A stretch of DNA of 64,000 bases from Rhabdothermincola sediminis (GTDB taxonomy: Bacteria; Actinomycetota; Acidimicrobiia; Acidimicrobiales; Acidimicrobilacustridaceae). The stretch is from assembly GCF_014805525.1 (NCBI RefSeq), contig NZ_JACFSZ010000004.1:62001-126000 (forward strand). Reading direction: 5' to 3'. The position numbers were made by a program, and so were the translations under genes. The notes beneath the pieces were generated by a model that worked only from the letters and a program-made list of their open reading frames with translations, was not told where the DNA came from and did no database searches. Below, one piece after another: positions 1-64,000 of the stretch (position 1 is the first letter of the stretch; every line of letters begins with the position of its first letter).

Positions 1-631
1 CGCCGGAGACCCGGTTCACGTACGGGAGGAACGACCGCATGCGGCGCACCATCCCCTGCCGGGCGAGCGCCGTGGCGAGCGTCAGGACCATGAGCACGAG
101 TCCCATGCCGAGCCCGTAGGCGAGGAAGACCGCGATCCCGGAGGCGGCGTTGGCGGTGTCGAACACGCCGGCGACCGCGGCGAGGAAGGTGGGTAGGGTG
201 CACGACAGCGACACGAGGGCGTACGAGATGCCGAACAGGAACACCGACCAGAGCTCCTGGCGATCGGCGCCTCTCGCCATCTTCAGCAGGTTGAGGGAAA
301 CGGTCCGGCCGGCCAGCAGGGCGACGCCCAGCCCGGCCAGTACCGCACCGAGCAGGATCGTGAGCCACGGCAACCGCTCCTGCACCGCGTCGAGGACCGG
401 ATCGAGCACGATGCCGAGCAGTCCGAACACGACCAGGAAGCCAGCGGTCATCGCCACTCCCACCGCGAGCGCTCGGAGCACGTTCGCCTGCGGAGGATCG
501 TCGGTGGTGGGTCGGGAGCTCTCCAGCCCGAGGAAGTACGACACGTAGGCCGGCAGCATGGCGAAACCGCAGGGGTTGAAAGTGGCGACCATGCCGACCC
601 CGAACGCGTACGCGACCGGCGCGTCGATCAC
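1..631 (-). CDS. ccdA: CcdA-type cytochrome c biogenesis / thiol-disulfide transmembrane protein (partial, runs off left edge)
   Basis: Membrane protein of the CcdA/DsbD family, which carries electrons from cytoplasmic thioredoxin across the membrane to extracytoplasmic thioredoxin-like proteins. About 210 residues lie in the window and the C-terminus is cut by the edge. The two family cysteines are visible: Cys21 in FNPCGFAMLP and Cys144 in SLSCTLPTFL, each starting a hydrophobic helix, with further membrane segments at roughly 55-76, 88-108 and 165-185. The GTG start at 631-629 overlaps the TGA of the upstream TlpA-like gene by four bases (GTGA), so the two are translationally coupled and CcdA probably reduces that neighbour. 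Conserved motifs and partner make the call firm; only the far end is unseen. Confidence 0.9.
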   Translation of the reverse strand, partial: MIDAPVAYAFGVGMVATFNPCGFAMLPAYVSYFLGLESSRPTTDDPPQANVLRALAVGVAMTAGFLVVFGLLGIVLDPVLDAVQERLPWLTILLGAVLAGLGVALLAGRTVSLNLLKMARGADRQELWSVFLFGISYALVSLSCTLPTFLAAVAGVFDTANAASGIAVFLAYGLGMGLVLMVLTLATALARQGMVRRMRSFLPYVNRVSG

Positions 632-1260
632 GACAGGAGCTCCTCGTCGATGATCCGCCGGAGTTCGGTGGCGTCGAGTTTCCCGGCATGCACCCGAGCC
701 ACCGTGCCGTCGGCTCGCACGAACACCGTGGTGGGCATCGCGACCCCACCGAATGCCCGCAGCAGATCCCCGGTGGGGTCGCGCCCGGTGTCGTAGGTGA
801 TGCCCGTGCGGGCGATGAGTGCCCGGGCGCTGGCGGGCTGCTCGGTGACGTTCAGCCCGAGGAACGCCACCCGGTCGCCGAGGCTTGCGTGGACCCGTTC
901 GAACTCGGGCATTTCGTCGACACACGGGGTGCACCAGGATGCGAAGAAGTTCACCACGAGGGGTGCGCCCTCGTAGTCCGTGAACGAACCGGTGCCCCCG
1001 TCGAAGCGCTCGAACGACTCGTCCGGCACCCGTTGGCCGGTGACCTCCCGCCCTGCCAGACCGGTGGGCGCCGGTGCGTTCGGATCGAGGCGGGTCACCC
1101 CGCCGTCTCCCGGCGCGGTGAATGCCGCGACGGTGGCGATGGCGAGCAGCACCGTGGCGAGGGCGAGCGCCCACCACAGCATGCGGGCCCGGCGAGCACG
1201 CCCGGTGTCTGGAGCCGGGGGGTCTGTGGCGTGGCTCCGTTCGGTCGGGGGGGAATCCAT
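628..1260 (-). CDS. TlpA-like membrane-anchored thioredoxin
   Basis: Thiol-disulfide oxidoreductase of the TlpA/ResA/DsbE group, 210 residues. A single transmembrane anchor lies near residues 27-48 after a charged cytoplasmic tail, followed by a thioredoxin fold exposed outside the membrane with the redox motif WCTPC (Cys110 and Cys113) and a C-terminal cis-Pro region (MPTTVF). The reading frame extends 40 codons further upstream, but that part is Arg/Pro-rich and crosses a strong hairpin at 1309-1340, so I place the start at the ATG at 1260. Its stop overlaps the GTG of ccdA, making a two-gene operon for reducing secreted or cytochrome c thiols. Confidence 0.88.
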   Translation of the reverse strand: MDSPPTERSHATDPPAPDTGRARRARMLWWALALATVLLAIATVAAFTAPGDGGVTRLDPNAPAPTGLAGREVTGQRVPDESFERFDGGTGSFTDYEGAPLVVNFFASWCTPCVDEMPEFERVHASLGDRVAFLGLNVTEQPASARALIARTGITYDTGRDPTGDLLRAFGGVAMPTTVFVRADGTVARVHAGKLDATELRRIIDEELLS

Positions 1261-1308
1261 GGGGTGCGCCCGACGGTACCGCCACCGCTGCGGAACACGC
1301 ACGACAGG

Positions 1309-1340
1309 AGCGGCCCGCCCCGGGGGGAGGGCGGGCCGCT
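1309..1340 (-). terminator. GC-rich hairpin between whiB7-like gene and tlpA/ccdA operon
   Basis: A perfect 12-bp inverted repeat (1309-1320 pairs with 1329-1340) encloses an 8-nt loop, and five more pairs are possible outside it (1303-1307 with 1344-1348). It lies about 170 bp past the stop of the whiB-like gene on the same strand and 49 bp before the tlpA start. No T-tract follows on either strand, so it may be a factor-dependent terminator or a stabilising hairpin rather than a classic intrinsic terminator. Confidence 0.45.
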
Positions 1341-1511
1341 CCGCTGTCGGCGGGGACCATCGACAGGTCCGGGATCGCACGTCGAGCGGAGGGGGAAGCC
1401 GCTCGGGCTGTCACCCGGGCTGTGTGGGATGGCCCGATGTCGGCCTCCGGGTGGGGGATCTCGCCCGGCGCCGGGATGATGGCGCCTTCGAGCCGGCCGG
1501 ATCGGTGCCGA

Positions 1512-1856
1512 TCAGGCGGTCCGGAGGTGCGTCCGGAGGTGTGCCGGTACCGGGATGTCGGGCAGCTGGTCCTCCGGGCGGGGGTGCTTCGGGGGGCGTC
1601 CCCGACGCCGTTTGGTGGCCAGGATCTTGCCGTTGAGGAACAGCTGCCCACCCCACACACCCCACGGTTCGCGGCGGGCGATGGCGCCTTCGAGGCATTC
1701 GAGGATCACCGGGCACTCCGAGCAGATGGTCTTCGCTCGGGCGATGTCCTGCAGCTCCTCCGAGAAGAAGACCGCCGCGAGCGAGGCTTCGCCGTCACGG
1801 CAACGGGCCTCGCCCCACCAGTCCTCGATGATGCTCCCGCTCAGCTGGGCGAGCAT
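1512..1856 (-). CDS. whiB7: WhiB7-like iron-sulfur transcription regulator
   Basis: WhiB-family protein of 114 residues. The four cluster-binding cysteines are at 19, 45, 48 and 54 (spacing C-x25-C-x2-C-x5-C), followed by the family turn GVWGG at 66-70 and a basic tail containing the AT-hook core RGRP (85-88). The AT-hook tail is the feature that separates WhiB7, the antibiotic-stress regulator that binds SigA region 4, from most other WhiB proteins. The ATG at 1856 is preceded by AAGGGGAAGGA, so I reject the 83-codon upstream extension. The leader (uORF, hairpin, AT-rich box before a -35) resembles known whiB7 loci. Membership in WhiB is certain; the WhiB7 assignment rests on tail plus leader. 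Confidence 0.8.
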   Translation of the reverse strand: MLAQLSGSIIEDWWGEARCRDGEASLAAVFFSEELQDIARAKTICSECPVILECLEGAIARREPWGVWGGQLFLNGKILATKRRRGRPPKHPRPEDQLPDIPVPAHLRTHLRTA

Positions 1857-1961
1857 GTGGTCCTTCCCCTTCGTCGAACCACCGGCCTCTTCGGCGGTGG
1901 CGGTGTGTGTCAGGTGCGTCGGTGCAGTCAGGCGTGGGTGCAACGGTTCTCCGAGATGCAA

Positions 1962-1989
1962 GAAGGCCGCCGGTTTCCCGGCGGCCTTC
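1962..1989 (-). promoter_or_regulatory. Attenuator-like hairpin in the whiB7 leader
   Basis: A perfect 12-bp stem (1978-1989 with 1962-1973) is capped on the transcribed minus strand by a GAAA (GNRA) tetraloop and followed by a pyrimidine-rich stretch (CTTCTTGCATCT spanning the stem end). It lies 28 nt after the stop of the upstream ORF and about 105 nt before the regulator start. In characterised whiB7 genes a leader terminator is controlled by ribosome stalling on an upstream ORF; I infer the same role here. Confidence 0.6.
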
Positions 1990-2017
1990 GGAGCGATCCT
2001 TCTTCGCAGATGTGTGG

Positions 2018-2194
2018 CTACTGCGAGGTCTCCTCCAGCCGCTGGGGGTCGAGCTTGTGGCCGAAGACGGTCACGTCGATGCTCGCGGTCCCGGTGCCGT
2101 ACCACGGGGCGGGGCAGGCGAACATGCCGGCGCGAGCGCGCGACGCCACGGCGTTGGCCGTCCGGCCTGCCATGTCGGGTGTCGAGCGCTTCAT
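2018..2194 (-). CDS. Upstream ORF (58 aa) in the whiB7 leader
   Basis: A short ORF from ATG at 2194 to TAG at 2018-2020. Nearly every codon ends in G or C, as in the real genes around it, which favours actual translation. Internal in-frame ATGs at 2173 and 2125 could also serve as starts. It has no recognisable domain and ends with RLEETSQ. Its place between the promoter at 2280-2316 and the hairpin at 1962-1989 fits a regulatory leader peptide whose stalled translation would change folding of the downstream hairpin. It could instead be a stand-alone small protein. Confidence 0.55.
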   Translation of the reverse strand: MKRSTPDMAGRTANAVASRARAGMFACPAPWYGTGTASIDVTVFGHKLDPQRLEETSQ

Positions 2195-2279
2195 CGTTGC
2201 CGTGTTCTTTCTCGCAGTGGCGGGCTCGGAGCCGAACCCCGATCGGTGACCGTGTCGCAGGAGCTACCTGCGCCGATCA

Positions 2280-2316
2280 ATCGCACCACGGCGCCGAGGG
2301 TTCGTCAACTGTTTTT
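2280..2316 (-). promoter_or_regulatory. Predicted whiB7 promoter with AT-rich box upstream of -35
   Basis: On the minus strand a run of five A (2316-2312) lies 3 bp before TTGACG (2308-2303), which is 17 bp from TGCGAT (2285-2280). An AT-rich site just before the -35 is the known recognition feature of WhiB7-dependent, autoregulated promoters. The predicted transcript start near 2273 leaves about 80 nt before the uORF. Confidence 0.55.
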
Positions 2317-2391
2317 CCGATGTCGGGGCCATGGCGCTTCAGTGGCGTGAGCGGCCCAACAGGTGGCAGACCGGTGGCTACGGTCTGCCCG

Positions 2392-3153
2392 ATGCGCGAG
2401 CACGGTGCTGACCGCTTGGTCGACGTTCCCACCACCGGCCGGGTGTACCGGGCCGAGCGGCTGGTGCGGTTCGGTGACGTCAGCCCCGCCGGTCGCGCCC
2501 GGTTCGACGCGCTGGCCTGCTTCCTCCAGGACGTCTCCAGCGACGACACTGCCGACGCCGGTCTCGACGACGACCTGGCGTGGGTGGTGCGGCGCACCGT
2601 GTTCGAGGTCCGCCAGCCAGCCGTGTTCCGGGAGCTGCTGGAGCTGACCACCTTCTGCTCCGGAATCGGTAGCCGGTGGGCCGAGCGGCGCATAGCCGTG
2701 CGGGGTGAGCGGGGCGCGGTGATCGACGCCGCCACGCTGTGGGTCCACGTCGAGTTGTCATCGGGCCGACCGATCCCGCTCGACGGGCAGTTCCTCGACC
2801 TCTACGGGCCCACCGCCGCGGGTCGGGAGGTCACCGCCCGGCTCCGCCATCGCGCCCACGTGCCGGACGTCGCGGGCAGGCGACCGTGGGGTCTGCGATT
2901 CTGCGACTTCGATCCGCTGGGGCACGTGAACAATGCCGCGAGCTGGGCGACCGTGGAGGAGGTGCTGGCCGGTCGGCCCGAGCTCCGCCCCCCATATCGA
3001 GCCGAGCTCGAGTACCGGGCGCCGATCGAGCGGGGCGCCGAGATCTCGCTGGCGACGGTGGCCCTCGATGACGGTGGGTTGGCCATGTGGGCCCTCGACG
3101 AGCGCACCGGCGAGGTTCACCTCACCGGGCTGGTCTCGCCCCTCGCAGGTTGA
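2392..3153 (+). CDS. Acyl-ACP thioesterase family protein
   Basis: Hydrolase-type protein of 253 residues with two hotdog halves, as in the acyl-ACP thioesterase family (fatty acyl release from acyl carrier protein). The N-terminal half carries the RFGDVSPAGRARFDALACF segment typical of the family, and the second half has GLRFCDFDPLGHVNNAASW, the hotdog D-x-x-G-H-V-N-N motif. A TACGGT box seven bases before the ATG at 2392 suggests a leaderless transcript and supports this start. The gene is divergent from whiB7 and convergent with the serpin; its TGA abuts the serpin TGA with no gap (TTGATCAA). Substrate chain length cannot be told from sequence. Confidence 0.82.
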   Translation: MREHGADRLVDVPTTGRVYRAERLVRFGDVSPAGRARFDALACFLQDVSSDDTADAGLDDDLAWVVRRTVFEVRQPAVFRELLELTTFCSGIGSRWAERRIAVRGERGAVIDAATLWVHVELSSGRPIPLDGQFLDLYGPTAAGREVTARLRHRAHVPDVAGRRPWGLRFCDFDPLGHVNNAASWATVEEVLAGRPELRPPYRAELEYRAPIERGAEISLATVALDDGGLAMWALDERTGEVHLTGLVSPLAG

Positions 3154-4443
3154 TCAACCGCTCGGATCGACGACCCGCCCCATCTGCAGCACCAACCGGG
3201 TGTCCCGATCCACGACCAGGAAGAGGAACGCTCGGTCGACCCTGACGGTGCGAGGCGCGACCGCTGGGGGGCTTGCCGGAGACGGCCGCAACACCGTCAC
3301 GGCATCCCCGTTGGTGCCCTGCTCGTCCGCGCCGACGACGGTCTGGTGGACCGCTCGGGAGATCGAGAGCTGTTCGTCTCCGGTGATGCCGGAGAAGTCC
3401 GCGCCCTCGGCGAACGCCGAGCGGAGTCCCAGGGCGACGAGGGCTGGCTCGAGCTCGATGGTGCCGGCCACGTGGAAGCGTGGCATCTCCAGCTCGACGT
3501 TGGCCGATCGGAGGCTGTCGATGACGCGCCCGAGCGCCTCGCCGTCCAGCGACTGCTCGACGGCATCGAAGGCTCCCTGGTCGGGGACGACGAGGATCAT
3601 GGCCAGCTCGTCACCGAGGTAGGGGACCGCCAGCGCCTCCCACCCCGGGCCGCGGCCCATGGCGAACCCGCTCGTGCTGGTGGTGGACATGGTGGGTACC
3701 TCGACCGTGCGACCGTCGACGGTCGTGAAGGGCGCCAGCCGGGTGCGTTGCGGATCGAACCGCGTCTTCCATGGCGCCCGCAGCGAAGCCACGCTCGGCA
3801 CGACGAACCGGGTGAACTCGCTGATGCTGCCCTTCGGGAGGATCTGGGTGACCTGGCCGCCGGTGGCCGAGTCCGCCCAGCGGTCGATGATGCGCCGGGC
3901 CCGGTCGGGATTGGATCGGAAGTCGGCCGAGTGCAACCCGGTCTCGTAGTAGCGCGCCAGGTCGTCGAGCAGCGACGAGCGAGGATCGGTGTCGAGCTGC
4001 ACCCACAGCGACCCAGCGGCCCGGAGCTCGATCGAGCCCCAGCGGACGTCGCTGGCGCGCTCGCCGTTGCGCTGCGCCAGCTCCGATCGAAGCGTGTTGA
4101 GGCCGTCGTCGAGCCCCCTGCCCGGTCCGGTGTGCAGCAGGCGGTCCAGCTCGTCCCGAGTGGGTCCGGCCGCGCCGAGTCGAGCCTGGGCGAGGGAGAT
4201 CGCCACCGCGTACGGCGAGACGGCGACGTTCCCACCACGCAGCGCGAGCTGGCGGTGGAGGTCGGCGGCGAAGGCGTTGAGCGCCTCCACCGTCGGGGCC
4301 ACCGCTCGCTGATCGAGCATGGCCCGGGCCGCGTCGCTGCGGACCTCCCGCCCGTCGAGATCCGCGCAGCTCACGGTGACCAGCGTGAGGCCGGCCGCGA
4401 CCAAGCAGCGGAGGGCTCGCCAGCGTCGGCGTGTGTAGGGCAC
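3154..4443 (-). CDS. Secreted serpin-family lipoprotein
   Basis: Serine-protease inhibitor fold, 429 residues. An N-terminal signal peptide ends in a lipobox (VTVSC), so the mature protein should be lipid-anchored outside the cell. Serpin landmarks are present: the helical N-half with NVAVSPYAVAISLAQARLGA, the breach region, the hinge-like DEQGTNGDAVTV before the reactive loop, and the C-terminal signature VDRAFLFLVVD. The hinge has Asn-Gly-Asp where inhibitory serpins have a run of small residues, so inhibition is uncertain. The GTG start at 4443 has a TAGCGT box eight bases upstream. It is divergent from the DUF779 gene and convergent with the thioesterase. Confidence 0.87.
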   Translation of the reverse strand: MPYTRRRWRALRCLVAAGLTLVTVSCADLDGREVRSDAARAMLDQRAVAPTVEALNAFAADLHRQLALRGGNVAVSPYAVAISLAQARLGAAGPTRDELDRLLHTGPGRGLDDGLNTLRSELAQRNGERASDVRWGSIELRAAGSLWVQLDTDPRSSLLDDLARYYETGLHSADFRSNPDRARRIIDRWADSATGGQVTQILPKGSISEFTRFVVPSVASLRAPWKTRFDPQRTRLAPFTTVDGRTVEVPTMSTTSTSGFAMGRGPGWEALAVPYLGDELAMILVVPDQGAFDAVEQSLDGEALGRVIDSLRSANVELEMPRFHVAGTIELEPALVALGLRSAFAEGADFSGITGDEQLSISRAVHQTVVGADEQGTNGDAVTVLRPSPASPPAVAPRTVRVDRAFLFLVVDRDTRLVLQMGRVVDPSG

Positions 4444-4451
4444 CGGTCGAA

Positions 4452-4504
4452 ACGCTAGGCGAGGGTCGGTGGGCGGACGATCGCGGCTTCGAGAGCCATA
4501 CGAT
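4452..4504. promoter_or_regulatory. Divergent promoter region, serpin / DUF779
   Basis: The 67-bp gap between the two divergent starts contains a minus-strand TAGCGT (4457-4452) eight bases before the serpin GTG and a plus-strand TACGAT (4499-4504) six bases before the ATG at 4511. Both fit TANNNT -10 boxes that would give leaderless transcripts. Confidence 0.5.
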
Positions 4505-4510
4505 GAGAAC

Positions 4511-4954
4511 ATGCAGGTCACCGCGACGGAACGGGCTGTCCAAATCGTCGAGCGGGCCAAGGCCGCTCGGCCGGGCTCGCTCACGATCACCATCGGCACC
4601 GGCTGCTGTGAGTCGACCGCCCCCTTCCTCTACGAGGACTTCTGGCCCGGTCCCGACCAGGAGGTGGTGGGCGAGGTGGCCGGTGTGCCGGTGTACGCCC
4701 CGGAGTACCTGCGCACCATGTACCCGGGTGACGACGGGGTGGTGATCGACGTCCACGACGGCCCGGCGGAGTCGATGTCCATCGAGACCGAGTGGGACTG
4801 CCGGCTGTTCCTGCGCGGCCACGGCGTCGACACCGGATCCGACACCGTGTGCGCCGTCGCGCCCGACGGCCCCGGGCTGTTGGCCACCTCACCACCGGGC
4901 TCGCACGTGCGAGGTGAGCTGCCCGAGCAGTTCCGCAGGCTGAAGCTGCGCTGA
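4511..4954 (+). CDS. DUF779 domain protein
   Basis: Small protein of 147 residues matching the DUF779 family, which is often encoded next to aldehyde dehydrogenases and whose biochemical role is unknown. Family features seen are the GTGCCESTAPFLYE segment (two adjacent cysteines near residue 36), the central FWPGPDQEVVGEVAGVPVY stretch, and the late RGELPEQFRRLKL end. The ATG at 4511 follows a TACGAT box by six bases, indicating leaderless expression. The next gene is an aldo/keto reductase, not an aldehyde dehydrogenase, so a link to aldehyde chemistry is only suggestive. Confidence 0.8.
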   Translation: MQVTATERAVQIVERAKAARPGSLTITIGTGCCESTAPFLYEDFWPGPDQEVVGEVAGVPVYAPEYLRTMYPGDDGVVIDVHDGPAESMSIETEWDCRLFLRGHGVDTGSDTVCAVAPDGPGLLATSPPGSHVRGELPEQFRRLKLR

Positions 4955-5026
4955 CCGGCTGAGTCGGGCGGGCGGATCGGTGCTCGCTCCGGCAGCGTGG
5001 CTCACTCGCCTCTAGGCTTCGATCGC

Positions 5027-6088
5027 ATGAGGTACGTGGAGGCCGGGGGTGTGCGGCTGTCGGTGATCGGGCTCGGCACCTGGCAGTTCGGCTCGGCGGA
5101 ATGGGGCTACGGCGAGGACTACGCCCGCACCACCGCGGGCCAGCTGGTGCGCCGGGCTCTCGACCTGGGGATCAACCTGATCGACACCGCCGAGATCTAC
5201 GGCATGGGTCGCTCCGAGCGGATCGTCGGGGAGGCCATCGCCGGGCGCCGCGACGAGGCGTTCGTGGCCACCAAGGTGTTCCCGGTGCTGCCGATCTCCC
5301 CGGTCGTGCAATGGCGGGGGGTGCAGTCCGCCCGGCGCCTCGGCGTTTCCCACCTCGACCTCTACCAGGTGCACTGGCCGAACCCGGTGGTGCCGCTGCC
5401 CACGACGATGCGGGGCATGCGGGCCCTGCTCGATGTCGGTCTGGTGCGCCATGTCGGGGTGAGCAACTTCGACGTGGCGTGGTGGCGGCGGGCGGAGCGG
5501 GCGCTGGGCTCGCCGGTCCTCACGAACCAGGTCCAGTACAGCCTGGCCTGCCGGAAGCCCGACCGGAACGGAGGGGTCGTGCCCTACGCCCAGCAGCACG
5601 ATCGCCTGGTGATCGCGTACAGCCCGCTGGCCCAAGGTCTGCTCGGGGCTCGCTACGACGCCTCGCACCCCCCGAGCGGTTCCGCTCGGGCGGGCAACCC
5701 CTTGTTCCTGCCGGAGAACCTGGAGATGGCACAGGGGCTCATCGACGCGCTGCGTACCGTCGCCCGCTCGCACGACGCCACCCCGGCCCAGGTGGCGCTG
5801 GCGTGGGTGATTCGGCGGCCGAACGTCGTCGCCATCCCCGGGGCGAGCAGCGTCGAGCAGCTCGAGCGCAACGCGGAGGCAGCCGATCTCGAGTTGAGCG
5901 ACGACGACGATGCCTGGCTGACCGACGAGAGCGACCGCTTCCGACCGGTGCGTGGGGTTGCCGCCCTTCCCGGGCTGCTCGCGGCCCGCCGGGGGGCAGG
6001 CCGGCCCAGTGGGCCCGCACCGGTCGACGAGACGGCGCCGGAGGAGGTGGGGGCCGAGGTGGTCGACTTCGCTGACTCCGACGCCTGA
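5027..6088 (+). CDS. Aldo/keto reductase
   Basis: NADPH-dependent oxidoreductase of the aldo/keto reductase superfamily, 353 residues. The catalytic tetrad is visible: Asp53 and Tyr58 (DTAEIYG), Lys83 (ATKVF) and His116 (YQVHWP). The GLGTWQFG motif sits at the first strand and the C-terminal VVAIPGASS segment corresponds to the cofactor-binding strand. The ATG at 5027 is eight bases after TAGGCT; an upstream extension to 4997 lacks support. The last ~35 residues form an acidic tail beyond the usual family end. It is convergent with mrp; the physiological substrate is not evident. Confidence 0.88.
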   Translation: MRYVEAGGVRLSVIGLGTWQFGSAEWGYGEDYARTTAGQLVRRALDLGINLIDTAEIYGMGRSERIVGEAIAGRRDEAFVATKVFPVLPISPVVQWRGVQSARRLGVSHLDLYQVHWPNPVVPLPTTMRGMRALLDVGLVRHVGVSNFDVAWWRRAERALGSPVLTNQVQYSLACRKPDRNGGVVPYAQQHDRLVIAYSPLAQGLLGARYDASHPPSGSARAGNPLFLPENLEMAQGLIDALRTVARSHDATPAQVALAWVIRRPNVVAIPGASSVEQLERNAEAADLELSDDDDAWLTDESDRFRPVRGVAALPGLLAARRGAGRPSGPAPVDETAPEEVGAEVVDFADSDA

Positions 6089-6107
6089 CCCCGCCGCCTG
6101 GCGGGTA

Positions 6108-7292
6108 TCAGGTCCTCGTCGCTTCCGTGGCCGGGGCGTCGAGCGCGGCGAGGGCGGCCTCCAGCATCCGGGCCGAGCAGCCAGCCATGTCGGCCGGCGG
6201 CACGTAGTCCTCGACGAGGCGGTCGGCGATCTCCCGGAAGGCCGTCGCCGCCGGACCGGTGCCGAGGGCCACGGGTCGACCCTCGTCGCCGCCCCGGGCG
6301 ACAGATGGCTCGATCGGCACCCGGCCGAGCAGGGGGATCCCGGCGTCGTGGGCGAGCTGCGCACCGCCGCCCGAGCCGAACAGCTCGTAGCGCGAGCCGT
6401 GTTCGCACTCGAAGCTGCTCATGTTCTCGATCACCCCCACCACGCGCAGGTAGCTCTTGCGGGCCATGCTGACCGCTCGCACCGCCACCTTCTGGGCGCT
6501 GCGGGCCGGGGTGGTGACCACGATCATCTCGGCCCGGGGCAGCATCCGGGCCAGTCCCATCTGAACGTCGCCGGTGCCGGGCGGCATGTCGATGAGCAGG
6601 TAGTCCATCTCACCCCACGACACGTCCTCGAGGAAGTGCTGCACGGCCCGGTTGAGCATCAGGCCCCGCCACATCAGCGCAGTCTCCTCGTCGTCGACCA
6701 GGTGACCCATCGAGACCACCTTGAGCGATCCCTCACCGCAGGGCTGCACGTGCGGCAGGATCTTCTTCTCGCCCGGCTTGCCCTGCAGCCGGCCCTCGAC
6801 CCCGAGCATGCGGGGGATGGAGAACCCCCAGATGTCGGCGTCGAGCACGCCGACCGTGAACCCTCGGGTGGCGAGGGCGACGGCCAGGTTGGCGGTGACG
6901 GACGACTTGCCCACACCCCCCTTGCCGGAGGCGACGGCGAGCACCCGGGTCGTGGGAGGGATCTCGGTGTCGGGGGCGCGCTCTCGGACGTTCCAGCGAG
7001 CCTTGGCCATGGCCGCGGAGCGCTCCTCCGAGGTCATCTCGGTCCACACCAGCTTCACCGATCGCACCCCGGCAAGGGATTCGAGGCGGGCCTTGACGTC
7101 ACGCTGGATCTGGGCCCGCAAGGGGCAGCCGGCGGTGGTGAGGGCCAGGGTGACCGTGACGGTGCCGTCCGGGCCGACGTCGGCTCCCTTCGCCATCCCG
7201 AGCTCCACGATGTCGCTGCCCAGTTCGGGGTCGATCACGCCCCGGAGCAGGCCCAGGACCTCGTCCGCGGTGGGGAGGGGAGCAGCGGCCAC
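6108..7292 (-). CDS. mrp: Mrp/ApbC-family iron-sulfur carrier P-loop ATPase
   Basis: Iron-sulfur cluster carrier of the Mrp/NBP35 group, 394 residues. An N-terminal DUF59 (MIP18-like) domain covers roughly residues 1-95 (VIDPELGSDIVELGM) and is followed by a P-loop NTPase with the deviant Walker A ASGKGGVGKSS near 122 and the MPPGTGD motif. The CxxC pair that holds the cluster in many family members is reduced to one Cys here (MSSFECEHGSRYELFG), as in some actinobacterial homologues. The GTG start at 7292 has TAGAAT six bases before it (leaderless). It is divergent from the SufR-like gene, which fits an iron-sulfur assembly module. Confidence 0.9.
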   Translation of the reverse strand: MAAAPLPTADEVLGLLRGVIDPELGSDIVELGMAKGADVGPDGTVTVTLALTTAGCPLRAQIQRDVKARLESLAGVRSVKLVWTEMTSEERSAAMAKARWNVRERAPDTEIPPTTRVLAVASGKGGVGKSSVTANLAVALATRGFTVGVLDADIWGFSIPRMLGVEGRLQGKPGEKKILPHVQPCGEGSLKVVSMGHLVDDEETALMWRGLMLNRAVQHFLEDVSWGEMDYLLIDMPPGTGDVQMGLARMLPRAEMIVVTTPARSAQKVAVRAVSMARKSYLRVVGVIENMSSFECEHGSRYELFGSGGGAQLAHDAGIPLLGRVPIEPSVARGGDEGRPVALGTGPAATAFREIADRLVEDYVPPADMAGCSARMLEAALAALDAPATEATRT

Positions 7293-7298
7293 ACCGAG

Positions 7299-7331
7299 AT
7301 TCTAACGGGTTCGACCGTGTAAACTCACGGT
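7299..7331. promoter_or_regulatory. Divergent leaderless promoters and palindromic operator, mrp / sufR-like
   Basis: In the 39-bp gap, minus-strand TAGAAT (7304-7299) lies six bases before the mrp GTG, and plus-strand TAAACT (7320-7325) lies six bases before the sufR-like GTG. The latter -10 is exactly flanked by a perfect inverted repeat, ACCGTG at 7314-7319 and CACGGT at 7326-7331. A dimeric repressor bound there would block the regulator's own promoter and could also affect mrp. Confidence 0.6.
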
Positions 7332-8024
7332 GTGAGCCACGACGGGCCGGAGATCGACCTGACCGATCCGCGCGCCCCGCGGCTCGACATCCTCAAGGCC
7401 CTCGGTGACAACACCCGCTACGCCATCTACCTGGAGCTGGCCCGCTCGCCCATCCCACTGGCCACCGCGGACATCGCCGAGATCCTGGGCCTGCACGTGA
7501 ACACCGTGCGGCCCCACCTGGAGCGCATGCGCGAGGTGGGGCTGCTCCAGGTCGACACCGAGGCCCGGGGTGGGGTGGGTCGGCCCCAGCACCGCTACTC
7601 CCTCGCCCCCGGCGCACCGTCGCTGGGGCTGGAGCCCTCGCCCTACCCGATCCTCACCGGGGTGCTCCTGCAGGCCGCGGCCGATGCCGGGCTCGACGGC
7701 TCGGAGCTCGCGGATGCCGCCCGGGCCCAGGGGCGGGCTGACGCCCGCCGGTGGGAGCCCGGCACCGACCCCATCGACGCCCTGATGATCGAGCAGGCCC
7801 GGCTGGGCTTCGACCCGGCCGTCGTCGACGGTGAGGGGTGCGCCACGGTGGCGTTCGCCCACTGCCCGTTCCGTTCCCTGGCGGAGTCCTATCCCGATCT
7901 CGTGTGCTCCGTGCACTGCGGGCTGGTGGAGGGGCTGGTGGACGAACTCGGTGATGCCGAGGTCACCGAGTTCCACCCGCTGGTCGACCGCACGCCCTGC
8001 CAGGTGGAGGTGGTCCGCCGATGA
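7332..8024 (+). CDS. SufR-like winged-helix iron-sulfur repressor
   Basis: Transcription regulator of 230 residues. Residues ~15-90 form an ArsR/DeoR-type winged helix (DILKALGDNTRYAIYLELA, then DIAEILGLHVNTVRPHLERM). The C-terminal part carries clustered cysteines at 170, 178, 192, 196 and 223, as expected for the cluster-sensing domain of SufR, which represses suf genes when it holds an iron-sulfur cluster. A TAAACT -10 six bases before the GTG start and the surrounding palindrome suggest leaderless, autoregulated expression. Neighbours are mrp (divergent) and an IscA-type carrier (86 bp downstream), both iron-sulfur proteins. The family call is good; the exact regulon is inferred. Confidence 0.82.
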   Translation: MSHDGPEIDLTDPRAPRLDILKALGDNTRYAIYLELARSPIPLATADIAEILGLHVNTVRPHLERMREVGLLQVDTEARGGVGRPQHRYSLAPGAPSLGLEPSPYPILTGVLLQAAADAGLDGSELADAARAQGRADARRWEPGTDPIDALMIEQARLGFDPAVVDGEGCATVAFAHCPFRSLAESYPDLVCSVHCGLVEGLVDELGDAEVTEFHPLVDRTPCQVEVVRR

Positions 8025-8109
8025 GGGCCATGTGCCCTCGGGTGCGGGTCGGCGCCGATCGCGGCGCCGGTATCCTTTTCCCGTCAAGACGATCCCAGGA
8101 GGCTCGATC

Positions 8110-8430
8110 GTGATCACCCTCACCGAGAGTGCGTCAGGCAAGGTGAAGGAGCTCATCGCCCAGGAGGGTGACGAGAACCTGATGCTGCGCGTCGCGGTGC
8201 GACCGGGCGGCTGCTCGGGCTTCAGCTACGAGATGTTCTTCGACACCGAGCGAGACAGCGACGACCTGACCGCCGAGTACGGCGGCGTCACGGTGGTGGT
8301 CGATCCTTCCAGTGCGCAGCTCCTCACCGGGGCCACGCTCGACTACAAGGACGGCCTGCAGGAGGCGGGGTTCTCGATCAACAACCCGAACGCCCAGCGC
8401 ACCTGCGGCTGCGGTCAGTCCTTCAGCTGA
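8110..8430 (+). CDS. HesB/IscA A-type iron-sulfur carrier (ErpA-like)
   Basis: A-type carrier of 106 residues that would pass iron-sulfur clusters to target proteins. The three cluster cysteines are in place: GGCSGFSY in the N-half and the C-terminal pair CGCG. GTG start at 8110 with a consensus AGGAGG about eight bases upstream, so unlike several neighbours it uses a Shine-Dalgarno site. It follows the SufR-like gene in the same direction and probably belongs to its regulon. Confidence 0.93.
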   Translation: MITLTESASGKVKELIAQEGDENLMLRVAVRPGGCSGFSYEMFFDTERDSDDLTAEYGGVTVVVDPSSAQLLTGATLDYKDGLQEAGFSINNPNAQRTCGCGQSFS

Positions 8431-8470
8431 CGGGTCGCCCCGTCGCCCCCTGACTGGACCAGCGAGGTCC

Positions 8471-8503
8471 TTGACCTCTCTCTCTCTCTCTCTCTGGTAT
8501 TAG
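8471..8503 (+). promoter_or_regulatory. Putative promoter with (CT)10 repeat in the spacer
   Basis: TTGACC (8471-8476) and TATTAG (8498-8503) could be -35 and -10 boxes, but the 21-bp spacer between them is almost wholly a CT dinucleotide run (ten CT units, 8476-8495). The spacing is longer than the usual 17 bp. The predicted transcript would lead into the secreted-protein operon about 85 bp downstream. Confidence 0.4.
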
Positions 8504-8589
8504 TACCTTGTCGCTATAAATTCATTGGCGACGAGGCGATGAGACCGCATCCGAGGGACTGCTCGGATGCATGGGAGGGAGACTCCGTC

Positions 8590-9045
8590 ATGAAGAGAGG
8601 CCGTACTACAGGTTCGCGGCGTGTTGCCCAGGGTGTGGGTGCAGTCGGTGTGGTGATCGGGGCGGTCGGCGTGGTGTCACCGGCACCGGCTCAGGCGACG
8701 TCAACGAACTGCATCGCGAACATCGGACTGCCTGCAGGTGGGGGCTTATGCACCACTGCCGTGGGCGGAGGCGTGCACATCGACCGCATGGACTACACGC
8801 GGCAAGCAGGGCAGGTCTGCAACTACACCGGCGGCTGGGAGGGCACCCTGCCGGATGGCTCGTTCATCGAGGGCTGGGGATCCGCGTTCTCGGGGTGCCG
8901 ATTCGGCACGGCAGGTGATTCGGAACGGGTTGACCGCGATTTCAAGAACAAGACGTGGTTCCGCGGGAAGTGGAAGGAGGAGGGTCGGGTCGGTCCCGGG
9001 CGGACGAGCCACTGCATCGAGCGGAACTGGTGGGACTTCTGTTGA
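8590..9045 (+). CDS. Secreted six-cysteine protein of unknown function
   Basis: Not recognised. The 151-residue product starts with a basic region and a hydrophobic core (residues ~13-35, rich in Val/Gly) ending at PAPAQATS, a Sec signal peptide with a likely cleavage near residue 38. The mature part (~110 residues) has six cysteines, which suggests three disulfides, many Gly and Trp, and ends NWWDFC. The ATG at 8590 is chosen because GGAGGGAG lies eight bases upstream; an earlier ATG at 8539 lacks one. It is the first gene of an operon: its stop overlaps the TTG of the following lipoprotein gene, and an adaptor plus ABC exporter follow. It may be a cargo, a signal or a toxin of that system. 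Confidence 0.65.
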   Translation: MKRGRTTGSRRVAQGVGAVGVVIGAVGVVSPAPAQATSTNCIANIGLPAGGGLCTTAVGGGVHIDRMDYTRQAGQVCNYTGGWEGTLPDGSFIEGWGSAFSGCRFGTAGDSERVDRDFKNKTWFRGKWKEEGRVGPGRTSHCIERNWWDFC

Positions 9046-9797
9046 GGATCCGAGCGGCTGCCAAGCGAGTCGGTCCGGGGTATCCCCCCGCTCTCGTGAT
9101 GGTGGCGGCGGTCGTGGCGCTCGCGGCGGGCTGTTCGGGCTCTGGAGCCTCGGCTGGCGACTCCGGGGAGGGCGGGCGAGCACGCTCCGCGGAGGCGATC
9201 GAGGCGGACCTGCGGGCGCAGGCCGCCGCGGCGGGGATCACCGTACCGGATGATCTTCGCCCGTCGGCAGGCCAGCTCGACGCGATGGCCGACGAGAAGG
9301 TGGAGCGCTTCGAGCTGGAGCGCCAAGTGCAGGCGTTCTTCGCTTGCCTGCGCGATGCCGGCTTCGAGGTCAAGGACCATGGCTGGGACGAGCAGCAGAA
9401 CGGTCCCGACTTCGGCGTGGTCCGGATATCGGACGGGCCGACCCCCTTCGACTCGAATCCCTACTTCGACCCTGCTTATGTCCGCTGCTACGGGGAGCAC
9501 TACGCGCTCGTGAGCACCGCTTGGGATCGCCAGAACCTTCCCAGCATGGACGAGTTGCGGGAGCGGGTACGAGCCATGCTGGAGTGCGCTGCGGACGCGG
9601 GTGTCGAGGCGTCGAGCCTCGATGAGCTAACGCCGACGATGCTCGAAGCGCTGAACGAGGTGAAGATGGGCCAGTCGAGTCTCCTGGACGACACAACCGC
9701 GAAGGCACTCGTCGCGTGTCATGAGCGTTATTCGAGCAAGATCAACACGGCGAACAAGGCCGAGGCAGCGCAGCTCAGCTCCGAGCGGCTCCGGTAG
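9042..9797 (+). CDS. Hypothetical lipoprotein
   Basis: 251-residue product with a hydrophobic signal segment ending in the lipobox ALAAGC at about residues 26-31, then a Gly/Ser-rich linker and a mostly helical, charged domain. Four further cysteines lie in FACLRDAGFEV, VRCYGEHY, MLECAADAG and VACHERY, spaced like a conserved extracytoplasmic domain found in actinobacterial lipoproteins of unknown function. The TTG start at 9042 overlaps the TGA of the upstream secreted protein by four bases, which both supports the start and shows coupling. It lies directly before the adaptor gene, so it may be a surface partner of the exporter. Confidence 0.65.
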   Translation: MRIRAAAKRVGPGYPPALVMVAAVVALAAGCSGSGASAGDSGEGGRARSAEAIEADLRAQAAAAGITVPDDLRPSAGQLDAMADEKVERFELERQVQAFFACLRDAGFEVKDHGWDEQQNGPDFGVVRISDGPTPFDSNPYFDPAYVRCYGEHYALVSTAWDRQNLPSMDELRERVRAMLECAADAGVEASSLDELTPTMLEALNEVKMGQSSLLDDTTAKALVACHERYSSKINTANKAEAAQLSSERLR

Positions 9798-9800
9798 ACG

Positions 9801-10937
9801 TTGTCCGGCCTCGTTCGTCACCTGATGTTCGGCTCCCGGTTCGCTCGCGGGGTGGTGCCCTTGCTCGCCCCGCTTGCTGTCCTCGTGGCGCTGATCGTGA
9901 TCGTCCTGCGCGTCGACACCAACGCGGTCGGAGCGATCACTGGCCCGGGACGCCTGGACACCCTTGTCGTCGAGGAGGCTCTCGTGCCGAAGACCGTTCG
10001 CGCGAGCCTCGTCAGTTCCGGGCGTCGATCGGCCACACTTCGCACGGCACCGGGCACGGCGGGCACGGTCACGGCTGTGTCGATCGAGGCAGGCTCCACG
10101 ATACGCACCGGTGCGCCCTTGTTCGAGGTGAACGGTCGCACGGTGCTGGCTGCGGCGACCGAGCGACCCTTCTACCGTCCGATCGGCCCAGGGGCATCGG
10201 GCCCGGACGTGGAGATGCTCGGCCAGCTCCTGTCGCGACTCGGGCTTGTCGACCCCTCGGTCGTCGGTCGCCAGGCCGGCTGGGAGCTGGTCCAGGGGAT
10301 CGACCGGCTCTGGCGGCAGCTCGGCGACGACCCCGGCCAGAACTACCAGTTCGAGCCGAGCTGGCTGGTGTGGATCCCCGTGGACGAGATGGTCGTGGCG
10401 GACTCGGTCCTGGAGGTGGGGATGCCCGTGCCGGAGATCATCGGTGCGGCCGTCGGCGCCCACGCGGCAGCTCGGGTCATGCTCTCGGATGGCAGCGAGC
10501 TGCCACGCGATGACTGGAGCAGGTACCGGGTGCAGCAGTTCAACGGTGCCGCGGTGCCGGGAATGGAGCCGCCACTCGAGGACGTCGTCGGCGATCCGGG
10601 CCGGTACCTGGAGTCGGCGATGGGAGCTGGTGGCTCGGCGCCGGACGCTGGTGGGCCACGGGCCACCGGGGGTGTGCAGGCCGAGAGCACCCAGGAGGCT
10701 TCGTACTCGTTGGTGTTGCAACTGCCTGAGACGGTCGAAGGTGCCGTCGTGCCGTTGACCGCTCTTCTGGGTGTTCCGGGCCGCCAGTGCGTCGTCGTGG
10801 TCGAGGAAGGTCGCCGGGAGACCCGAGCGGTGGACGCACTCGGAGAGGCGAACGGCCGCCCCGTCGTCGAGGGCATCTCACCGGGAGATCGCATCCTCGT
10901 CTCGCCGGACCCGCGGGTGTTCCGATGCTCGGGCTGA
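9801..10937 (+). CDS. Membrane-fusion/adaptor protein of an ABC exporter
   Basis: 378 residues. One transmembrane helix (~residues 17-40) precedes an extracytoplasmic region with a lipoyl-like hairpin (GTVTAVSIEAGSTIRTGAPLF) and the actinobacterial adaptor pattern in which a peptidoglycan-binding-type segment (GPGASGPDVEMLGQLLSRLG) replaces the long coiled coil of MacA/HlyD. The C-terminal portion (VVPLTALLGVPG ... GDRILVSP) is the typical membrane-proximal barrel. The TTG start at 9801 is three bases after the previous stop; ATG at 9825 is an alternative. The ATPase and permease genes follow immediately, so the three would form a MacAB-like efflux complex adapted to a Gram-positive envelope. 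Confidence 0.72.
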   Translation: MSGLVRHLMFGSRFARGVVPLLAPLAVLVALIVIVLRVDTNAVGAITGPGRLDTLVVEEALVPKTVRASLVSSGRRSATLRTAPGTAGTVTAVSIEAGSTIRTGAPLFEVNGRTVLAAATERPFYRPIGPGASGPDVEMLGQLLSRLGLVDPSVVGRQAGWELVQGIDRLWRQLGDDPGQNYQFEPSWLVWIPVDEMVVADSVLEVGMPVPEIIGAAVGAHAAARVMLSDGSELPRDDWSRYRVQQFNGAAVPGMEPPLEDVVGDPGRYLESAMGAGGSAPDAGGPRATGGVQAESTQEASYSLVLQLPETVEGAVVPLTALLGVPGRQCVVVVEEGRRETRAVDALGEANGRPVVEGISPGDRILVSPDPRVFRCSG

Positions 10938-10944
10938 GAGGGCC

Positions 10945-11577
10945 ATGAGCGGCTCGGTCCACCTCGACGGAGTGACCTTCACGTATCGGCGTGCCAACCG
11001 CTGCTTCGGCCCTTACGAGGCCGAGCTGCGCTTGGGCGAGCTGGTCGCGATCATGGGGCCATCCGGAGCGGGGAAGTCGACGCTGCTGTGGCTCATCGCC
11101 GGACTGCTGAAGCCCGCTGCAGGCACGATCACCCGCCCGGCCCCGCGCTCACCCAACCGCCCCGCCGTCGCATGGGTCACCCAGCAGACGAACCTGCTCT
11201 CGTCCCGGTCGGTGCTCGACAACGTGTTGGTGGCGATCCGCGCGTTCGGTGTCCCGACCGTTGCCGACATGGCGCTCGCCCGCCAGCGTCTCGCGGATGT
11301 CGGCCTCGGCGCGTACGGTGATCGCCGGAGCGCCGAGCTGTCCGGCGGTGAGCGTCAGCGGCTGTGCGTCGCTCGTGCGGTGGCTGGAGGTGCCCCCGTC
11401 CTGCTGGCGGACGAGCCCACCGGCCAGCTCGACGACGCGACCTCCCGTGGGGTCTTCCAGGCCCTCCGAACCGCGACCTCCGACGCAGTCGTGATCGTCG
11501 CCACCCATGACACGGCGATCCGCAACGTCGCCGATCGGGTCTTCCAACTGCGCGATGGCTGCCTGGTCGAGTCCTGA
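10945..11577 (+). CDS. ABC transporter ATP-binding protein (MacB/LolD type)
   Basis: 210-residue nucleotide-binding subunit. All motifs are intact: Walker A GPSGAGKST near residue 36, Q-loop QQTN, signature LSGGERQRLCVARA, Walker B VLLADEPTG, and the H-loop ATHD. Length and sequence match the stand-alone ATPases that pair with FtsX-like permeases. The ATG at 10945 is seven bases after the adaptor stop. The end overlaps the start of the permease gene by 23 bases. Confidence 0.93.
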   Translation: MSGSVHLDGVTFTYRRANRCFGPYEAELRLGELVAIMGPSGAGKSTLLWLIAGLLKPAAGTITRPAPRSPNRPAVAWVTQQTNLLSSRSVLDNVLVAIRAFGVPTVADMALARQRLADVGLGAYGDRRSAELSGGERQRLCVARAVAGGAPVLLADEPTGQLDDATSRGVFQALRTATSDAVVIVATHDTAIRNVADRVFQLRDGCLVES

Positions 11578-12637
11578 TCGGCCGCCGCGACCGCAGGTCG
11601 GCTACGAGGCGTTCGCGAACGTGGGCGCGAACCGGCTCACCACCCTCCTGCTCGCAGTGGGCCTGTTCGGGATGCTGACCGTGTCGGTAGGCCCGATGCT
11701 GTTTGGGGATCGCGCCGCGATCCGCGACACCATCGAGGCGGTCGAGATGGGCACGCTCACCTACGAGCTGCATCCGTCGGATCGCTCGCAGAACCCCACC
11801 ATCGGGGCCGAGGAGTGCGATGTGGGCTGGTTGAACCCGGTCGGGGTGATCCGCTGGAGCGGTGCCGCATCGGCATCGCGCTCGGTGACGCCTCGAGGTG
11901 GCCTCACGCTTCCGGTGCCGGCTTACGACGTCTCCGCAGGGATGCTACGGCGCCTCGGGGTCGCACCCGGGAGCGATGAGGTGCTTGTCGGAGCGGCCTA
12001 CGCGGAGGAAGCCGGTCTCCGCTCGGGGTCCGTGCTGCTCATCGACGATCGTGAGCGGTACGCACGCGTGGTGCCGCTGCCCGGTGAGCTGCATGCCTAC
12101 CAGCGCGCCGTGCTGGTACCGAGCACCGAGTTCCGGGCCACCACTTGTGTGGTCGGCCTCGACCCGGCGGTGTGGCGTGCCCCGGACCGGTCGCTCGACG
12201 CCACTGTTCCGATGGCGATCAGTGACTGGCTGCGACGCTGTGTCGCGTGTGACCAGGTGCGGATCTCCGATGCGGTTCGCGCCGCGGCACGACGAGCCGA
12301 CTTCTGGCCGATCGGGGTGGTGGGGGCGGCCCTGCTCGGTGTGCTGTACGTGATCCTGCGGCGGTCGGATCTGGCGGTGTACCGGCTCGTCGGCTTCGGG
12401 CGGGCCGGCACCGCGACGGTCGCCGGTTTGGAGGCGTTCGTGATCGGGGCGTGGTCAGCCGCGGTCGCTGCGGTGGCGTTCGCTGGAGTGTTGGATCGGC
12501 CACCGCCAGTTCCGCGGGAGCTCGCGATCCGATACGTCCTGATAGGTGCGTGCATCGTCGCGGCGTGGGTGTCCGGTGTCGCACTCGGGGCCATGGCGAT
12601 CTCCGAGCGCCGCGTCATCGCAGCGCTGCGAGGGTGA
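11555..12637 (+). CDS. FtsX/MacB-like ABC transporter permease
   Basis: 360-residue membrane subunit. One transmembrane helix near residues 28-48, a large extracytoplasmic domain (~50-230), then three helices near 236-256, 280-306 and 326-350: the four-helix MacB/FtsX layout. I choose the ATG at 11555, inside the end of the ATPase gene; the frame stays open a little further upstream without a better start. The domain carries three cysteines (EECDVGW, TTCVVG, RRCVACDQ) that may be disulfide-linked. With the preceding ATPase and adaptor it should form a complete exporter. Substrate unknown; the two secreted proteins at the head of the operon are candidates. Confidence 0.8.
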   Translation: MAAWSSPDRPPRPQVGYEAFANVGANRLTTLLLAVGLFGMLTVSVGPMLFGDRAAIRDTIEAVEMGTLTYELHPSDRSQNPTIGAEECDVGWLNPVGVIRWSGAASASRSVTPRGGLTLPVPAYDVSAGMLRRLGVAPGSDEVLVGAAYAEEAGLRSGSVLLIDDRERYARVVPLPGELHAYQRAVLVPSTEFRATTCVVGLDPAVWRAPDRSLDATVPMAISDWLRRCVACDQVRISDAVRAAARRADFWPIGVVGAALLGVLYVILRRSDLAVYRLVGFGRAGTATVAGLEAFVIGAWSAAVAAVAFAGVLDRPPPVPRELAIRYVLIGACIVAAWVSGVALGAMAISERRVIAALRG

Positions 12638-12661
12638 GAGCGAGAAGCAAGGAGCCGCCGT

Positions 12662-13273
12662 ATGGCGATCGGGGAGATGGTGGCAACGGAACGGGTGCGG
12701 CTTCGTGCTGTCGATCCGGACGACGTCCCGCACCTGTGGGCGCTCGTGCAAGATCCGCTCGTCGCGCAGCGCTGGCGGACGATGGGGGCCAGCGTCTCTC
12801 CTGGTGAGTTCCAGGAATCGCTCTGGGCGGGCGTTCTCGTCCAACACCTTGCCGTCGATCAGCAGTCGGGTGAACGTGTGGCGTGGCTGATCTGCTACGA
12901 CGCGAACCACCGGCATCTTCACGCGTCGTTCGCAGTGGTGGCGTTTCCCGCCTATAGCGGCTCCAGGGCGTTGCGAGATGCCATCCATCTCTTCATCGAC
13001 TACCTGTTCGCCACGTGGCCTCTCCGCCAACTTCTCGTCGAGGTGCCCGAGTTCAACCTCCCGTCCGTTGCCGCGGCGTTGCGGCGGTTCGCCGAACACG
13101 TCGGGTCGATCCCGGAGTACCTCTTCACGATGGACCGTTGGTGGAGCCTCGAGATCTTCACCATCAGGCGGGATGCTCGGCTCGAGGATGCCCGAGCGAG
13201 GCTCTCGCAACGCAGGGTGATGGTCGAGGCGGGGCCCTTCCAGTTCGAGCTCACGGATCCCCGTGAGCCGTGA
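12662..13273 (+). CDS. GNAT-family acetyltransferase-like protein
   Basis: 203-residue protein. The start (TERVRLRAVDPDDVPHLWALVQDPLVAQRW) matches the N-terminus of RimJ/RimL-type N-acetyltransferases, and a central stretch followed by ALRDAIHLFIDYLF fits the acetyl-CoA-binding helix, although the usual Q/RxxGxG/A loop is not clear (PAYSGSRALRDA). AAGGAG lies seven bases before the ATG. It follows the permease by 24 bp and may be co-transcribed, possibly modifying the operon product or conferring self-protection; that role is speculative. Confidence 0.65.
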   Translation: MAIGEMVATERVRLRAVDPDDVPHLWALVQDPLVAQRWRTMGASVSPGEFQESLWAGVLVQHLAVDQQSGERVAWLICYDANHRHLHASFAVVAFPAYSGSRALRDAIHLFIDYLFATWPLRQLLVEVPEFNLPSVAAALRRFAEHVGSIPEYLFTMDRWWSLEIFTIRRDARLEDARARLSQRRVMVEAGPFQFELTDPREP

Positions 13274-13314
13274 AGGTCGGGACAGCGTGGCCGGCCGCGT
13301 GCGAGCGCTGGGGG

Positions 13315-14286
13315 TCACCCGGTGAGCCGGTCGAGCGCTTGGCGGAGCTCCTGGCGGTCGAAGACGTTGTCGAGCCGCTCGACGATCACCCCCGAGCGGT
13401 CGGCGACGAACAGGCACGGCTCGAACACCAGCCCGTAGGCGTCGACAACCGGCGCCAGCGTGGCGGTGGCCAGATCGCCCGTGGCGGCCGCGTCAGCCCA
13501 GACCTCGGCGTGGAGGAACTGCACCCCCGAACGTGAGCCGACCTCCTCGAGGAGCAGATTCAGGACCGGCCCGCAGGCTGTGCTGGTGCAGAACCGTGGC
13601 GTCGCCACCAGCAGCACCGTGGGCTCGGCGGCGGCCAGCGCCTCGGTGAGCGTCGGCTCGTGGAGCGGGCAGGGGGGCTCGTGGGTGCAGTAGGGCTCGA
13701 CCCCGCGATGGTCGCTCGGCGTCGGGGTGTCGACCGGCACCATCTGGTGGCCTGCTTGGGGCAGCGGCACCTGGTCGGCGGTGTCCACCTGCACCGCCTG
13801 GCGGCGGGTGCCACCGTCGATGTCGGCGGTGATCTGGTAGAGGCCGGGGGTGGCGAAGGTGGTGCGCAGGGGGAAGTATGGGTACGGCACGCCGTCGCGG
13901 TGCGCAGCCACCCGCACGGGCTCCCCGACGGGCTGGTCGCTCTCGTCCCGCACGTGGAACGTGAGCTCGTCCGGCACGTCCGTGGCCCGTGCGCCGTCAC
14001 TCGTGACCAGGGCGAAGGTCAGCCGCTGTTCGGTGCCGGCCACGAGGTAGCCGCCCCGGAACTCGAAGTTCGCCACCAGCTCGCGCTGGCCCTCTCTCAG
14101 CGGCTCGAGGCTCACGGTTCCCTCTTGACGGGATTCCCCGGTCTTCCCGCAGGCGGCGAGGACCGCCAGGCCCGCCGAGCCGGCGAGGAACGAGCGCCTG
14201 CTGAGCCGCCGGGGCTCGGCCCGGGGCCCGACCCGAGGCTCGGCCACGCCTCCTGCGATGCGGCGGCGCTGCGGTTCGGGAGCCAC
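13315..14286 (-). CDS. Tat-exported lipoprotein with thioredoxin-like domain
   Basis: 323 residues. The N-terminus holds a twin-arginine signal (RRLSRRSFLAGSAG) running into a lipobox (AVLAAC), so the folded protein is exported by Tat and lipid-anchored. Residues ~60-150 look like an Ig-type sandwich. The C-terminal half resembles a thioredoxin fold with FCTSTACGP where the active cysteines are four residues apart, and ends in VDAYGLVFEPCLFVADRSGVIVERLDN. The GTG at 14286 is eight bases after TAGGTT (14300-14295). The much longer frame that continues upstream is antisense to the next gene and rejected. Family known only as predicted; function likely redox or metal related. Confidence 0.7.
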   Translation of the reverse strand: MAPEPQRRRIAGGVAEPRVGPRAEPRRLSRRSFLAGSAGLAVLAACGKTGESRQEGTVSLEPLREGQRELVANFEFRGGYLVAGTEQRLTFALVTSDGARATDVPDELTFHVRDESDQPVGEPVRVAAHRDGVPYPYFPLRTTFATPGLYQITADIDGGTRRQAVQVDTADQVPLPQAGHQMVPVDTPTPSDHRGVEPYCTHEPPCPLHEPTLTEALAAAEPTVLLVATPRFCTSTACGPVLNLLLEEVGSRSGVQFLHAEVWADAAATGDLATATLAPVVDAYGLVFEPCLFVADRSGVIVERLDNVFDRQELRQALDRLTG

Positions 14287-14355
14287 GAGTGGTGAACCTA
14301 TCCTCGCTCCGGTGAGCAATGGTCGCGCCACGGGCGGAGCGATGGGGCAGCGGGC

Positions 14356-15900
14356 ATGGGGGTGACGTTCCTGGTCGACGGCCGGGAGGTCACCCTGGAC
14401 GACGAGGACTGCTCGTTGCTCGAGGCGCTGCGCGACCGGCTCGGGGTTCGAGCTCCCAAGGACGGTTGCAGCCCGCAGGGCCAGTGCGGCTGCTGCACCG
14501 TGCTCGTGGACGGCGCCCCGCGGGTGTCGTGCGTGACCCCGCTGCGCCGGGTGGCCGGCCGTTCGGTGACCACGGTCGAGGGGCTGCCCGACGCCGATCG
14601 CCTGGCGTGGGGCGAGGCGTTCTGCGCCACGGGGGGCAGCCAGTGTGGCTTCTGCACCCCGGGCATCGTGGTGCGGCTGGAGTCGCTCCGCCGCAAGGGT
14701 GTCCCGGCCGGCGACCGCGCGGCGATCGAGCGGGCTCTCGCCGCCCACCTGTGCCGCTGCACCGGCTGGCAGACCATCGTCGAGGCCTACGCCGCGTTCG
14801 GCTCGGCCTCCCCTGAGGGCCGGGACCTGGCCGCGGCCGCCCGCCGAGCCGAGCTGGAGGGCGGCACGCCTCAGCGGGTGGCCCCGGAGGTGTCGCTCGG
14901 CCAGGGCGGGTTCGCGGACGACACCGCCCCGGCGGGCGCGCTGGTCGCCGTGCGTGATCAGCGTGGCGGGTGGGCGCTGGGCGAGACCCTCGCCGAGGCT
15001 CGGCGCGCGGGCGGCAAGGTGCAGGGCCGCCGCACCACCGCAGGGCTGCACCACCCCCTCGAGGTGCCACCGGGCGACTGGGAGGTGACCCTGCGCACCA
15101 CGTGGGTCGAACCTGCGTATCTGGAGACCGACGCGTCGTGGTGTCTGCCGGGAGGCGAGCCCGCGTCGCCGCTGGCGAACGGAGGCGCGTTCGGCGGCAA
15201 GCTCGCCAGCGAGGTGGCCGCGGTGGCCCGGCGCCTCGCCGACGAGCACGGTCGGGCGGTGCGGGTGCTGCTCTCCCGCGAGGACGTGGTGCGCCGCGGC
15301 CCCAAGCGGCCACCGATCGCGGCTGGTGTGCGCCGTGACGGCACCGGGGTGGTGCGGGTCGTGGCCACGCCGGGCATCCGGGAACGGATCGGGGCGCTGG
15401 CGCCGGGCTTGGAGGTCGAGCAGGTGGCCGTGCCGGGTCCGCCGACCTCGGTCGCGCTGCGGGCCGCGGGCTGGGCCGAGGCGGCGGTCCTGCTCGCCGG
15501 GGCCCGCGGGCGGGTGGAGCCGGTGCGGTCACCCTCGGGAGCGGAAGCCGAAGCGCAGCTCGGGCCGGACGGTCGGGTGCGGGTGCGGGTCCGATGTGGG
15601 GACCCGCTCGATGAGATCGTGCTGCGCTCCTACTGCATTGGCGCGGCCCACATGGCGCTCGGGTGGGTCACCTCGGAGGGGATCGCCGTCGACGAGGAGG
15701 GCGAGCCACACGATCTCACGATCCGCTCCTTCGGGGTGCTGCGAGCCAGCGACACGCCGCCCGTGGAGGTCGAGATCGACGATGATGGCGGTGAGCCGGT
15801 CAACGGGTCCGATGCGGTGTTCGCGGCGGTGGCCGCTGCGGCCTGGCTCGCACAGGGATGCCCGCCCGAGTGGCCTACCGGGCGCGGTGTGGGACGATGA
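14356..15900 (+). CDS. Shortened xanthine-dehydrogenase-like fusion protein ([2Fe-2S] domains plus partial molybdopterin domain)
   Basis: 514 residues. Residues 1-150 are the two iron-sulfur domains of the xanthine dehydrogenase/CO dehydrogenase small subunit: CSPQGQCGCCTVLVDG and CGFCTPGIV ... LCRCTGWQ, with eight cluster cysteines in place. The rest is far too short for the ~750-residue molybdenum subunit, yet keeps recognisable pieces: GGAFGGKLASEVAAVARRLA followed by VRVLLSREDV, and near the end GAAHMALGWV and NGSDAVFAAVAAAAW. It seems to be a fused, strongly reduced enzyme that may no longer bind molybdopterin. No CoxM or XdhC genes lie nearby. A TATCCT box at 14299-14304 could start a 45-nt leader. 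Confidence 0.75.
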   Translation: MGVTFLVDGREVTLDDEDCSLLEALRDRLGVRAPKDGCSPQGQCGCCTVLVDGAPRVSCVTPLRRVAGRSVTTVEGLPDADRLAWGEAFCATGGSQCGFCTPGIVVRLESLRRKGVPAGDRAAIERALAAHLCRCTGWQTIVEAYAAFGSASPEGRDLAAAARRAELEGGTPQRVAPEVSLGQGGFADDTAPAGALVAVRDQRGGWALGETLAEARRAGGKVQGRRTTAGLHHPLEVPPGDWEVTLRTTWVEPAYLETDASWCLPGGEPASPLANGGAFGGKLASEVAAVARRLADEHGRAVRVLLSREDVVRRGPKRPPIAAGVRRDGTGVVRVVATPGIRERIGALAPGLEVEQVAVPGPPTSVALRAAGWAEAAVLLAGARGRVEPVRSPSGAEAEAQLGPDGRVRVRVRCGDPLDEIVLRSYCIGAAHMALGWVTSEGIAVDEEGEPHDLTIRSFGVLRASDTPPVEVEIDDDGGEPVNGSDAVFAAVAAAAWLAQGCPPEWPTGRGVGR

Positions 15901-15904
15901 CCAG

Positions 15905-16258
15905 ATGACCACGCCCATCGGTCCCTACACCTCCATCGTGCGTGCCGGCGACCTGCTGGTGGTCTCGGGTCAGGTGGGCGTCAGAGACGGCGCCATGGTG
16001 CCCGGCGGGGTGGCCGCCGAGACCCGCCAGGCGATCGACAACATCGCTGCGCTGCTCGCCACGGAGGGGGCGTCGCTCGCGGACGTGGTCAAGACCACCG
16101 TCTTCTTGCGCCACATGCGGGACTTCGCCCTGATGAACGAGGCCTACGCGGAGATCTTCGGGGAGACCCGGCCGGCTCGCTCGACTGTCGCCGTGGTGGA
16201 GTTGCCCGCGCTCGCTCTGGTGGAGATCGAGGCCTGGGCCTACCGGCCCCGATCTTGA
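15905..16258 (+). CDS. RidA/YjgF family protein
   Basis: 117-residue member of the RidA family, enamine/imine deaminases that clear reactive 2-aminoacrylate. Family landmarks: PIGPYTSIVRAGDLLVVSGQ at the start, ETRQAIDNIAALLATEGAS, VVKTTVFL, and the C-terminal PARSTVAVVELP (the substrate-binding Arg region) followed by VEIEAWAY. It starts four bases after the previous stop and is probably co-transcribed. As these proteins are often paired with oxidoreductases, the neighbour may be a functional link, but this is weak. Confidence 0.9.
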   Translation: MTTPIGPYTSIVRAGDLLVVSGQVGVRDGAMVPGGVAAETRQAIDNIAALLATEGASLADVVKTTVFLRHMRDFALMNEAYAEIFGETRPARSTVAVVELPALALVEIEAWAYRPRS

Positions 16259-16300
16259 GCGGTCTTGGAGCGCAGCGGCGGGATCGGCCATGATGGCCCT

Positions 16301-16459
16301 GTGATCGGCGCCGTTGCGATCGTCGTCATCCTCGTGGTGGTAATCCCCGTGTTGGTGCTGATGAGCTCCGCTGTCCTGGCCGGCGTGCTCGGCTGGCTGT
16401 TGAAGGCAGAGGTCGACGAGCACTACGAGGGCACGGAGTACCTCGAGCTAGCCGGCTGA
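16301..16459 (+). CDS. Small single-pass membrane protein
   Basis: 52-residue product from GTG at 16301: almost the whole N-half is one hydrophobic helix (residues ~2-34, Val/Ile/Leu-rich), followed by the acidic tail KAEVDEHYEGTEYLELAG facing the cytoplasm or exterior. An ATG at 16265 would add 12 polar residues, which fits less well. No family recognised. It lies 42 bp after ridA in the same direction. Confidence 0.55.
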   Translation: MIGAVAIVVILVVVIPVLVLMSSAVLAGVLGWLLKAEVDEHYEGTEYLELAG

Positions 16460-16474
16460 CCCGCTGAGCTGCAG

Positions 16475-16508
16475 CCCCGTCCCTCCCCCTCCCGCCTCCC
16501 CCCCTCCC
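16475..16508 (-). other. G-quadruplex-prone G-run cluster on the minus strand
   Basis: A 34-bp tract is almost purely C on the plus strand. On the minus strand it reads as five runs of three or more G separated by 1-4 nt, which meets the usual G-quadruplex pattern. It sits 76 bp past the stop of the GlnR-like gene and would be in that gene's 3' transcript region. Confidence 0.5.
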
Positions 16509-16511
16509 GAG

Positions 16512-16554
16512 CTGTTCATGGATCCGCGGCCGCTAGCCGCGTGCGGGTGAACAG
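16512..16554. terminator. Two-part inverted repeat between convergent genes
   Basis: CTGTTCA (16512-16518) pairs with TGAACAG (16548-16554), and inside it CGCGGC (16525-16530) pairs with GCCGCG (16536-16541) around a 5-nt loop. It lies between the small membrane protein gene (plus) and the GlnR-like gene (minus), a natural place for a bidirectional terminator, though no T-tract is present. Confidence 0.4.
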
Positions 16555-16583
16555 TTGCGGAGGGGCGGGTCGCCAACGGAGGA

Positions 16584-17264
16584 TCAGACGTTCCAGCGGC
16601 TCTGACCGAATCGGTAGCCGACCGAGCGCACAGTCTGGATGAGACCAGCGTGTTCCTCCCCGAGCTTGGCTCGGAGCCGGCGAATGTGGACGTCGACGGT
16701 GCGGGCCCCGCCGTAGTACTCGTAGCCCCACACCCTTGACAGCAGTGTTTCACGGGTGAAGACCTTGCCGGGGTGGGAGGCGAGGAACTTGAGCAGCTCG
16801 TACTCCATGTAGGTGAGATCGAGCGGGCGGCCATCGATTGCGGCCTGGTAGGTCTCGAGGTTGAGCACCAGCCCGGCGTACTCCACCAGCTCCGGGCGGG
16901 TACCGCGCCCGGTACGCCAGAACAGATGCTTGAGTCGGGCTTCCAGCTCTCGTGGATGGAACGGCGTGAGGCAGAAGTCGTCGAAGAGGTCGTCGCGCAG
17001 CTCCAGGTCGGTGAGCTGGGTGCCGTTGACGAGCAGCAGCACCGGCTCGAGGGGCACGTCCCGCTTGCGCAACGCCCGGCACACGGCGAACGCGCCCTCC
17101 GGGTCCCGGTCAGCGCACACGATCGCTCCCGCCCAACCGTCGTGCGGCTCGTGGCGGGTGATACCACTCTCGTCCCCGACCGACTTCCACGGGTAGCCGC
17201 TGAGGTCGAGCGCCTGGGCCAGCTCGGGCGGCGCCGGATCCGGGAAGAGCAGCAGCGGTTCCAT
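16584..17264 (-). CDS. GlnR-like OmpR-family regulator with atypical receiver
   Basis: 226 residues. The C-terminal ~100 residues are a clear OmpR/PhoB winged helix (LDLTYMEYELLKFLASHPG, VDVHIRRLRAKLGE, TVRSVGYRFG). The N-terminal receiver is degenerate: instead of the usual phospho-Asp strand it has GAIVCADRDPEGAFAVCRAL, and the conserved Lys/Thr positions are not evident. The same departure from a normal receiver, with VLLLV and a C-terminal EARL helix, occurs in GlnR, the actinobacterial nitrogen regulator that works without phosphorylation. It starts nine bases after the stop of a glutamine synthetase gene on the same strand, and no kinase gene is nearby. I infer a nitrogen-control role. 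Confidence 0.72.
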   Translation of the reverse strand: MEPLLLFPDPAPPELAQALDLSGYPWKSVGDESGITRHEPHDGWAGAIVCADRDPEGAFAVCRALRKRDVPLEPVLLLVNGTQLTDLELRDDLFDDFCLTPFHPRELEARLKHLFWRTGRGTRPELVEYAGLVLNLETYQAAIDGRPLDLTYMEYELLKFLASHPGKVFTRETLLSRVWGYEYYGGARTVDVHIRRLRAKLGEEHAGLIQTVRSVGYRFGQSRWNV

Positions 17265-17273
17265 CGGTCGCCG

Positions 17274-18608
17274 TCAGAGGTTGGGCAGGTATCGATCCAG
17301 CTCGAACTGGGTCACCTGGGACTTGTACGCGAACCACTCGGCCCGCTTGTTCCGCAGGAACCACTCGAAGATGTGCTCGCCCAGCGCCTCGGCCACCAGC
17401 TCGGACTCCTCCATGAGATCGAGCGCGTCGGAGAGGGACTGAGGGAGCGGTTGGATGCCTTCGGCGGCGCGCTCTTCGGGGGTCATCTCGAAGACGTTGG
17501 TCGACGACTCTGATGGGAGCTCGTAGCCCCCTTCGATCCCCCGCAGCCCGGCCGCGAGGATCACCGAGAATGCCAGGTACGGGTTGCACGCAGGGTCAGG
17601 GGCGCGGTACTCGATGCGGGTGGAGGACTCTTTGCCTCGCTTCGTGACCGGCACACGGACGAGAGCAGAGCGGTTGTTGCGAGCCCAGGTGACATACACC
17701 GGCGCCTCGTAGCCCACGATGAGCCGCTTGTAGGAGTTCACGATCTGGTTGGTCACCGCCGTGATCTCGCCGGCGTGATGCAGCAACCCCGCGATGAACC
17801 CCCGGGCCACCTTCGACAGGCCGTACTGGTCGCCGGGCTCGTGGAAGGCGTTGCGATCACCCTCGAACAGCGACATGTGGGTGTGCATGCCCGATCCCTG
17901 CACTCCGGCGAGGGGCTTGGGCATGAAGGTCGCGTACGCCCCTTGTTCGAGAGCGATCTCGCGGACCACGAGCCGGAATGTCATGACATTGTCAGCCATG
18001 CTCAGCGCATCGGTGTAGCGCAGGTCGATCTCGTGCTGGCTGGGCGCGTCCTCGTGGAACGAGTACTCGACCGGGATGCCCATCGCCTCGAGCACCTGCA
18101 GGGTGCGCTTGCGCAGGTCGCTGGCCACATCGGCGGTGGTGAGGTCGAAGTAGGAGCCGGAATCGAGTGGTCGCGGGAGGTGGGACGGGTCCCCATCCTC
18201 GAAGTAGAAGAACTCCATCTCCGGGGCGACCATGAACGAGAAGCCCTTCTCCCGGGCCCGGTCGAGGTTGCGCTTGAGCACCTGGCGGGGGTCGCCTTCG
18301 AACGGCGTGCCGTCGTGGTTCAGGATGTCGCAGAACATGCGGGCCGAGACGTCCTCGCGATCGCCCCACGGGAGCAACTCGAAGGTGTTCGGGTCGGGCT
18401 TGGCGAGCACGTCGCTCTCCTGTACCCGGCTGAAGCCGTCGATGGCGGAGCCATCGAAGTGCATGCCCTCGTCGAAGGCGTTCTCGAGCTCTGCCGGGGA
18501 GATGGCGACCGACTTGAGCTGGCCGAGCACGTCGGTGAACCACAGGCGGATGAGCCGTACCCCGCGCTCTTCCACCGTTCGGAGCACGTAGTCCTGCTGG
18601 CGTTCCAT
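17274..18608 (-). CDS. Type I glutamine synthetase (GlnA2-like, no adenylylation motif)
   Basis: Glutamine synthetase of 444 residues (glutamate + ammonia + ATP). Type I landmarks are present: LWFTDVLGQLKS, MHFDGSAIDGF, the metal site APEMEFFYF, and GSGMHTHMSLF plus the NRSALVRVP substrate loop. It is shorter than the adenylylated form, and the C-terminus (QVTQFELDRYLPNL) lacks the YEF...YYD tyrosine motif, so GlnE should not modify it. It may act on other amines, as some GlnA-like enzymes do. ATG at 18608 has no clear Shine-Dalgarno; a TAAACA just upstream hints at a leaderless transcript. The regulator follows 9 bp downstream. Confidence 0.9.
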   Translation of the reverse strand: MERQQDYVLRTVEERGVRLIRLWFTDVLGQLKSVAISPAELENAFDEGMHFDGSAIDGFSRVQESDVLAKPDPNTFELLPWGDREDVSARMFCDILNHDGTPFEGDPRQVLKRNLDRAREKGFSFMVAPEMEFFYFEDGDPSHLPRPLDSGSYFDLTTADVASDLRKRTLQVLEAMGIPVEYSFHEDAPSQHEIDLRYTDALSMADNVMTFRLVVREIALEQGAYATFMPKPLAGVQGSGMHTHMSLFEGDRNAFHEPGDQYGLSKVARGFIAGLLHHAGEITAVTNQIVNSYKRLIVGYEAPVYVTWARNNRSALVRVPVTKRGKESSTRIEYRAPDPACNPYLAFSVILAAGLRGIEGGYELPSESSTNVFEMTPEERAAEGIQPLPQSLSDALDLMEESELVAEALGEHIFEWFLRNKRAEWFAYKSQVTQFELDRYLPNL

Positions 18609-18658
18609 GGCCGCATGTTTACACGGGTCGCGCGGTGCCCGGCCGAGCCCCTTCCGTG

Positions 18659-18696
18659 TTCACATAGCGTTCACATTCGGGAAAAGGCCGGGAAAC
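18659..18696. promoter_or_regulatory. 11-bp periodic operator between divergent glutamine synthetase genes
   Basis: Four 5-bp boxes occur with exact 6-bp gaps: TTCAC (18659-18663), TTCAC (18670-18674), GAAAA (18681-18685), GAAAC (18692-18696). An 11-bp repeat is typical of OmpR-family tandem binding. The known GlnR site of actinomycetes alternates GTnAC-like and GAAAC-like half-boxes with the same 6-bp gaps; here like boxes are adjacent (a-a-b-b). It lies in the 203-bp gap controlling both glnA2-like and glnII genes. Confidence 0.6.
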
Positions 18697-18811
18697 AGCG
18701 TCTTGCGAACCTGCTCGCACCCCGCACGATCGCGCGGGCGAACCGTCCCGAATCAACGTCGGCTGCGCTGGGACCGTGGAACGCCGACCGGACCTGTGAG
18801 TAGGAGACCTC

Positions 18812-19813
18812 GTGAGCTACAGGGCTGAGTACATCTGGATCGACGGCACCGAGCCCACACCGCTGCTGCGGTCGAAGACCAAGATCATCCCCAGCGGTGA
18901 GGAGCCCGGCATCTGGGGCTTCGACGGGTCGAGCACCAACCAGGCTCCGGGCAGTGCCTCGGACTGCGTGTTGCGACCGGTGTTCGTGTGCCCCGATCCG
19001 ATCCGGGGCGGGGATGACAAGCTGGTGATGTGCGAGGTGCTGCTGACCGACTTCACCCCGCATCCCACCAATACCCGGGCGGCATGCGTGGCGGCGGCCG
19101 AGAAGTACGCGGACCAGGAGCCGCTGTTCGGCATCGAGCAGGAGTACACGTTCCTGAAGGACGGGCGCCCGCTGGGCTGGCCGCAGGGCGGGTTCCCGGG
19201 TCCACAGGGGCCGTACTACTGCGGTGTGGGCGCGGACGAGATCTGGGGGCGCGACATCGTCGAGGCCCACACCAAGGCGTGCATGGACGCGGGCCTGCAC
19301 ATCTCGGGGACGAACGCCGAGGTGATGATGGGCCAGTGGGAGTTCCAGATCGGGCCGGTCGCCCCACCCCAGGTGGCAGACGAGCTGTACGTGGCCCGGT
19401 GGCTGCTGTACCGCATCGCTGAGGACTTCGACGTCGCGGTGACCATCGACCCCAAGCCCATGCCTGGTGACTGGAACGGCGCCGGTGCCCACACCAACTT
19501 CTCCACCAACAAGATGCGCGAGAGCTACGACGCGATCATCACCGCCTGCGAGGCGCTGGGGAAGAACGCTACGGAGCACATCGAGAACTACGGCGCGGGT
19601 GTCGAGCGGCGGCTGACGGGCTTGCACGAGACGGCGCCGTGGACCGAGTTCAGCTACGGCGTGTCGGACCGGGGTGCTTCCGTACGTATTCCCTGGCAGG
19701 TGGAGAAGGAAGGCAAGGGCTACATCGAGGATCGGCGCCCCAACGCCAACTGCGATCCGTACACGGTGACCCGCCTCATCGTCGAGACCTGCTGCGGCGC
19801 GCTGGCGAGCTGA
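18812..19813 (+). CDS. glnII: Type II (eukaryotic-type) glutamine synthetase
   Basis: 333-residue glutamine synthetase of the GSII class. Signature elements: EYIWIDGTEPTPLLRSKTK, WGFDGSSTNQAPG, the ATP-binding GIEQEYTFL, GPVAPPQVADELYVARWLLY, the Asn/Gly-rich GDWNGAGAHTNFST and RRPNANCDPYTV near the end. GTG start at 18812 with TAGGAG seven bases upstream. Divergent from the glnA2-like gene with a shared GlnR-like operator; in actinomycetes and rhizobia glnII is nitrogen regulated at transcription and heat labile. Confidence 0.94.
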   Translation: MSYRAEYIWIDGTEPTPLLRSKTKIIPSGEEPGIWGFDGSSTNQAPGSASDCVLRPVFVCPDPIRGGDDKLVMCEVLLTDFTPHPTNTRAACVAAAEKYADQEPLFGIEQEYTFLKDGRPLGWPQGGFPGPQGPYYCGVGADEIWGRDIVEAHTKACMDAGLHISGTNAEVMMGQWEFQIGPVAPPQVADELYVARWLLYRIAEDFDVAVTIDPKPMPGDWNGAGAHTNFSTNKMRESYDAIITACEALGKNATEHIENYGAGVERRLTGLHETAPWTEFSYGVSDRGASVRIPWQVEKEGKGYIEDRRPNANCDPYTVTRLIVETCCGALAS

Positions 19814-19966
19814 CGTTTCGCGACGCCCGCCGCTCGATCGATCTGGATCGGCGGATCCTCGGCGGCCCCTCCGATACCCCGGCGGCGCGGGTGGGGAGGG
19901 GCCGCTAGTGTCCTTCCGACCCGTGCCGTGCACGGGGCTGGCGCCGGTGCGATGCCGGCGGTGGTC

Positions 19967-19997
19967 ACGCGCTGAGCGATCAACGCGCTGAGCGATC
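19967..19997 (+). repeat. Tandem 15-bp direct repeat before glnA
   Basis: ACGCGCTGAGCGATC occurs at 19967-19981 and again at 19983-19997, separated by one base (16-bp period), ending about 18 bp before the glnA start codon and next to its AGGAAAGGAAG ribosome site. The rest of the 202-bp gap between glnII and glnA shows only a short CCCGTG/CACGGG palindrome. Confidence 0.6.
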
Positions 19998-20015
19998 TGA
20001 GGAAAGGAAGCTGCC

Positions 20016-21443
20016 TTGCAGGAACGCACTCCCGATGAGGTCCTCGCGCTGGTCGAGAGCGAGGGATGCGAGTTCGTCGACTTCCGGTTCTCGGACCTGC
20101 CCGGGATCATGCAGCACGTCACCATCCCGGCTCGGCTGCTCGGTGAGAGCCACTTCACCGAAGGCCACGGCTTCGACGGGTCGTCGATCCGCGGGTTCCA
20201 GGAGATCCAGGAATCCGACATGGTGCTGATCGCGGATCCGAATACCTGCTACATCGATCCGTTCATGCGACGGAAGACGGCGGTCATCCACTGCTTCGTG
20301 GCCGACCCCGTCACCGGCGAGAGCTACTCGCGCGATCCCCGCTACGTCGCCCAGAAGGCGGAGGCATACCTGCGTTCGACCGGTATCGCTGACACCGCGT
20401 ACTTCGGTCCCGAGTCCGAGTTCTTCGTGTTCGATGACGTTCGCTTCGATACCCGGGCCAACGAGTCCTACTACTTCGTCGACTCGGTGGAGGGCATCTG
20501 GAACACCGGCGCCGACGAGCTGCCCGGGAACCTCGGCTACAAGCCACGCACCAAGCAGGGCTACTTCCCGGTGCCGCCGACCGATCACTACCAGGACCTG
20601 CGCTCGGAGATGGCCGCCACCCTCCACGAGGTGGGCATCGAGACCGAGCTGCACCATCACGAGGTGGCGAGCGGCGGCCAGGGAGAGATCGGCATGCGCT
20701 TCTCGACCTTGCTCGACCAGGCCGATCAGCTGATGACCTTCAAGTACGTGCTGAAAGGTGTCGCCTGGCAGGCGGGCAAGTCGCTGACGTTCATGCCGAA
20801 GCCGCTGTTCGAGGACAACGGCTCGGGCATGCACACACACCAGTCGCTGTGGAAAGGCGGCGAGCCGCTGTTCTACGACGAAGCGGGTTACGCGGGGCTG
20901 TCCGACATCGCCCGCTGGTACATCGGTGGGCTTCTCCACCATGCGCACGCGGTGATCGCGTTCACGAACCCGACCACGAACAGCTTCAAGCGCCTGGTGC
21001 CCGGTTACGAGGCCCCGGTCAACCTCGTGTACAGCCAGCGCAACCGCTCAGCTGCCTGCCGTATCCCGCTGGCGTCGCAGAGCCCCAAGGCCAAGCGCAT
21101 CGAGTTCCGCTGCCCTGACAGCACGGCGAACCCGTACCTGGCGTTCTCGGCGATGCTGCTCGCGGGCCTCGACGGCATCCAGAACCGCATCGAGCCCCCC
21201 GCGCCGGTCGACAAGGACCTCTACGACCTGCCGCCCGAGGAGCTGGCGAAGGTGCCGCAGGTGCCGGCATCGCTCGACGAGGCGTTGCGGGCGCTGGAGG
21301 ACGACCAGGACTTCTTGAAGGTGGGCGGGGTGTTCACCGACGACCTGATCGAGACCTGGATCGAGTACAAGCGCCGCAACGAGATCGACGCCATCCGCTT
21401 GCGCCCGCACCCCTACGAGTTCGCCCTCTACTACGACATCTAG
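20016..21443 (+). CDS. glnA: Type I-beta glutamine synthetase (adenylylatable)
   Basis: The main ammonia-assimilating glutamine synthetase, 475 residues. It carries [12 protein letters not shown], the metal-binding [21 protein letters not shown], the NRSAACRIP loop and, near the C-terminus, [10 protein letters not shown], whose Tyr is the site that GlnE adenylylates to switch the enzyme off. The TTG start at 20016 is supported by AGGAAAGGAAG upstream. GlnE is encoded 2 kb away. Transcription stops probably at the hairpin 21461-21500. Confidence 0.95.
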
Positions 21444-21460
21444 GTCGGGGGATCAGTCGC

Positions 21461-21500
21461 TCCGCAGGTCAGGGGTCGTTTCTGGCGCCTCACCTGCGGA
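21461..21500 (+). terminator. Hairpin downstream of glnA
   Basis: A 9-bp stem (21461-21469 with 21492-21500), then one C-C mismatch and three more pairs (21471-21473 with 21488-21490), starts 18 bp after the glnA stop. No T-run follows. Confidence 0.5.
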
Positions 21501-21552
21501 AGCGCCCGTGCGGGGCACCGAGTCCATACCGAACGAGATCTGCCACCACTAG

Positions 21553-21660
21553 GGCATCGCGCGCCTGGGTCGCCGTGTCGATCTCGTCTCTCGCCGGGCA
21601 TTTCACGCGCGCCTTCGAGACGCCGTACTGGCCGAAGCCCGTGTGCTCTATGCAGCGTGA
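21553..21660 (+). pseudogene. Remnant of a MNT-type nucleotidyltransferase antitoxin (C-terminal end)
   Basis: An open frame of 35 codons after an in-frame stop, with no start, reads GIARLGRRVDLVSRRAFH and then ARLRDAVLAEARVLYAA before TGA. This is the typical C-terminal end of the minimal nucleotidyltransferase (MNT/MntA) antitoxin family, where G-R-x-V-D-L-V is the last catalytic-domain strand. The upstream catalytic GSxxxG...DxD portion is missing. Its stop overlaps the ATG of the HEPN-like remnant by 11 bases, as in intact MNT-HEPN operons. Judged by pattern only, not by a database search. Confidence 0.55.
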
Positions 21661-21727
21661 GCTCCTGCTGATCGGCGAGATGATCGGGGCCGCCGAGCGA
21701 TTTGGTCAGGCGTATGCCGCCGTCGCT
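21650..21727 (+). pseudogene. Remnant of a HEPN (DUF86) toxin, N-terminal part
   Basis: ATG at 21650 opens a frame beginning MQRELLLIGEMIGAAERF, matching the first helix of HEPN/DUF86 toxins partnered with MNT antitoxins. After about 26 residues the frame turns into Pro/Gly/Ser-rich sequence without helix pattern, and the catalytic R-x4-6-H motif is absent, so it is a truncated fragment. The overlap with the MNT remnant shows they were one operon. From about 21728 to 21859 I see no gene. Confidence 0.5.
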
Positions 21728-21859
21728 TGGCCATGTCGTGGTCCTCCTTCGCCCCATCCTGGGGCAACGGACTCGCACAACAGGTGGACCACTACAGGGG
21801 GCTCAGCGCAGCAGGGCTCGGTCCCGTCACCTAGCCTGGCGCCAGCGGGCCGAGGTCCC

Positions 21860-21908
21860 GACTGCTGGAAGTGAGAAGAAACAGGAAGGACTGCTGGAAG
21901 TGAGAAGA
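21860..21908 (+). repeat. 20-bp direct repeat duplicating a translation start
   Basis: The same 20-bp unit occurs at 21860-21879 and 21889-21908 (29-bp period). Each copy contains a GTG; the second is the start codon of the secreted Thr-rich protein, the first opens only ten codons. A local 29-bp duplication of the ribosome site and start seems likely. Confidence 0.65.
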
Positions 21909-22505
21909 GACACGAAGCGAGGCCTCAAGGCCTTGATGGTCACGGCGGCTCTGCTCGCTCCAGCGGGCGTGCTCGCCAGCTCCGCTGGCGCTGCCGTCAA
22001 CACCTACAGCGGTGTGCTCGACGACAGCGATCCGACGATGCCCGTCGTGCCCCTCATCTCGACGCCGAACTGCACCGGCAGCACCACACCCGTCAGCGTG
22101 CACTACGAGGTCATCCCGTTCACGAACGCGGTCGGTGGGACGTACACCTTCATGGAGCAGGGATCGACCACGGCGGACATCGCCCTGTACGTCATGGAAG
22201 GTGGCTTCGACCCCAACGACCCGCTCCCCACCTGTGCGGCGGCTAGCAACACGAATCCCATCAACCTCAGCTTCGACTTCACCGAGGGCACCGACTACTA
22301 CGTCGTGATCATCGACGACACCTTCGGCCAGCTCGGGGGCAGCTGGGGGCTGCAGGTGACCCAGCCTGATCCGCCGACCACCACGACATCCACCTCGCCC
22401 ACCACGACCGCGGCCCCCACCACGACCACCACCGCTCCCGCGTCGACGTCCACCACCGCCCAGCCGGCCGCGGCTCAGGTGACCCAACCTCGCTTCACGG
22501 GCTGA
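21900..22505 (+). CDS. Secreted protein with Thr/Pro-rich tail
   Basis: 201 residues. The signal peptide (hydrophobic residues ~12-32, ASSAGAA) is followed by a beta-rich domain resembling bacterial pre-peptidase C-terminal-like folds (YTFMEQGSTTADIALYVMEGGF, DYYVVIIDDTFGQLGGSWGLQV), then ~45 residues of Thr/Pro/Ser/Ala low-complexity tail. The tail has no sorting motif or terminal helix. AGGAAGG lies upstream of the GTG at 21900. Probably an exported or wall-associated protein; role unknown. Confidence 0.65.
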   Translation: MRRDTKRGLKALMVTAALLAPAGVLASSAGAAVNTYSGVLDDSDPTMPVVPLISTPNCTGSTTPVSVHYEVIPFTNAVGGTYTFMEQGSTTADIALYVMEGGFDPNDPLPTCAAASNTNPINLSFDFTEGTDYYVVIIDDTFGQLGGSWGLQVTQPDPPTTTTSTSPTTTAAPTTTTTAPASTSTTAQPAAAQVTQPRFTG

Positions 22506-22617
22506 TGCACCGGCTCGAACTGGGGGGGCGTGGCGGAGCCATGACCTCCCGCCGAGCAGGTCGCCGACGGGCTCCTGATCCCCGGCCCCCGGCCGGAGGA
22601 CTCGCTAGGGTGCTCCC

Positions 22618-23232
22618 ATGACGTACGGCTCTGAGTCGCGCCCGCTCCTTCGGCACGCCGTGGCAGCGATCGCCGGGGTCGTCGCCGCAGGCGTGCTCGT
22701 CGCCTCGCCGGCGGTCGCCCACACCGGTCTGTCCACGCACGGGGTCTTCGACGGACTGACCCATCCCTTGACCGGGGGCGACCACCTGCTGGCCATGGTC
22801 GCCGTGGGCGTGCTCGCCGCGCTCACTCCCGATCGGCGGATCGCCTGGCTGACGCCGGCGGGTTTCCTGGCAGGGATGGTCGTGGGTGGCGTGGCAGGGA
22901 TCGTGGAGGTCGCGGCTCCCTTCAACGAGCTCGCCATCGCGGTGTCGTTGGTGGCACTCGGGGCTTTGATCGTCATCAGGTCCGACGGGCGGGGGCTCTG
23001 GCTGCCCGTCGTGGCAGCGGTGATCGGGACGTTGCACGGGTACGCGCACGGCGCCGAGCTACCAAATGGCACCGCAGCTCTCGGCTACGTCGCCGGCTTC
23101 GTGACCTCCACGGCGTTGTTGCACCTCGGCGGGGTGGGGATCGGCCTGCAGCTGCGGAAGGCCTCGGCCCTGAGGGTGGCCGCTGGGACGCTGGTCTCCG
23201 GCGTCGGGGTGCTGCTGCTGGTGTCACCCTAG
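22618..23232 (+). CDS. HupE/UreJ family membrane protein
   Basis: 204 residues with a signal-like first helix and about six membrane segments. Family histidine motifs are present: HPLTGGDHLLAM after HTGLSTHGVFDGL, and LHGYAHGAELP in the second half, which in HupE/UreJ proteins are thought to bind nickel for transport. TAGGGT six bases before the ATG indicates a leaderless transcript. No hydrogenase or urease genes lie in the window, so it may be a general metal-uptake protein. Confidence 0.88.
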   Translation: MTYGSESRPLLRHAVAAIAGVVAAGVLVASPAVAHTGLSTHGVFDGLTHPLTGGDHLLAMVAVGVLAALTPDRRIAWLTPAGFLAGMVVGGVAGIVEVAAPFNELAIAVSLVALGALIVIRSDGRGLWLPVVAAVIGTLHGYAHGAELPNGTAALGYVAGFVTSTALLHLGGVGIGLQLRKASALRVAAGTLVSGVGVLLLVSP

Positions 23233-23249
23233 GTGAGAGCCGTGGAGCG

Positions 23250-23389
23250 ATGAGCGAGCGCACCGACGTGGTGACCGCCCTGCGGCACCAGCAAGCGGAG
23301 CTGGAGTCGCTCGTCGACCACCTGAGCGAGGCGCGGCCACCGGCCCTGATGGCGCTGACGTGCTTCGCCTGATCCGCACCTACGCCTGA
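23250..23389 (+). pseudogene. Truncated hemerythrin-like (HHE) gene fragment
   Basis: An ATG at 23250 opens SERTDVVTALRHQQAELESL, which resembles the first helix of actinobacterial HHE hemerythrin-like proteins (with Gln where His is usual). The frame stops after 40 codons; the matching continuation DVLRLIRTYA is in a shifted frame and ends at 23389. The remaining ~100 residues of such a domain are missing. I read it as a frameshifted, truncated remnant; a real 40-residue protein cannot be excluded. Confidence 0.4.
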
Positions 23390-23399
23390 GACGGCGCGG

Positions 23400-26111
23400 T
23401 CACCCCTGCTGCCCGTAGAACACCCGCTCCACGACCCGGCGAGCTCGCCGGGTCACCCGCCGGTAGCGCTCACGCAGCTCGGTCGGGGTGGTGTCGAGTG
23501 AGCGGGCCAGCCAGCGCAACGGCTCCGGCTGGGTGGGCAGCGAGTTGCTCGGCGCGCTGTTCACCAGGAACCAGCGGTTGCGCACCTCGCCGCAGTAGCG
23601 GTACGCCTCGGCCAGCACGTCGGCGTCGGAGCCGTCGAGCACGTCGGCTCGTTCGAGAGCGGCGAGGGCGGGCAGGGTGCCCGTGGCGCGTACGCCGGAG
23701 CGAAGCTGGAGCATCTGGGCGGTGAACTCCACGTCCGACAGCGACCCTCGGCCGAGCTTGAGGTGGAACAGCGGGTCTTCACCCGGCGGGATCCGTTCGT
23801 TCTCCACCCGAGCCTTCATGCGGCGGATCTCCAGCACCTCGTCGGGTGTGAGGCCGGTGCCCCACACCCGCGGCTCCAGCGCGCCGAGCAGTCGCTCGGC
23901 GAGGTCGAGATCGCCGGCGACGGGTCGGGCCCGGACCATCGCCTGCCGTTCCCAGGTCTGCGCGTAGTCACGCCAATAGGACAGGAAGCCGTCGAAGCTG
24001 CGAGCGAGGGGCCCTTGCTTGCCCTCGGGTCGGAGGTCGGCGTCGACCTCGAAGATGCGCTCGGCGGGGGTGGAGCCACCGACGAAGCGCACCATCCGGG
24101 TGGCGACCCGGCTCGCCTCTTCGGTCGCGGTCGTCGACGTGCCCTCGTAGACGAACAGCACGTCGAGATCGCTCGGGTACGAGAGCTCCGTCCCTCCGAA
24201 CCGGCCCATACCGATCACCGCGAACGGCACCTGGGGGTCGAGGCTGGCGAGGGCGGCTTCGAGGGTCGCCTCCGCGAGCCGGGTCAGATCCTCACCCACC
24301 GTCTCGAGCGACGCGTGCCCGAAGATGTCGCGGGCCGCGATGCCGAGCAGGTGGCGATCCTTCCAGCGCCGGAGCGCTTCCTGCCGATCTGCGAGGTCGC
24401 CCCGCCAGGCGATCGCGGCGCGCGCACTCGCCACCAGCTGGTCGCGGGGAAGCGTTAGGAGCCGTTCCTCGTAGGGCAGCCGGGCCACCAGGTCGGGGTT
24501 GTGGGCGATGGTGTCGCCGAGCAGCCGGCTCGTGCCCACCAGGGTGCAGAGGCGCTGCGCCACCTCGGCCGAGTCGCGGAATGCTTCGACCAGCAGGCGT
24601 GTGCGCTCGGCGGTGCCGAATAGGTTCCGCAGCACGAGCAGCCCGAGGTCGGGGTCGGGCGAGGTCGAGAGCCAGTCGAGCAGCAACGGGAGGAGCTGCT
24701 GCATGAGCCGGCTCGAGCGGTTGAGGCCACGGGTCAACTCGCGCACCGCGGCCTGGGTGCGCTTCGCGTCGGTGAAGCCGAACGCCGTGAGCCGCTCCAC
24801 CGCGGCCTCGGGGCTCATCGCTTCGGTGGCGCCCGCGAACGCCTCGAGCAGGGGTCGGAAGTAGATGCGTTCGTGGATCGAGCGGACGGTGACCTGGCGC
24901 CGGCGGAGATCCGAACGGAGCCGCTCGACGGCGGTCCCCTCCACCGAGTCCCGGTACCCCAGGACCCGGGCGAGCTGGTCCACCGCAGCCTCGTTGGTGG
25001 GAAGGGTGTGGACCTGCTGATCGTCGACGAGCTGCAGGCGGTGCTCGACCGCCCGGTAGAAGCGGTACGACTGCCCGAGCAGGTTGGCGTCGTCGTCGCC
25101 GATGTAGTCCGCCGCGGCCAGCTCGCGGAGCGTGGCGAGGGTGTTGGGTGAGCGAAGCGAGGGGTCCGTATGGCCGTGGACCAGTTGGAGGAGCTGCACG
25201 GTGAACTCGATGTCACGGATGCCGCCCGGGCCGCGCTTGATCTCCCGATCGGCCAGCCCTCGCTTGGTGACCTCAGCCTCGGCGCGCCGCTTCATGGTCC
25301 GCAGCGAGCGCAGGTCGTCGGCGCTGAAGGGGCGTGACCACAGCCATCGTTGCGCGGTGTCGTGCCAGCGTCGGCCCAGGGCCGCGTCGCCGGCCACCGG
25401 CACGGCCTTGAGCAGTGCCTGGAACTCCCACGGCTCGGCCCACCGGTCCCAGTAGGCCTCGTAGGAGTCGATGCTGCGCACGAGCGGGCCGTCACGCCCC
25501 TCGGGACGGAGGTTGGCGTCGACCCGGAAGCACTGCTTGGCGATGCCCATGACCTGGCGGGCCAACGGCTCGATGTCCTCGCGGCGGCCCTCGCTCACGA
25601 AGACAACGTCGATGTCGCTCGAGTAGTTGAGTTCCTGGCCGCCGAGCTTGCCCATGCCGATGACGGCCAACCCTTCGGCGACGCTCATCAGGCACGCCGA
25701 CTCGAGCACATCGGCCGCCAGCCGCGTCAGTGCTTGGCCGGTCGCTTCCAGATCGTCGAGTCCGGTGAGGTCGCGAGCGGCGATGCGCAGGTACTCGAGC
25801 TGCTTCCAGTGGACGAGGTGCTCGACGGTGGCGTTGTCGACCGGAGGTCGGGCGTCGAGATCGGCGAGGAGCTCCCGTGCGTCAGGGTGCCCTTCGAGGA
25901 GCCTGGTCAGTGAGCGACTGGCGGCCACCACCGCCAGCAGTGAGCGGCGCATCCGGTCGTCCTCGCACAGCCGGTCGAGAAGGTCGGGGTCAGCCTCCAC
26001 CATGCGCTCGAGCGCAGCTCGCACGAACGCGGGCGCGGCCGACCGCTCGATCTCGTCGTCGAACCCCACATGGCCGATCCGTCCCGGCTTCGACGCTGGC
26101 GTGCGCGACAC
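23400..26111 (-). CDS. glnE: Glutamine synthetase adenylyltransferase/adenylyl-removing enzyme
   Basis: Bifunctional GlnE, about 903 residues, which adds or removes AMP on the Tyr of GlnA. It has two nucleotidyltransferase domains, each followed by a helical bundle: the first with GMGKLGGQELNYSSDIDVVF, the second with GMGRFGGTELSYPSDLDVLF, both keeping the Gly-rich loop and D-x-D metal pair. The GTG at 26111 is preceded at seven bases by TAGCCT (26124-26119), a leaderless arrangement mirrored by nadE on the other strand; a downstream GTG at 26069 is possible. The longer frame to 26366 overlaps nadE and is rejected. Near glnA and the GlnR-like gene it completes the nitrogen region. Confidence 0.94.
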   Translation of the reverse strand: MSRTPASKPGRIGHVGFDDEIERSAAPAFVRAALERMVEADPDLLDRLCEDDRMRRSLLAVVAASRSLTRLLEGHPDARELLADLDARPPVDNATVEHLVHWKQLEYLRIAARDLTGLDDLEATGQALTRLAADVLESACLMSVAEGLAVIGMGKLGGQELNYSSDIDVVFVSEGRREDIEPLARQVMGIAKQCFRVDANLRPEGRDGPLVRSIDSYEAYWDRWAEPWEFQALLKAVPVAGDAALGRRWHDTAQRWLWSRPFSADDLRSLRTMKRRAEAEVTKRGLADREIKRGPGGIRDIEFTVQLLQLVHGHTDPSLRSPNTLATLRELAAADYIGDDDANLLGQSYRFYRAVEHRLQLVDDQQVHTLPTNEAAVDQLARVLGYRDSVEGTAVERLRSDLRRRQVTVRSIHERIYFRPLLEAFAGATEAMSPEAAVERLTAFGFTDAKRTQAAVRELTRGLNRSSRLMQQLLPLLLDWLSTSPDPDLGLLVLRNLFGTAERTRLLVEAFRDSAEVAQRLCTLVGTSRLLGDTIAHNPDLVARLPYEERLLTLPRDQLVASARAAIAWRGDLADRQEALRRWKDRHLLGIAARDIFGHASLETVGEDLTRLAEATLEAALASLDPQVPFAVIGMGRFGGTELSYPSDLDVLFVYEGTSTTATEEASRVATRMVRFVGGSTPAERIFEVDADLRPEGKQGPLARSFDGFLSYWRDYAQTWERQAMVRARPVAGDLDLAERLLGALEPRVWGTGLTPDEVLEIRRMKARVENERIPPGEDPLFHLKLGRGSLSDVEFTAQMLQLRSGVRATGTLPALAALERADVLDGSDADVLAEAYRYCGEVRNRWFLVNSAPSNSLPTQPEPLRWLARSLDTTPTELRERYRRVTRRARRVVERVFYGQQG

Positions 26112-26118
26112 CGGGGCC

Positions 26119-26148
26119 AGGCTAGGCGGCAGAGGCCACCGGTAGCCT
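26119..26148. promoter_or_regulatory. Divergent -10 boxes, glnE / nadE
   Basis: Minus-strand TAGCCT (26124-26119) is seven bases before the glnE GTG, and plus-strand TAGCCT (26143-26148) is eight bases before the nadE ATG. The identical hexamers and their spacing suggest leaderless divergent transcripts within a 45-bp gap. Confidence 0.5.
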
Positions 26149-26156
26149 GGCTGCTC

Positions 26157-27842
26157 ATGCGACGGGTCCGCATCGCCTGCGCTCAGCTCAACGTCGTGGT
26201 CGGTGACCTCGATGGCAACGCCGAGCGGATCGCCGAGTGGATCCAGGCGGCCGAGACCGACGGGTGCGACCTGGTCGCCTTCCCCGAGCTGGCGCTCACG
26301 GGCTACCCACCGGAGGACCTCCTGCTGAAGCCGGGCTTCGTGGAGGACAACCTCGAAGCCCTCCACCGCATCGTGCGCCGGGTCGGGCGCTGCGCAGCGG
26401 TGATCGGTTTCGTCGACCGTGACCCGGAGGGCCTCTACAACGCGGTCGCCGTTTGTGCAGGCGGCCGGATCCGGGGCGTGTACCGCAAGCGGCGCCTACC
26501 CAACTACGCGGTGTTCGACGAGCAGCGCTACTTCGAGGAGGGTCGTGAGCCGCTCCAGCTCTACGAGATCGGCGGGGTGCGGGTGGGGGTGTCGATCTGC
26601 GAGGACGCGTGGGCGCCGGGCGGGCCGATCGCGCAGCTCAGCCGTGGCGGCGCGGAGCTGATCGTCAACGTGAACGGTTCGCCCTACCACGCTGGCAAGG
26701 TGCGCCAGCGGGAGGAGATGCTCGCGGCTCGGGCTGATGAGGCCGACTGCCCCATCGTCTACGTGAACATGGTCGGTGGCCAGGACGAGCTGGTCTTCGA
26801 CGGTGCGTCCTTCGTCGTGACCAACGACGGGGATGTCGTCACCCGGGCCGGCCAGTACACGGAGGAGCTGTTCATCACTGATCTCGAGGTACCGAGCCGG
26901 CCATGGTCGGAGGCGGCGCTGCCGATCGAGATGGTCACTCGGGAATCCGCCGCCACCGGTCCGGTGCTGGTCGCGGTGCCGGCCGAGCCGCTCGAACGGT
27001 GGGCGGAGGTCTACGGGGCGCTGGTGGCCGGCACCCGGGACTACGTCCGCAAGAACGGTTTCCGCGAGGTGGTGCTCGGCCTGTCAGGGGGCATCGACTC
27101 GTCGCTTGTCGCCGCGGTGGCGGTGGACGCGCTCGGCGCCGATCGGGTGCACGGTGTGCTCATGCCGTCGCGCTACTCCTCCGCCCACTCGATCAGCGAC
27201 GCCGAGCAGCTCTGCGCCAACCTCGGCATCGAGCACCGCACCATCGTCATCGAGCCGGCGTTCGAGGCCTTCCTCCAGATGCTCGCCCCATCGTTCGGTG
27301 AACGACCGGCGGACACCACCGAGGAGAACATCCAGCCTCGGATCCGTGGCACCCTTCTGATGGCTCTGTCCAACAAGTTCGGGTGGTTGGTCCTCACGAC
27401 GGGCAACAAGAGCGAGATGGCGGTGGGGTACGCCACGCTGTATGGCGACATGGCCGGTGGGTTCGCGGTCATCAAGGACGTCCCCAAGACCTGGGTGTTC
27501 GAGCTCTGCCGCGACCTGAACCGTCGAGCCGGCCGGGAGATCATCCCTCAGACGGTGATCGACAAGCCGCCGTCGGCCGAGTTGCGGCCGGACCAGCTCG
27601 ACACCGACAGCCTGCCGCCGTACGACCAGCTCGATCCGATCCTCGAGGCCTACATCGAGCACGACCGCACGGCCGGCGAGCTGATCGAGCTCGGGTTCGA
27701 CCCGCAGCTCGTCCGTCGGGTCGTCCGGCTCGTCGACCTCGCCGAGTACAAGCGTCGCCAGGCGCCACCGGGGGTACGGGTCACCACCAAGGCGTTCGGG
27801 AAGGACCGCCGCCTGCCGATCACCAACGGGTACCGCGGCTGA
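26157..27842 (+). CDS. nadE: Glutamine-dependent NAD+ synthetase
   Basis: 561 residues. Residues 1-280 form a nitrilase-type glutaminase with its Glu-Lys-Cys triad (FPELALTGYPPEDLL, KRRLPNYAVFDE, SICEDAW), giving ammonia that passes to the C-terminal synthetase, which has the PP-loop LGLSGGIDSSLVAAVAVDAL and the STATE-like segments SEMAVGYATLYGDMAGGF. It amidates nicotinic acid adenine dinucleotide in the last step of NAD synthesis. It consumes glutamine, which fits its place beside glnE. The C-terminal KAFGKDRRLPITNGYRG is the family end. Confidence 0.95.
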   Translation: MRRVRIACAQLNVVVGDLDGNAERIAEWIQAAETDGCDLVAFPELALTGYPPEDLLLKPGFVEDNLEALHRIVRRVGRCAAVIGFVDRDPEGLYNAVAVCAGGRIRGVYRKRRLPNYAVFDEQRYFEEGREPLQLYEIGGVRVGVSICEDAWAPGGPIAQLSRGGAELIVNVNGSPYHAGKVRQREEMLAARADEADCPIVYVNMVGGQDELVFDGASFVVTNDGDVVTRAGQYTEELFITDLEVPSRPWSEAALPIEMVTRESAATGPVLVAVPAEPLERWAEVYGALVAGTRDYVRKNGFREVVLGLSGGIDSSLVAAVAVDALGADRVHGVLMPSRYSSAHSISDAEQLCANLGIEHRTIVIEPAFEAFLQMLAPSFGERPADTTEENIQPRIRGTLLMALSNKFGWLVLTTGNKSEMAVGYATLYGDMAGGFAVIKDVPKTWVFELCRDLNRRAGREIIPQTVIDKPPSAELRPDQLDTDSLPPYDQLDPILEAYIEHDRTAGELIELGFDPQLVRRVVRLVDLAEYKRRQAPPGVRVTTKAFGKDRRLPITNGYRG

Positions 27843-27913
27843 TCGGATCAGTACACTCGCTTCGAGCAGCGGTCGTAGCCAGCCGAACGCTCGGACTCAC
27901 ACAAGGGGGACGT

Positions 27914-28570
27914 GTGGCCGATCCGGACAAACCGAGGGCGGCATTCGCACCATGGGATCGGCGGGAGCTTCCGGGCCTGTTCGGCGTCGAGGAGTCGGCC
28001 AAGCGAATCGGCCACTACAAGTGGATCGAGATGCGGCTGTTCGAGGTGTTGGGCGGCTGGGTGGCCACGGTTCCCGAACTCGACGTGAAGCTGCGCCTCG
28101 GCACCCACTGCTACCACCATGCGTGGCACGCGGAGCTCTGGCACAAGCGGCTGCCCGAGCTGCGCGAGATGAACCCGGACCGCCTGACCGTGCCGCCCAA
28201 CGACGAGTTGGTGGCATTCGTGGACGCGATGAGTGAGCCGGAAGCGCCGGGCGAGACCATCGAGAAGCTGGTCGGTGTGTACCGGGTGCTGATCCCCGCC
28301 AAGATCGCTGCGTACACCTTCCATCTGAACAACACCTCGACCATCACCGACGCGCCCACCATCCGCTCGCTCAAGTTCGTCCTGCAGGACGAGTTCGAAG
28401 ACTGGCGTGACGGTGAGATGTTGCTGCAGTCGCTCATCGAGACCCCGACCGAGGTGGAGCGCGCGGCTGCGCACCAGGCGAGACTGCAGACGCTGCTGCT
28501 CGGCGCCGGGGGGATCGCCGGCCCGGGGTCGATCGGCTCGGTCGAGCCCACGGAGGAGGTCACGTCGTGA
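27914..28570 (+). CDS. Helical protein of unknown function, possibly ferritin-like
   Basis: 218 residues, GTG start at 27914 after AAGGGGG. The sequence is almost all helical, with a His-rich helix (THCYHHAWHAELWHKRLPEL) and a later helix with KFVLQDEFEDWRDGEMLL whose acidic residues could complete a metal site, as in ferritin-like four-helix proteins. I do not recognise a specific family. It lies 71 bp after nadE, and its TGA overlaps the GTG of the next gene, so they are coupled. Confidence 0.6.
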   Translation: MADPDKPRAAFAPWDRRELPGLFGVEESAKRIGHYKWIEMRLFEVLGGWVATVPELDVKLRLGTHCYHHAWHAELWHKRLPELREMNPDRLTVPPNDELVAFVDAMSEPEAPGETIEKLVGVYRVLIPAKIAAYTFHLNNTSTITDAPTIRSLKFVLQDEFEDWRDGEMLLQSLIETPTEVERAAAHQARLQTLLLGAGGIAGPGSIGSVEPTEEVTS

Positions 28571-28944
28571 AGAAGCACTTGCCTGCTCAGGAGCTCGCTC
28601 GTGAGCGCCGATTCGTGCGCAGCGACATCGTCGAACTGCGGTCGTCGTCTCCCCGGAGCGGTTCACGATGGTGTCGTTCGATGCGGGTGAGATCCGCTCC
28701 ATCGTGGAGCGCCGGGCCCGTGAGAAACGGCCGTGTCGTCTCGGATGTGAACGCCGCGGGCCACCTCGAGCGGCTTGGTCGTCCGGCGCAACGCCAGCGC
28801 TGGCTCTACGCGTTCCGTACTCGGCATGGCTTCAGCGACGAGGTCGATCGGGCCTTCGAGCACCTGTGGCAGTCAGGCGGCCTGGCCTGGGGAGACATCG
28901 AGCGCTGCTCCGACGAGGCGCTCCGCCCCGTCGTCGGGGCCTGA
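28567..28944 (+). CDS. Hypothetical protein, possibly frame-disrupted
   Basis: 125 residues as read from GTG at 28567, which overlaps the previous stop. The N-terminal ~24 residues and the C-terminal ~70 (WLYAFRTRHGFSDEVDRAF) have coding-like codon use, but between about 28630 and 28735 the -1 frame looks more like protein (SPERFTMVSFDAGEIRS and onward) while the given frame becomes Arg/Ser-rich. Two compensating frameshifts, natural or sequencing errors, would explain this. No family recognised. Confidence 0.4.
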   Translation: MKKHLPAQELARERRFVRSDIVELRSSSPRSGSRWCRSMRVRSAPSWSAGPVRNGRVVSDVNAAGHLERLGRPAQRQRWLYAFRTRHGFSDEVDRAFEHLWQSGGLAWGDIERCSDEALRPVVGA

Positions 28945-28947
28945 CCT

Positions 28948-28993
28948 CCCTCCGGTCGTCGGTCTCTCCGCCCGCAACGCAGCCACCGGAGGG
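28948..28993 (+). terminator. Hairpin after the 28567 gene
   Basis: CCCTCCGGT (28948-28956) pairs perfectly with ACCGGAGGG (28985-28993) across a 28-nt loop, starting three bases after the stop codon. No T-run. From here to 29246 (about 250 bp) I find no gene and no convincing -35/-10 pair; this is the leader of the sigma gene. Confidence 0.4.
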
Positions 28994-29246
28994 TGCCCGA
29001 AACTGGATGGTGATGGTGGTCTCTCCTGGTGAAAAAGCGCCCTTGAAGGCTCAAGACCCTGGAAACCTGACCGAACCTAGGTAGAGACCGGCACGCCGAG
29101 TCGGGTTGGGCCTCTTGACCACCTCGGTATCGTAGGGAGAGCCCCGGACCGGGCACGGCGTCAGACATATCGCTTGCCACGGACCGTCCGGCCAGGTCAG
29201 TCAGGTCTGCCCGCCCGGCCAGTGGCCGCTGAACGAGAGGTGCACG

Positions 29247-30185
29247 TTGCCCAAAGAGCGTGTGGAGCGCGACGAAGAAGACCTCGTCCGGCTCTACCTC
29301 ACTGACATCGGTCAGTACCCGTTGCTCACCAAGGACGACGAGGTTCGCTTGGCACAGGCCATCGAGGCCGGCAACGCCGCCCGGGCCGATCTCGAGGCCG
29401 GCGGCAAGGACCTCACCCCGGCCCGCAAGCGCGAGCTGCGCCGCCTCTTGCGCGAGGGCGAGGAGGCCGAGCGCACGTTCGTGCAGTCCAACCTCCGCCT
29501 CGTCGTCTCGATCGCCAAGAAGTACCAGGCCTCTGGCTTGCCCCTCCTCGATCTGATCCAGGAGGGCAACCTCGGCCTGATGCACGCGGTCGAGAAGTTC
29601 GACTGGCGGAAGGGCTTCAAGTTCTCCACGTACGCCACGTGGTGGATCCGCCAGGCGATCACCCGCGGCATCGCGAACACCGGTCGGACCATCCGGCTGC
29701 CCGTGCACGCAGGCGACACCTTGGCTCGTCTCCAGAAGGCACGTGCTCGCCTCGAGCTCAAGCTCGGGCGGCCGGCCACGCTGGCGGAGCTGTCGGCCGA
29801 GGTCGAGATGCCCGAGGACAAGGTCACCGAGGCGCTGCGTTTCGCTGCCGAGCCGCTCTCGCTTTCCGAGCCGCTGCGTGAAGACGGCGATGCGGAGCTG
29901 GGCGACGTGGTCGAAGACCGATCCGCGGAGTCGCCCTTCGAGGTTGCCGCGACCGCCTTGCTGCCGGAGGAGATCACCCGCCTGCTGAGCCCGCTCGACG
30001 AGCGCGAGCGTGAGATCCTCAAGCTCCGGTTCGGGCTCGATCGCGGCGAGCCTCGTACGCTCGAAGAGGTCGGCGAGCACTTCAACCTGACCCGCGAGCG
30101 CATCCGCCAGATCGAAGCCCGGGCCATGTCGAAGTTGCGCCACCCCTCGAGCGACACCGGTGCGCGCGACCTGCTCGCGGTCTAA
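29247..30185 (+). CDS. RpoD/SigA-family sigma-70 factor (group 1 or 2)
   Basis: 312 residues. Regions are in order: 1.2 (DLVRLYLTDIGQYPLLTKDD), 2.1-2.4 (NLRLVVSIAKKYQASGLPLL, then KFSTYATWWIRQAITR), region 3, and 4.1-4.2 (LDEREREILKLRFGLDRGE, LTRERIRQIEARAMSKLRHP). It lacks the long N-terminal region 1.1 of most primary sigma factors, so it may be a SigB/HrdB-type paralogue or a short primary sigma. TTG start at 29247 with GAGAGG nine bases upstream. Region 2.4 should recognise the TANNNT boxes seen throughout the window. Confidence 0.92.
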   Translation: MPKERVERDEEDLVRLYLTDIGQYPLLTKDDEVRLAQAIEAGNAARADLEAGGKDLTPARKRELRRLLREGEEAERTFVQSNLRLVVSIAKKYQASGLPLLDLIQEGNLGLMHAVEKFDWRKGFKFSTYATWWIRQAITRGIANTGRTIRLPVHAGDTLARLQKARARLELKLGRPATLAELSAEVEMPEDKVTEALRFAAEPLSLSEPLREDGDAELGDVVEDRSAESPFEVAATALLPEEITRLLSPLDEREREILKLRFGLDRGEPRTLEEVGEHFNLTRERIRQIEARAMSKLRHPSSDTGARDLLAV

Positions 30186-30250
30186 GCGCAGCCGGATGCG
30201 AGGCGCGTCTGGCCGCTGCACGGACTCGACGCAGACCCTAAGCTGAGGCC

Positions 30251-30325
30251 ATGAAGAAGCTGCTCGTCCTCATCGTCGTGGTCGCGCTCGCCGCTTTCGC
30301 GGTGAAGAAGCTCCAGGAGTCCTGA
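30251..30325 (+). CDS. 24-residue membrane microprotein
   Basis: ATG at 30251 preceded at six bases by TAAGCT (30239-30244), so leaderless. The product is MKKLLVLIVVVALAAFAVKK followed by LQES: a basic start, one hydrophobic helix and a charged end. Similar very short Lys-flanked helices are common in actinobacterial genomes (DLW-39-like proteins look alike at the N-terminus). Its 3' part overlaps the end of the convergent HAD gene by 56 bp. The -10 box and codon use favour a real gene. Confidence 0.5.
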   Translation: MKKLLVLIVVVALAAFAVKKLQES

Positions 30326-31199
30326 GCCTCCGGGCGAGCAGCGGCGCGAGCGCACGCTCGGCTCCGGCTCGCACCCGGGCCGCCCCGGTGGGCGGGGGAG
30401 GCGCTGGGCGTCGCCGTAGCAGCCACCACACGCCGCTGGCCACTGCGGCCGCGGTGAGGGTCGAGCCCACGACCACCACGGCGATGCGCGGCGGGGGCAT
30501 GGGCACTCGTTCGCGAAGCGGAACCCCGATCCGGAACTGCCGCACCTCCCAGCCGCGCTGCCGCGCGACGCGGGCTAGCTCCCGGTCCGGGTTCACCGCG
30601 ACGGGGTGGCCGACGGCTTCGAGCATCGGGAGATCGGTGATGGAGTCCGAGTAGGCGAAGCTGCGCTCGAGGTCGATGCCCTCAAGCTCTGCGATCCGGC
30701 GCATGGCTTCGGCCTTGTACGGACCGTAGGAGTAGAACTCGACGTCGCCGGTGTACCGCCCGTGCTCGTCGAGCCGGGCCCGGCTCGCGATCGCCTCGTC
30801 CACGCCCAGGTACACCGCGAGCGGTGCCACGATCTCCTCCGGTGAGGCCGACACGATGAAGACCCTCCGACCGGCCGCCCGATGTTCCCCAATGAGCGCG
30901 AGCGCTTCGTCGTAGACGATCGGCTCGATGACATCGGCGAGCGTCTCGCGCACCAGGGCGCTGACTCGAGCCTGATCCCAACCCTTGGTGATCCGAAGGG
31001 CCGATTCCCGGAACTTGCGCATGCGCTCTTCGTCTGCACCGAGGGTCTGGAACACCAGCTGACTCCAGAGCGCACGGGCCAGGAGCAAACGGGAGATCAT
31101 GCCCGCTCGGAGCAGCGGCGGGCCGAAGGCCACCATCGACGCCTTCGCGATGACGGTCTTGTCCAGGTCGAAGAACGCCGCCTCCACCGGGGCGAGCAT
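30270..31199 (-). CDS. HAD-superfamily (subfamily IB) phosphatase with C-terminal membrane anchor
   Basis: 309 residues. HAD motifs: motif I FFDLDKTVIAKAS, motif II VFIVSAS, a Lys region, and motif III YSDSITDLPMLEAVG. The alpha-helical cap and the AVNPDRELARVARQRGW ending match the SerB-like IB group that includes actinobacterial lipid/phosphoserine-type phosphatases. Unusually, a transmembrane helix (IAVVVVGSTLTAAAVASGVW) and a Pro/Arg-rich tail follow, anchoring it to the membrane. ATG at 31199 chosen; the frame extends upstream without homology. Divergent from the Tad locus. Confidence 0.85.
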   Translation of the reverse strand: MLAPVEAAFFDLDKTVIAKASMVAFGPPLLRAGMISRLLLARALWSQLVFQTLGADEERMRKFRESALRITKGWDQARVSALVRETLADVIEPIVYDEALALIGEHRAAGRRVFIVSASPEEIVAPLAVYLGVDEAIASRARLDEHGRYTGDVEFYSYGPYKAEAMRRIAELEGIDLERSFAYSDSITDLPMLEAVGHPVAVNPDRELARVARQRGWEVRQFRIGVPLRERVPMPPPRIAVVVVGSTLTAAAVASGVWWLLRRRPAPPPPTGAARVRAGAERALAPLLARRLRTPGASSPRKRRARPRR

Positions 31200-31269
31200 A
31201 GGGTCGCAGCCCCCGGCCGTCGCGTTGGGCACCGAGGTTCCGCGATGTCGTTCGTCACCTCTCGGACCC

Positions 31270-31298
31270 TTGTCCGCCACACCCGCTGTCGATAAGGT
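31270..31298 (+). promoter_or_regulatory. Predicted promoter of the Tad pilus locus
   Basis: TTGTCC (31270-31275), 17-bp spacer, TAAGGT (31293-31298). The start site would be near 31305, about 50 nt before the first tad gene. Confidence 0.5.
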
Positions 31299-31355
31299 GG
31301 AGAGCGCTCTTCCCCCCCTGCTGGCGTCTGTGCTCGCGTCTCGGGGAGGGTCGAG

Positions 31356-32006
31356 ATGTTCGTGTCCTGTTGGTCCGCCAAGGGCGGCTCGGGTACGACG
31401 GTGGTGGCGGTATCGCTCGCGCTGGTGCTGGCCCGCCACCGGCCCGACGGTGTCCTGTTCGTAGATACTCGCGGTGACGCACCCGCGGTGCTCGGCGTTC
31501 CCGAGCCGGATGGTCCCGGGCTGGCCGACTGGCTGGCCGCCGGCTCCGAGGTCCCCGCAGACGGTCTGGCCCGTATCCAGCACGGCATCGCCCCTGGCTT
31601 GGCCCTGATCGCCCGTGGCGACGGCCCGCTCGGCCGCCCTGATCGAGCGGAGGTGCTCGCGGCCGTGCTCGCTGCGGATCGCCGTGCCGTCGTGGTCGAC
31701 TGCGGTCGGCTCGATCTGGAAGTCACCCGCGTGTTGGCCGCGTCATCGGTCCATTCGCTCCTGGTGACCCGACCCTGCTACCTGGCCTTGCGTCGTGCTG
31801 TGGCCTCACCCCTCCAGCCGTCCGCGCTGGTGGTGGTCGACGAGCCGGGCAGGGCGCTGTCCGCCGCGGACGTCGAGGAAGTCCTCGGTGTGCCCGTGGT
31901 GGCGAGGGTGCCCTACGACCCTGTGGTGGCAAGAGCCGTCGACGCCGGCTTGCTGGCGAGCCGCTTGCCCCGCGGACTCGAGCGGGCATTGAGGCACGCG
32001 GCATGA
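31356..32006 (+). CDS. TadZ/CpaE-like P-loop ATPase
   Basis: 216-residue MinD/ParA-like protein with a deviant Walker A (SAKGGSGTTVVAVSLA; the last residues are Thr-Thr rather than Lys-Thr) and VVVDCGRLDLEV as Walker B. Proteins of this type (CpaE, TadZ, or the actinobacterial Ssd) position Tad pilus machinery. The N-terminal receiver-like domain of CpaE is absent. The ATG of tadA overlaps its stop (ATGA). Confidence 0.82.
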   Translation: MFVSCWSAKGGSGTTVVAVSLALVLARHRPDGVLFVDTRGDAPAVLGVPEPDGPGLADWLAAGSEVPADGLARIQHGIAPGLALIARGDGPLGRPDRAEVLAAVLAADRRAVVVDCGRLDLEVTRVLAASSVHSLLVTRPCYLALRRAVASPLQPSALVVVDEPGRALSAADVEEVLGVPVVARVPYDPVVARAVDAGLLASRLPRGLERALRHAA

Positions 32007-33172
32007 AGGCCGTCGATGACGTCGATGACGTCGTGCACGGCCGTCTGCTCGCGGATCACGGCCGGGATCTCACGAGCGCCCATCGGGGTGAGCTGCGGGC
32101 GCTGGCTCGTGCTGCTGCCCCGCTGCTGCCGGGTCGGGTGCTCGAGCAGGCGGTCGAGCGGGTTGAAGCGCGCATCCGGGGGCTCGGACCGCTCGAGCCC
32201 CTCCTGGCCGATCCGGGCATCTCCGAGGTGATGGTCAACGGCGGCGGCGCGGTCTGGGTCGAGCGTCACGGTGAACTGCTCGACACCGGGCTGCGACTCG
32301 ATGAACCGACGGTGCTGCTGTTGATCGAGCGGGTGGTGTCACCGCTGGGCTTGCACGTCGACCGATCGAACCCGGTGGCCGACGCCCGCCTCGCCGACGG
32401 TTCCCGGGTGCACGCCATCATCCGACCGCTGGCGGTGGATGGGCCGTGCCTCACCATCAGGCGCTTCGGCGCCCGCAGGATCGAGCTGCACGAGGTCTGC
32501 GGCCCGGGTGTGGCGAGCCTGCTCCGGTGGGCCGTCGGTGCTCGGCTGAACATCCTGGTCGCGGGGGGTGCAGGAGCGGGCAAGACCACCCTCCTCAACG
32601 CGCTGGCTGCGTACGTGGCACCCGCGGAACGGGTGATCACGGTCGAGGACGCGGCGGAGCTCCGTCTGCCTGGCCCGCACGTGGTTCGTCTCGAGTCCCG
32701 TCCAGCGAATGCCGAGGGTGTCGGTGAGGTGCGCATCCGGGACCTGGTTCGCAGCGCGTTGCGCATGCGCCCTGATCGCCTGGTGGTGGGGGAGATTCGC
32801 GGCGGGGAGGCGCTCGACATGTTGCAGGCCATGAACACGGGCCACGACGGCTCGCTTTCGACGTGCCATGCCAACAGCCCCGCCGACGCCGTCCGGCGGG
32901 TCGAGACCCTGGTGTTGATGAGCGATGTGGCGCTCCCGCTCGCAGCGGTTCGCGAGCAGATCACCTCGGCCCTCGACCTCGTCGTGCAGGTGGCCCGCCG
33001 GCCAGGTGGCCGCCGGGCCGTGGTCGCGCTCGACGAGCTCGCCCCGAGACCGGCGACCGACGGCACGATCGGCACCAGGGCCCTCATGCGATCCGGGCGC
33101 CTCGAGGCGCTGCCACGCCGGCCGGCGCGTGGCGATGTGCCACCGCCCGATCCGGGCTGGGTGGGAGCGTGA
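32003..33172 (+). CDS. tadA: Tad/CpaF-type secretion ATPase
   Basis: 389-residue type IV pilus/type II secretion ATPase of the TadA/CpaF clade. It has the N-terminal LGPLEPLLADPGISEVMVNG signature, Walker A VAGGAGAGKTTLLNAL, the Asp box VITVEDAAELRLP, and the LSTCHANSPADAVRR His box. It powers assembly of Flp pilin. Coupled by ATGA to the TadZ gene and by GTGA to tadB. Confidence 0.94.
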   Translation: MKAVDDVDDVVHGRLLADHGRDLTSAHRGELRALARAAAPLLPGRVLEQAVERVEARIRGLGPLEPLLADPGISEVMVNGGGAVWVERHGELLDTGLRLDEPTVLLLIERVVSPLGLHVDRSNPVADARLADGSRVHAIIRPLAVDGPCLTIRRFGARRIELHEVCGPGVASLLRWAVGARLNILVAGGAGAGKTTLLNALAAYVAPAERVITVEDAAELRLPGPHVVRLESRPANAEGVGEVRIRDLVRSALRMRPDRLVVGEIRGGEALDMLQAMNTGHDGSLSTCHANSPADAVRRVETLVLMSDVALPLAAVREQITSALDLVVQVARRPGGRRAVVALDELAPRPATDGTIGTRALMRSGRLEALPRRPARGDVPPPDPGWVGA

Positions 33173-33927
33173 GCGCCGCGGTGGTGGCGGGGGTGCTCGC
33201 TGCCGGTTCGGTGGTGCTGCCCGTGGTCACGATCGAGGGGGCCGTTCGGGGCATCGCTCGGGCGCGAGCGTTGGGGCGGCTCGACGAGGCAGGGCTCCGG
33301 GGTCGCCCCTCCGGCGGGCTCGTCGCCTGGTGGGGAATGCTCGTTGCGTCACTCGTCTCGCGGGCGGGCCGGCGGCGCCGGCTCACCGCAGCTGACCGGG
33401 CGCTCCCCGACTGGATCGAGGCCGCGGCTCGCGCCGTTCGCTCGGGCGCCTCGCTCGGCCAGGGGCTGGGCCTCGCCGCTCGAGCCGTTCGGGACACACC
33501 CCTCGGTTCGGACGCGGCCGTCCTCGCCCGTGACCTCTCGGAAGGGCGAACCGTGGCGGAGTCGATCGATCGTCTCCGCGGTGATTCCCCGAGCGAGGCC
33601 CGGCAGCTGGCCTGCCGCGCGCTGTCCCTCGTCGCTGAGCTCGGTGGACCGCCGGGCATGCTGCTCGACGGCATCAGCGCGACGCTCCGTGACCGCCTCG
33701 CGGCCAGTCGCGAGGCACGAGCGCTCGCCTCCCAGGCGAGGGCGTCGGCGGTGGTGATGGCCGTCGCTCCCGCGGCGTTCGCCGCGGTGGGAGCAGCGAC
33801 CGACGGGCGTGTCGCCGCCTTCCTCGTCGGATCACCCCTCGGGTTGCTGTGCCTGGTGAGCGGACTGACCCTCGAGGCCGCGGGCGGGTGGTGGATGGCT
33901 CGGCTCGTCCGGAGCGCGTCAGCATGA
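33169..33927 (+). CDS. tadB: TadB-like inner-membrane platform protein
   Basis: 252 residues with an N-terminal helix, a cytoplasmic T2SSF domain (LPDWIEAAARAVRSGASLGQ, then SLVAELGGPPGMLLDGISAT) and two C-terminal membrane helices. GTG at 33169 overlaps the tadA stop. It partners with TadC and the ATPase. Confidence 0.87.
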   Translation: MSAAVVAGVLAAGSVVLPVVTIEGAVRGIARARALGRLDEAGLRGRPSGGLVAWWGMLVASLVSRAGRRRRLTAADRALPDWIEAAARAVRSGASLGQGLGLAARAVRDTPLGSDAAVLARDLSEGRTVAESIDRLRGDSPSEARQLACRALSLVAELGGPPGMLLDGISATLRDRLAASREARALASQARASAVVMAVAPAAFAAVGAATDGRVAAFLVGSPLGLLCLVSGLTLEAAGGWWMARLVRSASA

Positions 33928-34727
33928 GCGCTGCGGCCGTCGCGTTGCTGGTGGGTTGCATCGTTGCGCTGGTGCTCCGTGGTGTGGTGCCCGCTCGGCG
34001 ACCGGCACGGGTTCGGGAGCTACGACCCCGGTGGGCTCGGCGAGAGAGGAGGGCGGTGGCGAGCGCAGCCGGGTGGTGGGCGAGCGCAACCACCTCTCTG
34101 GGTGCGACGCTGAGGCGACTGGCGGGCCGACGGGACGACGAGGTTGCTGCCCGTCGCCTCGGCGCCGCGGTGCTGGCCGGCGGAGTCGCTGCCTTCGTCC
34201 ATCCGTTGGCAGGGCTCATCGCCGGATCCGCGGCCTGGGCGGTTCCGCTGTTGCGTGCGCGCTACGAGCAGCGGCGGCGCGAGCGTGAGGTCGTCGACGG
34301 GCTCCCCGACGTGGTCGACCTGTTCCGGCTCGCTGCCGGTGCCGGGCTGACGGTGGGCCATGCCGTGAGTGCGGTGAGCGACCGTGTCGACGGCCTGTAC
34401 CGGACCGCGCTCGCGGAGGTCGTGCGCCTGATGCGACTCGGCGTCCCGCTGGCTGATGCGCTGGATGTGCTCCGGATGCTCGGTGATCCCGTGCTGCCCT
34501 TGCACCTCGCGCTGGTGTCGTCCGTGCGGGACGGTTCCCGTCTGGCAGAGCCGCTGAGAGGGGTCGCCGCGGAAGCGCGCGACATCCGTCGCCGGGCTGC
34601 CCAGGAGCGCGCCCGCCGCCTGCCCGTCCAGCTCCTCTTCCCCCTGGTGCTGTGCATCCTCCCTGCGTTCGGGCTCCTCACCGTGGTGCCCCTGTTGGCG
34701 GGGACCCTGCGCTCGCTGTCGTTCTGA
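33924..34727 (+). CDS. tadC: TadC-like inner-membrane platform protein
   Basis: 267 residues, again a T2SSF domain (DGLPDVVDLFRLAAGAGLTV, then SSVRDGSRLAEPLRG) flanked by membrane helices at the N-terminus, near 65-85 and at the C-terminus (FPLVLCILPAFGLLTVVPLL). ATG overlaps the tadB stop (ATGA). Followed by an 85-bp gap before the pilin, consistent with extra transcription or higher translation of the pilin. Confidence 0.87.
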   Translation: MSAAAVALLVGCIVALVLRGVVPARRPARVRELRPRWARRERRAVASAAGWWASATTSLGATLRRLAGRRDDEVAARRLGAAVLAGGVAAFVHPLAGLIAGSAAWAVPLLRARYEQRRREREVVDGLPDVVDLFRLAAGAGLTVGHAVSAVSDRVDGLYRTALAEVVRLMRLGVPLADALDVLRMLGDPVLPLHLALVSSVRDGSRLAEPLRGVAAEARDIRRRAAQERARRLPVQLLFPLVLCILPAFGLLTVVPLLAGTLRSLSF

Positions 34728-34812
34728 CCGCGGCGGGTCGCTCGGCACGCCGACCAGCGTGCCCTCTGGTCGGACCGGGCCCAGGCCCGGATCGGAAGAA
34801 GGGAGAGTTCCC

Positions 34813-35016
34813 ATGCTCCAGTTGTTCGTTCGGTTCCAGGTGATGCTCGTCGGTCCGCGACGGAGCGACGAAGGTCAGACCACCGCCGAGTACGCCCTCG
34901 TGTTGCTCGGGGCGGCAGCGGTTGCCTTGCTGCTGGTCGGGTGGGCCACCAAGACCAACCGCGTCGGCAAGCTGCTCGACTTCGTGCTCGACCAGATCGT
35001 GGGGCGCGTCACGTGA
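34813..35016 (+). CDS. Flp-type pilin subunit
   Basis: 67 residues. The prepilin motif DEG followed by QTTAEYALVLLGAAAVALLL gives processing after Gly with Glu at mature position +5 and the hydrophobic assembly helix, as in Flp/Fap pilins. AAGAAGGGAGAG precedes the ATG at 34813. The stop overlaps the GTG of the TadE-like gene. No prepilin peptidase (TadV/CpaA) lies in the locus. Confidence 0.87.
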   Translation: MLQLFVRFQVMLVGPRRSDEGQTTAEYALVLLGAAAVALLLVGWATKTNRVGKLLDFVLDQIVGRVT

Positions 35017-35396
35017 GCCACCCGAGGAGGGGGGAGCTGGGCCAGGCGACGGTCGAGCTGGCGCTGCTCCTCCCCCTCGTCGCGGTGTTGGCGCTCGCGG
35101 TGGCACAGGTCGTGGTGGTGGGGTACCGGCAGGTGCTGGTCGTCCACGCGGCTCGTGAGGGGGCCCGCAGCGCCGCGGTCACCGATGTCGACCGGCTGGC
35201 GGCCGCCCGCCGGGGTGCCGAGCGGGCCGGTGGGCTCGACCCGAGCCGGCTCGACGTCGACATCCGGGTGGTCGGCGACCGGGTCGACGTCGAGGTGCGG
35301 TTCCATGAGCCCACCGATGTGCCGGTGGTCGGCCGGCTGGTCCCTGACCTGCAGCTCGCCGCGACCACGGCGATGCGCATCGAAGGGTCGCCGTGA
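35013..35396 (+). CDS. TadE-like pseudopilin
   Basis: 127 residues with the class III pilin-like start GELGQATVELALLLPLVAVL, a membrane helix, then a small beta-rich domain. TadE proteins are minor pilins processed by the same peptidase as Flp. GTG start overlaps the previous stop. No TadF/TadG follows; 35397-35517 is a leader with a TAGCAT box (35455-35460) and no gene. Confidence 0.82.
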   Translation: MSHPRRGELGQATVELALLLPLVAVLALAVAQVVVVGYRQVLVVHAAREGARSAAVTDVDRLAAARRGAERAGGLDPSRLDVDIRVVGDRVDVEVRFHEPTDVPVVGRLVPDLQLAATTAMRIEGSP

Positions 35397-35517
35397 CCGG
35401 GTTGTCTCGGGGTTGGCTACTCAGCGGCCACCCGCTCGCCGCCAGCCCGCGGCCTAGCATGTCGGGGGCGATGCGACGGGTTGGCGGCCCGCTAAGAGGA
35501 GTGCGGAGGCAGGTTCC

Positions 35518-35715
35518 ATGGCGACGATCACGGAGCAGTTGCAGTTGGCCAAGAGCACGAGCGGCTCGGCCACGATCGTCTTGCGTTCGGGTAAGACCAT
35601 CAGTGGACCGGTCGAGGAGATCAGCCTCGCCGATGGTGTGGTCGTGGTCGATGGCTGGACGGTGCGCATGGACGAGATCGCCGGCACGCGCGCCGGGAAC
35701 AGCGTCTCCGCCTGA
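35518..35715 (+). CDS. Small hypothetical protein
   Basis: 65 residues, ATG at 35518 after GGAGG at seven bases. The sequence alternates strands (TIVLRSGKTISGPVEEISLA, VVVDGWTVRMDEIAG) as in small beta-barrel Sm-like folds. Not assigned to a family. Follows the Tad locus but has its own likely promoter. Confidence 0.6.
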   Translation: MATITEQLQLAKSTSGSATIVLRSGKTISGPVEEISLADGVVVVDGWTVRMDEIAGTRAGNSVSA

Positions 35716-35753
35716 TCGCGTGGTGCCCGGGACCGGACGGGCTCACTGGCCGC

Positions 35754-38081
35754 TCAACCCAGCACGGCTCGCAATAGCGCGACCGCCCCCGCCTTGTCGA
35801 GTGGCTCGTTGCCGTTGCCACACTTCGGCGACTGCACGCACGAGGGGCAGCCGTCGGTGCAGCGGCAGGACTCGATGATCTCGAGCGTCGCCGCGAGGTG
35901 CCGGTCGGCCGCCCGGAACCCCAGCTCGGCGATGCCGGCGCCGCCGGGGTGACCGTCGTAGATAACGATGGTCGGCGCACCGGTCTCGGGGAGCAGCGGG
36001 GTGGAGACGCCTCCGACGTCCCAGCGGTCGCAGATGGCGAACAACGGCATGACGCCGATCGCCGCGTGCTCCACGGCGTGCAACGTCCCTGGCATCCGGG
36101 CAGGCGGGATCGCCGCATCATCGAGCACGTCGAGGCCGACCACGTACCAGAAGGCCCTGGTGATCAGCTGCGTCGGTGGAAGGTCGAGATCCTCTTGACC
36201 TAAAAGCTCCCCCGTGAACGCGTCGAAGCGCTTGTAGCCCACGACCCTCGAGCGGACGCGCACCATCCCCAATCCCAAACCGCTGCGACCGATCCGTCGG
36301 CCGTCGTCGGCGGCCAGCACAGCCAGCTCGGTCTCGGTGCGCGGCTGGGTGTACTCGCCGCACTCTGCGGGCTCCACGATCGCGACCCGATCCTCGAGGT
36401 CGAGGCTGTGGACCTGGTAGGCCGCCCCCTGGTGGAGGTAGATGGCGCCGGGGTGTACGAGGTGCACGGCGCGTGCCGTCTCGACCGTTCCCACGACCGT
36501 GCCATCGGGGCGCGCGATGCACAGCTCGCCGGTTCCACCGTTGCGTAGCCCCACCCCGTGGGCGGGCCACCCGGTGCCGGCCCAGTACGCCGCCGGCTCC
36601 GCCGGTCCCGGGCCTCGTCGAGGACGGAGCTTCAACCGGTCGTCGAGGACCAGCTGCCGAACACCGTCGTCGAGCTGATCGGGCCACCACCGTTCGTCCG
36701 TCGGGCGGAGCGGGAGCTCGTAGGCCGAGCAGGCGAGATGGGGGAGGAAGACGTAGGGGTTCGAGCGGTTGATGACCGCGGGCTCCGGCGGTCGGGTGAA
36801 GACGTCTTCCGGGTGCGACATGATCCATCGGTCGAGCTGATCCTCCCCTGCCACCAGCACGGTGACGGCCGTCGACGCACCCCGACCGGCGCGGCCGGCC
36901 TGCTGCCACATCGAGGCGATGGTGCCGGGGAACCCGTCGAGCACGCAGGCATCGAGGCCACCGATGTCGATGCCCAGTTCCAGCGCGCTGGTTGCCACCA
37001 CGCCGCGCAGCTCGCCCTGGGACAGGAGGGCCTCGATCTCTCGGCGCTCTGCGGCCAGGTAGCCACCCCGGTACGGCCGCACGGTGTGGGCGAGATCTGC
37101 TGGCAGGTGGCGACGGATGTCGGCGGCCACGATCTCGGTGGCTTTGCGACTCCGGCAGAAGGCGATGGTGCGCACCCCCGACGACACGAGCTGCGCGGTG
37201 AGCCGGGCGGTCTCCCGGTTGGCGGATGGCGGGGGACCGTGTCGGTCCCCCGGTCCCGGTCTCGCGATCCCGCCGGCAGGGTCCCACAGTACGAAGATCC
37301 GCTCGCCGCGGGGCGAGCCGTCGTCGGTCACCGCGGTGACGTGTTTGCCGCACAGCTCGGTCGCCAGTCGCTCGGGTGTGCCGATCGTCGCCGACGTGAA
37401 CACGAAGGTCGGATCGGAGCCGTAGTGGGCGCACAGCCGGCGGAGTCGGCGGAGCAGGTGGGCGACGTGCGTCCCGAAGATGCCCCGCATGGTGTGCAAC
37501 TCGTCGACCACGACGTAGCGGAGCCGCATCAGGAACGTCGCCCACCGGGCATGGTGCGGGAGGACACCGACGTGGAGCATCTCGGGGTTCGTCAGCACCA
37601 CGTTGGCGTGGGCGCGGACCCAGGAGCGGGCCTGCGGAGAGGTGTCGCCGTCGTAGGCTCCCGCCACCATCGGTGGGACAGCGAGCCGGGTGAGGGCCCG
37701 GAGTTGGTCCTGCGCCAGCGCCTTGGTGGGGTACAGCAGCAGGGCGGTTCCCGGTCTGCTGCGATCGCTGACCGCCTCGGCGATGGGCGCCTGGAAGCAC
37801 AAGGACTTGCCGGAGGCGGTTCCCGTGGCGATGGCCACCGACCTGCCGGCGCGGATCAGCGCGATCGCCTGTGCCTGATGGCTCCAGAGGGCATCCACGC
37901 CGAGCCGCTCCCAGATCTCCCGAGGCAGCGGATCGGGGAGCGAGCCCAGGCGAGCCGGGCGGGCCGGCTGCCGTTCGACGTGCACCAGGCGCGGGTCGGA
38001 ACCGATGACCGCGAGGAACGCTTCCAGGGCCTGTGAGGAGGCAACGTGCGGCCCGCTGTCGGCCGCCAGGGCGAAGGCCAC
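35754..38081 (-). CDS. MrfA/YprA-like DEAD/DEAH helicase with DUF1998 domain
   Basis: 775-residue superfamily 2 helicase. Motifs: I ATGTASGKSLCFQAP, II VVDELH, III TSATIG, VI QQAGRAGRG. The C-terminal DUF1998 region has a four-Cys cluster (CRCTDGCPSCVQSPKCGNGN). This domain set defines MrfA, which in Bacillus repairs mitomycin C damage. The GTG at 38081 is seven bases after TATCAT (38094-38089), giving a leaderless start; the longer frame upstream is antisense to the STAS gene and is rejected. Confidence 0.9.
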   Translation of the reverse strand: MAFALAADSGPHVASSQALEAFLAVIGSDPRLVHVERQPARPARLGSLPDPLPREIWERLGVDALWSHQAQAIALIRAGRSVAIATGTASGKSLCFQAPIAEAVSDRSRPGTALLLYPTKALAQDQLRALTRLAVPPMVAGAYDGDTSPQARSWVRAHANVVLTNPEMLHVGVLPHHARWATFLMRLRYVVVDELHTMRGIFGTHVAHLLRRLRRLCAHYGSDPTFVFTSATIGTPERLATELCGKHVTAVTDDGSPRGERIFVLWDPAGGIARPGPGDRHGPPPSANRETARLTAQLVSSGVRTIAFCRSRKATEIVAADIRRHLPADLAHTVRPYRGGYLAAERREIEALLSQGELRGVVATSALELGIDIGGLDACVLDGFPGTIASMWQQAGRAGRGASTAVTVLVAGEDQLDRWIMSHPEDVFTRPPEPAVINRSNPYVFLPHLACSAYELPLRPTDERWWPDQLDDGVRQLVLDDRLKLRPRRGPGPAEPAAYWAGTGWPAHGVGLRNGGTGELCIARPDGTVVGTVETARAVHLVHPGAIYLHQGAAYQVHSLDLEDRVAIVEPAECGEYTQPRTETELAVLAADDGRRIGRSGLGLGMVRVRSRVVGYKRFDAFTGELLGQEDLDLPPTQLITRAFWYVVGLDVLDDAAIPPARMPGTLHAVEHAAIGVMPLFAICDRWDVGGVSTPLLPETGAPTIVIYDGHPGGAGIAELGFRAADRHLAATLEIIESCRCTDGCPSCVQSPKCGNGNEPLDKAGAVALLRAVLG

Positions 38082-38199
38082 CCCACGGATGATACGAGTC
38101 GCATCGACGTAATTACAGAGGTGCAGGATCAGGCACCCACCGTGCTCGTATACCCTCGGAGCGGTTCTCGTCCGAGGGCATGGGCTGGAAGGACACGTC

Positions 38200-38547
38200 G
38201 TGCTGTTCGATGTCGGGGTCTCCCACAGGGAGGGTTGGGTCGTGATCGCGGTCACGGGCGAGCTCGATGTCGCCACCGCGCCTCGGCTTCGCCAGGAGGC
38301 CATCCGCGTCGTGGCCGAGGGGAACCACCGGTTGGTGATCGATCTGGGTGGCGTCGACTTCCTGGACTCCACGGGCCTAGGGGTGATCATCGGGATCCTC
38401 AAGCGGGTCCGAAGCCACGACGGCGAGCTGGCAGTGGTCGGCCTGACGCCGAAGGTTCGCAAGGTCTTCGAGGTCACCCGGGTCCTCGAGATCCTGCCGA
38501 CCTTCGACACGGTCGAGGAAGCGTTGGCGGGGGCCGATCGTGGCTGA
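38200..38547 (+). CDS. STAS-domain anti-sigma factor antagonist
   Basis: 115-residue SpoIIAA/RsbV-like protein. The phosphorylatable Ser is in FLDSTGLGVIIG; the fold matches throughout (VVIAVTGELDVATAPRLRQE). It would bind and sequester the anti-sigma kinase encoded next, whose GTG overlaps its end by eight bases. GTG start at 38200 with GGAAGGACA upstream. Confidence 0.92.
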   Translation: MLFDVGVSHREGWVVIAVTGELDVATAPRLRQEAIRVVAEGNHRLVIDLGGVDFLDSTGLGVIIGILKRVRSHDGELAVVGLTPKVRKVFEVTRVLEILPTFDTVEEALAGADRG

Positions 38548-38983
38548 GGTCGAGCTGGTGATCCCGGCCCGCGCCGCGTACCTGGCCCTCGCTCGGCAAG
38601 TGGTGGCGGCCGCAGCGTCCGTCGAGCCCACCTTCCGTGACGAGCGCATCGATGACCTGCGACTGGCCGTGTCCGAAGCGACCACGAACGCGATCGAAGC
38701 CCATGCCGATCTCTCCCGGGACGAGCAGATCCGCATCCGCTGCAACCTCGCCGACGATCGCATCGAGGTGGAGGTGCTCGACCGTGGCCCCGGCTTCGAC
38801 CCCGAAGCCGTGGAGCAGGCCCCCGATCCCGAGCACCCGGAGCGGCTCGAATGGGAGCGCGGCCTCGGCCTTCCGCTCATGAGCGAGCTGGCCGACGAGA
38901 CCGAGATACGTTCATCGGAGGGCGGCACTGCGGTACGGCTCGTCGTCTACAAGCCGCGCTGGGGCCACCAACCCGGCGCCTGA
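38540..38983 (+). CDS. RsbW/SpoIIAB-like anti-sigma factor serine kinase
   Basis: 147-residue GHKL ATPase. N box LRLAVSEATTNAIEAH, G1 DRGPGFDP and G2 RGLGLPLM are seen. It should phosphorylate the upstream STAS protein and hold a SigB/SigF-type sigma factor; no such sigma gene is adjacent, so its target is encoded elsewhere (the RpoD-like gene at 29247 is one possibility). Confidence 0.9.
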   Translation: MAEVELVIPARAAYLALARQVVAAAASVEPTFRDERIDDLRLAVSEATTNAIEAHADLSRDEQIRIRCNLADDRIEVEVLDRGPGFDPEAVEQAPDPEHPERLEWERGLGLPLMSELADETEIRSSEGGTAVRLVVYKPRWGHQPGA

Positions 38984-38993
38984 GCACGCACCT

Positions 38994-40400
38994 ATGGATC
39001 AATCGACGACTGAACATCATCGCTGGAGTCTGACCTGGCTCGGGAGTGACCGCCTGCTGGCCAGGCGGGTCGCGCAACCCGTGGCCCGGTTCCTACGCAT
39101 CGAAGCGGCGAGCGGCGTCCTGCTGCTGCTCGGCACCATCGTCGCGCTCATCTGGTTCAACGTGACCTCTCACGGCTACGAGTCCTTCTGGTCGACGGAG
39201 GCCGGCGTGTCGCTCGGCGGGTTCCACCTCGAGCTCACCTTGCATGAGTGGGTCAACGACGGCCTGATGGCGCTGTTCTTCTTCGTCGTCGGCCTGGAGA
39301 TCAAGCGGGAGATGGTGACCGGCGAGCTGCGCGAACCGAAGGCCGCCGCGCTGCCGATCATCGCCGCCCTCGGCGGGATGCTGGCTCCGGCCATCATCTA
39401 CAGCGCGGTGAACGTGGGTGGTGTGGGATCGAAGGGCTGGGCGATCCCCATGGCCACCGACATCGCCTTCGCGGTCGGGGTGGTCAGCCTCCTCGGATCG
39501 AAGGTGCCGGTCCAGCTCAAGCTGTTCCTCCTGACCCTGGCCGTGGCCGACGACCTGGGAGGGATCGCGGTCATCGCCACCTTCTACGCCTCCGGGATCT
39601 CGTTCGCGTGGCTCGCCGCGGCCCTCGGTTCACTGGCGGCCATGTACCTCATCCGGCGGGCGCGGGTCTGGTTCTACCCCGTCTACGTGGTGCTCGGAGT
39701 GTTGGCCTGGTACTTCATGTTCCGCTCAGGGGTACACGCCACGATCGCCGGGGTGATCGCAGGGTTCCTCACCCCCACGTCGCCGTTGCATCCCGAGATC
39801 GACCCGGAGGCGGTGGCCGACCGGCTCGAAGGCCGGGAGGAGTTGTCGGCCGCGAACGTGCGCGACGCGGCCTTCCTCATCAAGGAAGCGGTGCCGGTCG
39901 ATCTGCGGCTGACCAACCTGTTGTTGCCGTGGACCAGCTACGTGGTCATCCCCATCTTCGCTCTGGCGAACGCGGCCATCCCGCTCAACGGAACCGCGCT
40001 GAGCGACGCCGTCTCCTCACGGATCACTCTCGGCGTGTTCCTCGGTTTGCTGGTCGGCAAGACGGTCGGCGTCAGTGGTGCTGCGCTGGCAGCGATCAAG
40101 CTGAAGGTGGCCACCCGCCCTCGCGGGGTGACGAACCTGCACCTGCTCGGCGCGGCGGTCGCGGCAGGCATCGGGTTCACGGTGGCCATCTTCGTGTCGG
40201 GCCTCGCGTTCGACGATCTCGTGTTGCAGGAGGATGCCAAGGTCGGCATCTTCGCGGCGTCGCTCTCCGCTGCCGCGATCAGCCTGCTCGTGCTGTCCGC
40301 CGCGGCCCGGCGGGCGACACCCGCGGAGCGGGCGCTGGAGGAGGCCGCCGAAGCCGAGTTGTTCCGAACGGAGCCCTCGCTCGACGCCTCCCTACCGTGA
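38994..40400 (+). CDS. nhaA: Na+/H+ antiporter NhaA
   Basis: 468-residue NhaA-family antiporter with about twelve membrane helices. The paired Asp of the ion site is in LAVADDLGGIAVIA, and family segments LFFFVVGLEIKREMVTGEL and GKTVGVSGAALA are intact. The C-terminal tail is longer and Ala/Glu-rich compared with the E. coli protein. Starts 11 bp after the kinase stop, so the three genes may be co-transcribed, linking stress signalling and ion balance. Confidence 0.94.
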   Translation: MDQSTTEHHRWSLTWLGSDRLLARRVAQPVARFLRIEAASGVLLLLGTIVALIWFNVTSHGYESFWSTEAGVSLGGFHLELTLHEWVNDGLMALFFFVVGLEIKREMVTGELREPKAAALPIIAALGGMLAPAIIYSAVNVGGVGSKGWAIPMATDIAFAVGVVSLLGSKVPVQLKLFLLTLAVADDLGGIAVIATFYASGISFAWLAAALGSLAAMYLIRRARVWFYPVYVVLGVLAWYFMFRSGVHATIAGVIAGFLTPTSPLHPEIDPEAVADRLEGREELSAANVRDAAFLIKEAVPVDLRLTNLLLPWTSYVVIPIFALANAAIPLNGTALSDAVSSRITLGVFLGLLVGKTVGVSGAALAAIKLKVATRPRGVTNLHLLGAAVAAGIGFTVAIFVSGLAFDDLVLQEDAKVGIFAASLSAAAISLLVLSAAARRATPAERALEEAAEAELFRTEPSLDASLP

Positions 40401-40432
40401 GGCGCGTCGACGACCCGCGATCGGCGGGGTGG

Positions 40433-41692
40433 TTACCGAGCCACGCCGAGGTCCCCGGAGGTCGTGGCTGACGCCGGCGCCGTGCCCGCTTCGTACTTGC
40501 GTAGCTCGCGGCGGGCGATGACCATGCGGTGGACCTCGTCGGGGCCGTCCGCGAGGCGCAGCGTGCGTAGGCCTGCGTACATGGCGGCCAGCGGCACGTC
40601 GTTCGAGACCCCCGCTCCACCGTGCGCCTGGATCGCCCGATCGACCACTCGCAGCGCCACGTTCGGAGCGACGACCTTGATGGCCGAGATCTCGGTACGT
40701 GCTCCCCGGTTGCCGACCGTGTCCATCAACCATGCGGCGTAGAGGGTCAACAGCCGGGCTTGGTCGATCTCGATACGGCTGTCCGCGATCCACTGTTGGA
40801 TCACGCCTTGCTCGGCGAGTGTCTTCCCGAACGCCACCCGATCGCGCACCCGACGACACATCAGCTCCAACGCCCGCTCGGCCGCACCGAGGGCCCGCAT
40901 GCAGTGGTGGATGCGGCCGGGTCCCAAGCGGGCCTGGGCGATCGCGAACCCCCCGCCTTCTTCGCCGAGCAGGTTCGAGACGGGAACCCGCACGTCCTCG
41001 AAGAGGATCTCACAATGCCCTTCGCGGTCCTCGTAGCCGAAGACGGGCAGGTTGCGCATAATCGTGACCCCGGGCGTATCGAGTGGTACGAGCACCATGC
41101 TCTGCTGAAGGTGGATCGGGGCTTCGGGGTCGGTCTTGCCCATGAGGATGGCGACCTTGCAGCGGTGGCTGGCGGCGCCGGAGATCCACCACTTGTGCCC
41201 GTTGATGACGTACTCGTCGCCTTCGCGACGGATCTCGCACCGGATGTTGGTGGCATCGCTGGAGGCGACTTCGGGCTCGGTCATGGCGAAGCAGGAGCGG
41301 ATCTCACCTTCGAGGAGGGGTTGGAGCCAGCGCTCCTTTTGCTCCGGCGTGCCGAACATGGTGAGGATCTCCATGTTGCCCGTGTCCGGCGCGGAGCAGT
41401 TGAGTGCTTCGGGTGCGAGGGGGCTGCGGCCCGTGATCTCGGCGAGCGGTGCGTAGTCGGTGTTGGACAGGCCGTCGGTCCACTCGGTCTTGTGGGGTAG
41501 GAACAAGTTCCACAGCCCCCGGGAGCGAGCCTCGGCTTTCAGCTCCTCGATGATCGCCGGGTGGTGGTGGGGATCGCCGGCTGCGGCCATCTGCTCGCGG
41601 TAGACAGCTTCCGCCGGGTAGACCCGCTCTTCCATGAAGGCGAGCAGCCGCTCGCGCAGGTCCTGGGCGGTGGGGCTCAGCTCGAAGTCCAT
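40433..41692 (-). CDS. Acyl-CoA dehydrogenase
   Basis: 419-residue flavoenzyme of fatty-acid-type beta-oxidation. Flavin-binding signature [16 protein letters not shown] and KWWISGA, the [14 protein letters not shown] loop, [20 protein letters not shown], and the C-terminal [10 protein letters not shown]. It resembles the ACAD10/11-like group with a short N-terminus. GAGGGAAACGAG precedes the ATG. Isolated on this strand, 32 bp from the end of nhaA, so convergent. Confidence 0.92.
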
Positions 41693-41833
41693 CTCGTTTC
41701 CCTCGCATCAGAAGGACCACGTGGTCCGGCAGACCGGGCCATCCTTCCCGAACCGGCTCCCGGCCCGCACCTCGGGAACCGGCCTTAGGATGAAAATTGT
41801 TCACCCCGACCAACTCGGGAGGAGTGTGGAGTC

Positions 41834-41887
41834 GTGCCTGCCCTGCCGGAGACCCCAGCCGTGGGGCGTTTTTCTCCCCCCGCGTAG
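41834..41887 (+). CDS. 17-codon leader ORF upstream of topA
   Basis: GTG at 41834 has a strong GGGAGGAG nine bases upstream and codes VPALPETPAVGRFSPPA before TAG. The last codons overlap a terminator-like hairpin and a second hairpin, which suggests a regulatory leader peptide. It could instead be chance; no homologue is known to me. Confidence 0.4.
   Translation: MPALPETPAVGRFSPPA
41853..41873 (+). terminator. Rho-independent terminator in the topA leader
   Basis: CCCCA (41853-41857) pairs with TGGGG (41862-41866) around GCCG, followed by CG and TTTTT. No plus-strand gene ends here, so it may act as an attenuator of topA or end a small RNA begun near the TAGGAT box at 41786-41791. Confidence 0.5.
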
Positions 41888-41895
41888 CGGGGGGA
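41875..41895. repeat. Perfect 9-bp hairpin in the topA leader
   Basis: 41875-41883 pairs with 41887-41895 around a GTA loop: six C-G pairs plus three others. It begins two bases after the T-tract of the terminator, so the two structures could compete or act in series. Confidence 0.55.
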
Positions 41896-41959
41896 GGGGG
41901 CCCGCTCGATCGGGGGGTGGATTGACAAGGCGTCGATCCGCACTTCAACCTTCCCGGCG

Positions 41960-44779
41960 ATGACACGTCTGGTCATAGTGGAATCGCCGGCCAAGGCGAA
42001 GACGATCGAGCGCTTCCTCGGCGACGGGTTCGTGGTGGACTCCTCGGTCGGGCACATCCGCGACCTCGCGGTGGCCAAGACCCTGCCCGAAGAGTTCAAG
42101 GGTGAGCCGTGGGCGAGCCTCGGTGTCGATGTCGACAACGACTTCAAGCCGGTGTACGTGGTCTCGCCGGGCAAGAAGGACGTGGTCAAGCGGCTGAGGA
42201 AGCTCCTCAGGGAGGCCGACGAGCTGTACCTCGCCACCGACGAGGACCGTGAGGGTGAAGCCATCGCCTGGCACCTGCTCGAGGTGCTGAACCCACCGCC
42301 GTCGGTGCCGGTGAAGCGGATGGTGTTCCACGAGATCACCCCCCAGGCGATCGAAGAGGCGATCGAGCACCCCCGCGAGCTCGATCGGCGCTTGGTTGAT
42401 GCGCAGGAGACCCGGCGCATCCTCGACCGGCTCTACGGGTTCGAGCTCTCCCGGGTGATGTGGCAGAAGGTGAGCAACGCCCGCTCGGCGGGGCGGGTGC
42501 AGAGCGTGGCGGTCCGGCTGGTGGTCGAGCGCGAGCGGGAGCGGATGGCGTTCGTCCCGGCGTGCTACTGGGACCTCGAGGTCGAGCTCGGTACCCGCAG
42601 CGCGCCACCCGAGGCCTTCACCGCCACCCTCGTGGGGCTCGACGGCCGACGCCTGGCCACCGGAAAGGACTTCGACAGCCGGGGGCAGCTCACGAAGACT
42701 GATCTGGTCGTGCTCGACGAGCCCGCCGCCCGCGGTCTGGCCGCCGAACTGGAGGGGAGGGCGTTCGAGGTGCGCTCGGTGGAGCGCAAGCCGTACCACC
42801 GGCGCCCGGCACCGCCGTTCATCACCTCGACGTTCCAGCAGGAGGCGGCGCGCAAGCTGCGATTGTCGGCCCAGCAGGCGATGCGGGCCGCGCAGTCGCT
42901 CTACGAGAACGGCTACATCACCTACATGCGCACCGATAGCACGACCCTGTCGGAGACCGCGCTGGCCGCGGCTCGCCAGGAGATCCGCCGCCGCTTCGGT
43001 GACCAGTTCCTGCCCGGCGAGCCTCGCACGTACACCAGGAAGGTGAAGAACGCGCAGGAGGCTCACGAGGCGATCAGACCCGCAGGCGACTCGTTCCGCT
43101 CCCCGGAAGACGTGGCCCGGGAGGTGAACGTCACCGAGGCTCGGGTGTACGAGCTCATCTGGAAGCGCACCATCGCGTCCCAGATGACCGACGCCAGGGG
43201 CGAGACGGTCAGCGTGCGGCTGGGTGCCGTCACCCCGAGCGGTCACGACGTGGAGTTGGCGGCGAGCGGCACGGTCATCACCCACCAGGGCTTCCTGCTC
43301 GCGTACGTGGAAACCCTCGATGAGGGCGAGGCCCCAGAGGGTGGGGAGGAGCGCCACCTGCCCGCGCTGGCCGAAGGCGACCAGCTCGATGCCCGCCAGG
43401 TCGAGCCGAAGGGTCACGAGACCCAGCCACCGCCGCGCTACACGGAGGCCTCCCTGGTCAAGAAACTCGAGGAGCTCGGCGTCGGCCGGCCCTCCACCTA
43501 CGCATCCATCCTCAACACCATCCAGGATCGCGGCTACGTGTGGAAGCGAGGCGCTGCCCTCATCCCATCGTTCACCGCGTTCGCCGTGGTGAGCCTGCTG
43601 GAGCGCCACTTCCCCGACCTGGTCGACTATGCGTTCACGGCCCGCATGGAGGACGATCTCGACGCCATCGCCAAGGGTGAGAGCGAGATGGTCCCGTGGC
43701 TCGCCGACTTCTACTTCGGCCGGCCCACCAACGGCGAGCGGCACGGAGGGCTGAAGGAAGCGGTCTCGGACCGCCTCGGCGAGATCGACCCGAGGGTCGT
43801 CAACGCCATCCCGCTCGGCGTAGACGAGAACGGCCAGCTCGTCGAGGTGCGGGTCGGGCGATACGGGGTGTTCCTCAGCCGGGGGGACGACCGGGCGAAC
43901 ATCCCCGAGGATCTCCCACCCGACGAGCTCACCCTCGACAAGGCGATCGAGCTGCTCGAGGCACCGAGCGGTGATCGAGTGCTGGGCGAGGATCCCGAGA
44001 CGGGTCTTCCGGTCATCGCCCGGGCCGGTCGGTACGGCCCCTACGTGCAGCTCGGCGAGGTCGTCGAGGGGTCGAAGCAGAAGCCCAAGACCGCCTCGCT
44101 GTTCAAGACCATGTCGCTCGAGACGATCACCCTGGACGACGCGCTACGGCTGCTGAGCCTTCCTCGGGTGGTCGGTGTGGACCCGAGCGACGGCACCGAG
44201 ATCACCGCGCAGAACGGCCGTTACGGCCCGTACCTCAAGAAGGGCGGCGACAGCCGCAGCCTCGAATCCGAGGAGCAGCTCTTCACGATCACCCTCGAGG
44301 AGGCTCTGCGGATCTACGCGGAGCCCAAGCGGCGGCGCGGCCAGGTCAGCCGACCTCCGCTGCGCGAGCTCGGTCCCGATCCGGTGAGCGGTAGGCCGAT
44401 GGTGGTGAAGGAAGGCCGCTTCGGACCGTACGTGACCGACGGGGAGACCAACGCGTCGCTGCGGCGCGGCGACGACCCCGAGACGATCACCGACGAGCGG
44501 GCCGCCGAGTTGCTTCAGGACCGGCGCGATCGCGGACCAGCGAAGAAGGCGGCTCGGAAGAAGGCCGCTACCGGGAAGCCGGCGGCGCAGAAGGCAGCCG
44601 CCAAGAAGGCAGCGGCGAAGACAACCGCGAAGAAGGCCGCGAAGAAGGCCGCGAAGGGCGAGAAGATCACGGCGTTTCCCGCTCGCACGAAGAAGGCAGC
44701 GGCGACGAGGCGGGCGACCTCCGAGGACCGGGCAACCGCGGGATCGGCACCTGGGGGCGAGACGACCGCTACCGCCTGA
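41960..44779 (+). CDS. topA: DNA topoisomerase I
   Basis: 939 residues, type IA topoisomerase that relaxes negative supercoils. The TOPRIM domain begins at once (LVIVESPAKAKTIERFL), with acidic metal residues in TDEDREGEAIAWHL. The catalytic Tyr is near residue 320 in NGYITYMRTDST. Several GRYGPY repeats form the actinobacterial C-terminal domains, and the last ~60 residues are a Lys/Ala-rich histone-H1-like tail that aids processive binding. ATG at 41960 is preceded by TTGACA (41922) but without a good -10. Confidence 0.95.
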   Translation: MTRLVIVESPAKAKTIERFLGDGFVVDSSVGHIRDLAVAKTLPEEFKGEPWASLGVDVDNDFKPVYVVSPGKKDVVKRLRKLLREADELYLATDEDREGEAIAWHLLEVLNPPPSVPVKRMVFHEITPQAIEEAIEHPRELDRRLVDAQETRRILDRLYGFELSRVMWQKVSNARSAGRVQSVAVRLVVERERERMAFVPACYWDLEVELGTRSAPPEAFTATLVGLDGRRLATGKDFDSRGQLTKTDLVVLDEPAARGLAAELEGRAFEVRSVERKPYHRRPAPPFITSTFQQEAARKLRLSAQQAMRAAQSLYENGYITYMRTDSTTLSETALAAARQEIRRRFGDQFLPGEPRTYTRKVKNAQEAHEAIRPAGDSFRSPEDVAREVNVTEARVYELIWKRTIASQMTDARGETVSVRLGAVTPSGHDVELAASGTVITHQGFLLAYVETLDEGEAPEGGEERHLPALAEGDQLDARQVEPKGHETQPPPRYTEASLVKKLEELGVGRPSTYASILNTIQDRGYVWKRGAALIPSFTAFAVVSLLERHFPDLVDYAFTARMEDDLDAIAKGESEMVPWLADFYFGRPTNGERHGGLKEAVSDRLGEIDPRVVNAIPLGVDENGQLVEVRVGRYGVFLSRGDDRANIPEDLPPDELTLDKAIELLEAPSGDRVLGEDPETGLPVIARAGRYGPYVQLGEVVEGSKQKPKTASLFKTMSLETITLDDALRLLSLPRVVGVDPSDGTEITAQNGRYGPYLKKGGDSRSLESEEQLFTITLEEALRIYAEPKRRRGQVSRPPLRELGPDPVSGRPMVVKEGRFGPYVTDGETNASLRRGDDPETITDERAAELLQDRRDRGPAKKAARKKAATGKPAAQKAAAKKAAAKTTAKKAAKKAAKGEKITAFPARTKKAAATRRATSEDRATAGSAPGGETTATA

Positions 44780-44828
44780 CCGGTCGGTCCCGGGGTCGTT
44801 CCGGCCGTGCGTTCTAACGTGGTGGGCC

Positions 44829-46412
44829 GTGGCGGTCCTGCGACCTGACCCCTCTCACGCCGACGCCGTGTCCACCGATCTCGGTGCGACTGCGGCGCCC
44901 TCACCCGATCGCGCCCGGACCACGATCGGGGCGGCGGGTGAAGCGTCGGTGATCGCCGACGCGCTGCTCGCCGCCGAAGGCAGGGGAGATCCGACCGACA
45001 CGATGTACCCCGGCTCGGCGAGCGACCGCCCCGGGTGGCACGTCCGGCTCTTCGGCACGCACGAGTTCTTCCGGCTCTGGCTGGTGCAGGTCGTCTCGTC
45101 GATGGGGGACTGGCTCGGGTTCTCGGCCATCATCCTGCTGGCCGCTCGCATCGGTGACGGAGGCGGTGCGGGAGCCATCTCACTGGTGATGGCGGCGCGC
45201 ATCATCCCCGGGTTCTTCTTCGGGCCGCTCGCCGGAGTCCTGGTCGATCGCTGGGACCGGAAGCGGGTCATGGTCGTGTGCGACGTCGGGCGGGCCTGCG
45301 TGATCGCCACGTTGCCGTTCGTGAACAGCCTCGCTGGTCTGGTCGTGGCGTCTCTCGTGCTCGAGGTCTTCACCCTGCTGTGGTCCCCGGCAAAGGACGC
45401 GACCGTTCCGAACCTGGTACCGCAGGAGCAGCTCACCACCGCGAACTCCTTGTCTCTCGGAGCGGCCTACGGCACCTTCCCGTTCGCCGCGCTGCTCTTC
45501 GCGCTGCTGGCCGGGGTGTCCGAGCGGCTGTCGTCTATCGACGCCCTGAGCGTGCTGCGCCTCGACCAGATGTCACTCGCGTTGTACGTCGACGTGGCGA
45601 CGTTCCTGTTCTCGGCGCTGATGATCCGCTCGCTGGCGTTGCCAGTTCGCGCAGGACGGCGCTCCTCGGGCGGGCCCGGTCGTGTCGACTTCGCCAAGAC
45701 GTTCCACGAGCTGAAGGAGGGCTGGCACTACATCTTCCTGAACCACACGGTACGGGCGGTGAACGTCGGCTTGGCGACCGGTCTCATCGGTGGGGGCATG
45801 CTCATACCGCTCGGCGCGGTGTTCTCCACCGAGGTGCTGGGAGCTGGCGCCGCCGGTTACGGGTTGTTCACGACCGCTCTGGGATTCGGGGTCGCGGCGG
45901 GCGCCATCATCGTGTCGGCACTCCAGAAGCGGCTCCCGAAGGCGAAGGTCTTCACCACGGCGCTCTTCTTCACCGGCGCGGCTCTGTTCGCCGGCACATC
46001 GACGTCGAGCCTCACGGTGGCCGTGGTGTCGGTGTTCCTCATGGGGGTGTTCGTCGGTCCGGTCTACGTGATCGGCTTCGTCATGTTGCAGGAAGAGGTC
46101 ACCGACGAGCTGCGTGGTCGGGTTTTCAGCTCGCTCAACACGCTCGTCCGCCTGTGCGTGCTCGTCGCCATGATCGCGGGGCCAATGCTGGCCGCGGCGT
46201 TCGGGCGGCTCTCGGACCTGCTGGTCGGAGGCGCGGTGGAGATCGGGTCGGTCACCGTCGTGCTGCCGGGAGTGCGCCTGGCGTTGTGGCTGGCCGCTGG
46301 CATCATCACCGCCGCGGGATTCCTGGCGCTGCACTCGCTGCGTTCCGGGCAGCGGCTGCGCGCCGCGCGCGAGGCCAGCCATCCGTCACGCCACGACGTG
46401 TCGGCGCCGTGA
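44829..46412 (+). CDS. MFS transporter
   Basis: 527 residues with ~11-12 membrane helices from residue ~80 on, after a long polar N-terminal stretch. Typical MFS loop 2-3 signature is GVLVDRWDRKRVMVVCD, and the second half has LRGRVFSSLNTLVRL, as in MFS efflux proteins of the enterobactin/multidrug type. TAACGT lies eight bases before the GTG. Its stop overlaps the GTG of tmk. In related actinobacteria the two are sometimes fused; here they are separate but coupled. Confidence 0.87.
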   Translation: MAVLRPDPSHADAVSTDLGATAAPSPDRARTTIGAAGEASVIADALLAAEGRGDPTDTMYPGSASDRPGWHVRLFGTHEFFRLWLVQVVSSMGDWLGFSAIILLAARIGDGGGAGAISLVMAARIIPGFFFGPLAGVLVDRWDRKRVMVVCDVGRACVIATLPFVNSLAGLVVASLVLEVFTLLWSPAKDATVPNLVPQEQLTTANSLSLGAAYGTFPFAALLFALLAGVSERLSSIDALSVLRLDQMSLALYVDVATFLFSALMIRSLALPVRAGRRSSGGPGRVDFAKTFHELKEGWHYIFLNHTVRAVNVGLATGLIGGGMLIPLGAVFSTEVLGAGAAGYGLFTTALGFGVAAGAIIVSALQKRLPKAKVFTTALFFTGAALFAGTSTSSLTVAVVSVFLMGVFVGPVYVIGFVMLQEEVTDELRGRVFSSLNTLVRLCVLVAMIAGPMLAAAFGRLSDLLVGGAVEIGSVTVVLPGVRLALWLAAGIITAAGFLALHSLRSGQRLRAAREASHPSRHDVSAP

Positions 46413-47017
46413 CCGCCCGGTTCATCGCGTTCGAAGGCGGTGAGGGGTCGGGCAAGTCGACCCAGGCGGAGCTGCTGGCGAAGGCGTTGGGCGCGGTGCT
46501 CACCCGGGAGCCCGGTGGAACCGAGATCGGCATGCGGATCCGTGGCGTCTTGCTCGATCCGGCCACCCGAGCGCTCGATGCCCGGGCGGAAGCGCTGCTC
46601 ATGGCCGCCGATCGGGCTCAGCACGTGGCCGGAGTGGTGAGGCCTTCGCTCGCCGCCGGCCGGCACGTGGTCACCGACCGTTTCGCGGCGTCCTCGATCG
46701 CCTACCAGGGTTACGGCCGGGGGCTACCGATCGAGGAGGTGCGATCCCTCAGCGAATGGGCGACAGGTGGACTGTGGCCTGATCTCACCATCCTCCTCGA
46801 CGTCCCCCACGACATGGCCGTGGCCAGGCTGGTTCGGGGGCTCGACCGCTTCGAGCGCGAGGACGGGGCGTTCCATGCCCGGGTTCTCGGAGGGTTCCGG
46901 GCCATGGCCGCAGCCGATCCCGATCACTGGGTGGTGCTCGACGGCACCTGCTCGGTGGACGCGATCGCGGCCAGGGTGCGCGGCGCGGTCCGTGAGCGGC
47001 TACAACTCCCGGTGTGA
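46409..47017 (+). CDS. tmk: Thymidylate kinase
   Basis: 202-residue dTMP kinase. P-loop FEGGEGSGKSTQAELLA, the dTMP-binding REPGGTEIG and DRFAASSIAYQG are present, with a LID region LVRGLDRFERED. GTG at 46409 overlaps the MFS stop, and its TGA overlaps the holB GTG. Makes dTDP for DNA synthesis. Confidence 0.95.
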   Translation: MTARFIAFEGGEGSGKSTQAELLAKALGAVLTREPGGTEIGMRIRGVLLDPATRALDARAEALLMAADRAQHVAGVVRPSLAAGRHVVTDRFAASSIAYQGYGRGLPIEEVRSLSEWATGGLWPDLTILLDVPHDMAVARLVRGLDRFEREDGAFHARVLGGFRAMAAADPDHWVVLDGTCSVDAIAARVRGAVRERLQLPV

Positions 47018-48087
47018 GCTCCACGGTCTCGTCCGGCACGATCGTCGACGTCTGGGGCGACGTCGTCGGTCAGCCCCGGGCCGTGGCCCAGCTGCAGGCC
47101 GCGGTCGCGTCTCCCGTGCACGCGTACCTGCTGGTGGGGCCGCGCGGCAGCGGCAAGCGGGCGCTGGCCAGGGCGTTCGCAGCGGAACTGCTCGCCGATG
47201 GCCGCCCGGATCCCGAGCGGCACCGGCGACTGGCGCTGGCCGAGGAGCATCCTGACCTGGTGGTGGTCGAACGAGTCGGGGCGTCGATCAGTGCGGAGCA
47301 GGCGGACCGCATCATCGACCGCGCCAGCCGGACGCCGGTCGAGGGTGATCGCAAGGTGCTCGTCCTCGATGAGTTCCACCTGGTGACCCCCGCGGTCGGT
47401 CCCAAGTTGCTGAAGACCATCGAGGAGCCACCCGAGGGGACCTTCTTCGTGGTGCTCGCCGAGGAGATCACGGCGGACCTGGTCACCATCGCGTCGCGAT
47501 GCGTGCGGGTCGACCTCGGCCCCGTGCCCACCGGGGAGATCGTGGCCCGGCTGGTCGGTGAGGGCGTCGACGAGGCCCGTGCCGAGGAGGCGGCCGCGTT
47601 GTCCGGCGGGGATCTTCGCCGGGCGCGTGTGCTGGCCGCCGATGATCGGCTCGCGCTGCGCCGGCAGGCCTGGCACGAGGTGCCCGATCGCCTGGACGGC
47701 ACGGGCGCGACCGCTACCCGGCTGGTCGACGACCTGCTCGCCATGATCGACGACTCCCTCGTGCCGCTGCGGGCCCGGCATGCCACCGAGGTGGAGGAGC
47801 TGGAGGAGCGGGTGTCGCGCTCGGGCGAGCGCGGCTCGGGCCGCCGGGAGCTCGCCGAGCGCCACAAGCGTGAGGAACGCCGCCACCGGGTGGACGAGCT
47901 GCGCTTCGGATTGCTCACCCTGGCCCGCCGCTACCGCGACCAGCTCCTGGCCTCGGCTCGCCCGCAGCCTGCCGTGGCCGCGCTCGACGCCGTGCAGCAG
48001 GTGGCGCAGGCGCTCGTACGCAACCCGAACGAGCGCCTGCAGCTCCAAGCGCTGTTCGTGAAGCTCGGCGACCGCAGCTCGACATGA
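47014..48087 (+). CDS. holB: DNA polymerase III delta' subunit
   Basis: 357-residue clamp-loader subunit. WGDVVGQPRAVAQLQAAVAS start, Walker A-like GPRGSGKRALARAF, DEFHLVTPAVGPKLLKTIEEPPEGTFF and the sensor SRCVRVDL. The zinc-binding cysteines of many homologues are missing, and the C-terminal part is Arg/Glu-rich. GTG overlaps the tmk stop. The tmk-holB pair is a common arrangement. Confidence 0.93.
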   Translation: MSSTVSSGTIVDVWGDVVGQPRAVAQLQAAVASPVHAYLLVGPRGSGKRALARAFAAELLADGRPDPERHRRLALAEEHPDLVVVERVGASISAEQADRIIDRASRTPVEGDRKVLVLDEFHLVTPAVGPKLLKTIEEPPEGTFFVVLAEEITADLVTIASRCVRVDLGPVPTGEIVARLVGEGVDEARAEEAAALSGGDLRRARVLAADDRLALRRQAWHEVPDRLDGTGATATRLVDDLLAMIDDSLVPLRARHATEVEELEERVSRSGERGSGRRELAERHKREERRHRVDELRFGLLTLARRYRDQLLASARPQPAVAALDAVQQVAQALVRNPNERLQLQALFVKLGDRSST

Positions 48088-48114
48088 CGCCGGCGGCGTG
48101 CCCGTCCCGTCGCG

Positions 48115-48131
48115 CCCCGGCTGAACCGGGG
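48115..48131. terminator. Short hairpin between convergent holB and the GGDEF-EAL gene
   Basis: CCCCGG (48115-48120) pairs with CCGGGG (48126-48131) around CTGAA in the 48-bp gap between two convergent genes. No T-run. Confidence 0.4.
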
Positions 48132-48135
48132 TGGA

Positions 48136-50835
48136 TCACCAGCGCGGGTCGTTCTCGAGCAGGCGGGTCAGTCCGGAAGCCAGCACCGGCTCGCTGAAGT
48201 AGAAGCCCTGGGCTGCCCCGCAGCCGAGGGCGCGTAGCCCGGCGAGCTGCTCGTCGGACTCCACACCCTCGGCGACGGTCTGCAGATCCAGCGCCCTGGC
48301 CATGTGCATGACCGCGGCGGCCACCGCTGAGCCTTCACCGTTCGCGTCGAGAGGTCCGACGAACTCCCGGTCGACCTTCACCACGTCGAAGGGGAAGCGA
48401 TGCAGGTACCCGAGTGAGGAGTAGCCGGTGCCGAAGTCGTCGATGGCCAGTTGCACCCCGAGCACCTCGAGCTGCTGGAGAACGCCTAGAGCGGCATCGG
48501 CGTCGTCGATGAGGAGGCTCTCGGTGAGCTCCAGGACGAGCTGGCCGGGGGGCCAGCGGTGGCGGGCCAGCGTCCGAGCGACCATGCTCACCAATCCCGG
48601 AGCCATGAGCTGGCGAGGGGAGAGGTTCACCGAGATCCGGAACGACTCGGTGCCGGCCCGCTCGCGCCACGTGCTGGCCGCCCGGACGGCCTCGTCGAGG
48701 ACCCAGGCGCCGATGCGGACGATCAGCCCGGTCTCTTCTGCCAGGCCGATGAACTCCGAAGGCGTGACCAAGCCCCGTTCGGGATGATCCCATCGGAGGA
48801 GTGCTTCGGCGCCGATGATCCGTCCGGTCGCCAGGTCGATCTTGGGCTGGTAGTGGACCCGGAGTTGTGCCCGCTCCACCGCGAGGCGCAGCTCACGGTC
48901 CATCCGCAGGTGCTCGGCGGCACGCCGCCGCATGCCGTCATCGAACACCTCGAGCCGGTCCCGGCCGCGGTCCTTGGCCCGGAACATCGCGGTGTCGGCC
49001 TGTTGCAGGAGCTGATGGCCGCTCATCGACCGGTCATGCCCCAGGGCGACCCCGATGCTGGTGGAGAGGAAGATCTGGTGCTCGATCGGTCCCCCGACGT
49101 CCACGCTCGTCGTGGTGGCGACCGGAACCGCAGCGAGCTCCCCGGCGTCGCCGATCCGCAGCGCGATCGTGAACGGCTCGGAGAGGGCCAGGTCGAGCCT
49201 GCTCGCGAATCGGTGGACGACCTCGATGTCCTCGACCCCCTCCATCACCACGACGAACTCGTCGCCGCCGAAGTGCCCGACCAGATCGTCTCCTCCCACC
49301 AGGGATCGGAGGCGTTCCCCGAACGCCACCAGCACCGTGTCACCCGCTTCGTGGCCCAGGCTGTCGTTGATCAGCTTGAATCGATCGAGGTCGATGAGCA
49401 CCACGGCCACCGCCCCCCGGTCGTCAGCGCGGTCGAGCGCCGCCTCGACCCGCTCGACGATGGCCCACCGGTTCGGCAGCCCGGTCAGCTGGTCGTGGCG
49501 GGCCTGATGTTCGAGGCGGCGCTGGACCCGGTCGCGCTCGAGCGCGATGGCCGTGAGGTGCGAGGCCACGCCGACCACGTCGAGCTCCCGTGGAGTGGGC
49601 TCGCGTGGGTCGGGGTTGTACACCGCGATGGTGCCGAGCACCTCGGAGTCGTCCGTGTCCAGGATCGGCCGGGACCACGCCGATCGGATGCCTGCGACGA
49701 GGAACGGGCCGGGATCGGCGGCGGTGAGCGGATGGGTTCGGACATCGGGGACGATCACGGTCTCGCGGAGGCGGATGGCCTCCCCGCAGGTGCCGGCTAC
49801 GCCTCCTGCCGCGGCAACCTCCAGGGTGTGCAACAACTCGGACGACGCGCAGGCCTGGGCATCGGCCGGAGCGGCGCGATCGAGGATGAACACCCCCGCC
49901 CGACCGCCGGTGTGGAACTCGATCATGCGGACGACCTCGTCGAGGATGTCGCGCAGGGAGGCATTGCGGGCGATCAGCTCGAGTACCCCTGCCTCATCGG
50001 ACACGAGTGCTTCCGCCAATCTCACTTCGGTGACGTTGTGGGTGGTGATCACCACCGCGTCGACCGCGGGGTCATCGAGCTTGTTCACCGCCGTGTACTC
50101 GATGAGCTCCCATCGACCGTCGCGGTGATGGGTCCGGAAGACGTCGGTGATCGGCTCGCCGGGGTGGTTCAGCGCCCAGGTGAAGAGTTCCCGCGCCGTG
50201 GTGCGGTCGTCGGGGTGGATGAGGTCGAAGCCCGATCGCCCACTCCACCACTCGGCCGGGTAGCCGAGCACGTCGGTGAACTCACCCGTTGTCTGCTTGA
50301 CCCGACCGGTGTGGTCGACCAGTGTCACCGTGTCGTTGGTGCTCTCCAGGAGCACGCGCCACTTGTGCTCCGCCTGGGCGACCGTCTCGACGGCCCGACG
50401 TTGAGCCGTGATGTCGATGGCGTACGCGACGATCGCGAGCGGGGTGCCGTCGTGAGCGGTGAGGACCGATGCCGAGCTGAGGGCATCGATCCGGGTTCCG
50501 TCCTTGCGTACCGGCCGGTATTCGACTGGGGGCACCGATTCGCCCTGGATCAGCCGGATCAGCGCTTCGGCGGCTCGTTCACGCTCCTCGGCAGGCAGGA
50601 ACGGGACCTGTCGGCCGATGATCTCGCCGGCCTTCCAGCCGAACATCTCCTCGGCCGCGGGGTTCCACGACAGGATCCGGCCTCGGAAGTCGACCGAGTA
50701 GATGGCGATGGGCGCCTCCCGCACCAGGGTCTCGTCCGGCCCTGGCATCGGGAACGGGAGCAGTTCGGGACCGCGGGCGATTCCGGTGCCCGTGCCGTTC
50801 ACCAGATCCTCGTGGTGCCCGTGATCGAGCGTCAC
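48136..50835 (-). CDS. PAS-PAS-GAF-GGDEF-EAL cyclic-di-GMP protein
   Basis: 899 residues. Two PAS domains (~35-150 and ~155-280), a GAF domain (~285-435), a GGDEF diguanylate cyclase domain with intact FGGDEFVVV, and an EAL phosphodiesterase domain with EALLRW, NLSPRQ, ELTES, DDFGTGYSSL and AEGVES, so both activities appear possible. Within the cyclase domain about 30 extra residues (IGDAGELAAVPVATTTSV and following) are inserted before the STSIGVALG strand. GTG at 50835 follows GGGGGGAGGACCGA. Soluble, so it senses cytoplasmic signals. Confidence 0.92.
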   Translation of the reverse strand: MTLDHGHHEDLVNGTGTGIARGPELLPFPMPGPDETLVREAPIAIYSVDFRGRILSWNPAAEEMFGWKAGEIIGRQVPFLPAEERERAAEALIRLIQGESVPPVEYRPVRKDGTRIDALSSASVLTAHDGTPLAIVAYAIDITAQRRAVETVAQAEHKWRVLLESTNDTVTLVDHTGRVKQTTGEFTDVLGYPAEWWSGRSGFDLIHPDDRTTARELFTWALNHPGEPITDVFRTHHRDGRWELIEYTAVNKLDDPAVDAVVITTHNVTEVRLAEALVSDEAGVLELIARNASLRDILDEVVRMIEFHTGGRAGVFILDRAAPADAQACASSELLHTLEVAAAGGVAGTCGEAIRLRETVIVPDVRTHPLTAADPGPFLVAGIRSAWSRPILDTDDSEVLGTIAVYNPDPREPTPRELDVVGVASHLTAIALERDRVQRRLEHQARHDQLTGLPNRWAIVERVEAALDRADDRGAVAVVLIDLDRFKLINDSLGHEAGDTVLVAFGERLRSLVGGDDLVGHFGGDEFVVVMEGVEDIEVVHRFASRLDLALSEPFTIALRIGDAGELAAVPVATTTSVDVGGPIEHQIFLSTSIGVALGHDRSMSGHQLLQQADTAMFRAKDRGRDRLEVFDDGMRRRAAEHLRMDRELRLAVERAQLRVHYQPKIDLATGRIIGAEALLRWDHPERGLVTPSEFIGLAEETGLIVRIGAWVLDEAVRAASTWRERAGTESFRISVNLSPRQLMAPGLVSMVARTLARHRWPPGQLVLELTESLLIDDADAALGVLQQLEVLGVQLAIDDFGTGYSSLGYLHRFPFDVVKVDREFVGPLDANGEGSAVAAAVMHMARALDLQTVAEGVESDEQLAGLRALGCGAAQGFYFSEPVLASGLTRLLENDPRW

Positions 50836-50992
50836 TCGGTCCTCCCCCCAGCGTCGGCGCCGTCGCCCCCGGCTCCCCAGCCGTCAAAATCGACGCCGGG
50901 GAGAGCGTAGACGGCGGTGCCGCGGGGAGCCAGGGCGCCCGGACGGGGTGTCGTGAGCTGGTGGACCGACTGCTACGGTACGCACCCTGTTC

Positions 50993-51065
50993 GCCCGGGT
51001 AGCTCAGTCGGCAGAGCGGCTCACTCGTAATGAGCAGGTCAAGGGTTCGATTCCCTTCCCGGGCT
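50993..51065 (+). tRNA. tRNA-Thr(CGT)
   Basis: Cloverleaf folds cleanly: acceptor 50993-50999 (GCCCGGG) with 51058-51064, D arm TAGCTCAGTCGGCAGAGC, anticodon stem GCTCA/TGAGC with loop CTCGTAA (anticodon CGT), and TpsiC arm AGGGTTCGATTCCCT. Discriminator T51065; CCA not encoded. 73 nt. From T51021 on, the 3' half and the next 16 bp are repeated downstream, marking it as an integration site. Confidence 0.95.
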
Positions 51066-51081
51066 CGTAAGGCTCTGACCA
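51021..51081 (+). repeat. attL-like copy of 61-bp tRNA-Thr 3'-end repeat
   Basis: Identical, apart from one base (G51061 versus A52144), to 52104-52164. It spans the anticodon loop, the 3' half of the tRNA and 16 bp beyond. Integrases that use tRNA 3' ends leave exactly this kind of flanking repeat. Confidence 0.8.
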
Positions 51082-51304
51082 GGGGAAACGGCCCTGGCAG
51101 TGCAGGAGCGATGTGAGCACAACGCTCCGACACCGGAGAAGGTCGACTACTACGCCCACATCGACGAGGGCGACAAGGGCTGCTGCCTCTGCGCCCAGTG
51201 CCCTTCGTCCTACCCCCCGAGTAGCAGGTACGCTCAACCGGGTCGAACGGCCGTTCTGGTGGGTTGTGTGGTGCCTCAGGCGGTCGTACATTGCGCATCA
51301 ATCC

Positions 51305-51347
51305 TCCCCACCTTTTGGGCTTCGCGCCTGGAATGGTGGGGATTTTT
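51305..51347 (+). terminator. Long hairpin plus T5 just before the NYN gene
   Basis: TCCCCACC (51305-51312) pairs with GGTGGGGA (51335-51342), and the interior TTTTGGGC can pair, using G-U pairs, with GCCTGGAA around TTCGC, making a ~16-bp stem followed by TTTTT (51343-51347). It is a canonical intrinsic terminator 17 bp before the NYN start codon, so it could attenuate that gene or end tRNA-strand transcription. Confidence 0.6.
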
Positions 51348-51364
51348 CATGCGGGAGTCAGGCA

Positions 51365-52018
51365 GTGCCGGACCGGCTCAGGGTGTTCATCGACTACCAG
51401 AACGCGTACATGCGGGCACGCGAGGTGTTCGGCAACGAGTCGACCAAGTACGACTTCACGTTCGGGCAGATCTACCCGCGTCGACTGGGGGTCCTGCTCC
51501 GGCAACGAGCTGAAGAGGCCGGGAAGCCCCGCACGCTCGATCAGGTACGCGTGTACCGCGGGGAGTCCGACGCGCAGCGCAACCCGACTGGGCAAGCGGC
51601 CTGTCAGCGCCAGCTCCGGTTCTGGTCAGCCCAACAGAGCGTCGAGGTGTTCACTCGCCCGCTCAACTACCGGCCGACGCGCTGGGAGAACGACAAGCCC
51701 GTGGAATGGGAGGTCCGCGAGAAGGGCATCGACGTGATGCTCGCGGTGGACATGGTCATGGGCGCGACCCGCGACGAGTACGACGTAGCCATCCTGATGT
51801 CAGCCGACACCGACCTGCTCCCGGCCGCTGAGGCCGTGATCGACACCGGGAAGTGGATCGAGTTCGCCGCGTGGCGGCCCGATGTGGGCTACGCCTCGCA
51901 CCTCCGGATCGCCGGCCGCCGGACCTGGTGCCATCACCTCCGGCGCAAGGACTTCGAGATGGTCGCTGACCCGACCGACTACACCAAGCCCGTGCCCGGA
52001 CCGCCGCCGACGACCTGA
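51365..52018 (+). CDS. NYN-domain (PIN-like) nuclease
   Basis: 217 residues. Metal-binding acidic positions of the NYN/LabA fold are visible: Asp10 and Asn13 in FIDYQNAYM, Asp123 and Asp129 in GIDVMLAVDM, and Asp148/Asp150 in LMSADTDLLPA. Such proteins cut RNA and occur in phage, islands and defence loci. GTG at 51365 with GGGAG upstream; the frame extends 84 codons earlier through the hairpin and is rejected there. It is the only clear gene between the two tRNA-end repeats. Other sequence in the island (51082-51300, 52019-52103) shows no supported gene or integrase. Confidence 0.8.
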   Translation: MPDRLRVFIDYQNAYMRAREVFGNESTKYDFTFGQIYPRRLGVLLRQRAEEAGKPRTLDQVRVYRGESDAQRNPTGQAACQRQLRFWSAQQSVEVFTRPLNYRPTRWENDKPVEWEVREKGIDVMLAVDMVMGATRDEYDVAILMSADTDLLPAAEAVIDTGKWIEFAAWRPDVGYASHLRIAGRRTWCHHLRRKDFEMVADPTDYTKPVPGPPPTT

Positions 52019-52103
52019 CGGTCGACGACAGCGGATAACACCCACGCACAACGCTCGCCGCCGACCTGCGCTTCCGCAGGTGAGCACAGCGTTCAGGCCC
52101 GTA

Positions 52104-52164
52104 TCACTCGTAATGAGCAGGTCAAGGGTTCGATTCCCTTCCCAGGCTCGTAAGGCTCTGACCA
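52104..52164 (+). repeat. attR-like copy of tRNA-Thr 3'-end repeat
   Basis: Second copy of the 61-bp repeat, 1083 bp from the first. It lacks the 5' half of the tRNA and one acceptor pair is broken (A52144), so it is not a working tRNA. With the first copy it bounds a 1.1-kb segment. Confidence 0.8.
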
Positions 52165-52193
52165 TGCCACGCAGAAACCGGGACCGGGTCTCA

Positions 52194-53426
52194 TCACCCA
52201 CCGGCCTCGCCGGCGTGACCGGGCTCGATGCGACGCGGCACGAGGTAGCGGCCCACCAGCGGCAGGCGCACGAAGCCTTGGACCGCTCCGAACAGCACCG
52301 CGACCTGTGGCAGCGAGCGCTGGTCCTCGTAGACGATCACCCGCGGCACCCAGTCGGGCCGGAAGCGTCGGTTGAAGTCACGCAGCGACTTGACCTGGAA
52401 GAAGGGGTTCAGCGCGGAGACGAGGACACGCGCCACGCGCTGGCGGAGGGTGAATCGCACGTCGGATCCGAACAGGCGCCCCGCGAAGGCGAAGTTCATC
52501 GACAGGACCCGCTCCCCGCGATCGCGAAATGCGAACGCGGTGTTGGCAACGAGGAACTCGGTCATCCCGTTCCGTGTATCCGGATCGCGCCGCATCAGGT
52601 CCAGGGTGCGCCCCACGATCGGCACCGTCCCGCCGGGTTCCGGTTCGCCGTACACCGGCACCGCCCGCAGGAACCCCCCGACGCTCGCGTCGGCGCGGTG
52701 GTGCGAGATCGCGAGAAGGTACTGCTGCTCCTTGCCCTCGACGTCCTGGCCGAGCGCCATCGTGAACCCACGCTCGGGCGCCTTGCCCCGCCACCGCTCG
52801 CTGACGGCGTTGCAGGCCGCGACGGTCGCCGCACCGACCTCCGACTCGGCGACGAGCTCGAAGTCGTAGGTGCGGGCGACCCGGCCGACCGATTGCCGCA
52901 CGCTCTTGTTGCGCTTGCCTCCGAGCGTGAACCTCGTGCAGTCGATGACGGCCTCGTCGCCGAGGTAGAGCGATCGCAGGCCCCGGCGCTCGTAGCGCGC
53001 GACCTGATCCTGCCGGACCGTCAGGAACGCGACGCCCCAACCGTGCCGGACGCACATGTCGAGGAACTCGTCGATGACCAGATCGATCGACGGCGCTGCA
53101 CCGACCGGGTCTCCCGAGGCCAGCGCGTAGCGCGCGAGGTATGCGTAGACGATCATCGCGTCACCGTCGGACGAGAAGAAGTAGCTCTTGTCATGGCGGA
53201 GCGCGAAGTAGGCCAGCGTGTCCGTGCCGTACCGGTGGACGAGTCGCTTCGCGGCGACCCAGTCGGCCTCGGTCCGCGGCGTCGCTACGATCGGCCGGAA
53301 GATCAGCACCAGGGTGGTCACCAGGCCGATCGAACCGAGCGCGACGAGCGACATCGGGAACGCGACCCCGAAGAACCCCGGCTGGTACGTGTACTCCCCC
53401 TCGACGCCGATCAGGCCTTCGAGCAC
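52194..53426 (-). CDS. MprF-like DUF2156 domain protein (lysyl-phosphatidylglycerol synthase half)
   Basis: About 410 residues. The C-terminal ~330 residues match the soluble aminoacyl-transfer (DUF2156) domain of MprF, which attaches an amino acid to phosphatidylglycerol (LALRHDKSYFFSSDGDAMIV, FTLGGKRNKSVRQSVGRV, GFTMALGQ, FLRAVPVY, MTEFLVANTAFAF). Only one membrane helix (FFGVAFPMSLVALGSIGLVT) precedes it, preceded by GEYTYQP, which looks like the end of the usual multi-helix flippase part; the rest is missing. GTG at 53426 is the best start, the frame running on to 53582 without membrane helices. Flanked by tRNA-end repeats, it may be a truncated import. Confidence 0.7.
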   Translation of the reverse strand: MLEGLIGVEGEYTYQPGFFGVAFPMSLVALGSIGLVTTLVLIFRPIVATPRTEADWVAAKRLVHRYGTDTLAYFALRHDKSYFFSSDGDAMIVYAYLARYALASGDPVGAAPSIDLVIDEFLDMCVRHGWGVAFLTVRQDQVARYERRGLRSLYLGDEAVIDCTRFTLGGKRNKSVRQSVGRVARTYDFELVAESEVGAATVAACNAVSERWRGKAPERGFTMALGQDVEGKEQQYLLAISHHRADASVGGFLRAVPVYGEPEPGGTVPIVGRTLDLMRRDPDTRNGMTEFLVANTAFAFRDRGERVLSMNFAFAGRLFGSDVRFTLRQRVARVLVSALNPFFQVKSLRDFNRRFRPDWVPRVIVYEDQRSLPQVAVLFGAVQGFVRLPLVGRYLVPRRIEPGHAGEAGG

Positions 53427-53647
53427 GCCGTCGCCGCGGTGACCGCCGTGACGCGTCGCGGCGACCGGACCGTCACCCGGGGGCAAAATGGTTCGGCAGC
53501 AGCGGTTCCCATCGTTCAGACCGGTCAGCCCAGCAGGTCCTCGGTGTTCTCCCTCGCGGCGAGCAGGGGCCGAGTCGGTCACGGGTCACGGACGGCGACG
53601 ATACCGGCGCGGCGGTCGCCAGCTGGTCCAGCCGACGACGGTCAGGA

Positions 53648-53679
53648 AGGTCGAGGGTTCGACTTCCCGTCCCGGGCTC
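53648..53679 (+). repeat. Degenerate tRNA-Thr 3'-end remnant
   Basis: The 32 bp read AGGTCGAGGGTTCGACTTCC then CGTCCCGGGCTC, clearly related to the T arm and acceptor 3' strand of the tRNA at 50993 but with several changes and no 5' half. A third copy of the tRNA end, it closes a second segment (52165-53647) beside the first island. Confidence 0.55.
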
Positions 53680-53696
53680 CGCGGCGGGCTCGTCGA

Positions 53697-55766
53697 TCAG
53701 CCACGGTCGAGCGCCTCGATGATCTCGGAGGCTGCACCTCTCGACCAGCCGGGGGGTGTTCGCAGGAAGAGCCGGTCCAGCTCTGGCGTGGGCGAGGTGG
53801 TGAGAAGGCCCTCGACGGTGGCGTCATCGGCTCCGGCCGCCCGGAGCTCGGGCATGGCTCGCTGGATGCTACGGCGTACCCATTGGCAGTCGAGCGGGTG
53901 GGTGGCTCCGGCGGCGCATCGCTCCGTGGTCGCCGCGACCAGCGAAGGGGCCTCCTCGACCCGTCGGGCGAGCGCGGCGGTGAGGTCGATCTCCTGGCGA
54001 TACCCGGGATCGGAGGACGATCGCACGTAGGAGCGGCCTCGTGCCCGGTCACCGCAGAGCGGGTCGGTCGTGGGGTCGGGCGGGTCGCCAGCGAGGCGGG
54101 CCAACCGGTACCGCGTGCCGAACGGCGCAGAGGTGACCCAGTCGTCGTGGATGTAGCAGGACCAGATCCCGTGCACCTCCACCACATCGGGCACCTGGAC
54201 CTGCAGGAGGTAGTCGTCGAGGAGATCCGGGCGCGTGCGGCGGATCTCCGCGGCCACCGGGTCCCCGAGGAAGCCGAGGTCGACGAGGACAGCCGCCTTC
54301 TCGAACGAGAGCTTGCCGATGTCAGGTGCGGCGACGATCGTCCTCGGGAGCCCGGTGTCGTGCGCATGCTCGGCAGCGAGATCGAGCACCGCCCGGTGGT
54401 CCTCCACCGCACAGCACAGCTCGGCGTCCCCGGACCGCCAGGCCATCACCCCGACCGCCACCAGTCCGCCGCAGGCCAGCACCGTCGCCGCCCCGGCTGC
54501 TCGCCGAGCTCCCGCTTCCCACTCGGTGCGGAGTCTCGACGCGTTCGGAGGTGTGAGGAGCCACAGGGCCACGACCCCCGCACCCGAGGCCAGCAGGATC
54601 AGGCTCTGCCCTCCGATCCGGGGAGGATCGAGGCGGGCGGGACCGAGCACGAGCTCTTGGGCCATGGGCGCCATTCCCACCAGGAGGATCACGGCCCAGC
54701 TGAGCAGGCCCCCTGCCCGCAGGGCCCATCCGGCCGCCGCGAGCATCAGCAGACCGGCCAAGGCGATGACGAGCCGTGTGGGCACGTCGTCGAGGATCAG
54801 GCCGTCGGGGTCCGATGCGGCGACCAGGGCGATCGTGAGGAAGGCCATGCCCGCGAGCGAGGTCGCCACCAGCAAGCCGGCTTCTCGGCGCCATCGCCAG
54901 CCGACGCCCGCGAGCAGCGCGGCCACGGCACCGAGCGCCAGGAGACCGGTCAGCGACACCGAGGTCTTGCCCTGCACGATCGCCGAGTTCGGCAGGAGCG
55001 TGCCGAACGTGGCCGACCTCCAACCGTGGACGAGCGCCCAGATCGCGATCGCGATCCCGGCGACCCGGGCCGCCACGGCGGGCCGGTCGCGCCACAGCAG
55101 GTACGTGGTTGCAGCCAGCGCAGGCAGCAGGAACACGGCGAGCTCGGTGCGGGTGATGCCCGTGAGACCGAAGAGGATCCCTGCCGCGTAGCCGCGATGG
55201 GAGCGCTCACGGAGCACCCCGAGCGTGGTGGCCATCACGCCGAGCAGCAACGGCACCGTGATGCTGTTCTCCATCCCCGATCCGAACCACCCGAGCGCCA
55301 CCCAGGTGCTCAGCCCCACGACTGCAACCGCGGTTCCGGCGACGAGGCGCGCCCGGGTCGGAGCGCCGGGCACGGCATGGTGCAGGAGGCGGGACACGAA
55401 GTAGCCGCAGAGGGCGAATCCGGCGAGCACCTGCACGTCGAGGAAGGTGTCCCAGCCCGAGCCACCCAGCCGGTAGTACAGCGCGGCGACGAAGAACTGC
55501 AGGGGCGCGGAGTAACCCTCGACCCGCTCGCCCGCCGCCGAGACCGACGGGACCCCGAGCTCCACCCAGCCCCGGGCATGCGACAGGGTGATGACCGCGT
55601 CGTCCCGCCACCGCCAGAGGGTCGGGTCGCGCAGGCCGAGCAGGAGGATGCCCACCGCGACCCACCCCAGCGCGCCCACCACGTCGATCGAGCGAGCATG
55701 GAGCAGGCCAGCACTCTGCCGCAGCCGACGAGCAGGATGAGGGTGGCGTCCCTGAGGAGGCTCCAT
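53697..55766 (-). CDS. Multi-pass membrane protein, glycosyltransferase (GT-C)-like
   Basis: 689 residues with about ten to twelve membrane helices between residues ~25 and ~450, then a ~230-residue extracytoplasmic C-terminal domain. The first loop after helix 1 has DDAVITLSHARGWVELGVPS, matching the DD/DE acidic motif of GT-C enzymes such as those that use polyprenyl-linked sugars. The later GWFGSGMENSITVPLLLG and GRTELAVF-type region (GLTGITRTELAVF) also fit. ATG at 55766 chosen as it follows AGGAGG; the longer frame starts in sigR's promoter region. Likely acts in envelope glycan or arabinan-type modification. Confidence 0.75.
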   Translation of the reverse strand: MEPPQGRHPHPARRLRQSAGLLHARSIDVVGALGWVAVGILLLGLRDPTLWRWRDDAVITLSHARGWVELGVPSVSAAGERVEGYSAPLQFFVAALYYRLGGSGWDTFLDVQVLAGFALCGYFVSRLLHHAVPGAPTRARLVAGTAVAVVGLSTWVALGWFGSGMENSITVPLLLGVMATTLGVLRERSHRGYAAGILFGLTGITRTELAVFLLPALAATTYLLWRDRPAVAARVAGIAIAIWALVHGWRSATFGTLLPNSAIVQGKTSVSLTGLLALGAVAALLAGVGWRWRREAGLLVATSLAGMAFLTIALVAASDPDGLILDDVPTRLVIALAGLLMLAAAGWALRAGGLLSWAVILLVGMAPMAQELVLGPARLDPPRIGGQSLILLASGAGVVALWLLTPPNASRLRTEWEAGARRAAGAATVLACGGLVAVGVMAWRSGDAELCCAVEDHRAVLDLAAEHAHDTGLPRTIVAAPDIGKLSFEKAAVLVDLGFLGDPVAAEIRRTRPDLLDDYLLQVQVPDVVEVHGIWSCYIHDDWVTSAPFGTRYRLARLAGDPPDPTTDPLCGDRARGRSYVRSSSDPGYRQEIDLTAALARRVEEAPSLVAATTERCAAGATHPLDCQWVRRSIQRAMPELRAAGADDATVEGLLTTSPTPELDRLFLRTPPGWSRGAASEIIEALDRG

Positions 55767-55913
55767 GTCGGGTCGAACGTATCGTGCCGCCCGCGGCCCG
55801 TGAGGGTGAGGGGGTCGGGATGGGGTGGCTCCCGATCGAGCCTCGAGTTCCTGCTCAAGGATGCGTCGGGATCTGCCGATACCCGGGATGTCCCAACCCG
55901 ATAGTGCACACAC

Positions 55914-55942
55914 CGGAACCCCGGCCCCGTGCCGGGGTTCCG
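55914..55942. promoter_or_regulatory. Perfect inverted repeat in the sigR upstream region with SigR-like promoter spacing
   Basis: A 12-bp stem (55914-55925 with 55931-55942) around CCCGT. It also contains GGAAC (55915-55919) and GTT (55937-55939) 17 bp apart, close to the SigR promoter (GGAAT-N18-GTT), hinting at autoregulation. A TAGGGT box (55959-55964) seven bases before the ATG may give a second, leaderless transcript. Confidence 0.5.
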
Positions 55943-55971
55943 TCATCCCGACGGCGGGTAGGGTGGCATCG

Positions 55972-56601
55972 ATGGCCGATCAGGCGAGGTTCGCGGAGCA
56001 GGCGATGGCGTACATGCCCTCGCTCTATGCCGCCGCCCTGCGCATGACCCGCAATCCTGCTGATGCCGAGGATCTGGTGCAGGAGACCTACCTCAAGGCC
56101 TACCGGGGTTTCAGCGGGTTCCAGGAGGGCACCAACCTCAAGGCCTGGTTGTACCGGATCCTCACGAACACCTACATCAACCTGTACCGGGCCAGGAAGC
56201 GCCGGCCCGACGAGCAGGAGCTCGACGAGGCTGAAGACCTCTACCTCTACCGCCGCCTCGGCGGTCTCGAAGCAGCCCAGGTCGGTCGCAGCGCCGAGGA
56301 CGAGCTGATGGACTGGTTCACCGACGCGGAGGTGAAGGACGCCATCGAGTCCCTACCGGAGCAGTTCCGCATGGCGGTCCTGCTCGCCGATGTGGAGGGC
56401 TTCTCCTACAAGGAGATCGCCGAGATCCTCGACATCCCGATCGGCACGGTGATGAGCAGGCTGCATCGGGGAAGAAGGGCGCTGCAGAAGAAGTTGTACG
56501 AGTACGCGACGGGGCGAGGGCTGGCACCCCGGGACGCCAGTGACGAAGCGGTCGGGGAACAGGAGCCGGTGAGGACAGGTGACCGGGTGAGCGATGGGTG
56601 A
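55972..56601 (+). CDS. sigR: SigR/SigH-family ECF sigma factor
   Basis: 209-residue ECF sigma factor of the thiol-oxidative-stress group. Region 2 reads [44 protein letters not shown], and region 4 is [20 protein letters not shown] followed by [21 protein letters not shown] at 55972 is seven bases after TAGGGT. The anti-sigma gene overlaps its 3' end by eight bases, the standard sigR-rsrA layout that controls thioredoxin and mycothiol genes. Confidence 0.93.
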
Positions 56602-56860
56602 CCACCACCGAACGGACTGCAACGAGGCGCTCCGGGAGCTCTACGTCTTCCTCGACGGTGAGCTGACCGAGGAGCGCCGGTCGGTCATCGCCCGCCACCT
56701 GGACGACTGCAACCCGTGCCTCGAGGTGTTCGACTTCGAGGCCGAGCTGCGCCTGGTGATACAGCAAAAGTGCCGGGAAAAGGTGCCCCCCGAGCTCCGC
56801 CAGCGCATCGAGGAGACGTTGCGATCCCTCTCGACCGCACCCGATCAGCCACCCCGATGA
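56594..56860 (+). CDS. rsrA: RsrA-like zinc anti-sigma factor
   Basis: 88 residues with the redox zinc motif HLDDCNPC (H-x3-C-x2-C) and an N-terminal Cys ([18 protein letters not shown]) completing the ZAS site. Disulfide formation would release SigR. Ends in a short helix and Pro-rich tail. Stop overlap and family pairing make the assignment firm. Confidence 0.92.
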
Positions 56861-56932
56861 TCACCGGCCACGCCGGGTCGGGGTGGGCCGGCGGAATGTG
56901 TCGCGGCGGACGTTGCCCGTATGATCGTCCGC

Positions 56933-57067
56933 ATGGATCCCGTCTTGGCCGTCGTGTGGCACTTCTGGATCGCCGTTGCGCTCACCGCGGGCGCGATCGG
57001 GCTCGTGCTCGCCATCGGCATCATGTACCTCAAGAAGGTCGAGATGCCGCGCTACCCGCGGGATTGA
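56933..57067 (+). CDS. 44-residue membrane protein
   Basis: Starts at ATG 56933, seven bases after TATGAT (56920-56925), which itself contains an earlier ATG. The product has one hydrophobic helix (VVWHFWIAVALTAGAIGLVL) and ends KKVEMPRYPRD. Ends four bases before the DUF2342 gene, so probably in one operon. No family recognised. Confidence 0.6.
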   Translation: MDPVLAVVWHFWIAVALTAGAIGLVLAIGIMYLKKVEMPRYPRD

Positions 57068-57071
57068 CCTG

Positions 57072-58139
57072 GTGAGCGGCACGGTCGACTGGGCGCTGGC
57101 CGAACGGGTGGCCGTGCGTGCAGCCGGCCGGGAGCCGTTCGCCGAGAGCTACCACTACGCGTCGCTGGAGCCGGACTTCACGGAGTTCACCGCTCGGGCC
57201 GAGGACCTGGTCGAGCAGGCGACGGGGTTGCGGTCCCTCAACGGTGATGCCCGCGGGCGGGTCACCGACCGCGCCGGATGGGTGCGCGCCAACATCGCCT
57301 CTTTCCAGCGGCTCCTGCGCCCGCTCATCCAGCGGTTCGGCGAGCGGATGGCGGCGAGCCCCTTCGCGCCGATCACCCGAGCGGTCGCGGGAGCCGAGGT
57401 CGGGGTGATGCTCGGCTGGATGTCGAACCGGGTGCTCGGTCAGTACGACCTGCTCATCATCGAAGAGGAGTCACCCCACGACCAGGACCTCGTCTACTAC
57501 GTCGGGCCGAACGTCCTGGCGCTGGAGAAGATGTACGCCTTTCCTCCCCGGGAGTTCCGTTTGTGGATCGCGCTGCACGAGGTGACCCACCGGGCGCAGT
57601 TCACGGGCATCCCCTGGATGCGTGAGCACTTCCTCGGGCTCGTGGAGCAGATGCTCGAGTCGGTGGATCCGGACCCCAAGCGCTTCCTGGCGGCGATCGA
57701 CCGGGCCGTGGCTGCTGTCCGTCGAGGCGAGAACCCGTTGTCGGACGGTGGGGTCGTGGCGCTGGTGGCCTCCCCGGAGCAGCGGGCGGTACTCGATCAG
57801 TTGAGCGGGCTCATGAGCCTGCTCGAGGGCCACGGCGACATCACGATGGACCGGGCCGGTGCCGATCTCGTGCCGAGCGCCGGCCGGTTCTCCAGCGTGC
57901 TGCGCAAGCGCCGCCAGTCGGCCCAGGGCCTGGCCAGGCTCCTGCAGCAACTCGTGGGCCTCGAGGCGAAGTTGGCCCAGTACGAGCAGGGGGAGCGGTT
58001 CATCGAGGAGGTCGAGCGGGCGGGTGGGCCGTCCCTCCTCGAGCTGGCGTGGGAGCGGTCGGAGAACCTGCCGAGCATCGCCGAGATCCGCGAGCCTGCG
58101 ACCTGGATCGCTCGGGTGGCACCGGCCCGCGTCGCTTGA
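57072..58139 (+). CDS. DUF2342 zinc-dependent metalloprotease-like protein
   Basis: 355 residues of the actinobacterial DUF2342 family (sometimes called coenzyme F420 biosynthesis-associated). HEVTH (in WIALHEVTHRAQF) is the metal site, and the family segments EAGVM-like VAGAEVGVMLGWMSNRVLGQ, VGPNVLALEKMYAF and LMSLLEGHGD are intact. GTG start at 57072. It precedes tilS by ten bases and is the conserved neighbour of tilS-hpt-ftsH-folE. Confidence 0.9.
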   Translation: MSGTVDWALAERVAVRAAGREPFAESYHYASLEPDFTEFTARAEDLVEQATGLRSLNGDARGRVTDRAGWVRANIASFQRLLRPLIQRFGERMAASPFAPITRAVAGAEVGVMLGWMSNRVLGQYDLLIIEEESPHDQDLVYYVGPNVLALEKMYAFPPREFRLWIALHEVTHRAQFTGIPWMREHFLGLVEQMLESVDPDPKRFLAAIDRAVAAVRRGENPLSDGGVVALVASPEQRAVLDQLSGLMSLLEGHGDITMDRAGADLVPSAGRFSSVLRKRRQSAQGLARLLQQLVGLEAKLAQYEQGERFIEEVERAGGPSLLELAWERSENLPSIAEIREPATWIARVAPARVA

Positions 58140-58149
58140 GCGTGGGGAG

Positions 58150-59046
58150 ATGGAGGGCGGGCTCGCCACCGAGCTGCTCGCCAGGTGTACGTTCCCGCCC
58201 CCCGGCACGCCCGTCGTGTGCGCCGTCTCGGGCGGCGCGGACTCGCTGTGCCTGCTCGTCCTCGCGGTGGAGGCGGGCTGCGTGGTCACCGCCGTCCACG
58301 TCGACCACGGGCTACGGGAAGGCTCCGAGGGCGAGGCCCGGGTGGTCGAGGCGGCCGCCAGGCGGCTCGGCGCGTCCTTCCGCGCCGAGCGGGTGACCGT
58401 CGAGCCCGGCCCGAACCTCGAGGCCCGCGCCCGAGCGGCGCGCCACGCCGTGCTACCACCCGGCGCCTTGCTGGGACACACGGCCGATGACCAGGCCGAG
58501 ACCGTGCTGTTGAACCTGCTGCGCGGTGCCGGGCTCGATGGTTTGGCGGGGATGCGCCGTGACGGGAGGCGACCGCTGCTGGACCTGCGGCGGTGGGAGA
58601 CCCGTGCGCTGTGCGACGAGCTGGGACTCGAGGTGGTGGACGATCCGAGCAACCGCGACCCGTCGCTGCGGCGCAACCGGGTGCGCAACGAGCTCCTTCC
58701 GCTGCTCGGGGACATCGCGGGTCGGGACGTGGTGCCGATCATCGGCCGGCAGGCAGACGTGGTGCGTGCCGCGGCTGAGCTGCTCGACGAGCTGGCTGCC
58801 GCCGTCGACCCGACCGACGCCCGGGCGCTGGACGCCGCGCCTCCGGCGCTCGGCGCGATCGCGGTGCGCAACTGGCTCCGAGGTTGCTCACCTGACTGGC
58901 ATCCCCCGCCTCTGGCGACCGTGGAGCGCGTGCTCGCGGTGGCCAGAGGCGAGGCGACGGGTACCGAGGTCGGCGGCGGCTGGCGCGTCGACCGCAGCGG
59001 TCAGCGCCTCCGACTCCACCGGGCGAGCACGGGCGTCGAGCGGTAG
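58150..59046 (+). CDS. tilS: tRNA(Ile)-lysidine synthetase
   Basis: 298 residues, N-type ATP pyrophosphatase. PP-loop [48 protein letters not shown] and the [20 protein letters not shown] region. It is short: most of the C-terminal TilS domain is missing, as in other actinobacteria. Makes lysidine at C34 so that the AUA anticodon is read correctly. Confidence 0.93.
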
Positions 59047-59059
59047 GGTTCCGCTCGCC

Positions 59060-59626
59060 ATGGAGCCGAGCGATCCGGACCGTGAGAGCAGCGTGGATCC
59101 GCACCTCGGAGAGGTCATCGTGCCCGAAGCGGTCCTGCAGGCGCGGATCGCCGAGCTCGGTAAGGAGATCACCGCCGACTACGAGGGCCGGTCACCGCTG
59201 CTGGTCGGGGTGCTGAAGGGTGCCTTCATGTTCATGGCCGATCTGGCCCGCCGGATCGATCTGCCGGTGGAGTTCGACTTCATGGCCGTGTCCTCCTACG
59301 GCAGCGCCACCAAGACGAGTGGGGTGGTCCGCATCGTGAAGGACCTGGACCTTGACCTCTCTGGTCGGCACGTGGTGCTGGTCGAGGACATCGTCGACAG
59401 CGGTCTGACCCTCAACTACCTCGTCAAGAACCTCCAGGCACGCCATCCGGCGAGCCTCGAAGTCTGCGCACTGCTGCTGAAGGAGGGGCGGCAGAAGGTC
59501 GAGCCCGACCTGCGCTACATCGGGTTCCGGATCCCGGATCAGTTCGTCGTGGGCTACGGCCTCGACGTGGCCGAGCGCTACCGGAATCTGCCGGACGTGG
59601 TCGCGTACCACGGTGGCATCACCTGA
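59060..59626 (+). CDS. hpt: Hypoxanthine phosphoribosyltransferase
   Basis: 188 residues. PRPP loop [17 protein letters not shown], with [14 protein letters not shown] and the DFVVGYGLD-like [19 protein letters not shown] at the base-binding end. Salvages hypoxanthine and guanine. ATG at 59060, 13 bp after tilS. Confidence 0.94.
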
Positions 59627-59683
59627 ACGGCGGGGACCGGGCGGAGGCGCCTGCCGGTCGGCCGCCGGTAGCCTTGGCGGGTC

Positions 59684-61621
59684 GTGAGGAAGCATCTGTC
59701 CCGCCCCGTCGTGGTGACGGCGATCGCGCTCGGCGCCGTGCTGGCCATCGCGCTGGTCGTCGTCCTTCGTGACGGCTCAGGCCCGGAACGGCTCGATCTG
59801 GGTGCGTTCGAGGCCAAGTTGGCGGACCAGCAGGTGGCCACGGCGACGATCAAGGATCGCGACAACGTGGTCTCCGGGAAGCTCACCGACGGCACCGGAT
59901 ACAAGGTCGTCTACCCGGCTGAATACGCGGACGAGCTGACCCAGCGTCTCATCGAGGCGGGCATCGAGACCGACGCCGACGCCCAATCCCGATCGGTGTG
60001 GGCCGATGTGGCCCTGCAACTGTTGCCGGTGATGCTGCTCATCGGGGTGTTCGGCTACCTGCTGCTGGGCATGCAGGGTGGGCGGCCCAACTTCGGCCGG
60101 GCTCGTACCCGCCGGCCGTCGAGAGACGCGCCTCGGGTCACCTTCGCCGACGTGGCCGGGGCCGACGAAGCCGTCGAGGAGCTCCGGGAGATTCGTGACT
60201 TCCTCGAGAACCCTGCCAAGTTTCACGCCATGGGGGCCACCATCCCGAAGGGCGTGCTGCTGTACGGGCCTCCGGGCACGGGCAAGACGCTCCTCGCTCG
60301 TGCCGTCGCCGGGGAGGCCGGGGTGCCGTTCTTCTCCATCTCCGGTTCCGACTTCGTGGAGATGTTCGTCGGGGTCGGCGCCAGCCGGGTACGGGACCTG
60401 TTCAACCAGGCCAGGAGTGCGGCGCCGGCCATCATCTTCGTCGACGAGATCGACGCGGTCGGTCGCCATCGGGGCGCGGGCTACGGCGGTGGTCACGACG
60501 AGCGGGAGCAGACCCTGAACCAGTTGCTGGTCGAGATGGACGGCTTCGACGCCGCCAGCGGGGTCATCCTCATCGCGGCCACGAATCGGCCGGACATCCT
60601 CGATCCGGCGCTGCTGCGCCCCGGCCGGTTCGACCGTCAGATCGTGGTCGATCGCCCTGATCTGGAAGGCCGGCGTGCCATCCTCGGGGTACACACGCAG
60701 GGCAAGCCCTTGGCGGAGGATGTGAACCTCGACATCATCGCCAGGCGAACCCCCGGGTTCACCGGCGCCGACTTGGCGAACACGGTCAACGAGGCCGCGA
60801 TCCTCTCCGCCCGCCGGGGGGAGAGCTGCATCACCATGGCCGACCTCGAGGAAGCCATCGATCGGGTGGTGGCAGGCCCGGAGCGCAAGACCCGGGTGAT
60901 GTCGGAGCGGGAGAAGCGGGTGATCGCCTATCACGAAGGTGGTCACGCGCTGGTCGGCCACGTGCTGCCCAACGCGGATCCGATCCACAAGGTGTCGATC
61001 ATCGCCCGCGGTCGGGCCCTGGGATGGACCCAGGCCCTGCCGGTCGAGGACAAGAACATCCGGTCCCGCTCGGAGCTGCGTGACGAGCTGGCGATGTTGA
61101 TGGGAGGCCGCACTGCCGAGGAGCTCATCTTCGGCGACCCCACCACGGGAGCGATGAACGACATCGAGCGGGCGACCCAGATCGCCCGGGCGATGGTCAC
61201 CCAGTACGGGATGAGCGACGCGCTCGGTCCGCAGCAGCTCGGGATGAGGACCACCGAGCCGTTCCTGGCGCGCGAGCACGGGCACGAGGTGAACTACAGC
61301 GACGCGATCGCGGCGGCGATCGACACGGAGGTGCGGCGGCTGCTGGACGAGGCCCATGACGAGGCGCGGGAGATCCTGACGTTGCACCGGGCCACCCTGG
61401 ACCGGCTGGCTGACGCCCTCGTCGAGCAGGAGACCTTGGGCGATGTCGAGCTCATGCGCATCTTCGCCGATCTCGACGCGCCCGGCACCGAGCACATGCT
61501 CCCGGCGGATGGTGTGAGGGGCGCGGGCAGTGCCATGGGCGACAGCCTCACCGCCGCCGAAGCCGAACCTGGCCCGACCGAGAACCCCGATGGGGGCCCA
61601 CCCCGCTTCCGCGACGCATGA
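59684..61621 (+). CDS. ftsH: ATP-dependent zinc metalloprotease FtsH
   Basis: 645 residues, membrane AAA protease. Two membrane helices (~8-27 and ~108-128) flank a small extracytoplasmic domain. Walker A GPPGTGKT near residue 197, Walker [12 protein letters not shown], the arginine-finger region RPGRFDRQI, and the zinc HEGGH near 416. The [14 protein letters not shown]-type helix is present as [19 protein letters not shown] start at 59684. Ends overlapping folE ATG. Confidence 0.96.
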
Positions 61622-62238
61622 CCGAGCCCGACGTCACTCCGCCCTCCGCCACCACAGCGCTCCCGGCCGAGCCGGTCGACGGTCCGCGGATCGAGCGCGC
61701 GGTGCGCGAGATCCTGCTGGCGATCGGCGAGGATCCCGACCGCGACGGCCTCCGGGACACCCCCGCCCGTGTGGCTCGGCTGTACGCGGAGGTGTTCGCG
61801 GGCTTGCGGGAGGCACCCGATCACCATCTCAAGGTGGTGTTCGAGGCCGATCACGACGAGATGGTGATGGTGCGCGACATCGCCCTCACGTCGATGTGCG
61901 AGCACCATCTGGTGCCGTTCATCGGCAAGGCGCACGTGGCCTACATCCCCAACGACGATGGCCGGGTCACGGGTCTGTCGAAGCTGGCCCGCTTGGTCGA
62001 CGCGTACGCCAAGCGACCGCAGGTCCAGGAGCGGCTCACGACCCAGATCGCCGACGAGATCGAACGGACCCTCCAGCCGAAGGGAGTGCTGGTGGTCATC
62101 GAAGCGGAGCATCTCTGCATGTCGATGCGCGGGGTACGAAAGCCAGGGGCCACGACGGTCACCTCCGCGGTGCGGGGGCTGTTCCGCGACAACACGGCCA
62201 CGCGATTCGAGGCCATGCGCTTCATCGAGCGGGGCTGA
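61618..62238 (+). CDS. folE: GTP cyclohydrolase I
   Basis: 206 residues. First step of folate synthesis (GTP to 7,8-dihydroneopterin triphosphate). Zinc ligands are in [11 protein letters not shown] (Cys-x2-His) and the second Cys in [27 protein letters not shown]-type start and [20 protein letters not shown] are intact. ATG overlaps ftsH stop. Confidence 0.96.
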
Positions 62239-62289
62239 CGCCGGCGGCGAGCTCACCCTGGCCATCCGCTCCCGTTCTGGCAGGTCGCG

Positions 62290-62337
62290 TTCTGGCAGGC
62301 CGAACGCGTGCTGGAGCACGCGTTCGGCCTGCCAGAA
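62290..62337. repeat. 22-bp perfect palindrome between folE and folP
   Basis: 62290-62311 pairs perfectly with 62316-62337 around TGGA. CGTTCTGGCAGG also occurs just before it (62272-62283) as well as in its left arm (62288-62299). It may be a REP-like element or a stable RNA hairpin; no T-tract. Confidence 0.7.
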
Positions 62338-62389
62338 GCGAACGCGATGGGGGAACGGGCGTGGCGGAGCGGTCGGTAGTCTCCCGGAG

Positions 62390-63205
62390 GTGACCGGCGA
62401 GGAGCGTGTCCTGCCACTGGTGATGGGTGTGCTCAACGTGACCCCCGATTCGTTCAGCGACGGTGGGCGCTGGTGCGATCCGGACTCGGCCATCGCTCGC
62501 GGCCTCGAGCTGGTGGCCGAGGGCGCGTCGGTGGTGGACGTCGGTGGGGAGTCCACCCGCCCCGGGGCGAGGCCGGTGGACGCGCCGGAAGAGATCCGCC
62601 GGGTGGTCCCGGTGGTCGAGGCGCTGGCGCCCGTGGTGCGGGTCTCGATCGACACCCGCAAGGACGAGGTCGCCAGAGCGGCCGTGCGGGCAGGGGCGAC
62701 GCTGATCAACGACGTCTCCGCCTCCCTGTGGAGGACCGCCGCCGAGCTGGGCACGGGGTGGGTCGCGATGCACATGCAAGGAAGCCCCGAGACGATGCAG
62801 GAGGCCCCCACCTACACCGACGTGGTGGCCGAGGTCGCAACCTTCCTGGAGCAGCGCGCCGCGATGGCGGCGAGGGCAGGCGTGGAGGAGATCTGGCTCG
62901 ATCCCGGCTTCGGCTTCGGTAAGACCATGGTGCACAACCTCTCGCTGCTCCGGCACCTCGACCGGATCGTCGCCATAGGGTTGCCGGTGCTCGTCGGCCT
63001 GTCCCGCAAGGCCACCATCGGCCGCCTGCATGCCGCATCCGACCGGGGCGAGGTGCCGACCGAGTCCACCGCGCCGGTTCCCACCGACGATCGCCTCGAG
63101 GGCTCCATCGCCCTCGGCGTGTGGGCGATGACCCAGGGGGCACGGATGATCCGGGCCCATGACGTGCTGGCCGCCGTGCACTCGGCGAAAGTCGTGGCAG
63201 CATGA
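62390..63205 (+). CDS. folP: Dihydropteroate synthase
   Basis: 271 residues. Condenses p-aminobenzoate with the pterin diphosphate (sulfonamide target). GVLNVTPDSFSDGGRW, VDVGGESTRPGA, VSIDTRKDEVARAAVRAG, MHMQGSPETMQ and DPGFGFGKT, GLSRKATIG are the family blocks. TAGTCT seven bases before GTG at 62390 supports that start; a downstream GTG near 62417 is possible. ATG of the next gene overlaps its stop. Confidence 0.95.
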   Translation: MTGEERVLPLVMGVLNVTPDSFSDGGRWCDPDSAIARGLELVAEGASVVDVGGESTRPGARPVDAPEEIRRVVPVVEALAPVVRVSIDTRKDEVARAAVRAGATLINDVSASLWRTAAELGTGWVAMHMQGSPETMQEAPTYTDVVAEVATFLEQRAAMAARAGVEEIWLDPGFGFGKTMVHNLSLLRHLDRIVAIGLPVLVGLSRKATIGRLHAASDRGEVPTESTAPVPTDDRLEGSIALGVWAMTQGARMIRAHDVLAAVHSAKVVAA

Positions 63206-63711
63206 GAGGCGTGGCAACGAAGGGCAAGTGGGCCCAGGGCATCCGCCCTCGGAACTTCCACTGGATCATCAAGGACCGGCTCGCCGTGTGCGAGCGCCCC
63301 GGCGGTTACGGCGACAACCACCGGCGGGTGCGTCGGCAGGAGGAGATCATCTGGATCCGCGAGCAGTCCTTCACCACGGTGATCTCGCTGATCCCCGCGC
63401 CCCACAACCTGCACAACTACGACGAGCTCGGAGTGGCGTGGCGGCACCGGCCGTTCGCGGCGACCGACGACCCGCACGCGCTGCTCGCCAAGCTCTACCC
63501 GGAGCTCGAGGAGCTCATCGGCAGCAGCTCCAAGGTGCTGGTCCACCAGGAAGAGCTCGGTGACCGGGTGTGCGGTCTCGTCGCCGGGTTCCTGTTGTGG
63601 AACGGCCTGATCGACACCGGACCACGAGCCATCCAGGTGATTGAGCAGATCACCCAACGCCAGATGGGGCCGGTCGGTCGTGAGCTGGTCACCGTGGCGC
63701 TCGACCTCTAG
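63202..63711 (+). CDS. Phosphatase-fold protein with Cys-to-Gln active site (pseudophosphatase-like)
   Basis: 169 residues. The loop KVLVHQEELGDRVCG aligns with the dual-specificity phosphatase H-C-x5-R loop, but the nucleophilic Cys is Gln116 while Arg122 remains, so it should not hydrolyse phosphoesters. Before it comes HRPFAATDDPHALLAKLYPE, like the region holding the general acid. It sits inside the folate operon (ATGA overlap with folP) and is followed by folB 13 bp later. A role in folate synthesis is inferred from place only. Confidence 0.6.
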   Translation: MRGVATKGKWAQGIRPRNFHWIIKDRLAVCERPGGYGDNHRRVRRQEEIIWIREQSFTTVISLIPAPHNLHNYDELGVAWRHRPFAATDDPHALLAKLYPELEELIGSSSKVLVHQEELGDRVCGLVAGFLLWNGLIDTGPRAIQVIEQITQRQMGPVGRELVTVALDL

Positions 63712-63724
63712 CGTTCCCGCCGTC

Positions 63725-64000
63725 ATGGACATCTCCTCGAACCGCGGCGGTCGCAGTGGCGGGCGGCTGCCCGACACTCACCCGGTGCCGGACCGGATCG
63801 AGATCCGCGGGTTGCGAGCCCTTGGCGTGTGCGGGGTGCTCCCGGAGGAGCAGCAGCGCCCGCAACCCCTGGAGGTCGACTTGGTCATCGAGGCCGATCT
63901 CGCGGAGGCTGGGACCACCGACGACCTCGTCGACACGATCGACTACGCGGTGACGATCGAAGCGGTCGAGCGCGTGGTGGCGACGGAGCGGTTCCGGCTC
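63725..64000 (+). CDS. folB: Dihydroneopterin aldolase (partial, runs off right edge)
   Basis: First 92 codons. GVLPEEQQRPQPLEVDLVIE and DTIDYAVTIEAVERV match FolB, which makes 6-hydroxymethyl-dihydropterin upstream of folP. ATG at 63725 adds about 22 residues before the domain; GTG at codon 21 is an alternative. The catalytic Lys region lies beyond the window. Confidence 0.9.
   Translation, partial: MDISSNRGGRSGGRLPDTHPVPDRIEIRGLRALGVCGVLPEEQQRPQPLEVDLVIEADLAEAGTTDDLVDTIDYAVTIEAVERVVATERFRL

Follow-up and report, generated by a model that had tools for sequence, protein, structure and literature searches.

Within the 64,000-nucleotide stretch of Rhabdothermincola sediminis DNA analysed here (the window), the segment 51067–52103 is quite likely an integrase-less, att-flanked cassette, placed at the anticodon region of tRNA-Thr(CGT) and moved by an integrase that we infer to act in trans. 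Site-specific insertion is the strongest reading since integrase-bearing and integrase-less units share their ends, empty sites exist and units are stacked at one tRNA, and an enzyme in trans is invoked because none was found in the cassette or in the searched genome. As far as the sequence can tell, the best reading of this first unit is that of a non-autonomous, CIME-like cassette, presumably mobile.

The target gene, an intact tRNA-Thr(CGT), lies on the forward strand (nt 50993–51066; ARAGORN; Rfam tRNA, 70.8 bits). Its 3' part, from about nt 51021 on the same strand, is the first copy of the core and, together with the first 15 bp of the left end, makes up a 61-nt direct repeat (nt 51021–51081, forward strand). 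The second copy of the repeat (nt 52104–52164, forward strand) comprises the right-hand core, its final 15 bp repeating the start of the left end. The two copies are identical at 60/61 positions and spaced by 1,083 bp; an earlier note on this DNA had reported the intact tRNA and the 61-bp repeat at that distance, with one mismatch, and this is confirmed. The third, degenerate tRNA-end copy that it had also proposed (nt 53648–53679, forward strand) proved to be real: its alignment spans 32 columns and has two mismatches and a one-base insertion, and its local score (23.5, with 13.5 as the best elsewhere in the window) was reached by 0/300 dinucleotide-preserving shuffles of the whole window, the shuffle maximum being 16.0.

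The segment 51067–52103 holds, in order and with a core on either side, a left arm, a gene for a NYN-domain nuclease and a right end, all on the forward strand. The left arm, AGCACAACGCTC-cg-ACACCGGAGAAG (nt 51116–51141), is found at +50 from the tRNA end and shows 4 mismatches to the pair AGCACAGCGCTC/ACAGCGGATAAC, while the right end (nt 52021–52103, ≈83 bp) consists of a ACAGCGGATAAC block followed by the arm-like blocks GCACAACGCTC and AGCACAGCGTTCAG. In a unit of 1 kb there is space for the NYN gene alone as cargo (nt 51365–52018, 217 aa). Its product matches PF01936 (E = 1.2e-11; 45.7 bits, gathering score 24.2) and keeps all the conserved acidic positions, among them those that we take to be catalytic, in line with the NYN nuclease previously assigned to the first interval. 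A partial match was also obtained to HEC-09, a candidate defence family of PADLOC (E = 1.7e-10, 55 residues, positions 90–144 of 203). The window and G004 proteins share 78% of residues, with dN 0.130 and dS 0.778 (dN/dS about 0.17), and, judged on its sequence, the gene is intact and constrained. A recent horizontal transfer of the NYN cassette was considered, given the 78% protein identity vs 50–58% for two flanking genes, but silent sites are similarly diverged: between the window and G004, dS and fourfold identity are 0.78 and 0.48 for NYN, 0.86 and 0.47 for MFS, and 1.01 and 0.43 for holB. Since the NYN silent sites are about as diverged as those of MFS and holB, a recent transfer of the cassette is unsupported. 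No integrase was detected in the tRNA-Thr interval of the window, and a search of its genome (3,293,621 bases, 49 contigs) with the integrase known at tRNA-Thr elsewhere gave just 29–31% identity for the best three matches, in agreement with the earlier remark that no integrase remains.

The right end recurs in relatives. Downstream of the G004 tRNA come three further 3' copies, spaced by 925, 954 and 752 bp, and the ≈83 bp before each of them resemble the ≈83 bp before the second core of the window; in other families, the layout is a ACAGCGGATAAC-like block, GCACAGCGCTC, a gap of 26 or about 37 bp, AGCACAGCGCTCAG, about 7–10 bp and the core. A held-out model, built from 12 right ends, none of the window's family, and run on 249 kb, recognised the right end of the window (E = 5.3e-17), those of the three G004 copies (3.6e-16, 5.2e-16 and 6.9e-16), and those of G001 (2.4e-11) and G054 (6.8e-5). 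With a second model of 18 sequences, the window's included, a match at E ≤ 0.001 was obtained in 37/397 genomes of the order; a right end at the 3' part of tRNA-Thr(CGT) was present in 19/397, 13 of which had contributed training sequences, plus G001 (cores read by eye). The genome scans for right ends undercount, since two candidates per genome were scored in one and stricter filters were applied in the other. G060 was left out of the right-end model because its right end is diverged (17 bits). A pattern scan of genome contigs yielded 57 stretches, of which 11 lay on contigs judged by their length to be already covered, and the matches outside Acidimicrobiia among the 46 rescored were mostly weak or due to chance. 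As for viral carriers, the single pattern match was a tandem repeat, scoring 15 bits by the model. The NYN cargo was rejected as a cassette marker, no tRNA-end repeats being found in 20 regions around homologues of other genomes. Long direct repeats of other kinds occur in two of these regions (L078 and L087), and a third (L081) shows a right-end-like match near the NYN gene, with no core found.

The left-arm pair, AGCACAGCGCTC plus ACAGCGGATAAC, lies 50–52 bp past the tRNA in eight first units, with mismatches, over 24 positions, numbering 4 in the window, 2 in G004, 7 in G054, 2 in G052, 6 in G600, 7 in G502, 4 in G586 and 5 in G639; among 3000 random 160-mers of the window, 0.27% reach 4–6 mismatches and 0.67% reach 7. 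The integrase-bearing G052 and G600 have the arm at +52. It is found 29 bp after the tRNA in G045 and G369 (5 mismatches each) and, with 7 mismatches, at +73 in G611. None of four sites without a partial tRNA copy (0/4) carries it.

Empty tRNA-Thr sites exist in relatives: of 14 genomes picked for showing no partial copy adjoining the tRNA, 13 gave no right-end match at E ≤ 0.01, and the fourteenth gave a weak one (0.0075). The tRNA stands between holB and a sigma-factor gene at the five loci showing both neighbours (L026, L027, L028, L037 and L038), and in G473 and G573 the sigma-factor gene is on the opposite side of the tRNA. The gap from the tRNA to the first aligned base of the sigma-factor gene measures 29 bp in G049, 0.9 kb in G014, 1.8 kb in G006, 3–8 kb in G009, G010, G012 and G015, and about 4.8 kb in the window. 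Stacks comprise three units in G004, two each in G502 and G586, and two or three in G639. Larger elements, of 7.8 kb in G052 and 10.6 kb in G600, have the right end and left arm as in the window; each has a gene for a tyrosine recombinase of some 300 aa, the two proteins being 52% identical. The integrase gene starts about 85–105 bp after tRNA-Thr in G052, G600 and G045, adjoining the tRNA close to a contig end in the latter. Phage_integrase and SAM-like domains were recognised by Pfam in the G052 and G600 integrases, with no N-terminal arm-binding domain, and the G600 protein scores as XerC/XerD-like, under the NCBIfam cut-offs. Integrase matches of at least 47% were obtained in 5/16 genomes searched (G600, G052, G369, G045 and G573), relatives of the integrase lying beside tRNA-Asn in G369 and tRNA-Ala in G573, with an arm-like motif in between (by eye); in the other 11, including the window's, G001, G004 and G054, the best match was 28–33%, and drafts may miss genes. 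We saw no genome in which a cognate integrase directly adjoins an integrase-less cassette, and no integrase was found beside the stacked loci.

The two checks suggested by the earlier note, a comparison of the site in relatives and a search for integrases at tRNA-Thr(CGT), thus returned empty, small, stacked and large occupied forms, and a XerC-like tyrosine recombinase in G052, G600 and G045. Its proposal of successive insertions at one site followed by decay is supported as regards insertion, given the varying forms of the site among relatives, with a succession of insertions in the window itself no more than possible, and is not supported as regards decay of the first unit, which keeps its left arm, right end and both cores, has an intact and constrained NYN gene, and belongs to a small integrase-less form recurring elsewhere without integrase remnants. 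Six further loci (L144, L150, L151, L152, L158 and L024) have stacked elements or partial or repeated tRNA-Thr(CGT) cores with other end sequences; the first five, having different ends, were not counted in the cassette family. From these different ends, several kinds of element seem to use the site.

Integrase-less units are mostly 0.7–2.5 kb long, and cargo was inspected in 16 of them, spanning 705–2,484 bp, a set that leaves out the MprF interval of the window (1,498 bp) and G473 (4,514 bp). Genes of toxin-antitoxin type are present in 7/16 (G004_1, G004_3, G568, G502_1, G573, G639_1 and G611), including a nucleotidyltransferase/HepT pair in G004_1, a ribbon-helix-helix gene with a frameshifted Fic/Doc in G004_3, a ribbon-helix-helix-type gene in G568, of another family and similar by eye to that of G004, and a PIN domain in G611. 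NYN genes occur in two units, the window and G004_2, with a NYN fragment at a contig end in G001; DUF4259 was found in G517, a GNAT next to the pair in G502_1 and only a sub-threshold SMI1/KNR4 match in G586; for several other units, G054 among them, no cargo family was recognised. Five genomes share, within their units or just past them, a gene pair that includes a RelE/ParE-like protein. A protein of about 104 aa, on which the count of G502_1, G573 and G639_1 rests, lies within units of G502, G573 and G639 and just past the unit in G611 and G665. Its predicted fold is beta-alpha-alpha-beta-beta-beta (pLDDT 87.7, five sequences), and a structural comparison ranked highest chains from toxin-antitoxin complexes (PfiAT, HigB2 and ParDE), the best at E = 0.008 and none below 0.001.

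These data bear on the first alternative, ordinary decay, by which a full element inserted with its integrase at tRNA-Thr would have lost its inner part by deletion, leaving NYN between the two ends as in a classical CIME. We consider it possible but distinctly less probable than insertion of a ready-made cassette. The unit does have the structure by which CIMEs are defined (PMC5704250), integrase-bearing elements with equal ends exist, and the neighbouring, apparently truncated MprF (see below) and the frameshifted Fic/Doc of G004 indicate that some decay occurs. Against it, no integrase remnant was found in 18 intervals (best E = 0.92), and the two ends of the window unit are intact. Moreover, small sizes recur with differing cargo, the ribbon-helix-helix-type gene is carried by cassettes of two families (G004 and G568), and the RelE/ParE-like pair is likewise recurrent.

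A second and improbable alternative is an integron-like arrangement, with the tRNA and left arm as a fixed platform onto which a dedicated recombinase would add, at the far core, units consisting of cargo plus one recombination site (right end and core). Integron gene cassettes are small cargo-plus-site units that form arrays and may bring toxin-antitoxin cargo, and the arrays of small units seen here are alike; here, unlike in integrons, no integron integrase was recognised and the core is part of a tRNA. The stacks hold different cargo, and most first units have a left arm, while none was found in the internal units G004_2, G004_3, G502_2, G639_2 and G639_3. On the contrary, no left arm was detected in the first units G568 and G517, nor a convincing one in G473 and G665 (10 mismatches each), and left-arm-like matches (6–7 mismatches) follow later cores in G052 (first block exact), G586 (G586_2, 6 mismatches), G611 and G665 (G665_2, 7); those after internal cores in G586 and G665 lower our confidence in this arrangement. 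In addition, the stacked loci have no adjoining integrase, and the G600 integrase scores 55 bits with the integron-integrase model, whose cut-off is 265. Finally, a local segmental duplication of the tRNA 3' end without insertion, which the earlier note had named as the refuting case and which would account for direct repeats beside an intact tRNA, is virtually excluded, since insert content, size and number vary among relatives, sites may be empty and shared ends precede the second core.

The second interval of the window (1,498 bp) is bounded by the degenerate third core and, after copy 2, shows the 15 bp of left-end identity. It contains, on the reverse strand (nt 52194–53582), a MprF/LysX-like protein with C-terminal domain PF09924 (E = 1.6e-66), complete at positions 2–298 of 298. 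The open frame has 463 aa, compared with 510–1124 aa, mostly 579–610, for the MprF matches of other family genomes (n = 20), and from this difference in length the window protein probably misses its N-terminus. The partial MprF of the earlier note is accordingly a shorter frame than those of the 20 matches, with a complete C-terminal domain. MprF was matched in 20/37 family genomes, 19 besides the window's own, and in each of these 19 it lies on a contig other than that of the best tRNA-Thr match; neither MprF nor the next membrane protein (nt 53697–55946) had a match among the 39 tRNA-Thr loci compared. Searched as a candidate second cassette, the interval yielded neither a right end nor a left arm, and its reading as an insert is weakly supported.

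A hairpin is predicted upstream of the NYN gene (nt 51302–51349, forward strand), with compensatory changes in NYN homologues (L071–L086). Its outer stem, CCCCGCC/GGCGGGG, stands about 10–50 nt ahead of the NYN match in most homologues; the motif was found by pattern in 17/19 of them, L073 being added by the model, and in L087 it follows the gene. Seven of 14 pairs are changed on both sides in 17 aligned sequences, and no Rfam family matches at E ≤ 1. Hairpin matches were obtained in 18/20 genomes, mostly picked for their NYN homologues, and in 19/296 genomes of a phylum sample. Among the best ten of the latter, which omit G000 and G128 as already among the NYN genomes, seven have NYN at most about 200 bp away, the hairpin being a leader in four of them and oppositely oriented in three; of the remaining three, two showed no NYN in the stretch and in one the stretch is obscured by Ns. 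Strong or moderate matches without NYN in the stretch were seen at L307, L309, L324, L327, L329, L330, L331 and L310, and the stretch of L321 is partly masked. At L296 and L300 (G360 and G362), two tandem hairpins of this type, 111 nt apart, precede one NYN gene. The hairpin may possibly be an insulating terminator, or else form the RNA target of the NYN protein in an autoregulatory loop. The open-access literature of one library returned no obvious description of the hairpin or of such cassettes, which does not prove that none exists.

Similar right ends were also read by eye at other tRNA genes: before 3' parts of tRNA-Arg(ACG) in G640 and G563 (degraded in G444) and of tRNA-Val(TAC) in G644, and before reversed 5' halves of tRNA-Arg(TCT) in G437 and of tRNA-Arg(ACG) in G515 and G620. 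In G008 (L205) the right end stands at a reversed 5' half of tRNA-Pro(TGG), in two copies 1,176 bp apart. Loci with right ends at other tRNA halves, in both orientations, are L205, L207–L212 and L222, and ARAGORN called no gene at the partial tRNA-Arg, -Val and -Pro copies. Cassette-like right ends were further noticed at L206 (three ends) and L213, before a shared core matching no recognised tRNA. In four other Actinomycetota contigs (L231, L264, L269 and L282), a similar end precedes a shared GCGCGACTACCTCGACTGA-like sequence, perhaps the final part of a protein-coding gene.

Under the cassette reading, a XerC-like recombinase from a resident or incoming autonomous element would act in trans and recombine the core of the cassette with that of the tRNA close to the anticodon loop. 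As the cassette carries a tRNA 3' part, the tRNA would be rebuilt, with the old 3' part pushed to the far end as the repeat. Repeated insertion, at the tRNA or at the far core of a resident unit, would give stacks. The cargo, NYN in the window and elsewhere several toxin-antitoxin-type genes, might keep the unit stable or protect its host. The search of the window's genome gave no cognate integrase, so the cassette may now be stranded there. Weighing against this reading, Pfam recognises no N-terminal arm-binding domain in the integrases, no genome was seen in which a cognate integrase adjoins an integrase-less cassette, and four first units (G568, G517, G473 and G665) and five internal ones show no convincing left arm.

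Phage satellites such as PICMIs are reduced, helper-dependent elements, and the window unit resembles them in its proposed helper dependence, with no integrase or phage-type gene recognised in it. An IME would encode its own excision and integration, and no integrase was found in the window interval; likewise, no integron integrase was found in the unit. CIMEs (PMC5704250) have att sites on both sides and no integration or transfer genes, and may accrete in tandem at one gene end. The window unit has attL/attR-like flanks (predicted sites) and no integration or transfer genes, so that structurally it would fall in this class, and the cassettes agree with CIMEs in flanking att, missing mobility genes and stacking. 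They differ in being about 1 kb long, with one gene or operon and no larger-element remnant found, in having related larger elements with a XerC-like recombinase, and in their apparently several tRNA targets. Tandem islands bounded by RNA-gene 3'-end repeats are described at ssrA of Dehalococcoides (PMC3146451), where 15 islands without integration module are said by the authors to be possible CIMEs; these differ in their serine recombinase, ssrA target, reductive dehalogenase cargo and integration modules of 9–11 kb.

More tentatively, and at rather lower probability, Acidimicrobiia might possess a tRNA-anchored cassette system, in which minimal units (each a single gene or toxin-antitoxin operon with its conserved end and part of a tRNA) would be loaded into several tRNA genes by integrases of a XerC-like family in trans, performing an integron-like function on anticodon loops, with relatives of the ends in other Actinomycetota. 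Single-gene units without integrase are easily overlooked as they have no hallmark gene, and the held-out right-end model offers a means to find more such cassettes. The matched ends of integrase-bearing and integrase-less units allow a direct test. If the trans step is real, tRNA genes could gather small toxin-antitoxin and nuclease genes that bring along neither a transposase nor an integrase.
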